NCBI GenBank assembly: GCA_026984795.1
Contig: JALSRK010000057.1
Span: 62,001 to 126,000 of the forward strand
Origin: Solibacteraceae bacterium
GTDB taxonomy: Bacteria > Acidobacteriota > Terriglobia > Bryobacterales > Bryobacteraceae
Direction: 5' to 3'
DNA: 64,000 nucleotides
Each line of letters starts with the position of its first letter. The stretch's first letter is position 1. The translations under genes were made by a program, and so were the position numbers. Below, in pieces: positions 1 through 64,000 of the stretch. The notes beneath the pieces are model-generated. The model was not told the DNA's origin. It saw only the letters and a list, made by a program, of their open reading frames with translations, and made no database searches.

Positions 1-1
1 C

Positions 2-493
2 GGTTCCGAGGCTTCGGCCGCGTGGAAGCAACACCTGGTTGGAGCTGCTGGGCGCGAAGTGATGTTCCTGGACGCAGTGGACCTGGACGGCGACGGGCTC
101 GAAGACGTCCTCGCCGCCGTACGGCCTCGGGAGATCCAGTGGTTTCGCCGGCTGGACGGTTCCGGAATGCGGTGGGAGCCGGAGGTAATCTCGATTCCAC
201 CGGTGGCCGGGACGGCCAAGGCGGTGAAAGCCGCGGATCTCGACGGCGACGGGCGCCTGGAAATCGTCTTCTCCTGCGAACGGGCCGCCGGAAATCTCGA
301 AGGGGTGATGTACCTCTCCCCTGGCCGCCCCGGCCCGCGCGCCTGGGAACCCCACTCCCTCAGTGGCCCGGAGGGAGTGAAGTTCGACTTGATTCAGATT
401 CTCGACCTGGATGGCGATGGAGACCTGGATGTGCTGACCTGTGAAGAGAGAACAAACCTGGGCGTGATCTGGTACGAGAATCCCCGGCGGTGA
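2..493 (+). CDS. FG-GAP/VCBS-repeat protein, C-terminal fragment
   Basis: The frame is open from the left edge of the window, so the 5' end lies outside it; about 163 codons are visible. Three evenly spaced aspartate-rich motifs of the form D-L-D-G-D-G (DLDGDGLED, DLDGDGRLEI, DLDGDGDLDV) are the calcium-binding loops typical of FG-GAP/VCBS beta-propeller repeats. Such proteins are normally exported and structural or ligand-binding; the actual role cannot be read here. It ends 9 bases before the convergent Roadblock gene. Confidence 0.75.
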   Translation, partial: GSEASAAWKQHLVGAAGREVMFLDAVDLDGDGLEDVLAAVRPREIQWFRRLDGSGMRWEPEVISIPPVAGTAKAVKAADLDGDGRLEIVFSCERAAGNLEGVMYLSPGRPGPRAWEPHSLSGPEGVKFDLIQILDLDGDGDLDVLTCEERTNLGVIWYENPRR

Positions 494-502
494 ACTTACG
501 GC

Positions 503-871
503 TCAGCCGAAGAGCTTTTCCAGTTCCCGGGCGGTATCCTGGGCCTCGATGTGGATGAGGCCGGCGTTGGCTCCCCGCGGCCCCACCACTCCCAGCACCG
601 CTTTACCGGCGATGGAATAGACGAACAGGTCTCCTCCGTTGGCGCGCACACTCACTTCCGTAACGTTGCCCGTCTGCAGCGTCTTCGATACGCGTGCTCC
701 GAGGTTCGCCGCGGCCGCTACCATGGCGGCGAGGCGTTCCGGATCGGCTCCATCGCCGAGCGAGTGGGCAATCGGAAGCCCGTCAGAGGAGGCCAGCATG
801 ACGCTCTCCAACTCCGGCACGGCGCTGCACAGGTTCTCGATCTGGGCGGCGAGAAGTTCTTGCTTCGACAT
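503..871 (-). CDS. Roadblock/LC7 domain protein (MglB-like)
   Basis: 122 residues, the usual length of a single Roadblock/LC7 domain. The sequence shows the family pattern: an N-terminal helix, a central strand 'VMLASSDGLPIAH', an Ala-rich helix (AAMVAAAANLG), and a C-terminal 'GLIHIEAQDTARELEKLF' helix. Proteins of this family (MglB, for example) act as partners or GTPase-activating proteins of small Ras-like GTPases controlling polarity, motility or vesicle-like processes. No small GTPase gene is adjacent, so the partner is not known. A good ribosome-binding site (AGGGAGC) precedes the ATG. It converges on the FG-GAP gene. Confidence 0.85.
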   Translation of the reverse strand: MSKQELLAAQIENLCSAVPELESVMLASSDGLPIAHSLGDGADPERLAAMVAAAANLGARVSKTLQTGNVTEVSVRANGGDLFVYSIAGKAVLGVVGPRGANAGLIHIEAQDTARELEKLFG

Positions 872-1144
872 GGTTCGCTCCCTGGGTCTCCGTCAATCTT
901 CTCGATCCGGCCGGGAGAATCCACCCCCCGTCCGAAATCGTCCCGGGCCGTGCCGGCATCCCAGCCGGCCCGGTTGGAGCCGTTGACAAGCTGCTGTCGG
1001 AGACACCTCCGGCGGGCGCCCGCTCCTGGGTCTGGGAGCGCCTCTCTCAACGGGCTCCTAAAGTCTATCGGCAAGCGGATCTAAGAAATTTATAGGGGTA
1101 CTCTAGGTCTACGGCAGACGGCAGTGGATGCCGATAGAAATGGT

Positions 1145-2539
1145 ATGGCGTGCCTGTACTGCGGTGGCGACGTGCCCTTGCGGATGCGCCTGACGGGCGA
1201 GGAGCGCTTCTGCTGCCCGGAGCACAAGCGCCTTTACAACGAAGAACATACGCGTATCGGCCTGGCCCGCCTGCTGGAGGAGGCCGGTACGAATCCCGGA
1301 GCCGGTCAGGAGTCCGCCGAGACTCTCGGGGCAATCGCTGAGAGCGACGAGGCAGCTCCGCAACCTGACGGGAACGCCTTGCCGGAGCCGGTGCTCGTCT
1401 CTTCCGGAGGGGGCCTGCGGCTGTGGTTGTTTCCCCACCTGGCCCACCGGCCCGCCCCGCGCTTCGAGGAGTTCCTGGCTCCCGGCCCCGAGCCGGTCGC
1501 CTTTGCGCCCCCCGTTCAGGAACTCACCCCGCCTCAGGCGGAACAGCCGCAGCCGAACGAGAAAGCCGCCGTTTCGGCCGTCGCCGAGCCGCCGGCAGCT
1601 CCCCCCGCCGTGAAACCGGCGCCACCGGTGAAGCCCTCTTCCCCAGAGCGGACCCGAGGCGATGAGCAGCCCCGGGAAGCGGCGAAGACACACGGGAAGC
1701 CTCCTGCCGAACCGCATTCGGCTGCCGCGGCGGCTCCTGAGAACAAACCGGGAAAACCGAAGCAGGAAGAACAGGAACCGGATCAGCTTCCCGTCCCTGC
1801 CTTCGAGGGGTACGAAGCGGGTAAAGGCGGCTCCTGGCTGCGCGTCGCCGCAGCTCTGGTGCTGGCCCTCGGCGCCGCCGGTGGAGGCTACTACTGGTAC
1901 AACACGTCCGCGGCCCCGGCGTCCTCACCGCGCGCCACCCAGGCCCAGAGCCAGCTTTGGGAAGACTGGATCCCCCGTTGGGCCCGGACAGCCGGCGGCG
2001 AAGAGATCGCCCTGTTCGGACCGTCGCTTGGCTGGACCGACTACCGCGTGCAGTGGCGGGCCAATCCGGACGAGGAAGTGGCTTGGGTCTACCGGGCTGC
2101 CGATCCTCGGAACTATTATGTCCTGCGCCTCGAACTCACGCGGTACGGAACCTGGAAGGTGGTCCGTTATGCGCTTATCGACGGCCGCCGCACTCAGCCC
2201 GAGGAGCGTATCCTCTCCCAGCAGTTGCCTGAGCAGCGGCGGGTGGCCGTCCAACTCGAGGTCCGCGGTTCGGAGTTCCGTCTGTACGTGGACGGCCATA
2301 ACGTGGCGAGCTGGCAGGACGAGCGGCTGAAGCGCGGCGGCTTCGGGGTCATGCGGCCCGACGCAGGCCTTGCCGGGCTCGGCAACGTCACAGTCACCGA
2401 ATTGGGCGGCAACTCCGTGCAGGAGGGGCGGCTCTGGAGGAAACTGCATCGGGAGCGCCTCCCGGAAGTGACGCTCCTCGGCCAGACCAGAGAACCCCGC
2501 CTGCCGCCACAAAGCAGCGCCGAGGAGTCCGAACTATGA
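1145..2539 (+). CDS. Zinc-ribbon membrane protein with LamG/DUF1080-like C-terminal domain
   Basis: Architecture: an N-terminal CxxC...CCxxH cluster (CLYCGG, then FCCPEHKRLY) that looks like a small zinc ribbon; a long Pro/Ala/Glu-rich linker; one hydrophobic segment near residues 232-252; and a C-terminal beta-rich domain of about 150 residues (YYVLRLELTRYG, FRLYVDGHNVASW) resembling concanavalin-like 3-keto-disaccharide hydrolase/LamG folds. This predicts a cytoplasmic zinc finger tethered to an extracytoplasmic sugar-binding-like domain. A GTG 21 bases upstream (1124) is an alternative start; I chose ATG because the conserved-looking part begins there. It overlaps the next gene by 4 nt (ATGA), so the two are probably co-translated. 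Function unknown. Confidence 0.75.
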   Translation: MACLYCGGDVPLRMRLTGEERFCCPEHKRLYNEEHTRIGLARLLEEAGTNPGAGQESAETLGAIAESDEAAPQPDGNALPEPVLVSSGGGLRLWLFPHLAHRPAPRFEEFLAPGPEPVAFAPPVQELTPPQAEQPQPNEKAAVSAVAEPPAAPPAVKPAPPVKPSSPERTRGDEQPREAAKTHGKPPAEPHSAAAAAPENKPGKPKQEEQEPDQLPVPAFEGYEAGKGGSWLRVAAALVLALGAAGGGYYWYNTSAAPASSPRATQAQSQLWEDWIPRWARTAGGEEIALFGPSLGWTDYRVQWRANPDEEVAWVYRAADPRNYYVLRLELTRYGTWKVVRYALIDGRRTQPEERILSQQLPEQRRVAVQLEVRGSEFRLYVDGHNVASWQDERLKRGGFGVMRPDAGLAGLGNVTVTELGGNSVQEGRLWRKLHRERLPEVTLLGQTREPRLPPQSSAEESEL

Positions 2540-3888
2540 GCGGGAAGAGTGAACCAAAGAGGGTCGTCGTCGAAGCATCGGTCCTCGAAGAACTTTTCGG
2601 GGGCCGCAAGAAAGAGGCTCCGCAGTCGCCGCCGGCAGTGAAAGTGCCACCGGAGGCGCCGGCCCGCCGCCCCAGCCGTGCCCCCGCGGCGGCCCCGCCG
2701 AAACCCGAAGCCCGCACCCGGAAGACCGAATTGGCGGCGCCGCCGGCGCGAGCGCCCGTACCGAAGATGGCCGGGCTCGTCGCGGCCGACCCTGCCGGGC
2801 GCGACATGCCGCGATCGCCGCGCAGTCAACGGCCGGAGCCGGCGGCGGCAACACCGAAAGCAGCCATCCGCAAGAACCGGACGGAAGTCGAGGCCCCGGG
2901 CCCGCCCCAGCCTCAAACGCCCGAGGCTCTGCATCAACACGCCGACCGGCTCTTCCGGTCCGGTGACTACCAGGGCGCGGCCGACCACTACCGGGCAGTG
3001 ACTGAAAAGCAGTCGGGCAACTGGACGGCCCGCTACAACCTCGGCCTTTGTCTCGAGCGCCTGGGACGCTTCGCCGAGGCCCGGGAACAATACGAGGAGG
3101 CGATCCGGCTCGGCGCCGCCGCGGACGCCCGCGTGCGCTTGGGTGCTTGCCTGCTCGTGTTGGGGGAGGCCGAAGAGGCCCTCCAGAACTTCACGCTCGC
3201 GGTGGAGGAGAAGCCCACCGACCGGAAGGCCCTGTTCGGCAAAGCGGCGGCGCTCCAGGCGCTCGAGCGCTACGCCGACGCCAAGGAATGCTACGACCGC
3301 CTCCTCGAGGAGTTCGGCGACGATCCGGAACTGCTGGCCAACGTGGCTGAGGTATTGGTCGCCCTCGGCGAGTATACCGAGGCCCGGCGGCATGCGCAGC
3401 AGTTGGCCAAGCTCGAAGGCGAATCCGACTGCACGCGGCGGGTGATGGCCGCCTGCGCCAGCGCCGAAGGCGACGAAGAGACGGCGGCCCGCTACCTCGC
3501 GCAACTGGTGGAAGCAGCGGGAGAAGAGGGCGTCGGCTACGAGACCTGGTTCAATCTTGGGTACGCCTGCCAGCGGACGGGCCACCTGGATGTCGCCGCC
3601 GACGCCTACCGCCAGGCGATCGAAGTCAATCCGGACCGCCCCGAGGCCCGGCTCAACCTGGGCGCCGTCCTCCATGAGTGCGGCAAACTGCAGGAGGCTC
3701 TCGACCACTACGGCGTCGCGCGCCGGAGCCTCCCGGATCATCCGGGTCTGCACTGGAACCTGGGCCTCGCCGCCGAAGCCCGGGGCGACTTCAACCGCGC
3801 CGAGCGGCACTACGCCAAGGTCGTAGAATCCCAGCCGGAGTGGGCCGAAGCGCAGGCCCGCCTCTCCCGCCTGAAGCCGATCGCATGA
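2536..3888 (+). CDS. Tetratricopeptide-repeat protein
   Basis: 450 residues: a disordered Pro/Ala/Arg-rich N-terminal ~130 residues without a signal peptide, followed by about eight TPR units (for example ARYNLGLCLERLGRFAEA, ARLNLGAVLHECGKLQEA, HWNLGLAAEARGDFNRA). TPRs mediate protein-protein contacts. Its ATG overlaps the stop of the zinc-ribbon membrane gene (ATGA), which suggests that the two act together, perhaps as cytoplasmic partner and membrane anchor. The specific role is not known. Confidence 0.85.
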   Translation: MSGKSEPKRVVVEASVLEELFGGRKKEAPQSPPAVKVPPEAPARRPSRAPAAAPPKPEARTRKTELAAPPARAPVPKMAGLVAADPAGRDMPRSPRSQRPEPAAATPKAAIRKNRTEVEAPGPPQPQTPEALHQHADRLFRSGDYQGAADHYRAVTEKQSGNWTARYNLGLCLERLGRFAEAREQYEEAIRLGAAADARVRLGACLLVLGEAEEALQNFTLAVEEKPTDRKALFGKAAALQALERYADAKECYDRLLEEFGDDPELLANVAEVLVALGEYTEARRHAQQLAKLEGESDCTRRVMAACASAEGDEETAARYLAQLVEAAGEEGVGYETWFNLGYACQRTGHLDVAADAYRQAIEVNPDRPEARLNLGAVLHECGKLQEALDHYGVARRSLPDHPGLHWNLGLAAEARGDFNRAERHYAKVVESQPEWAEAQARLSRLKPIA

Positions 3889-4016
3889 GCCCCCGCGGGG
3901 ACTCGCGAGCCGGCTCCGGGCAACGACCGCTCCTCCGCCGGAAGCTCCAACCGCGGGAAAGTGACACCCGGGTCCCCGGCGCGCTATCCTCGTTGGTTAT
4001 CGACTCGTTCCTGCCG

Positions 4017-4478
4017 ATGCAATCCGTTCCCGGTCCCTCATCAAGAGCTGAAGTCATTCGCGCCGCCGGCGGCATCGTGTGGTGGCGGCGCGAGCGCAAG
4101 GTCCATCTCGCTTTGGTCCACCGCCCGAAGCACGGCGACTGGTCGCTGCCGAAAGGGAAACTCGAGGAAGGCGAGACCTGGGAACAGGCGGCGTTGCGCG
4201 AGGTCCGTGAGGAGACCGGATGCGAAGCTCGTCTGCTGGGTTTCGCCGGCCTGGTCGCTTATCTCGCGAAAGGGAAGCCCAAACTCGTGATGTTCTGGCA
4301 CATGGAGCGCCTGGAGGAGCACTGCCGGCAGCCGACCAGCGAGGTAGACGAGGTGGCGTGGCTCTCGCGCTCCGAGGCGCTGCGGCGGCTGAGCCACGCC
4401 GGCGAGCGGCGCCTGCTGAACGAGGTGCAGTCCCCGTTGGCTCCCCAGCGGCGGAAGCGGGCCGGCGGCCGGGCGTGA
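4017..4478 (+). CDS. NUDIX hydrolase
   Basis: 153 residues with a complete Nudix box at residues 47-69 (GKLEEG-E...REVREETG), the Mg-binding catalytic motif of enzymes that hydrolyse nucleoside diphosphates linked to another group. The phosphate-side pattern 'WSLPKGKLEEGET' resembles diadenosine-polyphosphate or housecleaning MutT/Ap4A-type hydrolases; the substrate cannot be fixed. The frame is open back to an ATG at 3885 that overlaps the TPR stop, but the added 44 residues look non-coding (Arg/Pro-rich), so I start at 4017. It ends 7 bases from the convergent radical SAM gene. Confidence 0.85.
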   Translation: MQSVPGPSSRAEVIRAAGGIVWWRRERKVHLALVHRPKHGDWSLPKGKLEEGETWEQAALREVREETGCEARLLGFAGLVAYLAKGKPKLVMFWHMERLEEHCRQPTSEVDEVAWLSRSEALRRLSHAGERRLLNEVQSPLAPQRRKRAGGRA

Positions 4479-4485
4479 GGACCCT

Positions 4486-5508
4486 CTACTCGATCTGAAC
4501 GAGGCCGTCCGGGGAATGCTCCGGACGAAGCGTCTGCGGGGCGCGCCAGGCGTCGATCAGAGATACCTGGTGGACGCAGGAGACGGTGCAGGTCGGGGCG
4601 CAGGTCTTTTCGGTGTAGAATTCCCGGCGCAGGTCTTCCCAGGTGTACTCTTCCAACCGGATCCCCGGATAGCCGCGTTGCTGGGAGCAGTAATGCACCA
4701 GGCCGTCCTCGCAAATATACAGGTACCGGGCCCCGGCGCGGCATCGCCACTGGTTCGGCCGGCCGTCGGCGATCGCCTCCTGGAAGCGGTTGAACCGCGA
4801 GTAGCTCGTCTTCTCCATCGCCTTCATCGCGCGGTAGACGCGCCGCTCACGCTGGTTCAGCGGCCGCAACTGCCCGTTGCCGTCGTGGATAATGCCCACT
4901 GTCGAGGTGAAGCCCAGCTCCAGCGCCCGCCGGCCGATCGCCAGGGCGTCCTCGGGATTCTTGATGCCGCCGCCGACGACCGAATTGATGTTTACGTGGA
5001 AATCCGCGTATTCGGCGAGCATCTGCAGGCGGACGTCGAGTGTCTTGAGGCTCTTCTTCGAGACCTCGTCCGGTTCGACGTTGTCGATGCTGATCTGCAG
5101 GTGGTCCAGGCCCGCCCGGTTCAGACGCTCGATGCGCTTGCGGTTCAGCAGAAACCCGTTGGTGATCAGCCCGGCGATGACGCCCCTCCGCCGGATGTGG
5201 GCGATGAGCTGCTCCAGCTCCGGGTGGAGCAGCGGTTCGCCGCCACTGAGAGTGATCACCGAGATGCCGAAACCCGCCAGCCGGTCCACGCGCGCTTTCA
5301 ACTTTGGCAGTGGGATCGCGAGCGAGTGGGTGTCGTACTCGTTGCAGTAGGCGCACGAAAGGTTGCAGCGGCGGATCGGGATCAAGTGAGCCAGGATCGG
5401 GTGCCGGGTGCTGAGCAGCCCCCGGGCGATCATCTTCAGCTCCCGGTACCGCCGGTGCGCCGCCAGCGCCTTTCTCCACAACCTCCCTGAAACTGAAGTC
5501 GATGCCAT
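4486..5508 (-). CDS. Radical SAM protein with SPASM-like cysteine tail
   Basis: 340 residues. CxxxCxxC at residues 48-55 (CNLSCAYC) binds the [4Fe-4S] cluster that cleaves S-adenosylmethionine; '[15 protein letters not shown]' is the GGEP SAM-binding motif. The C-terminus has further cysteines ([28 protein letters not shown]), as in SPASM/twitch proteins that bind extra clusters and often modify peptides or proteins. No small precursor peptide is visible beside it, so the substrate is unknown. The ATG at 5508 has a GGCGAGG ribosome site just upstream; an in-frame TTG at 5520 is less likely. Confidence 0.85.
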
Positions 5509-5781
5509 AAGCCTCGCCAAGGTGTTCTTTGAGTCATCGGGGGACGGAAGAAGCGCGACGGCGCCGCCCCCGTTCGCAGGACCGTGGGGCTCCCAGCGGC
5601 TGACACGCCCCTCTTCTGCTTCCCCTCTTCACCGGCTGCCATGCCGGGCCGCCGGAGCACTGTCACGACAGCTTCCCTGAATCCCAGTCACGGGAAGCGT
5701 GTCCCTATTGAAACATAGGCGGTGGCTCGAAGGCGAGTGTTTCCCGTTAGACGGCGGCCGACGGGGGGCGAGCGGTCGAAA

Positions 5782-6573
5782 TCAGGGCTCTTTCTGCTTC
5801 GGCTTCTTGCTGCCGCCTTCTTCGATGGCATCGCCGAAGGTGATCCGCACGTCGCTGCCGAACTGCTTGTAATCCTTGTATTTGACGATCATCTTGATCG
5901 GCTGCGGTCCAGTGCGGAACATCAACACGTCGTTGGCGATGGTGTAGACGGGAAACCAGTACTTGCCGTCGATCTGCTGGCGGTACGTTTCGAACTTCGG
6001 GAACTGGTTGTCGTAGTTCTTCCGTTGCAGTCCCACGCCACGGCCATACGTCTTCACGATCTGGAGGTCTTGGTCGTCCACCCAGACGATCCCCTCGAAG
6101 TAGCGCTCCCCCTTCAGCATCTGCTTCGGCTTCACCGCAAAGACATAGCAGCGGATCTCGTCGAGGGTCTGCTTGCCGAGGTACCGGATGTAGTACTTCG
6201 GCAGGTCCTTGGTTTGCAGGACGAAGGGCTGGACGTTCCGGAGGTCCTGCTCGTCCTCGGGCGTCAGCAGGATGCGGCGCAGCGTAGAGACCGGCGCCCG
6301 GACAACCCGTTCGGTCCGCTTGCCGTCGGGCGTAAAGATGATGTCCTGGACCAGCTCGTAGCGGCCGATGACCCGACGTGACTCGTCCAGCTCATGGACC
6401 TTTACTTCCTGCCGGTAGGTGTAGTTGGCCCGCGCGCGGGCGAACTCCGCCTCCTTGGCGGCAAACTTTTGGATGATCTCTTGAATCTGCTCCTCGCTGA
6501 GCTGTTCATCGGTGGCCGCAACAGCGCCGCCTCCGAGGAGCATCACCGCCGCGGTCAATACCAGGATCCGCAT
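5782..6573 (-). CDS. Exported protein of outer-membrane-lipoprotein-sorting (LolA/MucB-like) type
   Basis: 263 residues with a Sec signal peptide (MRILVLTAAVMLLGGGAVAA). The mature part is rich in alternating polar/hydrophobic strands (VWVDDQDLQIVKTYG, YRQQIDGKYWFPVYT) and fits the half-barrel LolA/DUF1571-like family seen in many acidobacterial proteins. It probably acts in the periplasm, possibly carrying lipid or lipoprotein; the assignment rests on fold resemblance only. It is divergently oriented from the PHP-domain gene, with 77 bp between. Confidence 0.55.
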   Translation of the reverse strand: MRILVLTAAVMLLGGGAVAATDEQLSEEQIQEIIQKFAAKEAEFARARANYTYRQEVKVHELDESRRVIGRYELVQDIIFTPDGKRTERVVRAPVSTLRRILLTPEDEQDLRNVQPFVLQTKDLPKYYIRYLGKQTLDEIRCYVFAVKPKQMLKGERYFEGIVWVDDQDLQIVKTYGRGVGLQRKNYDNQFPKFETYRQQIDGKYWFPVYTIANDVLMFRTGPQPIKMIVKYKDYKQFGSDVRITFGDAIEEGGSKKPKQKEP

Positions 6574-6650
6574 ACTTTTCCCCCGCCTGTCTCAATTTTA
6601 AGATGGCTCGGCTTGCCCCGGCGTTTCGCACGTGATAGAACTAATGCGCC

Positions 6651-9437
6651 ATGCGGACCTGCATTTGCTTACTGGCATCGGCCCTGGCGGCCTTCGGGGC
6701 TCCGGTAAACGGGCAAACCGAGGCTGTCACCCTGATACTCGGCGCCAAAGATGGGAAGCCTTCCCCTTGGAACGGCTCCGCGTCGATCTCCTCCGGGGAG
6801 ATCGTGAAGATCAAAGGCTACCACTTCCGGCGCCAGGACCGAATCCTGCCCGGAAACGCATGGGAATGCGCCACTCATCCGTGGCCCACCAGCCGCGGCG
6901 GCATGCACCCGAAAGAGCAGCCCCAACCGCACCAGACCTTGGTGATTCCCACCGGCGTCACCATCGAATACCGGGCGCCGGCCGGCGCCAAGATCCACGT
7001 CAAGCTGCCCGCAGGCGAGTTCTCCTTCCGGCCCGGCGACATCCCGGAGAACGGGGCGATCTTCCCTTTGCGCGGCCGCATCGAGGTCTATCGCACCCCG
7101 GTGATCGAGCGCCTCACGACGTCTGAGTTTCACGACGACTATCCTTCGATCGCCGTCGATGGCGACACGGCGTGGGTGGCCTGGCTGGCTTACAAGGACG
7201 GGGCGGAGCGCGTGTTTCTCCGGGCCCGGAAGGCAGGCCGCTGGCTGCAGCCGGTCGCCGTGGCCCCGGAGCCGGCGGACCGTTTCGGTACCGCCGTGGC
7301 GGCGGCCGGTGGGAAGGTCATGGTGGTCTGGTCGGAGCGGGAGGGTGAAAACTGGCGCCTGAAATACCGCCTCTACGATGGGTCCCGGTTCAGTGACGTC
7401 GGAACCGTCACGCCGGGAGCCGGCAACAACTTGTTCCACCGCCTGGCCGCCGATCCGCAGGGCTCTTTCCACCTGGTCTGGCAGAGCTGGCGCGGCAGGC
7501 GCAGCGACATTTACTACCGCCGGTTTTCCAGCGGCGAGTGGGAGCCCGAGATCAACCTGAGCGATCCCCACCGTCCGCGCCGGGCGAACGACTGGTCGCC
7601 GGCCGTCGCCGTGGACTCCAGCGGCACCGCCTGGGTGGCGTGGGACGGCTACGCCCGCGGAAGTTACAACATCTACCTCCGCTCGGTCCGCAACGCCCGT
7701 GCGGGCGCGCTGCTCCCGGTCACGGACTCGACCCGCTACCATGCCCACGCCACGCTGGCTGTGGACCGCCAGGACCGCCTCTGGATCGCCTGGGACGAAG
7801 CCCCCGCCAACTGGGGCAAGGACGTCGGCTTCTTCTTGACCGGAGGAACCGGCCTCTACCAGGCGCGCGACATCCGCGTCGCCGTGTTCTCCGCCGGCCA
7901 GTGGATGGAACCGGTCCGCCAGCCCTCGAGCGTCGTGCCGTGGGGCTTCAAGCGGTATTTCCACACCCCGCGGCTGGCCGCCGACGCCGGCGGCCGTGTC
8001 TGGCTCTTCGCCCGGCCGCGCACCGAGTGCCGCATCCCGCACACGCTCTGGGCGGCGGGCGGAAAGTGGGAGGTCGTGGCGACGTTTTATACCGGCGCCC
8101 GCTGGGCGGACCTGATTCGGGTACCGGACTCGGTGGCCGGCAACGAAGGGGAGCTGCAGGTCGCCCCCGACAGTGCGGGCAACATCTTGCTGGCGGCGCT
8201 CACCGACAACCGGTACTGGGGCGGCCCGAACTTCGGCGAGAAGCCGGGCGACCACGACATCGTCTTCGCCCGCCTCCGCACGTCGGCTACGGGTAACGCA
8301 TTGCTGGCGGCCCGCACGCCAGAGCCCCCTGACGTTCCCTTCTCCGAGCCGTTGGAGCGGGAGCAGATCCGGCGTCTGCGCGAGTACAAGGTGGTGGTCG
8401 GCGGCGCCACCTATCACATCTACCGGGGAGACTTGCACCGGCACACCGCCCACTCCACCGACGGATCCGGGGATGGAAGTCTCTGGGACGCTTACCGCTA
8501 CGCCATGGACGCCGCTGGGCTGGACTACCTGCTCGTGACGGATCATCACTCCCACCTCACCCACTACCTCTACCGGCGCAACGACCGCGCTTCCGACATG
8601 TTCCACATCCCCGGCTTCTTCACGGCGTTCTATGGCTACGAGCGGAGTCTCGGCTATCCCAACGGCCATCGCAACGTCATTCTGGCCAAACGGGGCATTC
8701 CGATACTGCCCACCGCGCCCGGCGAGCGCCAGGCGAAGGTGAACTCCGGCCAGGTCCTCTATCCCTATCTGAGAAAGTACGGCGGACTGGCGACTTCCCA
8801 CACCCCCCACACCGGTATGGGCACGGATTGGCGCGACAACGATCCCGCCCTGGAACCGATCGTCGAGATCTTCCAGGGCGCCCGGACCTCGGCCGAGCAC
8901 GAGGGGGCTCCGTTGGCTCCCACCGCCGACCGGACCGAACTCCAGGCCGGCGGTTACCGTCCCCTCGGCTTCGTCTGGAACGCCTGGAAGAAGGGCTACA
9001 AGCTGGGTGTGCAAGCCAGCTCAGACCATATTTCCACCCACACCTCGTATGCCTGCGTGATCGCTCGCAACAACAGCCGCGAGGCGCTGATGGAGGCCAT
9101 GCGGGCCCGCCACACGTACGCGGCGACCTCCAACATCATCCTCGATTACCGGGTGAACGTGGACGGTGTGGACCACTTGCAGGGCGATATCGTCGAGGGT
9201 CGCACGCTTCCCCGCCTGGCCGCCCGCATCATGGGGACCGCCCCGCTGAAAGAGGTCGTCATCGTGCGCGACAACCAGTACGTCTATACCACCCATCCGG
9301 AAGGCGACAACCATTTGCTCAGCTTCCAAGAGACAGCCCTGGAACCCGGCGAGCACTACTACTACGTGCGAGTCGAACAGACCGACGGCAGAGTGGCCTG
9401 GTCGTCGCCGGTCTGGGTCCGTTACCGCGGCGAGTGA
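6651..9437 (+). CDS. Secreted beta-propeller protein with PHP-type metallohydrolase domain
   Basis: 928 residues. Signal peptide (CICLLASALAAFGAPVNG), then an N-terminal beta domain, a sialidase/propeller-like block with repeated strands (IAVDGDTAWVAWLAY, VAVDSSGTAWVAWDGY, LAVDRQDRLWIAWDEA), then around residues 590-870 a PHP-like domain with metal-ligand motifs 'GDLHRHTAHS', 'VTDHHSHL' and 'HTPHTGMG', and an Ig-like tail. The PHP superfamily contains metal-dependent phosphoesterases, but exported members (DUF3604-like) have unknown substrates. Predicted periplasmic or extracellular. A possible promoter (TTGCCC, 17 nt, TAGAAC) sits so close to the ATG that the leader would be very short. Confidence 0.8.
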   Translation: MRTCICLLASALAAFGAPVNGQTEAVTLILGAKDGKPSPWNGSASISSGEIVKIKGYHFRRQDRILPGNAWECATHPWPTSRGGMHPKEQPQPHQTLVIPTGVTIEYRAPAGAKIHVKLPAGEFSFRPGDIPENGAIFPLRGRIEVYRTPVIERLTTSEFHDDYPSIAVDGDTAWVAWLAYKDGAERVFLRARKAGRWLQPVAVAPEPADRFGTAVAAAGGKVMVVWSEREGENWRLKYRLYDGSRFSDVGTVTPGAGNNLFHRLAADPQGSFHLVWQSWRGRRSDIYYRRFSSGEWEPEINLSDPHRPRRANDWSPAVAVDSSGTAWVAWDGYARGSYNIYLRSVRNARAGALLPVTDSTRYHAHATLAVDRQDRLWIAWDEAPANWGKDVGFFLTGGTGLYQARDIRVAVFSAGQWMEPVRQPSSVVPWGFKRYFHTPRLAADAGGRVWLFARPRTECRIPHTLWAAGGKWEVVATFYTGARWADLIRVPDSVAGNEGELQVAPDSAGNILLAALTDNRYWGGPNFGEKPGDHDIVFARLRTSATGNALLAARTPEPPDVPFSEPLEREQIRRLREYKVVVGGATYHIYRGDLHRHTAHSTDGSGDGSLWDAYRYAMDAAGLDYLLVTDHHSHLTHYLYRRNDRASDMFHIPGFFTAFYGYERSLGYPNGHRNVILAKRGIPILPTAPGERQAKVNSGQVLYPYLRKYGGLATSHTPHTGMGTDWRDNDPALEPIVEIFQGARTSAEHEGAPLAPTADRTELQAGGYRPLGFVWNAWKKGYKLGVQASSDHISTHTSYACVIARNNSREALMEAMRARHTYAATSNIILDYRVNVDGVDHLQGDIVEGRTLPRLAARIMGTAPLKEVVIVRDNQYVYTTHPEGDNHLLSFQETALEPGEHYYYVRVEQTDGRVAWSSPVWVRYRGE

Positions 9438-9500
9438 GGGCCCTTTCCGAGCAGGAATTTGTCCCGGACCGCGCCGGCTTGCTAAACCTGTAAGGTCACC

Positions 9501-9815
9501 GTGGCGGAGAACGGCAAGAAACCCGATGACCAGCCGGGAGTGGAAATGCTCCGGCAGAGGCTGATGCAGGTCGCCGGCGTCTTTTTCGGCATTGCCCTCA
9601 CCGCCTGGACGTTCCTCTACCTGTTCGGCCTCTCGATGGAATACGACAACATTGAGAAGCTGACAGCCTTGATTCCCGCCGCCGGCCTGGTTGGTTATCT
9701 CTGGGGTTGCAGGCGCCGCGTCCGGGCGGCCTGCCGGTGGGCGCTGCTCGAGTTCTTCGCCGCTTCGCTGACCAGCTACCTGGTGTTGCAGTTCGTCGTC
9801 ACGCGCCTGATTTGA
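9501..9815 (+). CDS. Small membrane protein of unknown function
   Basis: 104 residues from a GTG start. Three hydrophobic segments are visible (VFFGIALTAWTFLYLFGL, TALIPAAGLVGYLWG, ALLEFFAASLTSYLVLQFVV) with positively charged loops. No recognised family. It lies 63 bp behind the PHP gene on the same strand and converges on the symporter gene 10 bp later. Confidence 0.6.
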   Translation: MAENGKKPDDQPGVEMLRQRLMQVAGVFFGIALTAWTFLYLFGLSMEYDNIEKLTALIPAAGLVGYLWGCRRRVRAACRWALLEFFAASLTSYLVLQFVVTRLI

Positions 9816-9825
9816 AGCCGGCGGC

Positions 9826-11490
9826 TCAGGGCAGATAGAGGACCGCTTTCGCGATCCCGATCAACAGCACCACCACGCCGAAAGCCAGCAACAAGCCGTT
9901 GATGTCCACCCGGAAACGGCTGTAGAAATGCCGCCAGCCCTTGCTGAGACCGGGGTGGAACAGATGTACCACCAGCAGGTCGTGCCCCGGCTCGTTGACG
10001 ACCTTTTCCTCGCCGGTCTCCGGGTCGTACTCCATCCGGGTGTCCAGCCGCTTGTAGAACGGCTCCAGGATTTCCGGATCGGGGGCCTTCGTCAGATAGC
10101 TGACGATGGCGAGCGTGGCGAAGCCGGCCAGCAGGGAGACGCCGAAATTGTCCGCGTTCCAATTGAGGAGCTTTCCGAAATCGGTCCAGGTGAGATAGAA
10201 GAACAGCGTCGTGGAGACAATGAGGCTGGCGAAGGCCCCGGCCTGGTTCGCCCGCCGCCAGCAGATGCCCCCGAACATGCTGATGCCCATGAAGGCGGCG
10301 ATCGTTTCGGTGAACAGGAAAGCTTCCAGCACGATGTCCACGTAAAGGGCGAACAATACGCCCAGCGTGGTCACCGTCACCCCGGCGATGCGGCCGATCG
10401 TCAGGTAGTGGCGGTCCGGTTTCCCTTTGACGAGGTAACGGCGATAGAAGTTCTGGGTGAACAACGCCCCGCCGTCCACGGTGAAGGCCGAGCAGGTGGA
10501 CATGTTCGCCGCTAGAACCGAGGCGATCATCAGACCCACGGCGCCAGGGAACAGCAGCATGCGGGTCGCGTAGCCGAAGGCGTCCTCGCGGTCAGCCAGT
10601 GAACCGCCGGAGTGGGCCAGCATGACGACTACGATCAGGCCCACCAGAGCCCAGCCGATCGTGCAGAACCGCTTGATGAAATTCCCGTAAGCCATGCCGA
10701 TCCGGCAGCTCTTCTCGTCCTTGCCGGTGCCCACCGCGGCGAGCATGTGCGGCTGGGCGACGATGCCGATCAGACCGTTCAGCGTGAGCATCAGGATCAC
10801 AAACACGCTGATGTCGCCCGGCGTCACCAGGGAAAGCATCTCCGCGGGCAAGGTTTCCCGCATCCCGGTGAAGCCGCCGATCTCGTGCAGGCCCAGCGGA
10901 ATCAGCAGGAACGAAAGCACGATGATGAACAGGCTCTGGACGAAGTCGGTGTACGCCGCCGAGACCAGCCCTCCAACCAGGCTGTAGACCAGGAACGTGG
11001 CGGTCATCACGAGAACCACCTGGTTGGAGGTCACCGTGCCGCCGGCGGCGGCGCTCACCAGCTTTCCCGCCCCCTTGAGCATGGCTCCCATGTTGAAGGT
11101 GAAGTAGGAAAGGGCGAACAAGGTGTAGATGGCGCCCATGAAGTCGCCGTAGCGCTCTTCGTAGATCTCCCCGATCGTCGTCCTCCGGAACCGCCGGAAG
11201 ATCGGTCCGAGCACCCAGTAGAAGGGCGTGATAAAGAGGTTCTTCCACTGATACCAGATCGCCGAGTAGCCGGACTGGTAGACGGCTCCCGCCAGCGAGA
11301 CGGGCATCTCCGCATGGGTGCCGACTCCGAACGCCTGGCCGAGGATGAGCCAGACGCTGAACTTGCGCTTCCCCAGGAAGTAGTCATCCGTGACCTTGAC
11401 CCGGCGGGCGACATAGAGGCCCAGCAAGACGATGCCGGCGAAGTAAACAGCTATGACGATCCAGTCAAGAGGATGAAGGGAGATGGACAT
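9826..11490 (-). CDS. Sodium:solute symporter (SSS family)
   Basis: 554 residues, the usual length of the SSS family, with about 13-14 hydrophobic segments. It starts 'PLDWIVIAVYFAGIVLLGLY' and carries the typical 'ASVLAANMSTCSAFTVDGGALFTQNFYRRY' region (here shortened to its core ASVLAANMSTCSAF), which corresponds to the sodium-binding helix of this family. It imports a small solute with sodium across the inner membrane. Sugar- or inositol-type substrates are common among acidobacterial members, but the substrate cannot be read from sequence. The receptor gene lies upstream on the same strand beyond a strong terminator, so it is probably transcribed separately. Confidence 0.88.
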   Translation of the reverse strand: MSISLHPLDWIVIAVYFAGIVLLGLYVARRVKVTDDYFLGKRKFSVWLILGQAFGVGTHAEMPVSLAGAVYQSGYSAIWYQWKNLFITPFYWVLGPIFRRFRRTTIGEIYEERYGDFMGAIYTLFALSYFTFNMGAMLKGAGKLVSAAAGGTVTSNQVVLVMTATFLVYSLVGGLVSAAYTDFVQSLFIIVLSFLLIPLGLHEIGGFTGMRETLPAEMLSLVTPGDISVFVILMLTLNGLIGIVAQPHMLAAVGTGKDEKSCRIGMAYGNFIKRFCTIGWALVGLIVVVMLAHSGGSLADREDAFGYATRMLLFPGAVGLMIASVLAANMSTCSAFTVDGGALFTQNFYRRYLVKGKPDRHYLTIGRIAGVTVTTLGVLFALYVDIVLEAFLFTETIAAFMGISMFGGICWRRANQAGAFASLIVSTTLFFYLTWTDFGKLLNWNADNFGVSLLAGFATLAIVSYLTKAPDPEILEPFYKRLDTRMEYDPETGEEKVVNEPGHDLLVVHLFHPGLSKGWRHFYSRFRVDINGLLLAFGVVVLLIGIAKAVLYLP

Positions 11491-11559
11491 AGCCCGAGGA
11501 CGAAACGTTCATTATATACGCGCCCGTGGAGGTTCCGCGCGGCCTCGCGGTGGCGACGG

Positions 11560-11588
11560 AAAAAGGGCCGCCTCCGAAGAGGCGGCCC
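11560..11588 (-). terminator. Rho-independent terminator after the TonB-type receptor gene
   Basis: On the minus strand: a perfect 10-bp stem GGGCCGCCTC / GAGGCGGCCC closed by a TTCG tetraloop, followed at once by TTTTT. It lies 32 bases after the receptor stop codon, a textbook intrinsic terminator. Confidence 0.9.
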
Positions 11589-11620
11589 GGAGAGTGGCTC
11601 GATACCGGATACGCCGAAGG

Positions 11621-14600
11621 CTACCAGCCAAGACGGAGTCCGAGGCGGAACACCCGCTGGTCGATGCCCTCGGTGCCACGGTTCACCATGCCGCGGACGA
11701 CCCCGAAGTTCGAGCTGTCGATGTTCGCCGACGGGGTCCGGAAGTGCGGCGTGTTCGACAGGTTGAACGCCTCGGCCCGGAACTGCAGGTCGAAACGTTC
11801 ACTGATCTGGAACTTCCGGAAGAGGCCGGCGTCGAAGTTGATCAGGCCGGGGCCCCGGTAAACGCCGACGCCGCAGGTCCCGAAGCGCGCCGGGTTGTTC
11901 GGGTCATCCCTCGGGCTGGCGAGCCGGGAGGGATCCCACCACAGATCCGGCGACCCGATCTTCTTCATCGGTCCGAGGCAATCGGCGAACTGGCCGGAGC
12001 CGGGAGCGTTGATACTGGAGCCACTGGCGCTCGGGGTGACTTCCCGTCCGGTGGACAGGCGGGCCACCCAGTTGAGCTGCCAGCCGCCGAGAATGGCCGC
12101 GGCCGCGCCCTCGGTGGCCCAGTTCTTGCCTTTGCCGAAGGGCAGCTCCCAGATGCCGGTGGCGTTGAAAACGTGCCGGTAGTCCAGGACGTCGCCCCAG
12201 TTCTTCCAGTAGAACTCGGGAATGTCTACGTTGATGCTGTCGCCGGAGTCGGTGTCGCCCTGGACGCCGCGGTTGTGGCTCCAGGTGTAGTTGAAGCTCA
12301 TGTTCAACCCGCCGCCGAACCGTTTTTCAGCCCGCACCTGCAAGCTGTCGTACTTGTGCGTGCCGAGCGAGCCGTAGAAGGTGGTGGTGGCGTTCCGCCC
12401 GAACTTCTTCACCAACTGCTTGCCGGCGTTGCCGCCGCCGATCGGCGACCAGTTCGCGTCGATCCGGCGGAAGTGGCGCACCGAACGCGTGGCCACATAG
12501 CCCGCCGAAACGATCCAGTTCCCGGCGAGCTGTTTCTCCAAGGTGAAGTTCCAGCTCTGGATGTAGCCGCGGTCGGCGTTGCCGTCGATAAACGTCGCCG
12601 CCGCGCTCAAGGGCATTGGGATACGCCCGCCCTCGGGCGGCGGTTCCGCACCGGGGAGCCCTTGCTCCAGGGTGGTTGACCAGGCCCGGCTGTGCTCGTA
12701 CGGCAGGTTCTGCACCAGCATGATCGGGTAGTTGGTGCGCAGCGGCCGCGCCCAGTTGAACGGGTCGATGGTGATGCCGTAGCCGGCGCGGATGACCCAC
12801 GTGTCGGTGGCGCGGTAAGCGAGGCCGAAGCGCGGAGCGAAGAAGTTGATCCTGCCGTCGTAGCCGCAGTCCGTCGGGATCCCGCCGACGCCGCACACGA
12901 GCATCTCGTTCGTGTCAATGTCATACCGCTCCAGTCCCCGTTTGTCGCGGGTCGGGAACGGATAGGCCTCCCAGCGCACGCCGAGCGTGAGGGTCAGCTT
13001 CTGCGTCGCCTGGATCCGGTCGCGCACGTAGGCGCTGAACAGTTTTGTGTTGGTGCGGTACTCCTGCGGGAACTGGATGATGCGGCCGGCTTCGCGAGCC
13101 AAACCGAGCAAGAACGCGGTCATCGAGTTGTACTCGGTGTCGTTGACGCCTTTCTTGCCGGTGGTCGATTCGCGGAACCGGAAGCCGCCCGAGGCGGGCC
13201 CCACCGAGCCCGGGAACTCCGGCTGCTCATGATGCAACTGCTGCCAGTACAGGTCGGTGCCGAAACGGACTTCGTGCCGGCCGTGGGTCCAGTTGCCGTT
13301 GGCGACGATCTGCCACTGCGGGTCGCTGCGGAAGTACGGCATGAAGTTGTTGGAGATGCCCAACTGCTCCAGGCCGTCGATGCGGAACCTCGGCCAGCCG
13401 CCCTCGAACTTCCGGGTTCCGTTCGTGCCCGGAATGCCGAGGAAATCGCGGCCGATGTTCTTGTCCAGGTCCTGCTGGGCTACGTTCGTGTCCTGCCAGG
13501 TGAAGCCGAAGTACCCGTCGAAGACCAGGTTCGGCGAGTGGACGTAGGTCGTAGACCAGGTGCCGCTAGCGGTGAACCCGAACCCTTTACCGGGGTTCGA
13601 GTTCGTCCGGTGCAGGCGGTTGCCTCCGAACTCGCCGAAGACCTGCGGGTTCTCCATGCGGTAGTCCAGGTAGCTGAACCGGGCGAAGGACGTGATCTTG
13701 TCCGAGAAGTTGAAGTTGAACTTCGAGTCCACGGTGTCACGGTCGAAGAAGTACTTGCCGCTCGCCAGATAGTTGCGGTTCAGCCCCAGGCTCCCGGTAC
13801 CCGGGAAGTTCGGGAGCGGCCATCGGCTGTCGTCGGTCATGATCGTCGAAGGCTTGCTCCATCGCGAACGCGGAATGATGTTGCCCGGGAAGGGCTGCCG
13901 GTCCGTCCCGTTCGGATCATGAATGTCGCCGGTGAGCGGATCGAAGATCGGATTCGGGGATCCCGACATGTCGCCCTCGCGCATCGCCTTCGTCGGGACA
14001 TCGACGAACCGCTGCTCGTTGGAGTGTTCCCGAGTCGCCTCGTAGGCGACGAAATAGAACAGCTTGTTCTTCTTGATCGGGCCGCCGATCGTGGCGCCAG
14101 CCTGGTTGTAGATAAACTTCGGCTTGGGGTTGTCGCGGTCGCTGAAGTACGGATACGCGTTGAAGTGCTGGTTGTTGTTGTACCAGTACGCGGAACCGTG
14201 GATGTCGTTGGTGCCGCTCTTGATCGAGACGTTGATCGCGGCGCCGCCGGCCAGCCCCTGCTCGGCGTCGAACGAGTTGGTCACCACGTTCACCGTTTCG
14301 ATCGCCTCCAGCGACGGTACGTAAGCCACCATGTGCGGCAGCCATACGTTCGTCTGCGAAGCCCCGTCGATCCGCATGTTGTTGTTCGACCGGCTGGTGC
14401 CGTTCACGCTGAACCGCACTGCGCGCGACGGGTTCGAAGGAACCGAGTGCGCGTTCTCCGGCTGCGAGACGCCCGGCAGCGTGCCGATCAGCATCTGGAA
14501 ATTGCGGCCCAGCGGAACCGGGAGGTTCTCGAGTTGACGCTCGGTGACCTCGCCGCGGACCTCGGCCCGGTCGGTCTGTAACGCGGCCGCCTCGGCCGAC

Positions 14601-14986
14601 ACCGTGATCTGCTCGGCCACCTGGCCCAATTGCAGCGTAACATCCACGCGGGTGACATTGTTGATCGAGACCGGGATGTTCTCTCTCACAAAAGCCCGGA
14701 ATCCCTCTTTGGTCACGGTGATCTGGTACGTGCCGGCGTTCACCGTCGGAAAGGTGTAGACGCCGGCCTCGTTGGTGCGCGTCGTACGCTGAGCCCCTGT
14801 ATTCATGTTCATCAAGGTCACCTCAGCGTCCGGCACGGCCGCTCCACTCGGGTCCACCACGTTGCCCGTGATCGACCCTTGGATGAGCTGGCCATATGCC
14901 GCCGGAGGTGTGAATGACAGCAGCAACGCCATCATTACCGCCCCCAGCACGACTGGAAATCTCTGTTTCCAGAACGATGGGCTCAT
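11621..14986 (-). CDS. TonB-dependent receptor with carboxypeptidase-regulatory domain (Oar-like)
   Basis: 1121 residues. Signal peptide ending near AAYGQ, then a carboxypeptidase-regulatory-like/Ig domain (GSITGNVVDPSGAAVPDAEV), a plug-like region (LENLPVPLGRNFQMLIGTLPG) and a long beta-barrel ending in aromatic 'RLGLRLGW'. Such outer-membrane receptors are abundant in Acidobacteria and import or bind large glycans or peptides with TonB energy. I chose the ATG at 14986, which has a perfect AGGAGG ribosome site, over the in-frame extension to 15088. Both promoter and terminator are visible, so this is probably a single-gene transcript. Confidence 0.92.
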   Translation of the reverse strand: MSPSFWKQRFPVVLGAVMMALLLSFTPPAAYGQLIQGSITGNVVDPSGAAVPDAEVTLMNMNTGAQRTTRTNEAGVYTFPTVNAGTYQITVTKEGFRAFVRENIPVSINNVTRVDVTLQLGQVAEQITVSAEAAALQTDRAEVRGEVTERQLENLPVPLGRNFQMLIGTLPGVSQPENAHSVPSNPSRAVRFSVNGTSRSNNNMRIDGASQTNVWLPHMVAYVPSLEAIETVNVVTNSFDAEQGLAGGAAINVSIKSGTNDIHGSAYWYNNNQHFNAYPYFSDRDNPKPKFIYNQAGATIGGPIKKNKLFYFVAYEATREHSNEQRFVDVPTKAMREGDMSGSPNPIFDPLTGDIHDPNGTDRQPFPGNIIPRSRWSKPSTIMTDDSRWPLPNFPGTGSLGLNRNYLASGKYFFDRDTVDSKFNFNFSDKITSFARFSYLDYRMENPQVFGEFGGNRLHRTNSNPGKGFGFTASGTWSTTYVHSPNLVFDGYFGFTWQDTNVAQQDLDKNIGRDFLGIPGTNGTRKFEGGWPRFRIDGLEQLGISNNFMPYFRSDPQWQIVANGNWTHGRHEVRFGTDLYWQQLHHEQPEFPGSVGPASGGFRFRESTTGKKGVNDTEYNSMTAFLLGLAREAGRIIQFPQEYRTNTKLFSAYVRDRIQATQKLTLTLGVRWEAYPFPTRDKRGLERYDIDTNEMLVCGVGGIPTDCGYDGRINFFAPRFGLAYRATDTWVIRAGYGITIDPFNWARPLRTNYPIMLVQNLPYEHSRAWSTTLEQGLPGAEPPPEGGRIPMPLSAAATFIDGNADRGYIQSWNFTLEKQLAGNWIVSAGYVATRSVRHFRRIDANWSPIGGGNAGKQLVKKFGRNATTTFYGSLGTHKYDSLQVRAEKRFGGGLNMSFNYTWSHNRGVQGDTDSGDSINVDIPEFYWKNWGDVLDYRHVFNATGIWELPFGKGKNWATEGAAAAILGGWQLNWVARLSTGREVTPSASGSSINAPGSGQFADCLGPMKKIGSPDLWWDPSRLASPRDDPNNPARFGTCGVGVYRGPGLINFDAGLFRKFQISERFDLQFRAEAFNLSNTPHFRTPSANIDSSNFGVVRGMVNRGTEGIDQRVFRLGLRLGW

Positions 14987-15418
14987 GTAGCCTCCTTTCG
15001 TGTCAATCGAAATTCGTCGAAGAATGAAACGAGTGGCGAGGTGCGACCCGCGTGAGCGGCCTTGAGATCCCCCCACGCATCCACTCACCTCGAACCCCTG
15101 TCAACCCCCGTATCCGCATCTCCGTTTACGGGAATCACAATCCTTATATACCGCTCGCCACCCCCTGTCAAGCAGCAAAGTGTCAAAAACTGTTCGCGCA
15201 TTCCAACAGTTTCAGATCTGGTTAGTATTTAATGTCGCGGAGTTCAGAGCTCGGCGGTTCCGGCACCATCCCGCGACACTGGGCCGGTGCGGCCGGAAAC
15301 AGGCCTCAGTGGGCCCCGCAGGCACGGTGCTCCTTTGCTCCCACCCGCCGGGCCGCCGCAATGCCCCGAAGACGCGGACACGCCGCGCAGTCACGGAAAC
15401 GAAATCGGGCCCGCCTTG
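14987..15418. other. Intergenic region between receptor and ABC1-type gene
   Basis: Holds the receptor leader (14987-15136) and its promoter. The rest (15172-15418) shows no convincing ORF, repeat or RNA structure. Confidence 0.6.
15143..15171 (-). promoter_or_regulatory. Sigma-70-type promoter of the TonB-type receptor gene
   Basis: Minus-strand TTGACA, 17-nt spacer, TATAAG: a near-consensus housekeeping promoter. Expected transcript start near 15136 gives a leader of about 150 nt before the ATG at 14986. Confidence 0.7.
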
Positions 15419-17161
15419 TTAGAAAACGTACGCGAATACGTCGCCGTTCGACAACAGGCTGCGGTAGCCGCGGTAGTTCCAGGCGGGAAGCAACAGGAGC
15501 CGCTTGGGGAACTCGCGCAGAACTCTGCGGCCGACGCGCGACTCCAGATAGCGGTCCAGCTTGAGGGAGGGATCGAGTTCCCGGTAAATCCCGCTCAGTG
15601 TGACCTGGGCCTTGATGTACAGGCTGAAGTCGGGATCCAGGACGAAACCGTTCTTCGCCAAGGTGGCGACCAGGTCCGCATAGATCTCGTAACTGTTGCC
15701 GGACTCTTTCAGGGCTTGATCGGCGAGAGAAAACAGGCGCTGCCGGCGCCCGGCGTCCTGCGGAAGCCCGCCGGCGATGAGGGCGCCCACGTGCCGGTGC
15801 AGCTTCCTGCGGTTGTGGTCCTTCAAGGCCAGGTTGAGCTGAACCATGTGGAGGCGCCGCTCCCGGGTGAACTCGCCGAGCAGACCCCAGTCGAGCAGAC
15901 CGATGCGGTAAGGATTCTCCGGGTCGCCGGTCAAGTGCATCACGTTGCCGGCATGCGGGTCGCCGTGGAAGATCGCTGTCGCGCGCCGGGAAAACAGGGA
16001 GTCGAAGGACATGACATCGGCCAGCCGCCGCGCCAAACGGGCCCGGCGCCGGGCGTCGCCGGGGAAGGCGTCGGTGATCTTCTCTCCGCGGAGGAACTCC
16101 ATGAAGGTCACGTTCTTGGTGGAGAACGGGTAGATCTCGGGCACCTTCACCCGGGAATCGCCGCGGTAATACTCGTAAGCGCGCCGGAAGTTCGCCTGTT
16201 CTTGGGTTACCCGCAGTTCGTCGGCGAGCTTGGCCTTGATGTCCTGGAACATCTCTTTCAGCGGGACGTCTCCGAGCTGGTAGAAGTCGGCGTGCTTATC
16301 GACCAGATCGATCAGCGCGTCGATGATCTCCATTTCTTCCGGCAGGCCGGTGACTACGTAAGGCTTGATGAGCTTGCAGACCATCTCCTGCCGGCGTCCC
16401 GAGCCGGGCGGAACGAACGAACCCTTGATCACGGCGCCGACGCTGGCCTCCGCCAGAATCTTGTCGCCGAAGCGGATCTGGTACTTTTCGATCGTCTCCT
16501 CGCCGGCTTCCTGGACGATATAGCGGACCAGCTCATCGCGCGACATCGTGTGGATGCCGCTCTCCAGTGACTGCAAGGCCTGGGAGATGTCAGGCGGGAT
16601 CCCCTGAACACGGGCGACGATCTGGCCCACCTTTTGGAGCGCCGGCAACCGCGAGATCAGCAAGAGGATCTTCTCGCCTCGGGGTGTGCTCCGTGGTACC
16701 CGGGCCAGGGCGATGAACCGTTCGGCGAGCCGCTCGTCGCTTAGCCCGTCGAGGAAACCGAGGAGCGCGTCATGGATGATCGGCGTCAGGCTCTTGCGGT
16801 ACTCCGGAGGAATCACGTCCAGTACGCCGGAGCGGTGCAGGAAGACTTCCAGCAGTTCCGGCTCGTATTCGTCGAGGCCGAGCTGCCGCAACATCTTCAC
16901 CGCCTCTTCCGGCTTCACCGGCGGCAGGGATTCCGGCTTGCCCGAAGCCAGCAGCTTCATCGCCGTCTCCCGCTGCTTCGGATCCAGCTTCTGAAGCGCC
17001 TTGCCCATCAATTCGAGGGCGGCCTTGTCGGGATCGTACGTCTTGTAATGTGCAAGCGGCGTCGGCAGGTGAACACGGAAAGTGACCTTAGCCGGGGTGG
17101 GGACGGCGCCGAGCAGGAAGAAAAGTGAAAGCGGAAGGACCGCGGATTTGAAGTGCTTCAT
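15419..17161 (-). CDS. ABC1/UbiB-type atypical kinase with a signal peptide
   Basis: 580 residues. A Sec-like signal (SAVLPLSLFFLLGAVPTPAK) is followed by an ABC1/AarF/UbiB domain: the family KxGQ motif (LQKVGQIVAR), the catalytic-loop motif 'FHGDPHAGNVMH' and the metal-binding 'GLLDWGLLGEF' in place of DFG. UbiB-like kinases in bacteria normally act in the cytoplasm or at the inner-membrane face in ubiquinone or isoprenoid metabolism. A cleavable signal on such a protein is unusual and would place it in the periplasm, or the hydrophobic N-terminus may act as an anchor. It is divergent from the glycosyltransferase gene 76 bp away. Confidence 0.8.
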   Translation of the reverse strand: MKHFKSAVLPLSLFFLLGAVPTPAKVTFRVHLPTPLAHYKTYDPDKAALELMGKALQKLDPKQRETAMKLLASGKPESLPPVKPEEAVKMLRQLGLDEYEPELLEVFLHRSGVLDVIPPEYRKSLTPIIHDALLGFLDGLSDERLAERFIALARVPRSTPRGEKILLLISRLPALQKVGQIVARVQGIPPDISQALQSLESGIHTMSRDELVRYIVQEAGEETIEKYQIRFGDKILAEASVGAVIKGSFVPPGSGRRQEMVCKLIKPYVVTGLPEEMEIIDALIDLVDKHADFYQLGDVPLKEMFQDIKAKLADELRVTQEQANFRRAYEYYRGDSRVKVPEIYPFSTKNVTFMEFLRGEKITDAFPGDARRRARLARRLADVMSFDSLFSRRATAIFHGDPHAGNVMHLTGDPENPYRIGLLDWGLLGEFTRERRLHMVQLNLALKDHNRRKLHRHVGALIAGGLPQDAGRRQRLFSLADQALKESGNSYEIYADLVATLAKNGFVLDPDFSLYIKAQVTLSGIYRELDPSLKLDRYLESRVGRRVLREFPKRLLLLPAWNYRGYRSLLSNGDVFAYVF

Positions 17162-17237
17162 TCGTCACGCACCAGGGCGTTTCCCCCCATTATAGGAAAG
17201 CCCCGCCCGCCGTGTTACAAAGGTGATCTTGAAAGCG

Positions 17238-19310
17238 ATGGCCGCTCGACGCAATCGGAATGACCGTCGGTGGGGATTGTCCTGCGAATGGATCGTGCTG
17301 CTGGTCGCCGTGGTGATCTTCTTCGGCGGCATCATCAGCCCGCCCTCGCTTATGGACGACATGGACGCCGTCCAAGCTCAGATCGCCCGCAACATGATCG
17401 AGTCGGGCGACTGGGTCACCCCGCAACTGGACGGCATCAAGTACCTGGAGAAACCGCCGCTGAAGTACTGGATGATCGCCGTCTGCTTCCTCGTCTTCGG
17501 CGTCCACGACTGGGCGGCGCGCATTCCCCTGGCGGCGATGGCCGTGCTGCTGTGCTGGCTCACTTTCCGCTTCGGGACCTGGGCCTTCGGCAGGCGGGCG
17601 GGTTTCTACTCGGGACTGGCGCTCGCCAGCTGTGTCGGGCTGTGGCTGTTCACTCGGGTCCAGTTCTCCGACCCCTTCTTGGCGGTGACCATTACCCTCG
17701 CTTGCTGGAGCTTCCTGCGCGCCTTCGATCCAGAAGAGCGCCGGCCTGGACTCTGGATGCACCTGTTCTATGCCGCCATCGGCGCCGGCCTGCTCTTCAA
17801 GGGCCTGATCGGCGCCGTCTTCCCAGTGGCCGCAGGGGGCCTGTACCTCGCCTTCACCCGCCAATTGACGCGCCCGGAAACCTGGCGCCGCCTGCGTCCC
17901 ATCACCGGACCGCTGCTGGCGCTCGCCATCGCCGCGCCTTGGCACATCCTGGCCATCGTCCGGAACCCTCCGTACTTCGACTTCACCATGACCAGCGGCC
18001 CCGGCCACTACCGCGGCTTCTTCTGGTTCTACTTCTTCAACGAGCACCTGTTCCGCTTCCTCGGCACCCGATGGCCGAAGGACTACAACCGCGTCCCCGT
18101 CCTGCTGTTCTGGCTGCTCCACCTGGTGTGGCTGTTCCCATGGAGTCCGTTCGCCGGCGGGGTAATTCAGCCCGTGCGCCGGGGCGCCGGACGGGCGGCG
18201 CGAACGCTGCTGTTGCTGGCCTGCTGGGCGGGCTTCCTGCTCGTGTTCTTCAGCTTCTCGACGACCCAGGAGTACTATTCGGTACCCGCCTACCCGGTCT
18301 TCGCTATGCTGCTGGGCTACGGGCTGGCCCACGGCGGCCGCTGGGTGGAGGCCGGAGCCAGGCTGCTCGCCGGGATATGGACGGCCGCGGCCGCGGCGCT
18401 GATCGCTATCTTCGTTGCCGTCTGGAATGTGCCCACGCCGAAGGACATCTCCGAGGCGCTGAAACCGAATCCGGAGCTCTACACGCTCTCGCTCGGCCAT
18501 ATGGCCGATCTGACGCTGCACTCGTTCGCCTACCTGCGGACCCCGGTGCTGCTGGCAGCGATTGCGTTTCTCGCCGGAGCCGCCGCGGCGTGGAAACTCT
18601 CCGGCCGAAATCGCGCCCTGGCGATCGCCGCCGCGATGGTCCTGTTCTTCCAGGCCGCCCGGCTGGCGCTGGTCGCCTTTGATCCCTATCTTTCCTCGCG
18701 GCCGCTGGCGGAGGCGCTGAAGAAGGCCCCGCCGGGCAGGCTGATCGTGGACGACCAGTACTACGCCTTCTCCTCGGTCTTCTTCTATGCGAACCGCCGG
18801 GCGCTGCTGCTCAACGGGCGGATCAACAACTTGGAGTACGGCTCTTACGCCCCCGGGGCGCCGGACGTCTTCATCGACGACGAAGAGTTCCGCAGGCTCT
18901 GGCTCGGGCCCGAGCGCTGGTACCTGTGCGTCGAGGGGCCGCAGTTGGCGCGGATCGAGCGGCTGGTCGGCAAGGAGCGAATCTTCGTCGCCGCCGATGC
19001 CGGCGGCAAGTACCTGCTCTCGAACCAGCCGGTGGGCGGCGGCTCAGCGGGTGTAGTTCCGGGCCCGGCGCGCCAGGGCGGCGGCCGCCTCCCGGTTGCC
19101 TTGAGACCGGTAGATATCGAGCAGCAGGGCGTAGCCGTCGCGGTAGGCAGGGTGCCGGGTAGTCAGGTCTTCAAGCACCCGCACGGCCTCGTCGAGGCGC
19201 CCGCTTTGAGCCAGGTAGAAGCCCAGAGTATAGGAGTACTTCGGCTCGTCAGGGCGGGTCTCGGCGGCCTGGCGGCAATAGTGGATGGCCCGCGTCAGGC
19301 TGCGCTCTGA
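17238..19310 (+). CDS. PMT/ArnT-type membrane glycosyltransferase
   Basis: About 690 residues. An N-terminal transmembrane helix is followed by the extracytoplasmic acidic motif of GT-C enzymes (LMDDMDAVQAQIARNM) and 'YLEKPPLKYWMIA', then about a dozen membrane helices. ArnT/PMT enzymes move a sugar from a polyprenyl-phosphate donor to lipid A or protein outside the inner membrane. The last ~90 codons after 'KYLLSNQP' (from about 19035) run antisense through the next gene and look non-native; a one-base shift would end the protein at TAG 19054-19056. A frameshift near the 3' end is therefore suspected. A GTG at 17223 is an alternative start. Confidence 0.8.
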   Translation: MAARRNRNDRRWGLSCEWIVLLVAVVIFFGGIISPPSLMDDMDAVQAQIARNMIESGDWVTPQLDGIKYLEKPPLKYWMIAVCFLVFGVHDWAARIPLAAMAVLLCWLTFRFGTWAFGRRAGFYSGLALASCVGLWLFTRVQFSDPFLAVTITLACWSFLRAFDPEERRPGLWMHLFYAAIGAGLLFKGLIGAVFPVAAGGLYLAFTRQLTRPETWRRLRPITGPLLALAIAAPWHILAIVRNPPYFDFTMTSGPGHYRGFFWFYFFNEHLFRFLGTRWPKDYNRVPVLLFWLLHLVWLFPWSPFAGGVIQPVRRGAGRAARTLLLLACWAGFLLVFFSFSTTQEYYSVPAYPVFAMLLGYGLAHGGRWVEAGARLLAGIWTAAAAALIAIFVAVWNVPTPKDISEALKPNPELYTLSLGHMADLTLHSFAYLRTPVLLAAIAFLAGAAAAWKLSGRNRALAIAAAMVLFFQAARLALVAFDPYLSSRPLAEALKKAPPGRLIVDDQYYAFSSVFFYANRRALLLNGRINNLEYGSYAPGAPDVFIDDEEFRRLWLGPERWYLCVEGPQLARIERLVGKERIFVAADAGGKYLLSNQPVGGGSAGVVPGPARQGGGRLPVALRPVDIEQQGVAVAVGRVPGSQVFKHPHGLVEAPALSQVEAQSIGVLRLVRAGLGGLAAIVDGPRQAAL

Positions 19311-21317
19311 CTCGAGTACGCACAGGTTGTAGGCGGCCGCGGCCATGTTCCGGTCCGCCTTTAGTGCCCGCTCGAGCGCCTGCCGCGCTTCGTCCTTGCG
19401 CCCCATCTCGCCGAGCAACAGGCCGAGGTTGAAATTCGCCGGGGCGCTCGCCGGCTCCACCTCGAGCGCTTGCCGCAGGCACTTCTCCGCCTTTGCGTTC
19501 TCGCCGTTCAGGTTGTACGCGATGGCCAGGTTCACCAGCGTCGCTACGCTCTCCGGATTCAGCCGAGCGGCGGTTTCGTAGGATGCGATGGCCGCCTTCA
19601 GGTCGCCTGTGCTCATGTAGTAGTTGCCCAGGTTCGTGTAGCCGGCATCGCTGTCGGGGCGGGACCGCATCGAGGCGATGTACTCACGGGTGGCTCCTTC
19701 CACGGCGCGGCGGTCCGCCTGGCTGATTCCCCGCAGCGGCGCGCCCGCCAGGGAGGCGGCGGCGCGGATCCTCACCAGCCGGTAGTCGTCCCGGACGGCT
19801 CGAACCAGGGCGCGGACGGCCTCCCGCGACGCGTTTCCAATCAAAGCGTCGGCGGCGGCCGAGCGTACCAGCGGCGAGGGGTCTTCGATCGCCTGCAGCA
19901 GCGCCTTCCATTTCCGCTCGTCCGGGCAGCTCCGGAGCAGGCGGATCAGCGAAGTGGCGAAGATCTCGTCGCGCTCCGGCGATGTGATGTAGGTGAGCAT
20001 CTCTTCGAGCCGGCTCCAATCGCCGTCGCGCGCCGCCTTGACAAGGCGGGCGACACGGAGCACCGGCGCCTGGTAGTCGCGCTGGTGCCAGCGCCGGACC
20101 ACACGGTCCGCCCAGGCCGCGTCGCGGTCCGTGTGGCAGAGGTTGCAGGCGTTGGGCGAGCCGAATTCCAACGTGGCCGCCGGCATGGGCGGGCGCATCG
20201 AGTGGTCGCTGCGCACCATCCGGGCGAAGGTGGTCTTCGGCATGTGGCAGGCGACGCACTTGCTGCCCGGGCTCTCCGGCGGATGGTGCGTGTGGGCCGC
20301 CGGCCTGTTCACCTTGTCCGCATGGCAGGGCGCGCAGGCCTGATTGGTCTTTTCGCCGGCGAAGCGGTAGCGGCCGCTGGAGGTATGGCAATCTACACAG
20401 TCGAGCTGGCCGGACTTCGCGCACGGGCTCATTCGCCAGGAAGTAAACGTGTAGTTCTCTCCCAGGTCGCGGCCGTCCGGATAGAAGTCCCGGTGCTCCA
20501 GCGTGACCAGGTCGAAGTGGTCGAAATAACGGTCGCCGGGGCGGAAGTCATTCGTCAAGGGCGCCATCTTTGCATGGCACGGCGCACAGAGCGAGTTCGT
20601 CTGGGCGTGGTTGAAGATCTTGGTGCGGATGATGCGCGGATCTTCCCGGCAGGCGTCTTCTGACTCTCGGCAGCGGGCCACGTGCTCCCCGGCGGGGCCG
20701 TGGCAGGTTTCGCAGTTGATGCCCGGCTCTCGCCAGGTGGTCCGGTAGGTATCGGATGCCAGGTCGTAGTTGACGTTGAGCTGGCTCACGTGGCAGCCGT
20801 AGCAAGAGGTATTGAAGGTATAGGCCCGGTGCGTCCAGTCGAGCGGCTCGTCCTTCATGTCGGGGAAATGCCGGACGCCGCTGGCGGCGGTGTCGAACCA
20901 TTCCTTCCGCCGGACGTCGTAGGCCAGCGGCAGCGTCTGGAGCCGCCCCCGCTTGTACGGGGCCAGGAAATAATAAATGTTCTTGCCGCCCAGCACGTAG
21001 GCGATGGGAAAACGCTTTTCGCCGTGCGCCCCCTTCTGGACGATCCAGCCGTCCTCGCCGGAGACATCGGCCCGGTAACGAAAGGCGCCGATCGTGACGG
21101 GCTCTTGCTGCGGCGTCAATTCCCGCTTAGCGAACTCGGCGGTGTAGGGCTGCATCGCCAGGCCGTGGTGGGAAGGCGCCCACAGCCGGTAGAAGTTTTC
21201 GTGGCAGCTCCGGCAGGAAGCCGATCCGACGAACTCCCCGGGCGAGGGCCGCTTGCGGCCTCCGCAAGAGAGGGCGAGGACCACTACCACCGCCGCCGCG
21301 GCGCCCCGGACGTTCAT
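19044..21317 (-). CDS. Octahaem cytochrome c / HEAT / TPR lipoprotein
   Basis: 757 residues. Lipobox ALSC at residue 18 predicts a lipoprotein. Eight CxxCH haem-attachment motifs follow (CRSCH, CYGCH, CETCH, CAPCH, CVDCH, CAPCH, CVACH, CNLCH), then a HEAT-like helical stretch (SPLVRSAAADALIG, LVRIRAAASLAG), then about six TPRs (NLGNYYMSTGDLKAAI, NFNLGLLLGEMGRKDEA). The layout matches the cytochrome c family/TPR proteins of Acidobacteria and Planctomycetes that sit in the periplasm and pass electrons, with the TPR part docking partners. It is last in a minus-strand run with the HtrA-like, glycine-zipper and kinase-lipoprotein genes (83 bp gap to HtrA). Confidence 0.88.
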   Translation of the reverse strand: MNVRGAAAAVVVVLALSCGGRKRPSPGEFVGSASCRSCHENFYRLWAPSHHGLAMQPYTAEFAKRELTPQQEPVTIGAFRYRADVSGEDGWIVQKGAHGEKRFPIAYVLGGKNIYYFLAPYKRGRLQTLPLAYDVRRKEWFDTAASGVRHFPDMKDEPLDWTHRAYTFNTSCYGCHVSQLNVNYDLASDTYRTTWREPGINCETCHGPAGEHVARCRESEDACREDPRIIRTKIFNHAQTNSLCAPCHAKMAPLTNDFRPGDRYFDHFDLVTLEHRDFYPDGRDLGENYTFTSWRMSPCAKSGQLDCVDCHTSSGRYRFAGEKTNQACAPCHADKVNRPAAHTHHPPESPGSKCVACHMPKTTFARMVRSDHSMRPPMPAATLEFGSPNACNLCHTDRDAAWADRVVRRWHQRDYQAPVLRVARLVKAARDGDWSRLEEMLTYITSPERDEIFATSLIRLLRSCPDERKWKALLQAIEDPSPLVRSAAADALIGNASREAVRALVRAVRDDYRLVRIRAAASLAGAPLRGISQADRRAVEGATREYIASMRSRPDSDAGYTNLGNYYMSTGDLKAAIASYETAARLNPESVATLVNLAIAYNLNGENAKAEKCLRQALEVEPASAPANFNLGLLLGEMGRKDEARQALERALKADRNMAAAAYNLCVLESERSLTRAIHYCRQAAETRPDEPKYSYTLGFYLAQSGRLDEAVRVLEDLTTRHPAYRDGYALLLDIYRSQGNREAAAALARRARNYTR

Positions 21318-21400
21318 ACCACCACTCTATCGGATCTACAGAGCCTGGTGTCCGGTTCCACTGCGGCCGCACAGGGCGGTTTCTTTGCCGGGTTGGCTGC

Positions 21401-22858
21401 CTATTCCCGCCCGTCGAGGGCCAGCTCCACGGTGCAGTACTGGAGCTGCCCGAGACGCTCCAATTGCAAGACGACGAAGTTTCCCCGGCCCTTGCCCTCG
21501 AGCTGCTCGCGGAGCTCGGCGAGGTTCCGCACCACGACGCCGTTCACCGAGTGGATCACGTCGCCCGGCCGGAAGTCGTAGGCGCGGGGAAGCCCGGCGG
21601 GCAGCGCAGCCACCAGGACCCCGGTGAGCGTGCGCAGGAAGGGGATCTCATCGAGGATGTCTTGGTTGACATCGACGCCGAGGATGCCCAACTGGGGCAC
21701 GAAGCTCTTCTTGGGATCGATCAGCTTGGAGAGCCGCTGGGGGGCCTCGTCACGCTCCACCACCTTCACTTCCACCGGCAGGACCTTCCCGCCCCGTTGG
21801 ATGGCCAGCATCACGGTGTCGCCCTGGCGGCGCTGGTAAAGGTTGACAAGGAACTGGCGCCCGTTCTCCATCCGCTTGCCGTCGAGGGTGAGAACGATGT
21901 CGCCGATCTCGATGCCGGCCTGGTCGGCCGGCGACATCGGCAGCACGTCGCCGATGATCACGCCTTGGCTGACGGGCAGCTTCAGCGCCATGGCCATCTC
22001 CGGCGTGACCGTCTGCGCCAGCACTCCGATCGTTCCGCGGCGGACACGGCCCTGCTCGCGGATCTGTTCATAGACCGTGCGGACGATGTTGCTCGGCACC
22101 GCATAGCTGTAACCACCGGAAGCGGCCTTGCGCTCGCGGAGCGTGTTGAGGCCGATCATCTCGCCCTGGACGTTCACCAGGGGACCGCCCGCTCCGTGGG
22201 GGCCGACGGCCGCGTCGGTCTGGATGTAGATCATCGGATCCTCCGGGGCAGGCTGGCGGGCGGTGGCGCTGACCACGCCCATCGAGACAGCCTCGGCCGT
22301 GCCCCGCGGATTGCCGAAGGCGACCACGAGCTGGCCTTTCTGCACGGTGTCGGAATCCGCCAGCCGGAGGTATCGCAGGGTGCGGACGCCGGCCTTGAGC
22401 ACGGCGACGTCCGTTTCCAGGTCATAGCCGAGCAGCTTGGTATCCACCAGCCGGCCCGCTGGCCGGACCGCCGACCCGCGCACGCTGCGCCCACCCTCGG
22501 CGGGCAGCATCGCCAACACGCGGATCTGCTCGGCGCCGGCCACCAGCCGGGCGCTCGTCAATATGTAGCCGGCCGGATCGATGAACACGCCGGACCCGTA
22601 AACCGTGCCCACGGTGATCTCGCCCGTCTCTTGCAGACTCTGGCCGGATACCGCAGTGAACCCGCTCGCGATGACTTCGACGACGGCGGGGCTGACCTGC
22701 TCGGATAGCGCCGCCAGCGACTCGCTCAGCCTCGCCAGCGCATTCCGGGGGGCTTCCGCCGTTTGTCCTCGCGCAGCCGCCGCCAGGGCGATGGCCGATC
22801 CGAAGATCAACAGCCGGGGGACGAGCAACCCGGCAGCCGAACGAAATGAAGAGTTCAT
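21401..22858 (-). CDS. HtrA/DegP-like protein with degenerate catalytic triad and PDZ domains
   Basis: 485 residues: signal peptide, trypsin-like domain (about 50-265), then two PDZ-like domains (for example VIIGDVLPMSPADQAGIEIG and the later DFRPGDVIHSVNG). The protease fold is clear, but the catalytic His of the usual TNNHVV is Arg104 (TSARLV) and the catalytic Ser of GNSGGPLV is Ala223 (HGAGGPLVN); Asp150 is kept (LETDVAVLK). By homology it should be proteolytically dead and act as a periplasmic chaperone or scaffold. It follows the glycine-zipper gene by 30 bp, so the two are probably co-transcribed. Confidence 0.85.
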   Translation of the reverse strand: MNSSFRSAAGLLVPRLLIFGSAIALAAAARGQTAEAPRNALARLSESLAALSEQVSPAVVEVIASGFTAVSGQSLQETGEITVGTVYGSGVFIDPAGYILTSARLVAGAEQIRVLAMLPAEGGRSVRGSAVRPAGRLVDTKLLGYDLETDVAVLKAGVRTLRYLRLADSDTVQKGQLVVAFGNPRGTAEAVSMGVVSATARQPAPEDPMIYIQTDAAVGPHGAGGPLVNVQGEMIGLNTLRERKAASGGYSYAVPSNIVRTVYEQIREQGRVRRGTIGVLAQTVTPEMAMALKLPVSQGVIIGDVLPMSPADQAGIEIGDIVLTLDGKRMENGRQFLVNLYQRRQGDTVMLAIQRGGKVLPVEVKVVERDEAPQRLSKLIDPKKSFVPQLGILGVDVNQDILDEIPFLRTLTGVLVAALPAGLPRAYDFRPGDVIHSVNGVVVRNLAELREQLEGKGRGNFVVLQLERLGQLQYCTVELALDGRE

Positions 22859-22888
22859 GGGATCTGTTTCCTCTCCGCTGTTCGATGA

Positions 22889-23668
22889 TTACTCTATTGC
22901 CAAGGGTGCGCGGAGTTCAAACGACAAGCGGGTCTCCGGCGGGATGTAGAGCCGCGGGCCCCGGACGGCTGAGGCCGCCACGCCTCCGGCCCCGCCGATC
23001 CCGGCGCCGATCGCGGCCCCCTTGCCGCCTCCGGCGATGGCGCCGATCACCGCTCCGGCCGCGGCCCCGATCGCCGTTTTTTTCGCGGTGGATTTGCCTT
23101 CCCCCTTGGTCTTCAACTCTGCGTAGCTCGCGGCGACGTCGTAGGCCTTCCCGTTGATCGCGATGTCGTACAGCTTCACCGCCAACTCCTCGCTGCCCGT
23201 GAGCCGGCCGCCCTCTTTCACCCTCATCACTTGCAGCGTGCAGTCGGCGCCGCGGGGCACGACCACCCGGTCGCCGACAACCACCGGATCATCGATGCTG
23301 CACCGGAACCGTTCGCCAATGGCGGTAGTTTTCGAATCGATGCTGTCGATGGTTCGGACCGTAATCTCGGTCCCGGCGGGGATTACCGCCGAGGCCGAGG
23401 TCTTTGCCGACGCAGCCGGCGCGGGGGCCGGCGCGGCCGAGGCCGACGGAGCCGGCGCGGGGGAGGAACCGAACTCAATCGCCTGCACCTCGGTGATCGG
23501 ATAGTCCTTCGGCGTCCGGTCCGGTCCGATAAAGCGGATCGTGCGGGCGTCGCCGCCGATGTACATGCCTGTAAGGCGCTCGCCCGTCTTCAGGATCAAC
23601 GTGTCGGCCGCCAGGCCCAAGGCGAGAAGCAACGCGAGGGCTGCCGCTCGAATCGCCGTGGTTTTCAT
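22889..23668 (-). CDS. Exported glycine-zipper protein
   Basis: 259 residues. Signal peptide, a short N-terminal beta domain (DTLILKTGERLTGMYIGG...) of the type found in exported LSM-like modules, an Ala/Pro linker near 69-90, a beta-rich middle domain with two cysteines, and a C-terminal glycine zipper (AIGAAAGAVIGAIAGGGKG) that would pack in or on a membrane. No enzymatic motif. A GGGAGG ribosome site precedes the ATG. It sits directly upstream of the inactive HtrA gene, which suggests a shared envelope role. Confidence 0.7.
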   Translation of the reverse strand: MKTTAIRAAALALLLALGLAADTLILKTGERLTGMYIGGDARTIRFIGPDRTPKDYPITEVQAIEFGSSPAPAPSASAAPAPAPAASAKTSASAVIPAGTEITVRTIDSIDSKTTAIGERFRCSIDDPVVVGDRVVVPRGADCTLQVMRVKEGGRLTGSEELAVKLYDIAINGKAYDVAASYAELKTKGEGKSTAKKTAIGAAAGAVIGAIAGGGKGAAIGAGIGGAGGVAASAVRGPRLYIPPETRLSFELRAPLAIE

Positions 23669-23758
23669 AAGTAACCTCCCGGAACTCTGAACATCTGATG
23701 TGATCTCGTCGAAGAGGAGCGCGTGACTCCCCGGCCCTCTCCCGCGTTCTCCAGCCTG

Positions 23759-24658
23759 CTATTGGGATGCAGGCCCGGCATGGGAGGTTTCGGCGGGCGA
23801 CTGCACCGGCTTGCCCCCGGCGTCCAGCGTCGAGAGATAGTCGTAGAGCACCGTGTCTTCGCCCTTCTCGGCGATCAGCTTCTCGAAATACTCGACGATC
23901 AGGTCGCGGCGGGCCAGCAGGGCCCGGATCTCGGGCTTGGTGAGGTAGGGGCGGAGCTCCTGCATGAGGGTGGCTTCGTCCAACCGTTTCAGCGCTTCGA
24001 ACAGCTTGCGGTCGCACTTGACGAGATCGCGGGGGCTCTTGATCTTGCGGTAGAGGCGGAAGGCGCGGGTGTGATCGATCATCTTGATCCGCCAGTCGTT
24101 CGTGATCAACAGATTGCCCAGGTTGCGGTCGGTGTTATAAATAAGGTTGTCGAAGACGCGGACGATGTAGATCTGCTTGTTCCAGACGTCGGAATCCGGC
24201 GGGGTGATCTTCTTGAAATAGCGCTGCTTCTCGGTCATGAGGACGTTGTCCACCCACCAGGTGACGGCGGCGCTGTTGCCCTGGACTTTGCGATAGACCG
24301 AGGGCGGCACCATGTGCGCGATCCCGAGCAGCTTCGCCAGCCGGTAGGCGGCGATGTTGCCCTTGTAAGTGTCTTTGAAATTGATCTCGGTGCCGAGGGT
24401 GGAGGTGAAGACGGGCTTGTACTCGTCGATGGTCTGAACGTGGGCATCGTGGGTGATCTTGCCGTCGGTCAGGGTGGCGCGCATCGAACCGGTGATGCCC
24501 TCGGAGAGCCTCTTGAGCCGGATGATCTTGGCGGTCTTCAGGAAGTGCTCCTTCTCTTCGAGGGTGAGATGGAGGGCGTCCCGCCAGGTCCAAGCGCACC
24601 CGGCCAGGATCAACCCCAGCAGTATGAATCGCCTCCACGCAACGCCCGCGCGCCCCAT
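23759..24658 (-). CDS. Lipoprotein with PI3/4-kinase/HipA-like kinase domain
   Basis: 299 residues. Lipobox LAGC at residue 21 predicts lipidation and a periplasmic or outer-membrane site. The C-terminal half holds a catalytic-loop-like motif 'IYNTDRNLGNLLIT' followed by the metal-binding 'KMIDHTRAF', the pattern of the HipA/PI4K/FAM20 branch of atypical kinases. A preceding region with basic residues (AAYRLAKLLGIAHMVPPSVYR) fits the nucleotide-binding lobe. A kinase outside the cytoplasm would need an unusual phosphate donor, or it may act as a binding protein. The start has an AAGGAGG site; a long upstream extension of this frame is antisense to the OmpA gene and is not real. Confidence 0.75.
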   Translation of the reverse strand: MGRAGVAWRRFILLGLILAGCAWTWRDALHLTLEEKEHFLKTAKIIRLKRLSEGITGSMRATLTDGKITHDAHVQTIDEYKPVFTSTLGTEINFKDTYKGNIAAYRLAKLLGIAHMVPPSVYRKVQGNSAAVTWWVDNVLMTEKQRYFKKITPPDSDVWNKQIYIVRVFDNLIYNTDRNLGNLLITNDWRIKMIDHTRAFRLYRKIKSPRDLVKCDRKLFEALKRLDEATLMQELRPYLTKPEIRALLARRDLIVEYFEKLIAEKGEDTVLYDYLSTLDAGGKPVQSPAETSHAGPASQ

Positions 24659-24811
24659 GTTCGCCTCCTTGACCGTCGCTTTCAGCCTATCCGGGTTTGC
24701 CCCCGGACGACAATGCCGCCGGCCGGCCATGCATCCTGCGCCTTTGATGTCGCATCGTAAGTCTATAACCGGGCGAAGGCCGAGGCCCGACCCGGAGGAA
24801 GGTTTTTCGGA

Positions 24812-26404
24812 ATGAAACAGACATGGTTCCTCACCGCCGCGATGGGACTCGTCGCGGCCCTCGCGCCGGCGCAACAGCCGGCGGGAGCGGAATCCAGCCA
24901 GCAAGTGCTCGAGCTGCCCGAGACTCCGGTCTTCAAGGCCGAGGTGGTATCCAAGACCATCAAGGCGATCAACTACCGCGTCAAGAGCGGCTCGACGCGG
25001 ATCGATTTCGTCGGTACCGCCATCATGCCGCGGGCCCGCGGCCAGGCCAGCGTCGCCAACAAGCGGGGCCGCACCGAGATCGAAGCCGAGTTCGAGAACC
25101 TCGGCGCGCCGACGCAGTTCGGCGCCGAGTACCTCACCTATGTGCTGTGGGCCGTCACGCCCGAGGGGCGCGCCGAAAACCTGGGTGAGATCCTGGTCAA
25201 GAACGGGCGCGGCAAGCTGAAGGTCACTACCGACTTGCAGGTCTTCGGTCTGATCGTCACCGCCGAACCGTACTTTTCCGTCCATCAGCCCAGCGACCTG
25301 ATCGTTCTGCAGAACGAGGCGCGCAAAGGCACCAAGGGGCGGATCCACTTCATCGATGCCCAGTATGAGCTGCTGAAGAAGGGCCAATACTCGAAGCTGG
25401 CCAATCCACTGTCGCTCACGCTCGATTTGAAGCACACGCCGCTCGAGCTGTACGAGGCGCGCAACGCAGTGCAGATCGCCAAATCGATCGGGGCCGACAA
25501 GTGGGCCGGGGATATCTTCTCTCGCGCCGAGGCCGGACTCGAGATGGCCGAAAACGCCCTGAAGCTGGGCGACAAGAAGAAGGCGATCCAGCATGCCCGC
25601 CAGGCCGTGCAGACGGCTGAGGACGCCAAGATCACCACGCTCGAGCGCCAGGAGCAAGCCCGCATCGAGAAGCAGCAGCGCGAGGCCGACGAGGCGGCCC
25701 GCAGAGCGAAAGAGGCCGCCCAGCAGGCCGAGGCCCAACGCCGCGCCGAGGCCGAACGCCGGGCCCAGGCCGAGGCCGCCCGCCTGAAGGCCGAGCAGGA
25801 ACGGATTCAGGCGGAACTCTAAGCCGCCCGCGCCGCCGCCAAGAAAGCTGAAGCGGAAGCCGCCCGGGCGCGCGCCATGATGGAGCGGGAAGCCGAGCAG
25901 CGCCGCGCCGAGGAAGCCCGCCGGGCCGCTGAAGAAGCGCGGCGCCAGGCCGAGTTGGCCCGCCAGGAGCAGCAGGCCCTCCGCCACAAGCTGCTCGAGC
26001 TATTCAATAAGGTTCTCGAGACTCGCGACACGCCCCGGGGCCTGGTGGTCAACATGTCCGACGTGCTCTTCGACGTCGGCAAGTGGGATCTGCGGCCGAT
26101 CGCCCGTGAAAAGCTGGCCCGGTTGGCCGGCATCATGATGGTCTACCCGGGCCTGCGGCTGGAGTGCGAAGGCCACACCGACTCCACCGGCAGCGAGGAG
26201 CTGAACAACCGGCTCTCGCTGAAGCGCGCCGAGGCGGTACGCGACTATTTGATCTCCCAGGGCATCCCGCCCGAGCGCATCTCGGCGATCGGCATGGGGT
26301 CGCGGATGCCGGTGGCCGACAATAGTACCCGCGAAGGCCGCCAGAAGAACCGCCGGGTCGAGATCATCGTCTCCGGCGAGGTGATCGGCACCCAGATCGG
26401 CTGA
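24812..26404 (+). pseudogene. OmpA/MotB-domain coiled-coil protein interrupted by an in-frame stop
   Basis: One frame holds a signal peptide, a beta-rich N-terminal domain, a long Ala/Glu/Arg coiled coil and, at the end, an OmpA C-terminal peptidoglycan-binding domain ([25 protein letters not shown]-like ending). A TAA at 25820-25822 (codon 337) falls in the middle of the coiled coil; the frame then resumes without shift to 26404. The upstream part alone would be 336 residues; an internal ATG at 25877 could restart the downstream part (175 residues). GAA to TAA is the simplest single change. Intact length would be 530 residues. It could be a true nonsense mutation, a sequencing error or readthrough. 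Confidence 0.75.
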
Positions 26405-26745
26405 TCCAGGCGCGGTCCCGGCCGTCCGGCGCGGCGCCCACCCGCCGGGCGTCTCTCGGAATCGTGACGGATGACAACTGTCGGCCGCGAAAAATCGTGA
26501 AAACGAGAAGGCCTTTGCATTATTTCGGTTCGTGGGACGTGTGACGCGGCCGTCGGCGGCGGTGGCACCCGGCTGGAGCGGTAAGTCACCGAGAAGAGAA
26601 GGCGAAGACAGGGTGAATCCCCACCCGGCGCTCGGGATCGGATCGGACCTCCACGGCAGAGGCCCCGGAGCGCCGCACTTCGCAATTCAAGTGCCCTCCG
26701 GCTGGATGTATCTTTCTTCACCGCTCATCTCATCGGAACCCATCC
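26405..26745. other. Intergenic segment with structured-looking core
   Basis: No convincing ORF. Around 26540-26690 there is a purine-rich, hairpin-prone stretch (including GGGTGAATCCCCACCC) that resembles structured RNA, but I cannot match it to a riboswitch or intron family. Confidence 0.3.
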
Positions 26746-26800
26746 GCCTAAATCGGTGACACGCCTAAATCGGTGACAGGCCACTCAATTCCCAATTTCC
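26746..26800. repeat. Short direct repeats with the AAATCGGTGACA motif
   Basis: The unit 'cgcctaaatcggtgaca' appears at 26746, and again at 26762 with a following 'ggccactcaattcccaat'. The same unit opens each of the longer tandem copies that follow at 26801 and 27044. Confidence 0.7.
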
Positions 26801-27043
26801 GCCTAAATCGGTGACAGGCCACTCAATTCCCAATTCCTGCTGCGGGATGCGGGCCGCCGGGACGCAGGCCCGCCGCCGTCTGCCCGCCGATTTGGTGATT
26901 GCGTCGCCTGTCCCCGAAAAAATTATCTGAACGAGTACCGGGACGCGGCCGACGCCCGGGCTCGGATCGGACGGTTTCTCCAGGACTACTACCACCGGAG
27001 GCGGCTGCATTCCTCGCTGGGCTACCGGACGCCGGAGCGTTTC
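26801..27043 (+). repeat. Tandem repeat copy 1 (243 bp) with IS3 transposase tail
   Basis: Nearly identical to 27044-27282. The unit opens with cctaaatcggtgacagg and ends in the C-terminal coding part of an IS3-type transposase. Confidence 0.85.
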
Positions 27044-27049
27044 GCCTAA
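26927..27049 (+). pseudogene. IS3-family transposase (OrfB) C-terminal remnant, copy 1
   Basis: Forty codons reading 'EYRDAADARARIGRFLQDYY' and then 'HSSLGYRTPERF', the end of the DDE integrase core of IS3-type OrfB. No upstream part of the gene is present, and the frame ends in TAA inside the next repeat copy. Confidence 0.8.
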
Positions 27050-27282
27050 ATCGGTGACAGGCCACTCAATTCCCAATTCCTGCTGCGGGATGCGGGCCGC
27101 CGGGACGCAGGCCCGCCGCCGTCCGCCCGCCGATTTGGTGATTGCGTCGCCTGTCCCCGAAAAAATTTGAACGAGTACCGGGACGCGGCCCACGCCCGGG
27201 TTCGGGTTGGCGGTTTCTCCAGGACTACTACCACCGGAAGCGGCGGCATTCCTCGCTGGGCTACCGGACGCCGGAGCGTTTC
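27044..27282 (+). repeat. Tandem repeat copy 2 (239 bp)
   Basis: Follows copy 1 without a gap and differs by a few substitutions and small deletions, including a one-base loss that shifts the transposase frame. Confidence 0.85.
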
Positions 27283-27324
27283 GAGGCCGACGAGGGGGCG
27301 CCGGGCGCTGAGGAGGCGGAATGA
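27167..27324 (+). pseudogene. IS3-family transposase C-terminal remnant, copy 2 (frameshifted)
   Basis: Same tail as copy 1 with a single-base deletion near 27210; after it the original frame resumes 'FLQDYYHRKRRHSSLGY', then a native-looking acidic end and TGA at 27322-27324. This is probably the parental 3' end, and copy 1 a truncated duplicate. Confidence 0.8.
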
Positions 27325-27671
27325 GTTTTCTGAGGAAATGGGAGATCTTTCGATCCGATGAATCTGGCCGGCCAAAGCTGGGGCGGTGCAGCCGGGCCGC
27401 ACCGCCCGCTCATCGTCTCGATGAGTCTCCCACCGGCGATCCCTTGGCCGGTTGCGCTCCCGCAGAGCCGACCTCCATCTCGCCGGTGACTGCCAGCCCG
27501 AAGGAACCCGCCGGCCAAGACAACGATTTTTCAGCCAACGGCAACCTGTCCCTGTTTTCGTTGTCTCAACACGGGGGTCCATACCAGACTGTCACCGAAA
27601 TGGGGGGTCGGGTATGCTGGAGCTTCCGGCCCGCGCCTGGCGGCGGAGAGGGGCCGGCGAGGCAAGGCGTT
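27325..27671. other. Intergenic segment containing dispersed repeat copy A
   Basis: No gene supported, although the frame of the hydrolase stays open back to 27321 by chance. The only clear content is the 139-bp repeat at 27448-27586. Confidence 0.5.
27448..27586 (+). repeat. 139-bp dispersed direct repeat, copy A
   Basis: Matches 30277-30415 over 139 bp with two mismatches in the same orientation. It begins ccggttgcgctcccgcagag and ends gggggtccatacca. It does not encode a recognised protein and may be a piece of a mobile element end. Confidence 0.9.
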
Positions 27672-29747
27672 ATGCGGCGAAGGACCACCGGAAACGATCG
27701 GGGATTCTCAAGGCGTGCGCTGCTCGTGGGGGCGGCGGGGTTGGCCCCGGCCGGCCGGGCGGCGCGGGCGCCGGTGGGTGAGCAGGCGGTTCTCGACAAT
27801 CTGGAGCGGCGGGCGCGGGAAGCGCTGGCGTCGATCCGGCACGCGCGCACCGCCGCGGAAGCCGACGAGGCGAGGCCGCGGCTGCGGCGGCTGCTCAGGG
27901 AGTCGCTCGGCTTCGAGAAGCTGCCGTGGCCGCCGGAGCTGGGGGTGAGGACGGTCGGGGAGCTGCGGGAGCGCGGTTACCGGATCGAGAAGCTCGTCTG
28001 GGAGACGTTGCCCGGGGTGCCGGTTCCGGCGCACCTCTATCTGCCGGAGAAGCTGAGCGGGAAGGCCCCGGCGATCCTGTTCTACACGGGCCACTGGTGG
28101 CCGGACAGCAAGTCGCGGGAGAACTTCCAGGCCTTCTGCATCAACATGGCGCGGCTGGGCTTCATGGTGCTGACCTTCGACGCTTTCGGCCAAGGCGAAC
28201 GGGGCGTGTCGCGGCGCGACCACCGGCGCACGGAGTTCCTGCCCGCGGGCGTCTCCCAGCAGGGCCTGGCCGAGTATGAGACCCGGTGCGCGCTGGAATA
28301 CCTGTGGTCGCGGCCGGAGGTGGACCGGGAGCGGATCGGGATGACGGGGGCCTCCGGGGGCGGCTACAACACCTGGATCACGGCGGCGTTGGACGACAGG
28401 ATCCGGGTGGCCGTGCCGGTGGTGGGGACGAGCGACTTCTACGAGCAGATCCACGTCTGCCGGCCGCTGGACTGGTACCGGGCGGTGGAGCACTGCCACT
28501 TCGTGCCGCGGCTCATCCGTTACGCGGACAACTACGAGTTCGTGGCAATGACGGCGCCGCGGCCGCTGTTGATCGTGGCGGCCCTCGAAGACCAGAGCTT
28601 CCCGATCGAAGGCGTGCGGAAGGTCTACCGGTACGGGCGGGAGATCTACGGGGCCTACGGAGCGGCCGGGAAGGTGGCGTTTTACCAAGATCCGGCGCCC
28701 CACGGTTACCAGCAAAAGAAGCGCGAGGCGGCCTACGGATGGTTCCTGAAATGGCTGATGGACCGGGGCGCCGGAGGGCCGTTCCCCGAGCCCGCTACCG
28801 AACCCCGGCGGTGGGACGATCCGGCTCTGCGGTGTTTCCCGCCGGCAGAGAACCGGCCGGCGGGGCCGGGCTTCGTGGCGATGGCGGAGAGGCTGGCGCG
28901 GGAGGTGCGGCCGGCGGGCCGACAGATCGATCCCGAAACGGCGTTGGGGGCGGCGCCGCGGCGGCAGCGGTTCGATTCGAAGCTCTCGGCGGCGCGGCGG
29001 CAGCGGGTGACCGTCCCGGTGGAAGAGGACCTGGCGGTGCCGGCGCTGCTGCTGCGGCCGGAGGGCGAGCCGCGGGGGCTCCTGGTGGCGGCCGACGACC
29101 GGGGCAAGGACGAAGCCGCCGTTTCCCCGTTCACCCGCGAAGCGCTGCGGGAGGGCTGGGCGGTGGCGGCCGTGGATCCGCGGGGCATCGGGGAGATGGC
29201 GGTGACCAAGCGCGGCTGGATGTTCGCCGTGAGCCTGCTGCTGGGGGAGAACTTCGTCTGGCGGCAGGCGCAGGATCTGCTGGCGGTGCGGGACGCGCTG
29301 GGCCGGGGCCGGGGGTTCGCGCTGTACGCCCGGGGCCACAACGCGGCGCTGGCGGCGGCCTATGCCGTGGCGGCGGGAGGGCAGGAGCTGCGGTGGTTCG
29401 TCCTGCAGGACGGGTTTCTGACCTACCACGCTTTCATTTCGCGGCCGGCGTCGGCGCGGGCCTCGTTCCAGCTCTTCGGCGCCGAGGACTTCCGGCGCGA
29501 CGTCTACGACCGGGAGATCCCCTACCACTACGTGCCGTTCGATGTGCTGCGGCGCTTCGACCTGCCGCAGTTGCTCGCGGCGGCCGGAGCGCGGGGGCTC
29601 GTCGTCAACCCGATCGACGGGGACTGGCGGCAGATGGTCGAGGGCGAGGCGCGGCGGTGGGTCCCGGCGGGCGTGGAACTGGCCTGCCGGACGGGGATGG
29701 CGGCGGCGATGCAGAAGTTCCGGCGGCTGCTTTCTTCCAGCGCGTGA
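27672..29747 (+). CDS. Exported alpha/beta-hydrolase (acetyl-xylan-esterase-like) with degenerate second domain
   Basis: 691 residues from ATG 27672, which gives a twin-arginine-type leader (SRRALLVGAAGLAPAG). The first half is an alpha/beta hydrolase: nucleophile elbow 'IGMTGASGGGYNTW', acid 'VAALEDQSFPIEG', His in 'DPAPHGYQQ'. It resembles acetyl-xylan esterases/dienelactone hydrolases that de-esterify polysaccharides. The second half repeats the fold, but its elbow reads 'ARGHNAALAA', without a serine, so it is probably inactive. Codon use favours CGG, GCG and GGG more than the neighbouring genes do, and repeats flank it, both consistent with transfer. Confidence 0.75.
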   Translation: MRRRTTGNDRGFSRRALLVGAAGLAPAGRAARAPVGEQAVLDNLERRAREALASIRHARTAAEADEARPRLRRLLRESLGFEKLPWPPELGVRTVGELRERGYRIEKLVWETLPGVPVPAHLYLPEKLSGKAPAILFYTGHWWPDSKSRENFQAFCINMARLGFMVLTFDAFGQGERGVSRRDHRRTEFLPAGVSQQGLAEYETRCALEYLWSRPEVDRERIGMTGASGGGYNTWITAALDDRIRVAVPVVGTSDFYEQIHVCRPLDWYRAVEHCHFVPRLIRYADNYEFVAMTAPRPLLIVAALEDQSFPIEGVRKVYRYGREIYGAYGAAGKVAFYQDPAPHGYQQKKREAAYGWFLKWLMDRGAGGPFPEPATEPRRWDDPALRCFPPAENRPAGPGFVAMAERLAREVRPAGRQIDPETALGAAPRRQRFDSKLSAARRQRVTVPVEEDLAVPALLLRPEGEPRGLLVAADDRGKDEAAVSPFTREALREGWAVAAVDPRGIGEMAVTKRGWMFAVSLLLGENFVWRQAQDLLAVRDALGRGRGFALYARGHNAALAAAYAVAAGGQELRWFVLQDGFLTYHAFISRPASARASFQLFGAEDFRRDVYDREIPYHYVPFDVLRRFDLPQLLAAAGARGLVVNPIDGDWRQMVEGEARRWVPAGVELACRTGMAAAMQKFRRLLSSSA

Positions 29748-29777
29748 GTGGCCAGGAAGATGGGAGACCACCGAGGT

Positions 29778-29873
29778 TCAGAGGGCGCGGAAGATCGCGG
29801 GTACCGACGGGATCGTTGGTCCTGGGCTTGCGGCCTCGATGGCGTCGCGGAGATAGAGTTCGTCACGCCTCGT
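29778..29873 (-). pseudogene. Stub of a HEPN-domain toxin gene
   Basis: Overlapping the end of the MNT gene in another frame, 15 codons read 'TRRDELYLRDAIEAA', very like the start of HEPN (DUF86) proteins that pair with MNT nucleotidyltransferases; the first codon is ACG where ATG would be expected. After this the similarity stops and TGA follows at 29778-29780. It looks like a truncated toxin gene. Confidence 0.4.
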
Positions 29874-30168
29874 AGGCCAGGCGAACTTCGCGGAGGACAG
29901 GGTCGCGCAGCAGGGGCTCGAGGGCCTTCTTCGAAACCAGATCCACTTTGCGGCCGAGCAGAGTCGAAAGCTCGCGCATGAGAGCGGCGTATTCGATCAG
30001 GCCTACGGGGGCGCCGGGCTGGAATTCCACCAGGAAGTCTATGTCGCCCTCCGGGCGGGCGTCTCCACGAGCGTGGGAGCCGAACACGGAGAGTTCCTTG
30101 ACGTGACACCGGCGGCAGATCTGCGCGATTCGCGCAGCCGGTAAGACGAAGCCGCTCGGCAGAGTCAT
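29863..30168 (-). CDS. MNT-type minimal nucleotidyltransferase (antitoxin-like)
   Basis: 101 residues. 'VFGSHARGDARPEGDIDFLV' is the GSx10DxD signature of the Pol-beta-superfamily minimal nucleotidyltransferase, with both metal-binding aspartates kept. Such proteins are antitoxins of HEPN/MNT pairs, in which they inactivate the HEPN ribonuclease by adding AMP. Here only a stub of the HEPN gene remains, so this is an orphan antitoxin, possibly still active. It lies inside the repeat-flanked segment. Confidence 0.82.
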   Translation of the reverse strand: MTLPSGFVLPAARIAQICRRCHVKELSVFGSHARGDARPEGDIDFLVEFQPGAPVGLIEYAALMRELSTLLGRKVDLVSKKALEPLLRDPVLREVRLAYEA

Positions 30169-30276
30169 CGATTCTCATCGTAGTCCGTGGGACCCGTTTC
30201 TGCCCCGGCGGGAGGCGGCGAATCAACGCCTCCGCCGTGACGGGAGGTGTGCCGGCGGCGACCGGCCTGCGGGGTC

Positions 30277-30415
30277 CCGGTTGCGCTCCCGCAGAGCCGG
30301 CCTCCATCTCGCCGGTGACTGCCAGCCCGAAGGAACCCGCCGGCCAAGACAACGATTTTTCAGCCAACGGCAACCTGTCGCTGTTTTCGTTGTCTCAACA
30401 CGGGGGTCCATACCA
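30277..30415 (+). repeat. 139-bp dispersed direct repeat, copy B
   Basis: Second copy of the repeat at 27448-27586, 2.83 kb downstream, same orientation, two mismatches. The pair flanks the hydrolase and MNT genes. Confidence 0.9.
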
Positions 30416-30423
30416 CCATACCA

Positions 30424-30472
30424 GGGGTCACTGTCCCCGGATTTAGGGAAAGGGGTGACTGTCCCCGATTTT
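30424..30472 (+). repeat. Twin short repeats with GACTGTCCCCGATTT motif
   Basis: ggggtcactgtccccggatt and ggggtgactgtccccgattt lie 28 bp apart and run up to the glucarate dehydratase stop. Their reverse complement (aaatcggggacagtcacc) matches the motif that opens the 26.8-27.3 kb tandem repeats, save for one or two bases. Confidence 0.7.
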
Positions 30473-30474
30473 GT

Positions 30475-31779
30475 CTACCAGCGCGGCACGACCCGCCGCC
30501 AGTTCGGATCCACGTGCTTGCGCATCTCGGCCTCGTCATCGCGCTGGCGGTAGGGGAGCTTGTGGTACCGCTGGGTGAGCCGGGCGATCTGGTCGTGGTC
30601 GAGATCCACCCCGAGGCCGGGCTTGTCCGGAATGCGCACGCAGCCGTTATGGAACGGGATCCTCCCGCCGGCCACCACTTCGTCGGCTTCGTACTGCCAT
30701 GGGTAGTGCGTGTCGCAGGCGTGGGTCAGGTGGGGCATTGCCGCCGCGGCATGGGCCATCGCCATGAGGCTGACGGCGAGATGGTTGTTCGAATGCATCG
30801 ACACGCCCATCCCCAGCAGCTCGCACAGGAACGAGAGCCGCGCGACGTTCCGCACGCCGCCCCAGTAATGCGGGTCCGACAGCACGATCTGCGCGGCGTC
30901 CTTGCAGTGGGCCTCCGGAACGTGGTCGAAACAGGTGACCGCCACGTTCGAGGCCAGCGGCGTCTCGATCCCCTTCTCGAGCAGCCGGTGGCGCACCTGC
31001 GCCATGCCGTCCAGCCCCGGGGCCGGGTCTTCCAGATAGCCCCCGCCGGCGAGTTCCTCCTTGAGCGCCTCGCCCACCCGGACCGACGTCTCGATGGTCC
31101 AGGCGCAGTTGGGATCGATCCGCAGCGGGTAGTCCGGCCCGAATTCTTCCCTCAACAACCGGATCGTCTCGATCTCCCGGTCCGGCTCCAGCACCCCGCC
31201 CTTCAACTTGATCTCGCGGAACCCGTACTGCTCGATCATCCGGCGGCACTGGCCCACAATTGAGCGCGCGTCCAGACACTCGCCCCAGGCGTCCTCGCGC
31301 TCGTCGTCATCCAGCCCGCCGCCGCCGGCATCCTTATAGAAGAGATAGGCCGAGAACGGGACCTCGTCGCGGAACCGCCCGCCCAGCAGATCGCACACCG
31401 GCTTGCCTGCCGCCTTGCCGATGATGTCCAGGCAGGCGATCTCGATCGCCGCGAAGGTGCGCGCCGGCTTGTCGAGCGGATTCTCGCCCGGGACCAGATG
31501 CGTCTGCGTCCGGTCGCCCTCGGCCTCCGCCTCGGCGGCCATATCGCACCACAGGCTCGAGAGCTGGAACGGATCGCGCCCCTCCACGCGCTCGCGGACT
31601 TCTCCGAGCGCCTCCAGCGGCCCGTCGCCGCCGTAGGTCTCGGCAACGCCGGTGATGCCGTCGGTGGTCTCGAGCTCGACGATCGTCCTCAGCGCGTAGG
31701 GCGCGTGGCGCCCGTAGGAACTCCGTAGCGGCGGATCGGCGACCGCCACCGGGTGCAGGCGCAGTCTGGTGATTTTCAT
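30475..31779 (-). CDS. gudD: Glucarate dehydratase (enolase superfamily)
   Basis: 434 residues, close to the usual 440-450. It has all the active-site landmarks: KxK 'REIKLKGGVLEP', metal ligands in 'RIDPNCAW', 'YLEDPAPG' and 'LASNVAV', and the catalytic 'MHSNNHLAVSL' typical of glucarate dehydratase. The enzyme removes water from D-glucarate (or L-idarate) to give 5-keto-4-deoxyglucarate, for sugar-acid catabolism in the cytoplasm. A second enolase-superfamily gene lies divergently at 32235. A 43-codon basic ORF sits 28 bp upstream on the same strand. Confidence 0.85.
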   Translation of the reverse strand: MKITRLRLHPVAVADPPLRSSYGRHAPYALRTIVELETTDGITGVAETYGGDGPLEALGEVRERVEGRDPFQLSSLWCDMAAEAEAEGDRTQTHLVPGENPLDKPARTFAAIEIACLDIIGKAAGKPVCDLLGGRFRDEVPFSAYLFYKDAGGGGLDDDEREDAWGECLDARSIVGQCRRMIEQYGFREIKLKGGVLEPDREIETIRLLREEFGPDYPLRIDPNCAWTIETSVRVGEALKEELAGGGYLEDPAPGLDGMAQVRHRLLEKGIETPLASNVAVTCFDHVPEAHCKDAAQIVLSDPHYWGGVRNVARLSFLCELLGMGVSMHSNNHLAVSLMAMAHAAAAMPHLTHACDTHYPWQYEADEVVAGGRIPFHNGCVRIPDKPGLGVDLDHDQIARLTQRYHKLPYRQRDDEAEMRKHVDPNWRRVVPRW

Positions 31780-31807
31780 CGGAGACGGGGGAGCCGGTAT
31801 GCCGCGG

Positions 31808-31939
31808 CTACTTGCGCATTCCCGGCCGGGGATTTTTCAGCTTCGTCTGCCGCAGCTTCCTCTTCCGGCGCTTGGGCTTGCTGATGATGAAGGTGCCGCT
31901 GCCCATGTAGCGGGCTTGGTAGAGTCTCTCTTCAGCCAA
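31808..31939 (-). CDS. Small basic protein (43 aa), unannotated
   Basis: A TTG-started ORF of 43 codons with an AGAGGAGAG ribosome site about 8 nt upstream. The protein begins [20 protein letters not shown] and then turns strongly basic ([20 protein letters not shown]). Third codon positions are mostly G/C, as in neighbouring genes, which supports coding. Such a basic tail suggests RNA or DNA binding; some small ribosome-associated proteins look like this, but I cannot name a family. It may be co-transcribed with gudD. Confidence 0.5.
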
Positions 31940-32234
31940 ACTGACAACTCTCCTCTTTTCAAGAATTCAGAGAACCTCATCCATTGTACCCCAGCCCCGG
32001 CGCGGGCCTTCGCCATGGCCTGTGCACCCGCCTTCGGCTGGCTTTCCCCGGCGGGCCGGGGACGCTGTTGCTGTCCGTCCCCGCGATCGGGCCCCGTTCT
32101 GGTCAGCCGGCCCGCCGCACCGCCGTGAAGCGGGAGCGCCTCCCGCCCACCAGCACCCGCGCCACTGTTCCCGCCCACCCGGACAGGCGGAACCGTATCC
32201 GGGTGCCATACTATTGTGCCCAGGAGGTTCCTAC
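31940..32234. other. Intergenic region between divergent enolase-superfamily genes
   Basis: A minus-strand TACAAT at 31984-31989 could be the -10 box for the small ORF/gudD transcript; no good -35 is seen. Nothing else is recognisable. Confidence 0.3.
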
Positions 32235-33518
<1,284 letters not shown>

Positions 33519-33682
33519 CGCTACAGCGTTGCTCCCCGGCCCGTGCGGCGCGCGTCCGGCGGTGGTTCACACCGATCTCCTTTCCACACGACGTCGGCCT
33601 CTGCTGGGCACGCCTCGTCTCGCCCAGCGCTGACCGGTCCTCCCCGGAGGTCTCCAACCGGGCAACCGGGAAGTGGAAGGCC

Positions 33683-34777
33683 TCATTTCTTCCGAGACGA
33701 GGCTGCTTTCATTGCCTGCTCCTCGGCCAGCTTCCGATGGTGGAGGGCTTTGCCCCTTTCGCCCAGCCGCATGTAAGCGATGGCCAAAGAGGCCTGCGCT
33801 TCAGGGAAGTTCGGCGCCTGATCCACCAACTGAGAGAGCACGGTGACGGCATCCCGGTACCGCCGCAGTTGCACGTACAGACTACCTAGTTGGTACTGCG
33901 CCTTATAAGAGCTCGGGCGAAGCTGACGGGCGCGCCGAAGGTAGGCGAGCGCTTCAGCCGGGCGGCCGGACTCGCGAAGAATCACCCCCAGGTAGAAGTT
34001 CGCCTGGAAGTCGTTGGGATCCCTCTCCAGAGCCTTCCGGAAGGCGACGGAAGCGGCGGAACGATCATTCATTTCCATTCGGACGAAACCCAATTGCGAC
34101 CAGGCGACAGCGAGCTGCGGATCCAACTCGACCGCCCTCTCGAATTCCGCGGCCGCCTCCTCGAGTTCGTCGCCTCGGCTCCGCGCCATCCCCAGCATCA
34201 AATGGCCCGGGGCCGTATCTCCCCGGCGTAGGATCTTGTCCACCAGAAGCTCACCCTCGCGCCAGCGGCCTTGCCGGATATACGCGGTACCGAGCAAGTA
34301 GGCCAGGCTGAGATTGTCACCGTACTTCGTTGCCAGCGGCTCAAGGACTTCAATGACCTTGGCCTCCTCGCCAAGACGGAAGTGGCAGTCGGCCAGCAGG
34401 ATGGCCAGGTCGATATCCCCCGGCCGGACCGTGCGGAGTCGCTCCAGCTGCTCAATCGCCTCAGCCATACGCCCGGACTTGTAATAGGCGAGCGCCAGGT
34501 TTCGGCGGATCATGGGGTGGTCGGAAAGCCCGAGCGCTCGCCGGTATTCGGTGATCGCCTCGTCGTAACGGCCTTCGGCAGCCAACGCCGCGCCCAGGTT
34601 CGAGCGAGCTCCAACATGATTCGGTTGCTTGGCGAGGAGCGCCCGGTACCTCTCGATAGCGGCCTCGAGATGGCCGGCCCGCTGCAGGTTGACAGCTTCG
34701 GTATAGACAGGATCAGGCTCCTGGCAAAGGGCTCCCCCGGCCAGCAGTATTGCGAGAACAACGCGGGAAAACATCAT
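33683..34777 (-). CDS. Exported TPR protein
   Basis: 364 residues with a signal peptide (SRVVLAILLAGGALCQ) and about nine TPRs across the whole mature chain (ARSNLGAALAAEGRYDEAI, NFYLGVILRESGRPAEALA, QYQLGSLYVQLRRYRDA). It is a periplasmic scaffold of unknown partner. The gene follows the TonB-type receptor gene on the same strand, but a strong hairpin lies between. An in-frame GTG at 34786 is an alternative start. Confidence 0.85.
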   Translation of the reverse strand: MMFSRVVLAILLAGGALCQEPDPVYTEAVNLQRAGHLEAAIERYRALLAKQPNHVGARSNLGAALAAEGRYDEAITEYRRALGLSDHPMIRRNLALAYYKSGRMAEAIEQLERLRTVRPGDIDLAILLADCHFRLGEEAKVIEVLEPLATKYGDNLSLAYLLGTAYIRQGRWREGELLVDKILRRGDTAPGHLMLGMARSRGDELEEAAAEFERAVELDPQLAVAWSQLGFVRMEMNDRSAASVAFRKALERDPNDFQANFYLGVILRESGRPAEALAYLRRARQLRPSSYKAQYQLGSLYVQLRRYRDAVTVLSQLVDQAPNFPEAQASLAIAYMRLGERGKALHHRKLAEEQAMKAASSRKK

Positions 34778-34808
34778 TGTCCCCACTATCGCAACACGAT
34801 CGGACGCC

Positions 34809-34839
34809 CGGCGGGCGGCGAAACGTTCGCCGCCCGCCG
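34809..34839. terminator. Long perfect hairpin between receptor and TPR genes
   Basis: cggcgggcggcgaa / ttcgccgcccgccg: a 14-bp perfect stem with a 3-nt loop, 31 bases past the receptor stop. No T-run follows, so it may be a Rho-dependent or attenuating stop rather than a classical intrinsic terminator. Confidence 0.55.
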
Positions 34840-34869
34840 TGACGCCCGCCAGGGGTTGACAAAGGAGGA

Positions 34870-37800
34870 CTAGAAGTAGAACTTCAGCCCCAGCTGCACG
34901 ACTCGCCGGCCGACCTTCTGGCCGACATAACCAAACCGCTCGTTGGTCTGCTTGCCTGTTTCGTCAAACGTCAGATGAAGGTTCGTGTCCCCGTTCCGGA
35001 AGCTGTCCAGCGGGTGATTGATGAAATTGTACGCGGAAAACCGGAACTGGATCCGCTTGGACCCGTCCCCGATCGGGAAGTTCTTGAACACCGAGAGGTC
35101 GTGGCTGAACAGGGCGGGACCGCGCAAGTACGGGAACGTGAAGACCCCGTTATGGCCACGGGACGGCGGCGCAAAACAATCGCCGTTCACGTACTGGCCG
35201 TCCGCCAGGTTCTTGCTAGGGTCGCAAACCAGGAACGGCATCGGCTTGATGGAGTCCGTGCCGGTGATGCTGGTGGCCTTGATGGCGCTCCCGTCGGCCA
35301 GTTGGCCCGACAGGTTGAAATTCACCCGGCCCGAGGCGGCGAGTTCCACGCCGCTGGCGTAGGTGCTGATGCCCGAGATTTGCCAATTGTTCAACACGCC
35401 CCTGATAAACTTATTGGTCCCGTGCCAGTTGGGGACGTCAAGAACGTAGGCGACGTTGAACATGTGCGTGCGGTCATACTTGAGTACTCCGTAGTTGTTC
35501 TCGACGTGAAGGTTGTCAGCCGTGTCGCCGGAGGCGCCCCCGCGAATGCCGAGCACCTTCGAAAAGGTGTAGGCGGCGAACAGGTTCACGCGTCCCATCT
35601 GCTTGGTGAAGGTCGATTGGAGACTGTGGTAGTTGCTCCAGAAACCGTGATTGAGACGGTTGATCGCGCCGTAGTTGGAGAACGGCCGGTAGTCGTTGAC
35701 GTTGCCGTCCGGATTGTCGAGCATGGCGCCTTCAGGCACGCGGTTGATGTTCCGGAGTCCCCCATTCTTGAGCAGATCCCGCCCCGCGTTGCCGACATAG
35801 GCCACTCGGAACATCATGTCCCGGCGGATCCGCCGGCCGATTTCGAAACTCCAGTTGTAGCTGACCGGATGTTTCTTGTCATGGATGTCCACAACGTTGA
35901 TACCGGTGCGGGCCACCTTCGGGGACACGTCGTCGATGTCCTTCATATAGCCGGGTTGCGTTTGATTCGTAGCCCGGGTACCGGCCGGCGCCCCCAAGGC
36001 GCCGCCGTAACGCGTCGGCTCGTTGTAACGGAAGACGCCGAATCCGCCGCGCACGATTGTTTTCGAGTCGCCGAACACGTCCCAGGCGAACCCGAAACGG
36101 GGCTGGAAGTACATCCCGGTGACGTGGCGTCCCGACAAGGGGATGCTCGGATCGATCCCGTGGTATAGCAAACCGGTGAGCTTGCCCCGGTCTGCTGGAT
36201 CGTTACTATAGAGCGATTCGTCAAACACGCCGAATCCGGCGCCTAGCTTCGACTTGTCCGTCCACGGCTGGAAGTGGGCGAAACGAAGACCCATCTCCAA
36301 GGTAAAGGACGGGGTGACCTTCCAACTGTCCTGAACGTAGCCTTCATAGGTGTTGTAGTACTGATACTGCTCGTGGTTCTGGTTCTGTTCAAAATATCTC
36401 TGATAGATGCCCATGAGCTGGTCCGCATACGCGTTACCCGTCGTCAGCGCGTGGTTGGGCCGGAAGTCGAACCGTCCCTGGGTCTTACCTGCGTTCGGCT
36501 GGTCCTGGATGATCTGCTGCCAGTAGAAGCCCATTTTCAGACTGTGGTTGCCCTTGAACAGCGAAAAGTTGTCGGCGCCGGAAATCAGCCATTTCGTCGC
36601 CGAGTACGGCCCCGGAACCAGCCCGCCGCGATTCTGCATGATCGCCAGCCCACGCTGGTTGCGCTGATCTGGGATCTGGTCGATGCCGTTGTCGTAGATG
36701 CCCTCAATCGGGTAGTTCAGATTGGACCTGGCGACGGCGGCTGGATCCACCAGGCTGTTCGGGAAGTCGATAAACGTGTAGCCGAAGATCACCTCGTTCG
36801 TCGCCGTTGGATTGAGGACGTTGGTCAGTGACGCCGAAATGGAATCCGAGCGGTTCTTTCCTTCGATCTCGGACGGGTACGGTACGGATGCGCCGGCGCG
36901 TCCCCAGAGCTGCACCGGGAAGTGCTGCAACTCGCGCTGGAGATTGTACCGCACGAAGAGCTTCGTGTAGTCGCTGATGTTGTAGTCCACTCGGGTGGTG
37001 AACTGGTGCATGTTCTGGTCCAGCAGCAGCGCGTTGACGTAGTTCTTCCCGTTGTTGGTCTTGGGGTCGGCGTTCGGCAACGGAAGCAGGCTTTGCAAGA
37101 TGCGACCCCGCTCTTCCCAAAGCGAAGGCGGGATGACCCCGGCCACAATGCCTTCTCCCACCGGGACCTTTCTCACGTCGGCGCTGCTGAGGCTGGCCAG
37201 ATAAGCGGCGTCGGAAAAATCGCCGTTCCGCATGGCCTCGGTGGGAACGATCGCCTGCAAGACCCCGGTGTCGATCTTCTGCATATAGTACTCATAGCCG
37301 GCGAAGAAAAAGAGCTTGTCCCGGTTGCGGTTGAAACTCGTGCCGGGCAGCAATACAGGTCCGCCGATGTTGCCGCCGGGAAACCGGTACTTGTTCTTCG
37401 GGCGCTCGCGGCCTGCCCGGTTCAGCTCCCAGTCGTTTGAGTTCAACCGATAGTCGCGAGCGTAGATGTAGGCCATGCCGTGGAAATCCTTGCCGCCGGA
37501 CTTGGTCACGGCTTGCATCACAGTCGGCCCTTTGGCATGCTCCGCCGTATAGGTTCCGGTCAGAACCTTGAATTCCTGAACCATGTCCACATTTGGATTG
37601 ACAGGCGTTGCGCAATTGCATCCCGGGTCCGCGGTGTTGGCGCCGTCGGTGACGATGTCCATCGCCTGGCCGTCCTGGCCGTTGGAGGAGAAGTAGCCAA
37701 GGGCGCTCTGCCGTCCGCCGTCTCCATTGCCGTTGATCCCGATGTTTTCCCCGTTGTAACCCGGCTTGTTGACCAGTCCGCTGCCCACCGGTGCCATGCC

Positions 37801-38298
37801 GGGGAGAATCTTGATGAACTCCGCCGCGCTCCGGCCCACCACTGACAAGTTCTGCAATTGTTCAGCAGTCACCACCGAGCTTTGCTCGCCCGAGTCCACC
37901 GGGGTGATGGTTTCCGATGCCGCCGACACGGTCACCGTCTCGGTTACGGCGCCGATCTGCATCTGCAGGTTCGAGAGATGCCGTTTGTCCCCCGGCCGGA
38001 ACACGATGTGAGTGCGTTCCAGAGCGGCAAACCCCTCTGACTGTACACGCAAGGTGTAGGAACCCGGATAGATTGCCGCGATCGAAAAGTACCCCTCGCC
38101 GTTCGTCTCCGTGCGTAAAGTGCTCCCGGAAGCCTCGTTGACGAGCGTCACCTTCGCCCCGGGGATCACCGCCCCCTCGCTGTCGGTCACAATGCCGGTC
38201 AAAGTGCCGGTCATCTGTTGCGACCAGAGCGCCCCGGCGGCCAACAAAAGCGCCACCGGGAGCGCCAGAATCCAACCAACATGCTTTCCCATACTCAT
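34870..38298 (-). CDS. TonB-dependent receptor with carboxypeptidase-regulatory domain
   Basis: 1142 residues. Signal peptide (WILALPVALLLAAGALWSQ), carboxypeptidase-regulatory domain (GTLTGIVTDSEGAVIPGAKV), plug (LQNLSVVGRSAAEFIKILPG) and barrel with terminal aromatics (VGRRVVQLGLKFYF). It is the same family as the receptor at 11621 but clearly diverged. It probably takes up glycans or their fragments across the outer membrane. The ATG at 38298 has a GAGGG site. It is divergent from the double-malectin gene. Confidence 0.92.
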   Translation of the reverse strand: MSMGKHVGWILALPVALLLAAGALWSQQMTGTLTGIVTDSEGAVIPGAKVTLVNEASGSTLRTETNGEGYFSIAAIYPGSYTLRVQSEGFAALERTHIVFRPGDKRHLSNLQMQIGAVTETVTVSAASETITPVDSGEQSSVVTAEQLQNLSVVGRSAAEFIKILPGMAPVGSGLVNKPGYNGENIGINGNGDGGRQSALGYFSSNGQDGQAMDIVTDGANTADPGCNCATPVNPNVDMVQEFKVLTGTYTAEHAKGPTVMQAVTKSGGKDFHGMAYIYARDYRLNSNDWELNRAGRERPKNKYRFPGGNIGGPVLLPGTSFNRNRDKLFFFAGYEYYMQKIDTGVLQAIVPTEAMRNGDFSDAAYLASLSSADVRKVPVGEGIVAGVIPPSLWEERGRILQSLLPLPNADPKTNNGKNYVNALLLDQNMHQFTTRVDYNISDYTKLFVRYNLQRELQHFPVQLWGRAGASVPYPSEIEGKNRSDSISASLTNVLNPTATNEVIFGYTFIDFPNSLVDPAAVARSNLNYPIEGIYDNGIDQIPDQRNQRGLAIMQNRGGLVPGPYSATKWLISGADNFSLFKGNHSLKMGFYWQQIIQDQPNAGKTQGRFDFRPNHALTTGNAYADQLMGIYQRYFEQNQNHEQYQYYNTYEGYVQDSWKVTPSFTLEMGLRFAHFQPWTDKSKLGAGFGVFDESLYSNDPADRGKLTGLLYHGIDPSIPLSGRHVTGMYFQPRFGFAWDVFGDSKTIVRGGFGVFRYNEPTRYGGALGAPAGTRATNQTQPGYMKDIDDVSPKVARTGINVVDIHDKKHPVSYNWSFEIGRRIRRDMMFRVAYVGNAGRDLLKNGGLRNINRVPEGAMLDNPDGNVNDYRPFSNYGAINRLNHGFWSNYHSLQSTFTKQMGRVNLFAAYTFSKVLGIRGGASGDTADNLHVENNYGVLKYDRTHMFNVAYVLDVPNWHGTNKFIRGVLNNWQISGISTYASGVELAASGRVNFNLSGQLADGSAIKATSITGTDSIKPMPFLVCDPSKNLADGQYVNGDCFAPPSRGHNGVFTFPYLRGPALFSHDLSVFKNFPIGDGSKRIQFRFSAYNFINHPLDSFRNGDTNLHLTFDETGKQTNERFGYVGQKVGRRVVQLGLKFYF

Positions 38299-38601
38299 CA
38301 AACCCTCACAATTCAGTTTTGAGTGTAGTCACCCGCTCATCGATCTATAGCGTGCAGCTCTGTTCGGCACAAGGCTAAACGGGTTACGCGAGGGTTAACA
38401 CGGCACGTTACGCTTCCGCGCGCCGAATCCTCTTCGGGACCCGGCTCGCGGCAATGGAGGACTCCCCGCAGAGGGACGTTAACGAACCAGGTAACGCAGT
38501 GGAACTAGCTGAGAAAACAACAGGTTTCAAGGGAATGTGCGGCTCAACCAAGGGCTGCGCCGGCGTCGGGGTTACGTCAGTATTCTCCCCGAGGATCGCT
38601 C
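38299..38601. other. Divergent intergenic region
   Basis: Contains the putative receptor promoter (38344-38372). A TATACT at 38606-38611 could be a -10 for the malectin gene, which would favour a start downstream of 38618. Confidence 0.4.
38344..38372 (-). promoter_or_regulatory. Putative promoter of the second TonB-type receptor
   Basis: Minus-strand TTGTGC, 17-nt spacer, TATAGA. Spacing is ideal but the -35 is weak. It would give a leader of about 38 nt. Confidence 0.4.
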
Positions 38602-40107
38602 GTGCTATACTCTTCCCGAGCAGTGGGAACGGAACCATCTTCCTCACGCAGCGACGGCGCTGTGGAACGCGCCGAAATGGAGGCGGTCCTTGCGTCCGGG
38701 ATCTTCGACCGCGCCCCGCTGCTCTCGCGCTTCTTCGTTTACATTTGCGAAAAGTACTTCGCCGGGAAAGCCGACGAGATCAAGGAATACACGATCGCCA
38801 CCGAAGCGCTGGGGAGGCCGCCCGACTTCGATCACTCGCAGGATTCGATCGTACGCGTCCAGGCGCATCGGCTCCGCCGCCGGCTCAAGCAGTATTACGA
38901 GGGGCGGGGGGCGGGCCACGAGCTGCGAATCGAAATCCCTTCCGGACAGTACGCTCCTGTCTTCAGGCGAGTACGCGGAATAGGGTCTCCGGCCGCCCCG
39001 CCCCCCGTGGCAGGTGCGGTACACCAGGGGCGCGCGAATACCCGCCGGTGGCTTCTGGCGGCAGTGACGGCCGCCATCATCGTGACAGCCGGCGCGACGA
39101 TCCAGCTAGTCGTTCCACGAGACTCCACGAGTCAGGCCGACGCCGTCTTCGCCCGATCCTCTGCTTCCGAACCACCCAATGCCATCCGAATCGCCTCAGG
39201 TCACGAGGGCATCTGGTTTCCGGATAACTTGGGGCGTATCTGGGGCGCGGACCGATACTTCACCGGCGGCCGCCGGATGGCCACTGTTCTGCCGGAAGAA
39301 CTGGCCGGGCTCTCACCCAAGCTCTTCTCCGCCGCCCGGGTCGGACAGTTCGAATACGCCATCCCACTGGAGCCGGGCCTCTACGAACTCCGCTTGTACT
39401 TCGCGGATATCGAAGCCAAGCCCCCGAAGGATTTCGACATACTCGTCAATGGCGAGCCGATCTTGCAGTTCGTTGACATCGCCGGGGATGCGGGCGGCAA
39501 GAGCACCGCCGACGTCCGTGTTTTCACCGGCTTGGAACCCGCCGCCGACGGCCGGCTTCACCTCAGTGTCGCCCGGGTGGATGGCATCCTTCACGGGCTT
39601 GAAATCCTCCCTGCGTTCGAGAAAGGGATGTGGCCCATTCGGATCCTCGCCGGCCAAGAGAGCGGACACCACGACAGTGCCGGACACTTCTGGAGTCCGG
39701 ATCACTACTACCGCGGTGGCAGGACCTCTCTGCGGTCTCAGTGCGTGAGCGGCACCCCTGACCCGAACCTCTATCTCGGGGAACGCTACGGGCGCTTTTG
39801 CTATGTTCTGCCTGCTGCCCCCGGACGTTACAGACTGAGGCTGCGGTTCGCCGAAACCTGGTTCAAACCCGGCAATCCCCGGGGCAGCGGCTCCGGGATG
39901 CGGGTTTTCGACGTCGTCTGCAACGGCGTGAAGCTGCTCGAAGGGTTCGACATCGCCGCGAGCGCCGGCGGTTCCGACCGGGCCGTCGTAAAGGAGTTCC
40001 GCGGTCTCGAACCGGACGCAAACGGAAAGATCGTCATCCAATTCACGCCGATTCGAAACGAAGCTTGTGTAAACGCCATCGAACTCGTGCCCGACAGCGG
40101 CGCTTAG
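38602..40107 (+). CDS. Membrane protein with two malectin domains
   Basis: Up to 501 residues. The N-terminal ~100-residue domain (LSRFFVYICEKYFAGKADEI, IVRVQAHRLRRRLKQYYEG) is one often found before TM segments in acidobacterial regulatory-type proteins. A single TM helix follows (LLAAVTAAIIVTAGATI), then two malectin carbohydrate-binding domains (YFTGGR... and YYRGGR..., each with a 'G-E-P/G-V-K' strand). It should sit in the inner membrane with a sugar-binding periplasmic part. Divergent orientation from a TonB-type receptor suggests that it senses the imported glycan. The start is uncertain: GTG 38602, GTG 38662 or ATG 38677. Confidence 0.72.
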   Translation: MLYSSRAVGTEPSSSRSDGAVERAEMEAVLASGIFDRAPLLSRFFVYICEKYFAGKADEIKEYTIATEALGRPPDFDHSQDSIVRVQAHRLRRRLKQYYEGRGAGHELRIEIPSGQYAPVFRRVRGIGSPAAPPPVAGAVHQGRANTRRWLLAAVTAAIIVTAGATIQLVVPRDSTSQADAVFARSSASEPPNAIRIASGHEGIWFPDNLGRIWGADRYFTGGRRMATVLPEELAGLSPKLFSAARVGQFEYAIPLEPGLYELRLYFADIEAKPPKDFDILVNGEPILQFVDIAGDAGGKSTADVRVFTGLEPAADGRLHLSVARVDGILHGLEILPAFEKGMWPIRILAGQESGHHDSAGHFWSPDHYYRGGRTSLRSQCVSGTPDPNLYLGERYGRFCYVLPAAPGRYRLRLRFAETWFKPGNPRGSGSGMRVFDVVCNGVKLLEGFDIAASAGGSDRAVVKEFRGLEPDANGKIVIQFTPIRNEACVNAIELVPDSGA

Positions 40108-40960
40108 CCCTCGCTCTTCCCTCTTCCCCGCCCCCGTGCCCGGCCCGCTCACACGCGGCGCCTGATGTCCCGCGCCCCCGGCCGGAGGGCGCCTGCCCCT
40201 CGCCCAAGCCGGACCCGGCCGCGATCGCCATTCCACCAGAAAGGGGGGACCATTCTTGGGGCTGCGCCCGCACCGCGGCCCCGCCAGGCAGTCCGCCGCT
40301 CCGGGCCACACAAGGTGCGCGCCCGACGGCGCCCGGCTGACTTCTGCAGGAATCGCAGGCCGCTTCAGGCGCTGCGCACCATGCTGAGCGATAGGCTGCG
40401 GAACCTCGCCAAGCCAAACGATGCCGGTTTCCCAGCCTGCACCGGGGCCGCCTGCCGCTGCGTGACCAATCCCTGGTCGGCTTTCCGCAGCGCCTTCAGC
40501 CGGTCCCGCTCTCTCTGAACCATCGCTACGGCCCCGTTCCTTACCCTGCCGGCTTGACTCTGTCAACAGGAGGTTTCTACTCCGCACTCTCAGGACATTC
40601 TCACCTGGCAGCGACAGGGCTGAGCAATCGCTTGACCGCAGTCCAGGCCGGCTATAGAATGTATTCGCCTCGTTCGGCGCGAGGGCCGCGACGCGCGCGC
40701 CCCGCCGCAGCAGAGGGGACAGTGATGGCGAGGAAGCTGGGCGATATCTTCGTTCCCGGACGTCCTCCTCTTTCTGTAAGTATGTTTCCCAAGGGGAGTT
40801 CCCCTGCCGGAGGACCCACCTGCACCGTGCCCGCCGGCAGCAGGCGCCTCCGGTCGCCCGCCCCCTCGGCGTTCCAGCCTGGCGCGCCCGGCTCCGGCCT
40901 GAAGCGGCTCTCCATCGCCATCGATGAAAGACTTATGCCTGCACAGGAGGAGACACCCGC
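40108..40960. other. Long intergenic region with promoter and leader of the next gene
   Basis: No convincing gene; an ORF at 40554-40964 has no recognisable features. A good promoter at 40632-40660 implies a leader of about 295 nt before 40961. A 13-bp inverted repeat, TTGACTCTGTCAA, lies at 40554-40566. Confidence 0.55.
40632..40660 (+). promoter_or_regulatory. Sigma-70-type promoter upstream of the unknown 393-aa protein
   Basis: TTGACC, 17-nt spacer, TAGAAT: five of six bases match consensus in each box. Expected start near 40667. Confidence 0.6.
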
Positions 40961-42142
40961 ATGAACGATATCAAACTCAAGCTTCCCAGCCTCGAGGAAG
41001 CTCTCGACGAAGCCATTCTCGGCCCGCCCGACAAGCGGCCCCAATTGAATCTGTTCTCCGATGTCACCAAGAAATTCGACGACTGGCTGAAGAAAAACTC
41101 GCTTCCCGTTCGCCTGACGCCCCCGCCCCGGCCCGCCGTGCTCCCTGTCCATACCTTTTACGCGGAAGTCAAGACGGTCACCGTGTCGGTCAATATCCTC
41201 TGGCAGATCGCCGAGCGCACGCCGCAACACCTAGCCAAGGCCCTCGATTCGCCCGAGGTCCGCCAGGCGATCGTCAAGGCTATCAACGAACAACTGAAAC
41301 GCACGCTGGCGAAATCCGCGCGCACGCGGACCTCCGGAGAACTGGACCAGGAGGTGGCGAAAAAGTTCGTCGGCTCCGCCGGATCCGCGGTCTTCGACAA
41401 CTTCAAGCGCGAGTTGAAAAACGACCCGGGTGTCCTGCAGCTCAAGAACCGCCTCGAGCGGCTCAAGCACGACTTCCTCAATCACACTTCCGTCGGCGTC
41501 TGGGTCAACGAGAACATGACCGTCCTCCAGATCACCGCCGCGGTACTCGCGCTGGGCGGAGGCGCGCTGCTCTACCACCTGAAGCCGGGCGACAAGAAGA
41601 TCAGCCAGGGGCTCAACAAGCTGTCCCAGTTGGCAAGTTACGAATTCTCCCCCATCGGCACCATCAAGATCGGCGCCGGCGTCGACCAGTTCATTCCGAG
41701 CGAAAGAACGGTCGGCGCCACGGTCACCGCCAAAGGCGAGTGGAAGCTCTTGCCGACGAACCTCAAAATCTCCGGAGCCATCGTCGGCGACAAAGCCCAA
41801 AGCCTGAAGTCCGATGTTACGATCTGGATCACGCCGGAAATCCCCATTTACGTCACCGGCGGCGCGAAACTCCAACGCGGCGGGCCGAAGGTCTCCCCGT
41901 TCGGCTACCGGATCGGCCTGGGCGTGAAAACCAGCTCCAACGGGTTCTCCATCGACGTCCTCGGCTCGATCAGCAGCGACCGGTTCCTGGACCAGTTCAA
42001 CCTGAAAGGGACGCTCAACTACAGCAATATGTTCGGAAACGCGCTGTACGATTTCCAGATGTACGGTAATTACAGCCGCCCGTTCCGCGGGCGGGGACGC
42101 GAGAAGTTCTCCCTCGGTTTCAACTTCATCATGCGGTTCTGA
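40961..42142 (+). CDS. Unknown protein with beta-rich C-terminal half
   Basis: 393 residues, behind a strong AGGAGGAG ribosome site. No signal peptide. N-terminal helical region (res 1-180), a hydrophobic stretch near 185-205 (LQITAAVLALGGGALLY), then alternating beta strands (TIKIGAGVDQFIPSERT, YRIGLGVKTSSNGFSIDV) ending in aromatic 'LGFNFIMRF', like an outer-membrane barrel end. Without a signal the barrel would not be exported by Sec, so it may be a cytoplasmic or phage/secretion-related protein. No family recognised. Confidence 0.6.
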   Translation: MNDIKLKLPSLEEALDEAILGPPDKRPQLNLFSDVTKKFDDWLKKNSLPVRLTPPPRPAVLPVHTFYAEVKTVTVSVNILWQIAERTPQHLAKALDSPEVRQAIVKAINEQLKRTLAKSARTRTSGELDQEVAKKFVGSAGSAVFDNFKRELKNDPGVLQLKNRLERLKHDFLNHTSVGVWVNENMTVLQITAAVLALGGGALLYHLKPGDKKISQGLNKLSQLASYEFSPIGTIKIGAGVDQFIPSERTVGATVTAKGEWKLLPTNLKISGAIVGDKAQSLKSDVTIWITPEIPIYVTGGAKLQRGGPKVSPFGYRIGLGVKTSSNGFSIDVLGSISSDRFLDQFNLKGTLNYSNMFGNALYDFQMYGNYSRPFRGRGREKFSLGFNFIMRF

Positions 42143-42160
42143 AACGGGCCGGGTTCTCCC

Positions 42161-42188
42161 GGACGGACCGGGCGCCCGGGCGCCGTCC
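42161..42188. terminator. Inverted repeat after the 393-aa gene
   Basis: GGACGG ... CCGTCC with further internal G/C pairing, directly downstream of the stop at 42142. No T-run. Confidence 0.4.
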
Positions 42189-42214
42189 GCTCACACTCCG
42201 CCCCCCCGCGGAGC

Positions 42215-42254
42215 CGGAGAGCCGCCGGCCCGCGCGCCGGCGATCGGCTCTCCG
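42215..42254. terminator. Bidirectional hairpin between convergent genes
   Basis: cggagagccg at 42215-42224 pairs perfectly with cggctctccg at 42245-42254, and an inner 5-bp stem (ccggc/gccgg) fills the loop. It sits between two converging genes, the expected place for a shared stop. Confidence 0.6.
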
Positions 42255-42263
42255 CCGAATCCC

Positions 42264-43343
42264 TCACACTTTGATGAAGATCTTGCGCTGGTAGAGCCAG
42301 TAGTTCATGTAGTACATCACCCCGAGCACGGCGAGCGCTTTGGCCACCGGGGCCAGCGTCCCGATGAACAGGAAGTCGCCCGTCATCACCCCGACGACCC
42401 GCTCGAGCCACGGGCGCAGGATCCAGCCGCTGCCCGCGTAGATGAAGATCGAGTTCGCCCCGATCACCACCAGCGGGAAGGTCCACTTGCGGTATCCCTT
42501 CAGCTCGACGATCACGTAGAAGATCAGCATCCCGAGCAGCACCCAGCCGCCGCTGTAGAGCGTGAACGAGGCGGTGCAGATCCGCTTGACGATGGGGTTC
42601 CAGGGGTGAATCGCCAGCCCCAGCGCCAGACAGCCCGCCGCCCCCAGGGCCAGCGTCTTGATCACGTGCCGGTGGTCCCGGTTCTGCATCAGCAGCATCC
42701 CGGTCCACGCCCCCATCAGCGTGGTCACCGTGGACGTGATGAAGTTGATCCCCACCCAGAGGCCGGGGTAGTTGTAGCCCATGATCGCCTTGTCGATCAC
42801 CTGGCCGATGTTGCCGTGCTGCGAATAGGGGCCGTCCGGACCCGGGAACAGATGGAACAACGCCGTGTGGAACACCAGCAATCCCACCGCGATCGCCGCC
42901 TGCCAGCGGAAGCGCAACTGCATGATCCAGAAGACCAGGAAGTAGGTCAGGGCGATCTGGCAAAGCACGTTGATCATCTGGAACCGGTAGGGCTGCGAGC
43001 CGCCCATGTAGAGGAGCTGGCTCAGGGCGATCAGCTTCAGCGCCCGGATGACGACGTGCCTGGCCGTGTCGTTGAAGGTCGCGCCCCGCTGCTGCCGGAT
43101 GGCGAAAGCGAAAGGCATGGCGACGCCCACGATGTACATGAAGCCCGGCTGGATCAGGTCCCAGATGGTGATCCATTCCCAAGGCTTGTGCTCGAACCAC
43201 GAGGCGATCGTGCCGAACGTCGGATCGCCTTTCAGTTCACCGAAGCCGAACCCGTGCGAGACGAGCATCAGCATGATGAAGCCCCGGTAGGCGTCCAGCG
43301 CCAGGTATCGCTGGATCTTCGACTGGGCAGTGGCAGTGGCCAC
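42264..43343 (-). CDS. DUF5009/NagX-like membrane protein (heparan-alpha-glucosaminide N-acetyltransferase family)
   Basis: 359 residues with about ten membrane helices. It opens with 'RYLALDAYRGFIMLMLVSHG', the family's D-x-x-R-G motif, and has 'LIQPGFMYIVGVAMPFAF' and the C-terminal 'VVIGANSIFIYAGSGW' typical of NagX/HGSNAT-like proteins. Human HGSNAT acetylates terminal glucosamine across a membrane; the bacterial role is unknown, perhaps acetylating amino sugars in the periplasm. Confidence 0.8.
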   Translation of the reverse strand: MATATAQSKIQRYLALDAYRGFIMLMLVSHGFGFGELKGDPTFGTIASWFEHKPWEWITIWDLIQPGFMYIVGVAMPFAFAIRQQRGATFNDTARHVVIRALKLIALSQLLYMGGSQPYRFQMINVLCQIALTYFLVFWIMQLRFRWQAAIAVGLLVFHTALFHLFPGPDGPYSQHGNIGQVIDKAIMGYNYPGLWVGINFITSTVTTLMGAWTGMLLMQNRDHRHVIKTLALGAAGCLALGLAIHPWNPIVKRICTASFTLYSGGWVLLGMLIFYVIVELKGYRKWTFPLVVIGANSIFIYAGSGWILRPWLERVVGVMTGDFLFIGTLAPVAKALAVLGVMYYMNYWLYQRKIFIKV

Positions 43344-43842
43344 GGCAATTCTCCCTTGCTAACGTAATGTCCGTCCTGCTCTTGCTCCCCTCATGACGGC
43401 CGCACCCACGGCTCCAGCCAACCTGCAGCCGGTCCGCGGCCGCATGGAGCGGTCTTTCCAATTCGGGCCCAGCAGAGCCGGAACCCTGTAAGCATATCGA
43501 GAATTCGGGTCCAGTGGGAAATCCACTGCAAGCCGGGACGCCCGGACCCAGGCGGCACGCTCCAGGCCCGCGCTTCCTGACAAGCGCCAGCGCCACGCCG
43601 TGGGACCATTGCCCGCAGCCTCAGCCCGGCAAGCCACCCGCCGGATGTAAAAAGAGCAGGCCGCGATTGCACCCTGGAGCAAGGTCCAGGGTCATCATAG
43701 TGAGTGAGATTTGCAGGGGCTGGGGATGCTGGTGCCGAGACACACCGGCGGCTGACAACCCGGGCCGCGGCCCGGCGGCGCTCGGAACGGCGGGCGGTCC
43801 CCGGAGTCGCGGAAAAGCCCCCGCCCAAAGTGGCGCAACGAC
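43344..43842. other. Intergenic region before the HMA/barrel operon
   Basis: About 500 bp between divergent genes. No ORF with coding character, no repeat and no clear promoter boxes were found. Confidence 0.5.
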
Positions 43843-44664
43843 ATGCCGAAAGCGCACGACATATTGGTCGCGGTCCTCTTGGCCGGCTTCGCCCCCGGCC
43901 TCGCGCGGGCCCACGAGCCGATCTTCGGCATCGGCCCGCGGACGATCTGGAAGAACGGCTTCGGCCTGGAAACCGAGCTCGAGCGGGAGCGCGAAGAGGT
44001 CGAGAACGTCTGGAGCTTGCGCGAAGAGATCCTTTACGGGATCAGCGCCGACGTCGCCCTCACGCTCGAGATCCCCTATCTGCTCGAGAAGTCCGACGGC
44101 CGCAGCCAGGCTTCCGGCTTCGGCGACACGATGCTCCGGGGCAAGTGGCGCTTCTACCGTAAAGAGGTCTGGGGCGGCATCTACCACGCCGCCATCCTCG
44201 GAGGCGTCGAGTTCCCCACCGGCAAGACCTCGGGCGTCGCCCTCGGCTCGGGCTCTTACGACTACTTCACCGGCCTGGCCGGCGCCTACGAAGGCCGCCG
44301 CTGGCTGAACTTCGGCGCTGTCCGCTACCGGTTCAACACCGCGGACAAGACCGGCTTCGCCCGCCCCGACGTCTTCCTCTACGACGCCGCCGTCGGCTTC
44401 CGCCCGGTGCTCACCGAGTACACCCAGCCGGACGTCGTCCTCATGTTCGAGATCAACGGCGAGGTCTTCGGGAAGGCCCGGCGCAACGGCGATCCCGTCG
44501 CCGGCACTGGGGGCGACCGCATGTTCGGCGCCTTCGGCGTCTGGTTCACCTACCGGAACTGGGCCTTCAAGCCCGGCGTCCAGTTCCCTCTCGTCCAGAA
44601 CATGGGACCCCTGCGGCCGCGACGCGACTTCCGGGCGGTCTTCGCCGTCGAGTTCCATCTTTAG
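43843..44664 (+). CDS. Outer-membrane beta-barrel-like protein, module A
   Basis: 273 residues. Signal peptide (ILVAVLLAGFAPGLARA), then alternating strands (EEILYGISADVALTLEIPYL, AAILGGVEFPTGKTSG, NFGAVRYRFNTADKTG) and a terminal aromatic/hydrophobic strand (FRAVFAVEFHL), as in porin-like outer-membrane proteins of the phenol-degradation/transporter type. The mature protein starts HEPIFGIG. It is the first gene of a six-gene run and is followed 28 bp later by an HMA-domain protein. Confidence 0.7.
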   Translation: MPKAHDILVAVLLAGFAPGLARAHEPIFGIGPRTIWKNGFGLETELEREREEVENVWSLREEILYGISADVALTLEIPYLLEKSDGRSQASGFGDTMLRGKWRFYRKEVWGGIYHAAILGGVEFPTGKTSGVALGSGSYDYFTGLAGAYEGRRWLNFGAVRYRFNTADKTGFARPDVFLYDAAVGFRPVLTEYTQPDVVLMFEINGEVFGKARRNGDPVAGTGGDRMFGAFGVWFTYRNWAFKPGVQFPLVQNMGPLRPRRDFRAVFAVEFHL

Positions 44665-44692
44665 GAATCTTTCGACGCTCAGGAGGAATGTC

Positions 44693-45220
44693 ATGAAGAA
44701 ACGGTTGACCACACTGGCTTCGATCGCCGCTCTGGCGGCGGCGTCGCTTCTCGTCCCGGCGCCCTCGCCCGCGCAGATCCTGGAGGCGGAACTCACCGTC
44801 AAAGGATTGGCCTGCCCATTCTGCGCCTACGGCCTCGAGCGCAAGCTCGAGAAGCTGCCCGCCGCCGCCTCGGTGGCCATCACCTTCAAACAGAACCTCG
44901 CCCGGGTCCAGTTCGACGGCCGCCAGTCGCCCGACATCGGCGACTTTTTCCGGCTCGTCCACGACGCCGGCTTCAAGCTCGAAGAGCTGCGGCTGCTCGT
45001 CCGCGGCCGGCGGGCCGAGACCGGCGGCGAACCCTGCCTCGAACTGCCCGGCGGCACGACGCTGCCCTTCGCAGCCGGCGGCCCCGGCGCCGCCCTGGCC
45101 CGCGAAGTCCCGGCGGGAACGCTGGTCGAAGCCCGAGCCACGGTCAAGGCCGCCGAAGAAGGCGGGCGCACTGGGCCCTACCGCCTCTTGGTGAAAAGTT
45201 ACAAGGCCCTGGAACGATGA
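44693..45220 (+). CDS. Periplasmic heavy-metal-associated (HMA) domain protein, module A
   Basis: 175 residues with a signal peptide (AALAAASLLVPAPSPAQ) and an HMA-type ferredoxin fold: 'VKGLACPFCAYGLERKLEKL' carries CxxC in the metal-binding loop, followed by 'VAITFKQNLARVQFDG'. A second, beta-rich part of about 90 residues follows. HMA domains bind soft metal ions such as Cu, Hg or Zn, and exported ones act as metal carriers. The strong AGGAGG site sits just upstream. It is paired with the barrel gene before it. Confidence 0.8.
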   Translation: MKKRLTTLASIAALAAASLLVPAPSPAQILEAELTVKGLACPFCAYGLERKLEKLPAAASVAITFKQNLARVQFDGRQSPDIGDFFRLVHDAGFKLEELRLLVRGRRAETGGEPCLELPGGTTLPFAAGGPGAALAREVPAGTLVEARATVKAAEEGGRTGPYRLLVKSYKALER

Positions 45221-45326
45221 AACCCGGACGGCCCGTAACCGCGTGGCGCCACCTTGGCCTGCCCGTCCCCTTCGCCCGCCCGGCCGGCAGCCCCACGGAA
45301 GTCCCACCCGCGCAGCAGGAAAAAGA

Positions 45327-46322
45327 ATGACATCCCGTACCGCCAGTCCACGGCCCCCCTCTCCGGCGTTGCCCGGAAACCGCCGGCGCCGGCTCCCGGC
45401 CGCGGCACTCAGCCTCCTGTTGCTGCTGCTGCCCGCCGCTCCGCTCGAAGCTCAAGGCCCCCCGATCAATACGGACACCGCTTTTGTCAACGGGCTCGAG
45501 GGGGCCGCGTTCCGTACCTTTCTCTTCTCCGTCCGCCGCTCCGGCCTCAGCCGCGACGGCCGGGATGTGGACGACCCATTGGACCGGGAGGTCTCCGTCT
45601 ACGGGGTTCCGATCATCTTCCCCTACGAGCTCGTCAAGAACAAACTGGTCCTCGCCGTGGGGCTCCCCATCCTGAGGAAGGAAATGACCCTTACCCGAGA
45701 CGAAAAGCGGCGAACCCTTTCCACCTCCGGGATCGGCGACGCCTTCATCAAGTCCAAGCTCCTGCTGGTACAGCACGACAAGCCGGGAAGGACCACGCGC
45801 TTCGCCATGACCGGGGCAATCAAGCTGCCTACGGGCAAGGACGATGAGCGGGATTCAGAGGGCAACCTGCTCCCGCCCCCTCTACAGCTCGGCGCCGGCT
45901 CGGTGGACTATACCGTGGGCGGCGTCTTCACCCACGTCCGCAAGCGGATCGGCTTCAACGCCGACGCCGGCTATCATTTCAGGACCCAGGCCCGGGGCTT
46001 CGCTTTCGGCGACTCCGTCACTTATAACGTCTCCCTCGGCTATCGGCTCGCGCCGAAGGTCTATAAGGTCTACCCCGCCAGGAATCACATCAACGCTTAT
46101 ATAGAACTCAACGGACAGTCGTCGCAGCGGGACCGGGCGCGCGGCCGTCCCCTCGGCGACTCAGGCGGGACGCTGCTCTACCTTTCTCCCGGCATCCAGT
46201 TCATACCCGCGAACTTCATCATCGAGGCATCCTTGCGGCTGCCGGTTCTGCAAAGTCTCAACGGTACGCAGCTTCGGTTCCAACCCAGCTTCACCGTCGG
46301 GATGCGCTGGCTATTGTTCTGA
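45327..46322 (+). CDS. Outer-membrane beta-barrel-like protein, module B
   Basis: 331 residues from ATG 45327. Arg-rich leader and hydrophobic signal (LSLLLLLLPAAPLEAQG), then barrel-like strands (FAMTGAIKLPTGKDDERD, RIGFNADAGYHFRTQ, SVTYNVSLGYRLA) ending 'SFTVGMRWLLF'. It resembles the first barrel in layout ('KLPTGK' here, 'EFPTGK' there), so the two are probably distant paralogues. The long frame upstream of 45327 is not supported. Confidence 0.72.
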   Translation: MTSRTASPRPPSPALPGNRRRRLPAAALSLLLLLLPAAPLEAQGPPINTDTAFVNGLEGAAFRTFLFSVRRSGLSRDGRDVDDPLDREVSVYGVPIIFPYELVKNKLVLAVGLPILRKEMTLTRDEKRRTLSTSGIGDAFIKSKLLLVQHDKPGRTTRFAMTGAIKLPTGKDDERDSEGNLLPPPLQLGAGSVDYTVGGVFTHVRKRIGFNADAGYHFRTQARGFAFGDSVTYNVSLGYRLAPKVYKVYPARNHINAYIELNGQSSQRDRARGRPLGDSGGTLLYLSPGIQFIPANFIIEASLRLPVLQSLNGTQLRFQPSFTVGMRWLLF

Positions 46323-46352
46323 GAAAACGGAGGGTATTCGAGAGAGGGAACC

Positions 46353-46874
46353 ATGAAGAAAACTCTGTTGACGACAACATTGCTGATCCTGCCGGCCTTG
46401 GTGGCGCCGGCCCAGGTCCGCCTGGTTACCGTCAAGGTGGACGGCCTGGCCTGCGCCTTCTGCGCCTACGGCCTGCAAAAAGGACTCAAGCGGGTGGAGG
46501 GCGTCAAGGACGTCAAGGTCTACGTGGACGCCGGCAAAGCCGAACTCCGCTTCAAAGAGGGTGCGCCCGCCGGGCTCGCCGAGATTGGACCGGCGGTGAA
46601 AAAGGCGGGTTACACCCCTGCCGAAATCACCGTCGAAGTCACCGGCAGGCTCATCGACTGGAACGGCAAGCCGGCCCTGGCGATCGACGGGGCGGCCGAG
46701 AAGCTCTTGCTCGACGGCGGGGACGCGCTTCGGAGAATGAGCGCCGGCCGGAACCCGCCCTCCGCCGCCTCGTTGGTGACGGTCGTGGGGACGCTCGAGC
46801 AGATCAACCCGCCCCAACACCACGGACACCCCCTGACGCTGCACATCAAGGAGATCCGCGTTGCCGAAGGCTGA
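46353..46874 (+). CDS. Periplasmic HMA-domain protein, module B
   Basis: 173 residues. Signal peptide (LLTTTLLILPALVAPAQ), HMA fold with 'VDGLACAFCAYGLQKGLKRV' and 'VKDVKVYVDAGKAELRF', then a beta-rich tail of about 90 residues. The metal loop GLAC-x-FCAYGL matches module A almost exactly, so both bind the same kind of ligand. It overlaps the next gene by 14 nt. Confidence 0.8.
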   Translation: MKKTLLTTTLLILPALVAPAQVRLVTVKVDGLACAFCAYGLQKGLKRVEGVKDVKVYVDAGKAELRFKEGAPAGLAEIGPAVKKAGYTPAEITVEVTGRLIDWNGKPALAIDGAAEKLLLDGGDALRRMSAGRNPPSAASLVTVVGTLEQINPPQHHGHPLTLHIKEIRVAEG

Positions 46875-47406
46875 GCCGTCCGCCCCGGAGCCATCCAGCC
46901 GCCACGCCGGCAGCGCCGGTCCAGACCGCCAGGGGCCTGCCGCCGGCCCGCTCCGGCGTGGTGCGCTGGCCGGCACGGTCTTCGTCGTCGCCTTCCTGCT
47001 CAACTGGTGCTGGGAGGCCGCCCAGGTTCCGGCTTACGCTGGCTCCGAAGACATGCCCTGGGCCCCCCGGCTGCTCCACTGCCTGCCCGCGACCATACTG
47101 GACGCGCTGTTTGTCGCCGGCCTCTATTGCGCAGGCGCCGTCCTGCTTCAGGACAGGAACTGGATCCGCCACCTGGGCGGCCGCGGGTATCTGGCCGTCG
47201 CCCTCGCCGGGGCGGGCGCCGCCGTCCTGGTCGAGCGCCTCGCCATCGGCTTCGGCTGGTGGGACTACAACGCCGCCATGCCCCGCGTCCCGGTACTCGG
47301 CGTCGGCCTGTCGCCGGTGGCGCAACTGGCCGTGACGCCGGTCATCAGCTTTCTGCTCGCCGGCCGTCTCGCGAGGAGCAGCCGGGACCAGGAGCGCGGA
47401 ACATGA
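46861..47406 (+). CDS. Five-segment integral membrane protein, unknown family
   Basis: 181 residues from a TTG start that overlaps the HMA gene. After a hydrophilic N-terminus, hydrophobic segments run through 'AGTVFVVAFLLNWCWEAAQV', 'ATILDALFVAGLYCAGAVLL', 'YLAVALAGAGAAVLVERLA' and 'AQLAVTPVISFLLAG'. Motifs 'NWCWEAAQ' and 'MPRVP.LGVGLSP' look conserved in membrane proteins of uncertain function. By context it belongs to the HMA/barrel module. Confidence 0.65.
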   Translation: MPKAEPSAPEPSSRHAGSAGPDRQGPAAGPLRRGALAGTVFVVAFLLNWCWEAAQVPAYAGSEDMPWAPRLLHCLPATILDALFVAGLYCAGAVLLQDRNWIRHLGGRGYLAVALAGAGAAVLVERLAIGFGWWDYNAAMPRVPVLGVGLSPVAQLAVTPVISFLLAGRLARSSRDQERGT

Positions 47407-48440
47407 CCCCGGAAACAGATCGTCAAAAAGCGCTTGTGACCCATTGTGACCCGGAGAGACCACCGCTGGGCGGCGCCGCCCGCGCCCTCGCGGCGGCCGG
47501 GGCGTCCCTGGCGCTGCTCGCTGGCGTCCTCCTGCTCGCCGGCTGCGGGCCCTCCCCCGAGCCAGCCTCGGAAACCGCGCCCCAGTACCGGCTCGTGGGC
47601 ATGTGGGGCCGCCGGGGCGCGGCTGCCGGCGAGCTGAACGGCCCGATGGGCGTGGCCGTGGCGCCCTCGGGCGAGGTCTACGTCGCCGACGCCGAAAACC
47701 AGCGCATCCAGAAGTTCTCCCCCGCCGGGGACTTCCTCGCTGAATGGAAACCCGCTCCAACCGGCGCTCCCCCGCTCGAGAAGCCGGTGGACGTCGCCGT
47801 GAGCCCCGCCGGAGACGTCTACGTCGCCGACTACGACACCGACCGCATCTACCGCCTCACCTCCGGCGGACGCTTCCTCGGCGCCTGGGGCGGCAACGGC
47901 GAGGGCCCGGGCCGGTTCCGCTCGCCCAGCGGCGTCGATATAGACGACGCCGGCCGCGTCTATGTGGCCGACTTCTACAACCACCGCATCCAGGTCTTCG
48001 ACGCCGAGGGGCGCTTCCTCCGCCGGTTCGGCGGCGAGGGACACGGCCCCGGCCGGCTCTACTATCCCACCGGCGTGGCCGTCTCCGGCGGCGCCTGCTA
48101 CGTCGCCGACGCCTACAACCACCGCATCCAGAAGTTCACCCTCGAGGGCGGTTTCGTCTCCGTCCTGGGCGGCGAGGGCAGCCAACCGGGACAATTCGAA
48201 GTCCCCTCCGGCGTCGCCGTCGATCCCGAAGGCAACCTCCACGTCGCCGACAGCGGCAACCACCGGGTGCAGATGTTCTCCCCTGACGGGCGCTTCCTCG
48301 CCGCCTGGGAACTTGTGAACAACGCCAGCCCGAAGCTCCACTCGCCCGTCCGCGTGGCCGTCCGCGGCCGCGACGTCTATCTCTCGGACTGGGCCAACCA
48401 CCGGATCATCCGCCTGCACGCCGCCCGGGCGGAGAATTGA
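47403..48440 (+). CDS. NHL-repeat lipoprotein
   Basis: 345 residues. Lipobox LAGC (LLLAGCGPSPEPA) predicts lipidation. About six NHL repeats follow (GVAVAPSGEVYVADAENQRI, GVDIDDAGRVYVADFYNHRI, GVAVDPEGNLHVADSGNHRV), which form a beta-propeller. Such propellers bind proteins or peptides; the role in this operon is not clear. The ATG overlaps the preceding stop (ATGA). Confidence 0.85.
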   Translation: MTPETDRQKALVTHCDPERPPLGGAARALAAAGASLALLAGVLLLAGCGPSPEPASETAPQYRLVGMWGRRGAAAGELNGPMGVAVAPSGEVYVADAENQRIQKFSPAGDFLAEWKPAPTGAPPLEKPVDVAVSPAGDVYVADYDTDRIYRLTSGGRFLGAWGGNGEGPGRFRSPSGVDIDDAGRVYVADFYNHRIQVFDAEGRFLRRFGGEGHGPGRLYYPTGVAVSGGACYVADAYNHRIQKFTLEGGFVSVLGGEGSQPGQFEVPSGVAVDPEGNLHVADSGNHRVQMFSPDGRFLAAWELVNNASPKLHSPVRVAVRGRDVYLSDWANHRIIRLHAARAEN

Positions 48441-48477
48441 GCGATCCGCCCTCCGGCGGCCCCTGTGCCCGGACCGG

Positions 48478-49050
48478 CTATGCTTCTCCGGCAGCGGCCT
48501 GAATGGGACCCATGTTGGCCGCTTCAGCCTCCCGCAAGAACTCGTCGGCTTCCTTCACGGCCAACTCCGCCTCAGGGATCGAGACGTGGGGCTTCAGTTT
48601 GTGGATTCTTGCCGCGCGCTCTTCCCTGGGCGCCTCCATGTCCAAGGTCACGTAGATGGCCGTGGCGAATCGCTCCAGCGTCTTGACGTCTTTGCCGCCG
48701 AGACGCTTTGCTACGAATTCGATCTGCTTCTCGTACCGCTTCGCCGCAGCCGAGAACTGCCGTTTCAGCGCGTCGGCCAGTTCCCCTTCTTTCAGGCTGG
48801 GTCCGTAGGGAAGCGCACGCACCTCCCAAGCCAGAAAACCCTCAGCCCGCATAGCGTTCAGCTCACGCCTCAGATCGAAGGAGAACGGGCCGTGCTTGTA
48901 CAAGATGAACTCGTAGCCCAATGGCACGCCGAGCACCCGCGTCAGCACGTAGGCTGCTTTCTGTACGTGGGTCTCGCCGGTCCAGCTCCCCTCCCTTCTC
49001 AACTGCTGGGTCAACGACAGCAGCACACTGGCAGCTTCTAGTCTGTTCAT
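48478..49050 (-). CDS. YwgA/Panacea-like protein coupled to the cas operon
   Basis: 190 residues. The N-terminal half (HVQKAAYVLTRVLG, YEFILYKHGPFSFDLRREL) has the pattern of the YwgA/DUF4065 (Panacea, SocA-like) family: a K near an early helix and the 'Y-K-H/Y-GPFS' turn. Panacea domains occur as antitoxins or adaptor proteins. The ATG overlaps the stop of the small ORF upstream by 4 nt, so it is translationally linked to cas1. Its job in CRISPR biology is unknown. Confidence 0.6.
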   Translation of the reverse strand: MNRLEAASVLLSLTQQLRREGSWTGETHVQKAAYVLTRVLGVPLGYEFILYKHGPFSFDLRRELNAMRAEGFLAWEVRALPYGPSLKEGELADALKRQFSAAAKRYEKQIEFVAKRLGGKDVKTLERFATAIYVTLDMEAPREERAARIHKLKPHVSIPEAELAVKEADEFLREAEAANMGPIQAAAGEA

Positions 49051-49184
49051 TGTTCAGGACCGCTCCCAGATGACAGGATCTGTTCCTTGTTATCGTCGAG
49101 CCACGTCTTCGCCTTTTCTTTCGCTTCGGGCGCAACGAACACATACTCTACCGCGAAGCGAGGCGGCTGCGCCTCCCCCCTCAC
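49047..49184 (-). CDS. 45-aa ORF between cas1 and the YwgA-like gene
   Basis: A GTG overlaps the cas4-cas1 stop (GTGA), and the stop overlaps the next ATG (ATGA), so the ORF is coupled on both sides. The protein contains FAVEYVFVAPEAKEKAKTWL and DDNKEQILSSG, a plausible amphipathic helix plus a short strand. It is too short for family recognition. Coding is supported by the precise overlaps rather than by homology. Confidence 0.5.
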   Translation of the reverse strand: MRGEAQPPRFAVEYVFVAPEAKEKAKTWLDDNKEQILSSGSGPEQ

Positions 49185-50965
49185 CGCGTCACGAAGACCG
49201 GGTACTCCGGGATCTCGCCCTCGATCACCCGCGCCAGCAGCCGCGCCTGGATCTCCAGCAGCCGCCGGTAGCTCACCCGGTAGTCGAACAGCGGATGCGT
49301 CACCAGCGAATCCATCCGCAGCTCGTAGGCGCGGAAGAACGACTTCCGCCCCGACGCCGTCAGCGCCACCGCCTTGCCCGCCCGCACGAAATCCTTCGCC
49401 GTCACCATCCGCGTGTTGATGGCGCTCAGCACCGCCGATTCGGCGATCAGCGGCCGGAACGGCTCCATCAGGTCCAGCGCCAGCGCCGGCCGGCCGAAGC
49501 GGGGCTGGTGGTAGAAGCCCAGGAACGGATCGAAGCCCACGGCGTAGCAGGTGACGGTCAGGTCCTTCGCCAGCAGACTGTAGGCGAGCGAGAGCAGGGC
49601 GTTCACCGGGTCGCGCGGCGGGCGCCGGTTCCGCTGGTTGAAGTCCAACCGGAACTCCCCTGCCCCGTCGTCCTCGTCCACCTTGATCATCCCCGAGAAG
49701 CGGCTGAAGTACAGGCGCGCCGCGTTGCCCTCGATGCCCAGCAGCTCCTCGATCGACCGCGCGGCCTCGGCCCGCGCGATCATCTGCTTCATCTCCCCCA
49801 GCACCCGGCCCTCCGGCTCGATGTGGTTGCGCTGCAGCATCACCCGCTGGTTGCGGATCTTGCCCGCCACCAGCGCCCGCGCCAGCCTCAGGGCGAACCA
49901 TTCCTGATCGGCCAGCCGGAACTGCGCCCGCCGCAGGAAGACGTTCTTCGTGTTCATCCCGGTGGTGACGCCGTAGAACCAGCCGCCCTGCGAAAGGTAG
50001 CAGATCGGCACCCCGGCCTCGCACAGGGCCTGCACCGCTTGCGTCGAGAGCTGCACGTTGCCCATCAGGTTCAACTGGCAGATCTCGCCGATGCGGACGT
50101 CCTGGACCACCTTGTCGCGGTCCTTCACCCGCAGCACCTTGCCCGTCTTGCCCACGCGCAGCCCCTGGGTGTTCAAGTAGAGCGGCTTCAGCTCGTCCCT
50201 CGGCGTGACGAGCTGGCGGACCCTCTCCGGTTTCTTCCGCGGCGCGCCGGCTGCGGCGGGCTCGAACAGCGGCAACTGCGAAGCGGGCGGCGCTGCTTCG
50301 GCCGTGAGGAACCCGGTCTCGTCCGGCAGGCAGATCCCGGCCAGCGAGCAGCGGGGGCACTTCGGCGAGTCCTCGAGCGGCGGCGGCAAGCGGCCTTCGG
50401 CGGCCACCCGCCGGGCTTCGGCCACCTTCTCAGCGGCCTCGGCGATCACGGCCTCGTCGAAGCGGATCCGCACCCGCTGGCGCGTCCGGGCGTAGAAGAT
50501 GATCCCCTCTTCGACCTGGTAGCCGTTGTCCCGCAGCACCATGGCCTGGACGGCGAGCTGGACGCGGTCCGCCGGCCACGGCTCCAGCCCGTCGTCGCCC
50601 TTGGCGGGCGCCCCGTGCTTGTAATCGACCGGGGTCACCGTGCCGCCCTCGGCCTCGACGAGGTCAATCCGCGCGATGACCCCGTAGCGGTCGCTCGAAA
50701 GCATCACCGACCGCGTCTTGAGCTCTTCCTCGCCCAGCTTCCCGGCCTCCGGCAGGGCCCCTTCGCCGGCGTCCACCCGGCGGTGCTCCACCTTCCCGGC
50801 GACCGTGTCGGCGCTCTCTTTGAAGACACCCTCCACCCACTCGAAGAAGAAGAGGCGCGGGCAATAGACGAACTCGTTGACCATCCGCGCCGGCAGGTAC
50901 TCGGGAACGCTTTCTTTTTCTCTGGCGGGCGTGGCGGCGGGACGCGGCTCCGGCGTGGCGCTCAT
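49181..50965 (-). CDS. cas4-cas1: Cas4-Cas1 fusion protein (type I-G)
   Basis: 594 residues. The N-terminal ~200 residues are Cas4: 'VNEFVYCPRLFFFEW' and the C-terminal cysteine set 'CPRCSLAGICLP' that binds an Fe-S cluster, with the nuclease motif 'PVDYKHGAP'. The C-terminal part is Cas1: metal ligands Glu in 'GIEGNAARLYFSRF', His in 'GFYHQPRFG' and Asp/Glu in 'LDLMEPFRP'. Cas1 with Cas2 integrates new spacers, and Cas4 trims them and selects PAM. This fusion is characteristic of type I-U/I-G and some I-B systems. Confidence 0.9.
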   Translation of the reverse strand: MSATPEPRPAATPAREKESVPEYLPARMVNEFVYCPRLFFFEWVEGVFKESADTVAGKVEHRRVDAGEGALPEAGKLGEEELKTRSVMLSSDRYGVIARIDLVEAEGGTVTPVDYKHGAPAKGDDGLEPWPADRVQLAVQAMVLRDNGYQVEEGIIFYARTRQRVRIRFDEAVIAEAAEKVAEARRVAAEGRLPPPLEDSPKCPRCSLAGICLPDETGFLTAEAAPPASQLPLFEPAAAGAPRKKPERVRQLVTPRDELKPLYLNTQGLRVGKTGKVLRVKDRDKVVQDVRIGEICQLNLMGNVQLSTQAVQALCEAGVPICYLSQGGWFYGVTTGMNTKNVFLRRAQFRLADQEWFALRLARALVAGKIRNQRVMLQRNHIEPEGRVLGEMKQMIARAEAARSIEELLGIEGNAARLYFSRFSGMIKVDEDDGAGEFRLDFNQRNRRPPRDPVNALLSLAYSLLAKDLTVTCYAVGFDPFLGFYHQPRFGRPALALDLMEPFRPLIAESAVLSAINTRMVTAKDFVRAGKAVALTASGRKSFFRAYELRMDSLVTHPLFDYRVSYRRLLEIQARLLARVIEGEIPEYPVFVTR

Positions 50966-51055
50966 GGCGGCTCACCCTCCCATCTATCGGCGGTTCTGAG
51001 CCGATGCCATTAGAGCCGGCGTCCGCCACGGCGGGACCGGACGGGGCCGTGCAGC

Positions 51056-51364
<309 letters not shown>

Positions 51365-52975
51365 CTAGCTCTGCTTCACCGCCGGCAGGAACAGCCCCAG
51401 CCCAAAATGCGCCGAGTGCCCCAGGCAGATCGGGCCGCGCACCGGCTCGGGGAATTCGATCAGGAACGAACCGCTCGGCCGCCGGCCGCCGTCGTCGTCC
51501 CGTTTGCGCGAACGGAACCGTTTGAACTGCAGGGGCCGGAGCCCGGGGCCGGTCGCCTGCGGCTCCCAACGCCGGGGATCGATCCGGAAAGCGCCCGGGG
51601 GATCCTCGATCCGGCTGATCCGGAAGTCCGGCTGTTTCCACGGCAAGCCGCGCCGCTCGCAGAACCGTTCGAGCTCTTCGCGCAGCACCTGCTCGACAAA
51701 GGCTTGGCGGTCCTGCAGCAGTTCCACCGGATCCCGCTTTCGCCCGTTCTTCTTCGGATGCCTCGTCGCCAAGAACGGCGTTGCCGACACCCAGCGTTTT
51801 GACTTTTCGAGAACTGGAACACGCAGTTCCTCGATTCGCCCCAGACCCACGAGCAGAAACAGCAGCTCTGGGTTCTCCTCGCCGCGGCGGAGCTTGTGCA
51901 AGCGATCCAGCGCACGGACCTCTTCCCGAGTGAATCCATTCTCGGCGACTACCGTCACGTGATCGATACGCCCGTCGCCGTCCTCATCGGTCGCCAGGTA
52001 GTACGCGTGCCCGTGGCCGGTAAGCGGGTTGCCCTTGGCGTCCTTGCCCGAAAACGTCTCCGAGCGGCCGTTTACTCCATTCCACCTAGTTTCTCTTCCA
52101 TACCTTCGCAACAGCTCCGATCGAACTTCCTCGGCGATTGTCAGCGTCTCGGTCACCAGCGGCAGCACCTGGGAGTCCAGAACGTATCGGGCGACCTGAA
52201 TGTGGCGCTGCGGAGCCGGCTTACGTCTTGGCTTGGACGGCTCGGGATGAAAACAGTCGGCTGGCCGAACATACATAACCCAGCGTGATCCCGGCGGGTC
52301 CGACCACTTCTCGGCGTGAAGCTGCGCCGTCTCGATGCACAGGTTCCAGGCGGGATCGTAAACCGGCCGCGACGATCTTCGCTTCTTACCTCCGAGAGGC
52401 TTCACGTGCTCATCACTGAACGCCGTTTCCGGATCGGCGCACAATACTTGGACGAGCTCCCCTTTCGCCCCGGCCGCCGAGCCGTTCACTGGAAAACAGT
52501 TCACGTCCACGGCAGCCGCGTCTTCGGGGCTGAGCAGCCGCCCGATGCACCAAGACTCAGCCCGCCCCACGTAGGCAAGCTTGTCCAGCAAGTTTTCCAG
52601 CAGTCGCCTCTGCTCCGGCGACAGTTCCACACCGGGCCATACGGCGATCACTTCGCCGTCACGCCCGACGCAAACGAACGTATCGAACACCAGCGTCTGG
52701 TCTTCCGGTCCCTTCTTGAACCACCGCATGTAATGGCGCGTGTGTCCCACCGTCGCCCGGGGCAAGAAAAATCGCGGGGGAGCCGAGAGCCGTTGCAGCA
52801 ACTCGCGCACCTGGGACTCGCCGATCTCCGGAGCCTTGATCTTCCAGACGGCGACCAGGGATCGCAACAGTCGCCACGGCGACGGCGGCCACTCAGGAGC
52901 GCCCTCGTTGACGTGGCGCCCCCACGGCGTCGAATGGAAACGCCCCGCCGGAAACTTCAGCGCGATCGCCGTCAT
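51365..52975 (-). CDS. csb2: Csb2 (GSU0054 family), Cas5/Cas6-like Cascade subunit
   Basis: About 536 residues. The opening 'ALKFPAGRFHSTPWGRHVNE' followed by 'EWPPSPWRLLRSLVAVWK' is the signature of GSU0054/Csb2. In type I-U/I-G this protein combines Cas5-like and Cas6-like RAMP folds and is expected to process crRNA and cap the Cascade complex. ATG 52975 has a GAGG site; GTG 52978 is also possible. It starts 8 bases after csb1. Confidence 0.88.
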   Translation of the reverse strand: MTAIALKFPAGRFHSTPWGRHVNEGAPEWPPSPWRLLRSLVAVWKIKAPEIGESQVRELLQRLSAPPRFFLPRATVGHTRHYMRWFKKGPEDQTLVFDTFVCVGRDGEVIAVWPGVELSPEQRRLLENLLDKLAYVGRAESWCIGRLLSPEDAAAVDVNCFPVNGSAAGAKGELVQVLCADPETAFSDEHVKPLGGKKRRSSRPVYDPAWNLCIETAQLHAEKWSDPPGSRWVMYVRPADCFHPEPSKPRRKPAPQRHIQVARYVLDSQVLPLVTETLTIAEEVRSELLRRYGRETRWNGVNGRSETFSGKDAKGNPLTGHGHAYYLATDEDGDGRIDHVTVVAENGFTREEVRALDRLHKLRRGEENPELLFLLVGLGRIEELRVPVLEKSKRWVSATPFLATRHPKKNGRKRDPVELLQDRQAFVEQVLREELERFCERRGLPWKQPDFRISRIEDPPGAFRIDPRRWEPQATGPGLRPLQFKRFRSRKRDDDGGRRPSGSFLIEFPEPVRGPICLGHSAHFGLGLFLPAVKQS

Positions 52976-52982
52976 CACCGCC

Positions 52983-56271
<3,289 letters not shown>

Positions 56272-56275
<4 letters not shown>

Positions 56276-58896
56276 GACTGCTGCTCCTTCGGGCGGCTGG
56301 CGCGCATGTCGGCGGCCCGCAGCAGGGCTTCGAGAAACGCCAGGCGGAACGGCCCCAGCCGGTCCCGCAACCGTAGCATGCGCTCGGCCCAACTCGGTTT
56401 CCCGTCTGAAGAGCGGCCAAGCTGCATCGGCTCCAGGCTGAGCTTCACCGCCGGCGCAACCACTCCCGCGCCAAGGTCGGTTTCCGGCAGCTCGTCGCCG
56501 TCCCAGACGCCCCGGGCAAACAGGCGGCCGGACTCGCCCTCCGGGGTCTTCTCGCCCGGCAAGGACCGGATCGAAAGCCGGACCTTCCCATGGTGAGCGC
56601 CGGCAAGATAGACCGCCAGGTCCGGCCCGCCGTGCTGGAGCAACGCCAGCGCGGAAGCCAGCTCATGCCGGAAGTGCGGTCTCTCGTACCCGCGGTTCCA
56701 GTGACTGTCCGGGGCCTTCGCCACGTCGGTTCGCTCGGCCCATTGAGGCGGGCGGTCCTTGATCGCCGCCTGGAACACCGGGTGCGCTTTGCCCCGGTCA
56801 TGCCATCGGGCAGCCAGCCGCAAAGTCTCACGCAGGTCCGGATCGAGTGCGAGCCGCTCGAGAATCTCCTCGAGCGTCTCGACGAGTTCATCGGCGTGCT
56901 CGGCGATCGCCATCCAGACGCCCGGGCTTCGGGCGTAGGGATCCCCGTCATAGCTATCTCCAGAACCGGCCGCCGGGCCAATCACCGGAACCGAAACCTT
57001 GCTGCCGGAATCCCACCCGGTCTCGGGGCTGTAGCCGCCCAGTCGGGAGTCGATCAAGAAGGTTTGCCCAGGGTAGATCGAATCGCGGTTTGTTGGACTC
57101 CATCTGTGTTCCAGGGGATCCCACCGCCAGACGCGGCGGCCGTCTTTCATCGCCCGCTTGTCCACAAAGTTGCGGAAGTCCCCGACCGGTACCGCACAGA
57201 GTTCCTCCCGCCGCGGGGGCTTACCTTCTTTCTCTGGCTCCGGAGCAACGCCTGGAACCTCGCGCCAGAACACCTGCACATCGAGGTCGTCACCGGAGCG
57301 GATGAAGCGCGATACGTCGATATCGTTGCCCGCCAAGTCCGGGGTCGTATCGAACAGGTCGATGAAGTCCCGCCGTCGGATCACGTGATCCAGCTCGAGC
57401 CGCATACGAACTTCCGCCTTGCTCAACTCCGCAGGGCTGGCCGAGGCGAGCTTCAGCAGTTGTTCCCGAGCCTGCGCTAGGTCGCTCCACTCGTACGGCA
57501 GCGCCCACTTTTGCTGCTGCTTCTCATAAGCGGCGGTAACATCAGCGGCCTTCTTGCCTTTGTACTTGTCTTGCCGGGCGGCCCTGAACTCCTCGACCGA
57601 TTCGATATCGAACCACACGACCTTCGGCCCATCAGCCGCGCTGTATTCTCCCCGCCGGTTGCACCGGCCGAAACGCTGCACCAGCGAGGCCCACGGCGCT
57701 AAATCCGTAAAGAGCACCCGGGCGGAGACGTCCACCCCCGCCTCGACCACTTGCGTGGCGACGGCGATCGTGCCCTCGGCAGGCGGCTTGGCCAGCAGTT
57801 TTCGAATGATCGCCTCCCGGTCCGGCGGCCGGAAGCGCGAGTGGATCAGCAAAACGTTCGCCGCCTTCTTGCTGAGGGCTTTGTGCACCCTCACCGCCCG
57901 GTCCACGGTGTTGAAGACGGCCAGCGTCAACGTTCCCGGCTTGTGCGCAGCCAGAATCTCCTCAGCGCACGCTGCGTGATCGTCGAGACGGGCCTTCGCC
58001 CGCTCAATCGGCTTCGTGGCGGTGTAACGCGCCTTCACGGTGGGAAGGGCGAGGTCGGATTCCCCAAGCGCAACCGGATCCGCCAGCCAGTCCGGCTCGA
58101 AGTCGACCGTGTTCAGCCACTCCGGGTCCAGGGTGGCCGACATCCAGATCGTCTCCGTGGAGGGATTCCCATCGAGTTTCCTGCGGAACGCCTCGAGTTG
58201 GGCTGAAGTGGCCACGGCGACGTCCATCAATTGCACTTCGTCGAAAACCCACAGACAGTCCGTGTGCAGCAGCCCATATTCGAGGGGCCACCGGTAGCGG
58301 CTCGCTCCGTAACCCCGGTTCAGCGCCCGGCTCAGGAGCATGTCTTGGGTCCCGACGAGAATGGCGTCGCGCTCGGGCCACAACGCCCAGTCCGTGCGCT
58401 CCTCACCGCCCATCAGCAAGTGGACGGCGATCGGGGAGTCCGAATGACCCTGGCTCCGCGCCCAGCCCTCGGGGAGCGTAGTCCGTCCAGGCTCCGGCTT
58501 GTACTCTTCGAGACCCTCCAGCGCATCGGGGTCCCGCCACGCGGCGTCCCCCGCGAGCACCCCCAGCCTCGCCAGCCACCGCACCGCGTTCTCATAGGTC
58601 TGCTCGACAAGAACCCGCATGGGGAGGCAGTAGGCCAGGCGGCGGGGCGTCTGACTGCGGACCTCCTCGTCGGGGTGGAAACGCCGCCGCCAGAGCCAGG
58701 CCAGCACCACCGCCGCCGTCTTGCCCAGGCCGGTGGGGACGTCGAGCAGGTCCGGGAAGCAATGGGGTCCGGTCTTCCCCGCCCCGCCTCCGCCCTCGGC
58801 GAGGCGCTCCTGGTAACGATAAGGCCCGGTCCGGATGCCCGTGGCTTGGGTGAAGAAGTCTCGAAAGGCGAGTGGAACCTGGCCGGATCGAGTCAA
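56272..58896 (-). CDS. cas3: Cas3 helicase-nuclease with C-terminal HD domain
   Basis: 874 residues from a TTG start behind GGGGGAGAG. SF2 helicase motifs: Walker A 'DVPTGLGKTAAVV', motif II 'WVFDEVQLMD', motif III 'MSATLD', motif VI 'LVQRFGRCNRRGE'. The HD nuclease follows the helicase (ARWHDRGKAHPVF), the order known for type I-U/I-G Cas3. It unwinds and degrades target DNA after Cascade binding. It is the first gene of the cas operon; the 58.99-59.06 kb stretch upstream is AT-rich for this genome and may hold the promoter. Confidence 0.9.
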
Positions 58897-59928
58897 CGCG
58901 CGTCTCTCCCCCTTTCGCTGACTTCAGCGTTCTGGTTCTCTCCGGTCCCCGCGGCGGCCCCGTCGAAATCGGCGGCTGGACAGCCCACGGGACGCAGCAG
59001 AATGAATCCTAGCACAAGAAGGTCCGAAAAGAAATATCTTCGGCGATTTTTGAAGCGTCTGGATGCGAATCATTGCGCATGCGCACCGATTTCGCTTTTG
59101 GACGCCATCCCGGCCGCTCCGTAACGGCGGTGAAATCCCAGAGGTTGATACCGCCGGGCTAAAGTTTTGCGCGGACCGTCTCCGGTCCGCCCGGAGGAGT
59201 GCTTCGCCCTGTCGGCCCCCCAGGACCTCAGGACCCCAGGCCCCCAGAGCGGTTCCCGAACACCAGGGCTTCGGCCGTCCGGTTCCGCCCCGGGCCAGCC
59301 CCCGCCCGAGGAGCATCCCCGAACCGCGGATCACCAGTGCGTTGGCCGGCGGAAGTCTCGCTCCCCCAGGGGATTGGCAATCCTGCCGGGCGGTCTCCGC
59401 CCCGCACCCGTGCTAGAACTTCGGTCAGGCGGGCCGGGGTCCGCTGCGGCCTCCCTGCGCGCCGCGCCCGGGCCGGGACTGCGAATCCCGGCCCCGGCCT
59501 CGCCCCCCGCCCGCCTCGTCGCCATGCTCGAAGACTGGAGACCAGCCCGGCACCGCCCGATCGCCATCGTCGCAATGGCTTTCCCGGCCCGCGACCGCCC
59601 CGCCCGGCCCGCGGCGCCCGCGGCAGCCCCTTCTTCGCCTTCTCTTCCCCGTTACAACCCGTTCCCGGGCCGTGACGCCGGCCGCGCCCGACGCGTCACA
59701 CCGGCCGCCAACCAATTGAAACCAAGGAACTTCTCCGTTTTCATCTTTTGCCAAACTCTTTGGCGCCACCCATCACCCGTCTCGCCCTGCCCGCCGCCCG
59801 GCCGCCCTCCCGCGGCTGCCCCCCCGGGTCCTTCCGGCGCCCCCGCGTCCCGGTGCCGGCCGCTGCGCCGGGCTATCATGGAAACAAGAGCGCCCCGTCC
59901 GAAGCGGCGCGCGGGAACGGTTTCATCT
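58897..59928. other. 1-kb intergenic region between the cas operon and ribBA
   Basis: A relatively AT-rich stretch at 58995-59060 (including aaaagaaatatcttcggcga) may be the cas promoter/leader. I looked here for a CRISPR array and saw no repeated units. The rest is very GC-rich, and the ribBA frame stays open through it by composition only. Confidence 0.5.
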
Positions 59929-61065
59929 ATGCCATTCGCCTCCATACCGGAAGCCCTCGAGGAGATCCGCGCCGGCAAGATGGTGGTCGTCGTCGATGAC
60001 GAGGACCGCGAAAACGAAGGCGACCTCACCGTCGCCGCCGAAAAGGTCACCCCCGAGATCATCAATTTCATGGCCAAGCACGGCCGGGGCCTCATCTGCC
60101 TGGCCCTCACCGAGGAGCGCTGCGACGAGCTGCAATTGCCGCTGATGTCGCCGGTGAACACCTCGCGCTTCGGGACGGCTTTCTGCGAGGCGATCGACGC
60201 CCGCGAGGGGGTCACCACCGGCATCTCGGCGGCCGACCGCGCCCGCACCATCCAGGTGGCGATGGATCCGGACACCAAGCCCCACGACCTGGCCCGGCCC
60301 GGCCACGTCTTCCCGCTGCGGGCGCGCAAGGGCGGGGTCCTGGTGCGCGCCGGGCAGACCGAGGCCGCCGTGGACCTGGCCCGGCTCGCCGGCCTGCGCC
60401 CCGGCGGCGTCATCTGCGAGGTGATGAACGACGACGGCACCATGGCCCGGGTGCCGCAACTCGAGAAGTTCTGCGCCGAGCACGGCCTGAAGATGATCTC
60501 GGTGGCCGACCTGATCCGCTACCGCCTCCAGACCGAGCGCTTCGTCCGGCGCAAGGCCGAGGGCCGCCTGGTGAACGAGTTCGGCGCGTTCCACACCATC
60601 GCCTACTCGACGACGATCAACCCGGAGATCCACCTCGCCCTGGTTCACGGCGACATCGCTTCGCGCGACCCGGTCACCGTCCGGATGCAGACTCACTGCG
60701 CCCTGGGGGTCATCTTCGGCTCCGAGGAATGCGACTGCGCCAACCTGGTGCGGACCTCGCTGGCTCGGATCGCGAAGGAAGGCGCCGGGGTACTCGTCTA
60801 CCTGCACGAGAGCGGTCCCGGGCTCCACACGGCCCCACCGGAGCAAGAGGGCGAACCGCGACGGCTTGTCTCCCACGGGCGCAAGTTCCAGCACTACACC
60901 ACCCCCGACGGCCAGCGGCTGCTGCAGTACGAGAGCGGCATCGGCGCCCAGATCCTCTCCGATCTCGGGTTGCGGCGGATCCGGCTGCTGACGAACCACC
61001 CGAGAAAAATCGTCGGCCTCGAAGGATTCGGCATCGAAATCGTCGAACAAGTGCCCGTAAAATAG
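59929..61065 (+). CDS. ribBA: Bifunctional DHBP synthase / GTP-cyclohydrolase-II-like protein
   Basis: 378 residues from ATG 59929. The N-terminal ~205 residues are a complete 3,4-dihydroxy-2-butanone-4-phosphate synthase (RibB): '[20 protein letters not shown]', 'RGLICLALT', '[16 protein letters not shown]'. The C-terminal part keeps the RibA zinc cysteines ([15 protein letters not shown]) and '[12 protein letters not shown]', but the usual EGRGIGL reads 'ESGPGLH' and the RDYGIGAQI arginine is missing ([12 protein letters not shown]). The RibA half is therefore probably inactive, as in RibBX proteins. ATG 59878 is a possible alternative start. Confidence 0.85.
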
Positions 61066-61517
61066 AGGCGGGGCTGCCGGCCGGCCGGGGTCCCGCGAGC
61101 GCTCCGGGCGGTCCGCCCGCTCCGGACGGGGCCGTTGATTATAAGAGAGCCTGCGGGCGCCGGCTTGGGCGGTCGCCGCGGGGAGCGATCTCATCTAAGG
61201 TCGGTCCCCGAGCCGTTTTACGTGGATTTCCCCACAACTTTCAGGCCGGGACGGGTTGGCGTGCCGGCCGCCGCCGGCCGATGGACAAGAAGAAGTAAAG
61301 GAGTGCCTGGGGGCCGGGAGCGGTGGAGCCCGGTTCGGGCCGGGTCCTCCTTTCGCACATCAACCGGCCCGCCTTCGGAGAGAACCGGGCGGGCCGGGTG
61401 ATCACTTCCCGCCGCCGGCGTCTTCCCTCCTACGTGAAACGGCGGCGGACCGGTCAGTTCCCCGCCGGGGCCGGCGGAGCGGCCCGATCGAGGCTCCCCG
61501 CTCCGGGCGGCGCCGGC
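61066..61517. other. Intergenic region between convergent ribBA and nrdJ
   Basis: Very GC-rich with several short palindromes (cgggcggtccgcccg near 61107, for example) that could stop transcription from both sides. No gene is supported. Confidence 0.4.

Positions 61518-64000
<2,483 letters not shown>

What the first reader, a model, noticed from the sequence alone, without database searches (positions are those of the whole stretch)
48478..49184. Two genes translationally coupled to cas1: a 45-aa ORF and a YwgA/Panacea-like protein
The cas4-cas1 stop overlaps a GTG (GTGA), whose 45-codon ORF ends in ATGA, starting a YwgA/Panacea-like gene. Panacea domains are known as antitoxins that neutralise small toxic proteins encoded beside them (family knowledge). 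A small ORF plus such a protein locked to the adaptation genes could be a toxin-antitoxin guard of the CRISPR locus or a regulator. No case of this with type I-G is known to me; that is inference.
Basis: partly seen in the sequence, partly recalled or inferred. Interest (0 to 1): 0.7.

Follow-up and report, generated by a model that had tools for sequence, protein, structure and literature searches.

The report
Orphan antitoxin-like gene behind cas1
The two small genes behind this CRISPR locus look like the cut-off end of a separate two-gene cassette (an HD enzyme plus an antitoxin-like partner) joined to cas1 where the CRISPR array usually sits, rather than a built-in guard of the CRISPR system.

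Summary
The layout is exact: cas4-cas1 stop/GTG overlap, 45-codon ORF, ATGA, 190-aa gene. The interpretation changes. The 45-aa ORF is not a small toxin: it matches the last strand and helix of a ~443-aa SAMHD1-family HD protein that lies upstream of the 190-aa protein's relatives (27 of 27 genome loci). In the window about 400 HD codons are missing, and the remnant starts within 3-20 nt of the cas1 stop. The 190-aa protein is intact and resembles the toxin-binding C-terminal domain of antitoxin DarG (26 of 26 members match; fold Z 16.3), not Panacea. None of 58 other type I-G loci shows this tail; 48 of 58 show a CRISPR array there. No array of that repeat type was found in the window or its assembly. 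Best reading: a mobile HD-antitoxin cassette was truncated and joined to the end of cas1, leaving an orphan antitoxin-like gene. Six viral records carry the pair and two phage-like records carry the partner without HD (one 79% identical to the window's), which fits a toxin-antitoxin or defence pair with phage-borne antitoxin as counter-defence. That function is inferred; nothing was tested at the bench.

The parts
48478..49050 (-).
   Evidence: ORF; NCBIfam DarG positions 169-313/338, E 1.6e-6; PADLOC DarG E 4e-8; predicted fold matches 7yk3 DarG, Z 16.3
49047..49184 (-). 45-codon ORF: C-terminal remnant of a SAMHD1-family HD gene; first ~5-7 codons not clearly homologous
   Evidence: tblastn and alignment with HD tails of relatives; in the HD model the equivalent piece is the last strand and last helix
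49163..49184 (-). junction between cas1 and the HD remnant
   Evidence: DNA alignment to L067 begins at 49177, 3 nt past the cas1 stop, its first bases weak; protein homology firm from about residue 8; GC3 0.943 in cas4-cas1, 0.659 in the remnant
49181..50965 (-). cas4-cas1 fusion, type I-G
   Evidence: NCBIfam NF049935, 771 bits
51056..51349 (-). cas2
   Evidence: Pfam and NCBIfam cas2
51365..52978 (-). csb2
   Evidence: NCBIfam TIGR02165
52983..53984 (-). csb1 (cas7g)
   Evidence: NCBIfam TIGR02570
53981..56392 (-). csx17 (cas8g); start probably further in, as the profile match begins at residue 46
   Evidence: NCBIfam TIGR04113
56272..58896 (-). ORF in the cas3 position, helicase-like by eye
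   Evidence: ORF list; not run against a family library

Best explanation
A two-gene cassette, an HD protein of the SAMHD1/dNTPase family followed by an antitoxin-like partner, lost about 400 of ~440 HD codons, and what was left was joined to the end of a type I-G cas operon just behind the cas1 stop. The leader and CRISPR array that most relatives carry there are absent. The result is a 45-codon remnant without a fold of its own and an intact, orphaned partner gene downstream of the cas genes. In intact cassettes the partner most likely binds and restrains the HD enzyme, as the DarG C-terminal domain binds DarT; in the window it has no cognate HD protein. Shown by sequence: homology of the remnant, pairing in relatives, fold of the partner, absence of this tail and presence of an array in most related loci. 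Inferred: the deletion or recombination event, co-transcription with cas genes, and the toxin-antitoxin relation.
For: HD lies upstream of the partner in 27 of 27 relatives' genome loci, the window being the exception (in L002 only the last 74 residues of HD are on the contig, in L071 only residues 1-34 match). The remnant matches HD tails at 53% (L067), 57% (L007) and 59% (L122), best 43.1 bits against at most 21.6 in 500 shuffles. HD identity: Pfam HD and HD_assoc_2, PDB 2hek, 2o6i and SAMHD1, PADLOC dGTPase. Junction within 3-20 nt of the cas1 stop with a step in GC3. 0 of 58 other I-G loci carry the tail; 48 of 58 show an array. No full HD gene in the assembly (positive controls). DarG-like fold.
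Against: No close relative with the same fusion, and none with the intermediate state, was found, so the event is inferred. The remnant shows no faster divergence than expected (residual -0.015 against -0.103 to 0.077 for 14 relatives) and its frame is intact, so continuing function is not excluded. csb1 and csx17 also have lower GC3 (0.73, 0.69), so the composition step is supportive only. The partner is not acidic overall (27 acidic, 28 basic residues), unlike what DNA mimicry would suggest. Of the 58 I-G loci 5 others also lack an array or repeat motif behind cas1, so array loss is not tied to this cassette.
Confidence: 0.75

Rival explanations
1. Assembly chimera: pieces of a cas operon and of an HD cassette were joined by the assembler; in the cell cas1 is followed by the usual leader and array.
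For: The genome is an assembly of 77 contigs; most related loci have leader and array at this point; composition changes at the junction; no array of the expected repeat type is in the assembly.
Against: The contig runs on through the junction into about 48 kb of the window on the other side, with no repeat seen at the junction; the join falls just behind the stop codon and leaves cas1 whole with its conserved ...FVTR end, which fits selection for intact cas1.
Confidence: 0.12
2. The remnant and the partner were recruited: the orphan antitoxin-like protein, expressed from the cas operon, serves the CRISPR system or protects the cell against incoming HD toxins, with the 45-codon piece kept as a translational bridge or small binding partner.
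For: Both overlaps and the frame are intact; the partner keeps the conserved residues of the family; the remnant shows no excess divergence; two phage-like records keep the partner without HD, so solo partners can be useful.
Against: Not seen in any of 58 other I-G loci; the bridge GTG has a weak ribosome site and the partner has its own moderate one; no close relatives to test selection.
Confidence: 0.1
3. One reading: a small toxin plus Panacea antitoxin that guards the CRISPR locus.
For: Tight overlaps and an antitoxin-like fold of the second gene.
Against: The 45-aa ORF is the tail of an HD protein, hydrophilic (GRAVY -0.85) and equivalent to one strand and one helix; no Panacea match; tail absent from 58 of 58 other I-G loci.
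Confidence: 0.02

Closest known systems
DarTG toxin-antitoxin system (C-terminal domain of DarG, structure 7yk3)
   Same: Same fold over 166 residues, Z 16.3; profile match of all 26 members to the DarG model. In DarG this domain occludes the DarT active site (PMC11481870, passages).
   Different: No macrodomain: the 190-aa protein covers only positions 169-313 of the 338-position model. The upstream partner in relatives is an HD protein, not DarT.
dGTPase / SAMHD1-family anti-phage enzymes, including Clover (CloA-CloB)
   Same: The intact partner is a SAMHD1-family HD protein; in Clover a dGTPase is held in check by the neighbouring gene's product (PMC12265719, passages).
   Different: CloB is a nucleotidyltransferase that makes an inhibitory nucleotide; here the neighbour has a DarG-like fold. 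Activity of the HD protein was not tested, and in the window it is truncated away.
Panacea (SocA/DUF4065) antitoxins
   Same: Antitoxin-like partner in a two-gene operon, often with mobile elements (PMC8832971, passages).
   Different: No Pfam Panacea match in 26 members; a remote relation is not excluded.
CreTA guards of CRISPR-Cas
   Same: Toxin-antitoxin idea placed beside cas genes (abstract starts in a search listing).
   Different: CreTA uses small RNAs and repeat-like sequences; here there is a protein gene and a truncated enzyme, and no exact repeat was seen.

Membership tests
DarG antitoxin | C-terminal DarT-binding domain (profile and fold) | tested here: met
   26 of 26 members match PADLOC DarG at E<=0.01; 7yk3 Foldseek E 1.3e-4, Z 16.3
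DarG antitoxin | N-terminal macrodomain (or NADAR domain) and full-length score | tested here: not met
   190 aa, covers model positions 169-313 only; 27.6 bits against a cut-off of 250
DarG antitoxin | Encoded next to DarT | tested here: not met
   The upstream gene in relatives is HD; a DarT elsewhere in the genome was not searched for
Panacea (SocA/DUF4065) | Panacea domain by Pfam | tested here: not met
   0 of 26 members at E<=1; a remote structural relation remains open
SAMHD1-family HD protein (relatives' partner) | HD domain | tested here: met
   Two relatives' proteins: Pfam HD and HD_assoc_2 above cut-off; PDB hits
SAMHD1-family HD protein (window) | HD domain present | tested here: not met
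   Only the C-terminal tail remains; no HD match elsewhere in the assembly
SAMHD1-family HD protein (relatives' partner) | dNTPase activity | not testable with these tools
   Needs an enzyme assay
Type II toxin-antitoxin module | Two adjacent, often overlapping genes kept together | tested here: met
   For relatives: HD upstream in 27 of 27 genome loci; 19 of 30 measured pairs overlap
Type II toxin-antitoxin module | Toxicity of one product, neutralised by the other | not testable with these tools
   Needs expression in a laboratory strain
Type I-G CRISPR-Cas | csb1, csb2, csx17 and cas4-cas1 fusion | tested here: met
   NCBIfam, all above cut-off
Type I-G CRISPR-Cas | CRISPR array at the locus | tested here: not met
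   No repeat array in the window; no exact repeat core and no array-like run among the 100 of 110 listed places at up to 3 mismatches; an array missing from the assembly is possible
CreTA guard | Small-RNA toxin with repeat-like antitoxin RNA beside cas genes | tested here: inconclusive
   No exact repeats; degenerate repeats and small RNAs not tested

The most novel reading that the evidence does not exclude
The SAMHD1-like HD gene plus DarG-C-terminal-like partner is an undescribed toxin-antitoxin or defence cassette carried by viruses and islands. Its antitoxin half travels alone in phages as counter-defence (L121, L123). The window shows a bacterium that kept only the antitoxin, placed behind cas genes, possibly as protection against incoming HD toxins.
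Probability: 0.3. Interest if true: 0.65.

Novelty: new variant of a known kind. Interest (0 to 1): 0.42.

Why it matters
It removes a tempting but wrong claim, a toxin-antitoxin guard tied to type I-G adaptation genes, and is a worked case of how a small gene beside cas1 can be a scar. It also points to a testable two-gene cassette, a SAMHD1-like HD enzyme next to a DarG-type inhibitor, found in genomes recorded under several phyla and in viral records, with solo inhibitors in two phage-like records. If the pairing works as inferred, DarG-type inhibition would extend from a DNA-modifying toxin to an enzyme of the nucleotide pool.

Tried and rejected
Family scans of the 45-aa ORF gave nothing in Pfam, NCBIfam or PADLOC; its identity came only from alignment with relatives' HD tails. 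Pfam named no family for the 190-aa protein, and a Panacea reading was dropped. phmmer of the 190-aa protein found no solved structure and a profile only a weak DarG hit (E 0.063); the fold search settled it. Panacea is not among the structural rows shown, which excludes nothing.

Synteny of the flanking NHL-repeat gene was useless, as that family is abundant (75 of 101 family genomes match). Plasmids gave one weak hit (22% identity), the phage collection none, and the viral scan with L123 only itself. L129 was dropped from the viral count: a 46-residue match antisense to a long ORF. L124 and L125 look like one element. The relative-rate comparison cannot tell recent loss from constraint. The HD model is poor overall (pLDDT 62.5); only its well-scored tail was used. 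Paper searches: 'YwgA' gave two irrelevant papers, 'ywfO' three, seen as a listing only, 'PDC-M19' none, and HD/SAMHD1/toxin-antitoxin/phage-defence 13 papers, of which I read passages of one. In these searches I saw no description of the HD-partner pair. Two reviews or studies were searched for terms only (PMC12737573; PMC10440598).

Full report
WHAT IS THERE. On the minus strand the type I-G operon runs csx17-csb1-csb2-cas2-cas4/cas1, with an ORF in the cas3 position upstream (by eye). Past the cas1 stop come a 45-codon frame and a 190-aa gene, with GTGA and ATGA overlaps.

THE 190-AA PROTEIN. Pfam names no family. NCBIfam matches it to positions 169-313 of the 338-position DarG model at E 1.6e-6, far below the whole-protein cut-off; PADLOC DarG matches likewise (E 4e-8). 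All 26 members of an alignment of window protein and relatives match PADLOC DarG (E<=0.01) and none matches Panacea in Pfam (E<=1); two relatives (L002, L071) were left out of that alignment because their genes are broken or cut. The predicted structure (pLDDT 92.5) matches the DarG chains of the DarTG complex 7yk3 with Foldseek E 1.3e-4 and TM 0.65 and Z 16.3 over 166 residues; the next rows, mostly winged-helix proteins covering about half the model, reach Z 9.3. In DarG this domain occludes the toxin's active site by mimicking ssDNA (PMC11481870, passages). The window protein is not acidic overall (27 acidic, 28 basic residues), so the binding idea carries over better than the DNA-mimicry idea.

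THE 45-AA ORF. Relatives of the 190-aa protein were collected from a phylum sample (8 of 396 genomes, window included), the GTDB collection (8 loci) and the family (11 of 237 genomes, window included): 27 loci besides the window. In the first of these the stretch just upstream of the gene proved to match the 45-aa ORF, as the extreme C-terminus of a long ORF. Two such ORFs, full length at 443 and 442 aa, carry Pfam HD and HD_assoc_2; one is similar to solved SAMHD1-family proteins (2hek, 2o6i, SAMHD1), and both to the PADLOC dGTPase model. An HD match lies upstream in 27 of 27 loci (L002 shows only the last 74 residues before the contig start, L071 only residues 1-34; in L009, L015 and L016 the HD frame is broken). 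The 45-aa query itself hits 13 of 27 loci at E<=0.1; most of the others belong to a more distant branch whose HD C-terminus differs, while L010 and L012 align only in the multiple alignment. Identity of the remnant to HD tails reaches 53% (L067), 57% (L007; both over 30 residues) and 59% (L122, residues 6-42). The best score of 500 shuffles is 21.6 bits against 43.1. In the HD model the piece is the last strand and last helix, so it is not expected to fold alone. Relative to the partner it has diverged at the normal rate: either the loss is recent or the piece is still constrained.

THE JUNCTION. DNA alignment to the intact HD-partner locus of G592 starts 3 nt past the cas1 stop; its first bases are weak, and protein homology is firm from about residue 8. 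Third-position GC drops from 0.943 in cas4-cas1 to 0.659 in the remnant, although csb1 and csx17 are also lower. I examined 58 other cas4-cas1 loci: 29 returned from the phylum sample (37 of 396 genomes matched, window included) and 29 from the family (56 of 237 matched, window included); the further matches were not returned as loci and were not examined. The 45-aa ORF, the partner and HD are absent from the stretches held, up to about 1.5 kb behind cas1 (0 of 58 at E<=0.1). At least two CRISPR repeats lie behind cas1 in 48 of 58, in the closer relatives after 177-229 nt and in a more distant branch behind cas2. Five show a single repeat-like motif (L019, L038, L045, L079, L089), and five none (L021, L024, L081, L091, and L092 with 376 nt held). 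In the window no such array exists, and the assembly holds no exact repeat core and no array-like run at up to 3 mismatches (110 places against 135 for the reversed control; 100 listed). In a 77-contig assembly an array could still be missing.

PAIRS AND SOLO PARTNERS IN VIRAL RECORDS. Three scans of viral contigs returned nine distinct loci; one (L129) was dropped as chance. Six of the other eight have HD upstream of the partner (L122, L124-L128; L124 and L125 look like one element); in L122 an integrase gene is next to the pair. Two have the partner without HD. L121, 79% identical to the window protein, lies near phage-type RNA ligase, nucleotide phosphatase and protease genes; L123 lies next to terminase genes. 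Whole-record searches found no HD in either, with L122 as positive control; both records may be fragments. In L121 close DNA similarity to the window begins at the start codon of the partner gene, the alignment before it being gapped and poor. In G592 the intact pair begins about 60 nt behind a tRNA-Pro gene. This is how a mobile toxin-antitoxin or defence pair with phage-borne antitoxin would look; it remains an inference.

WORKING MODEL. (1) Intact cassette: an HD enzyme, probably acting on nucleotides, restrained by its partner (inferred; precedents are DarG-DarT, and CloA-CloB of Clover, PMC12265719 passages). (2) In this lineage a deletion or recombination joined the last HD codons and the partner gene to the end of cas1, with leader and array gone (inferred from comparison). 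(3) The partner survives as an orphan; no HD copy was found in the assembly. (4) Coupling from cas1 is probably incidental: the GTG has the weakest ribosome site of the six measured, and 4-nt overlaps occur in 9 of 30 intact pairs.

VERDICT. Observation confirmed. The guard hypothesis is not supported; the antitoxin-like identification is. The window locus itself is most likely a scar; the HD-partner cassette and its solo copies in phage-like records are the part worth following.

Noticed in passing
L121:4001-4540 (IMGVR_UViG_3300044960_000334) and L123:4001-4555 (IMGVR_UViG_3300033148_006858): Phage-like records carry the antitoxin-like partner without HD; L121's protein is 79% identical to the window's.
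   Followed up: partly
L081 (G459:C120), behind cas4-cas1: Another type I-G cas1 without leader or array: a 497-aa frame, Cas10-like by eye, begins directly behind the cas1 stop. No family scan was run.
   Followed up: no
L071:1101-1780 (G479): A second decayed copy of the cassette: the first 34 HD residues, then unrelated frame, then the C-terminal part of the partner.
   Followed up: no
L114:7390-9386 (G592:C43): The intact HD-partner pair begins about 60 nt behind a tRNA-Pro gene, a typical place for integrated cargo.
   Followed up: no
window 26762-27078: Three exact copies of a ~36-nt sequence (CGCCTAAATCGGTGACAGGC...) spaced 38 and 243 nt apart; not CRISPR-like spacing.
   Followed up: no
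PADLOC model PDC-M19A (PDLC04505): 18 of 26 partner proteins also match the N-terminal part of this candidate defence protein, so the same domain may serve other candidate systems.
   Followed up: no
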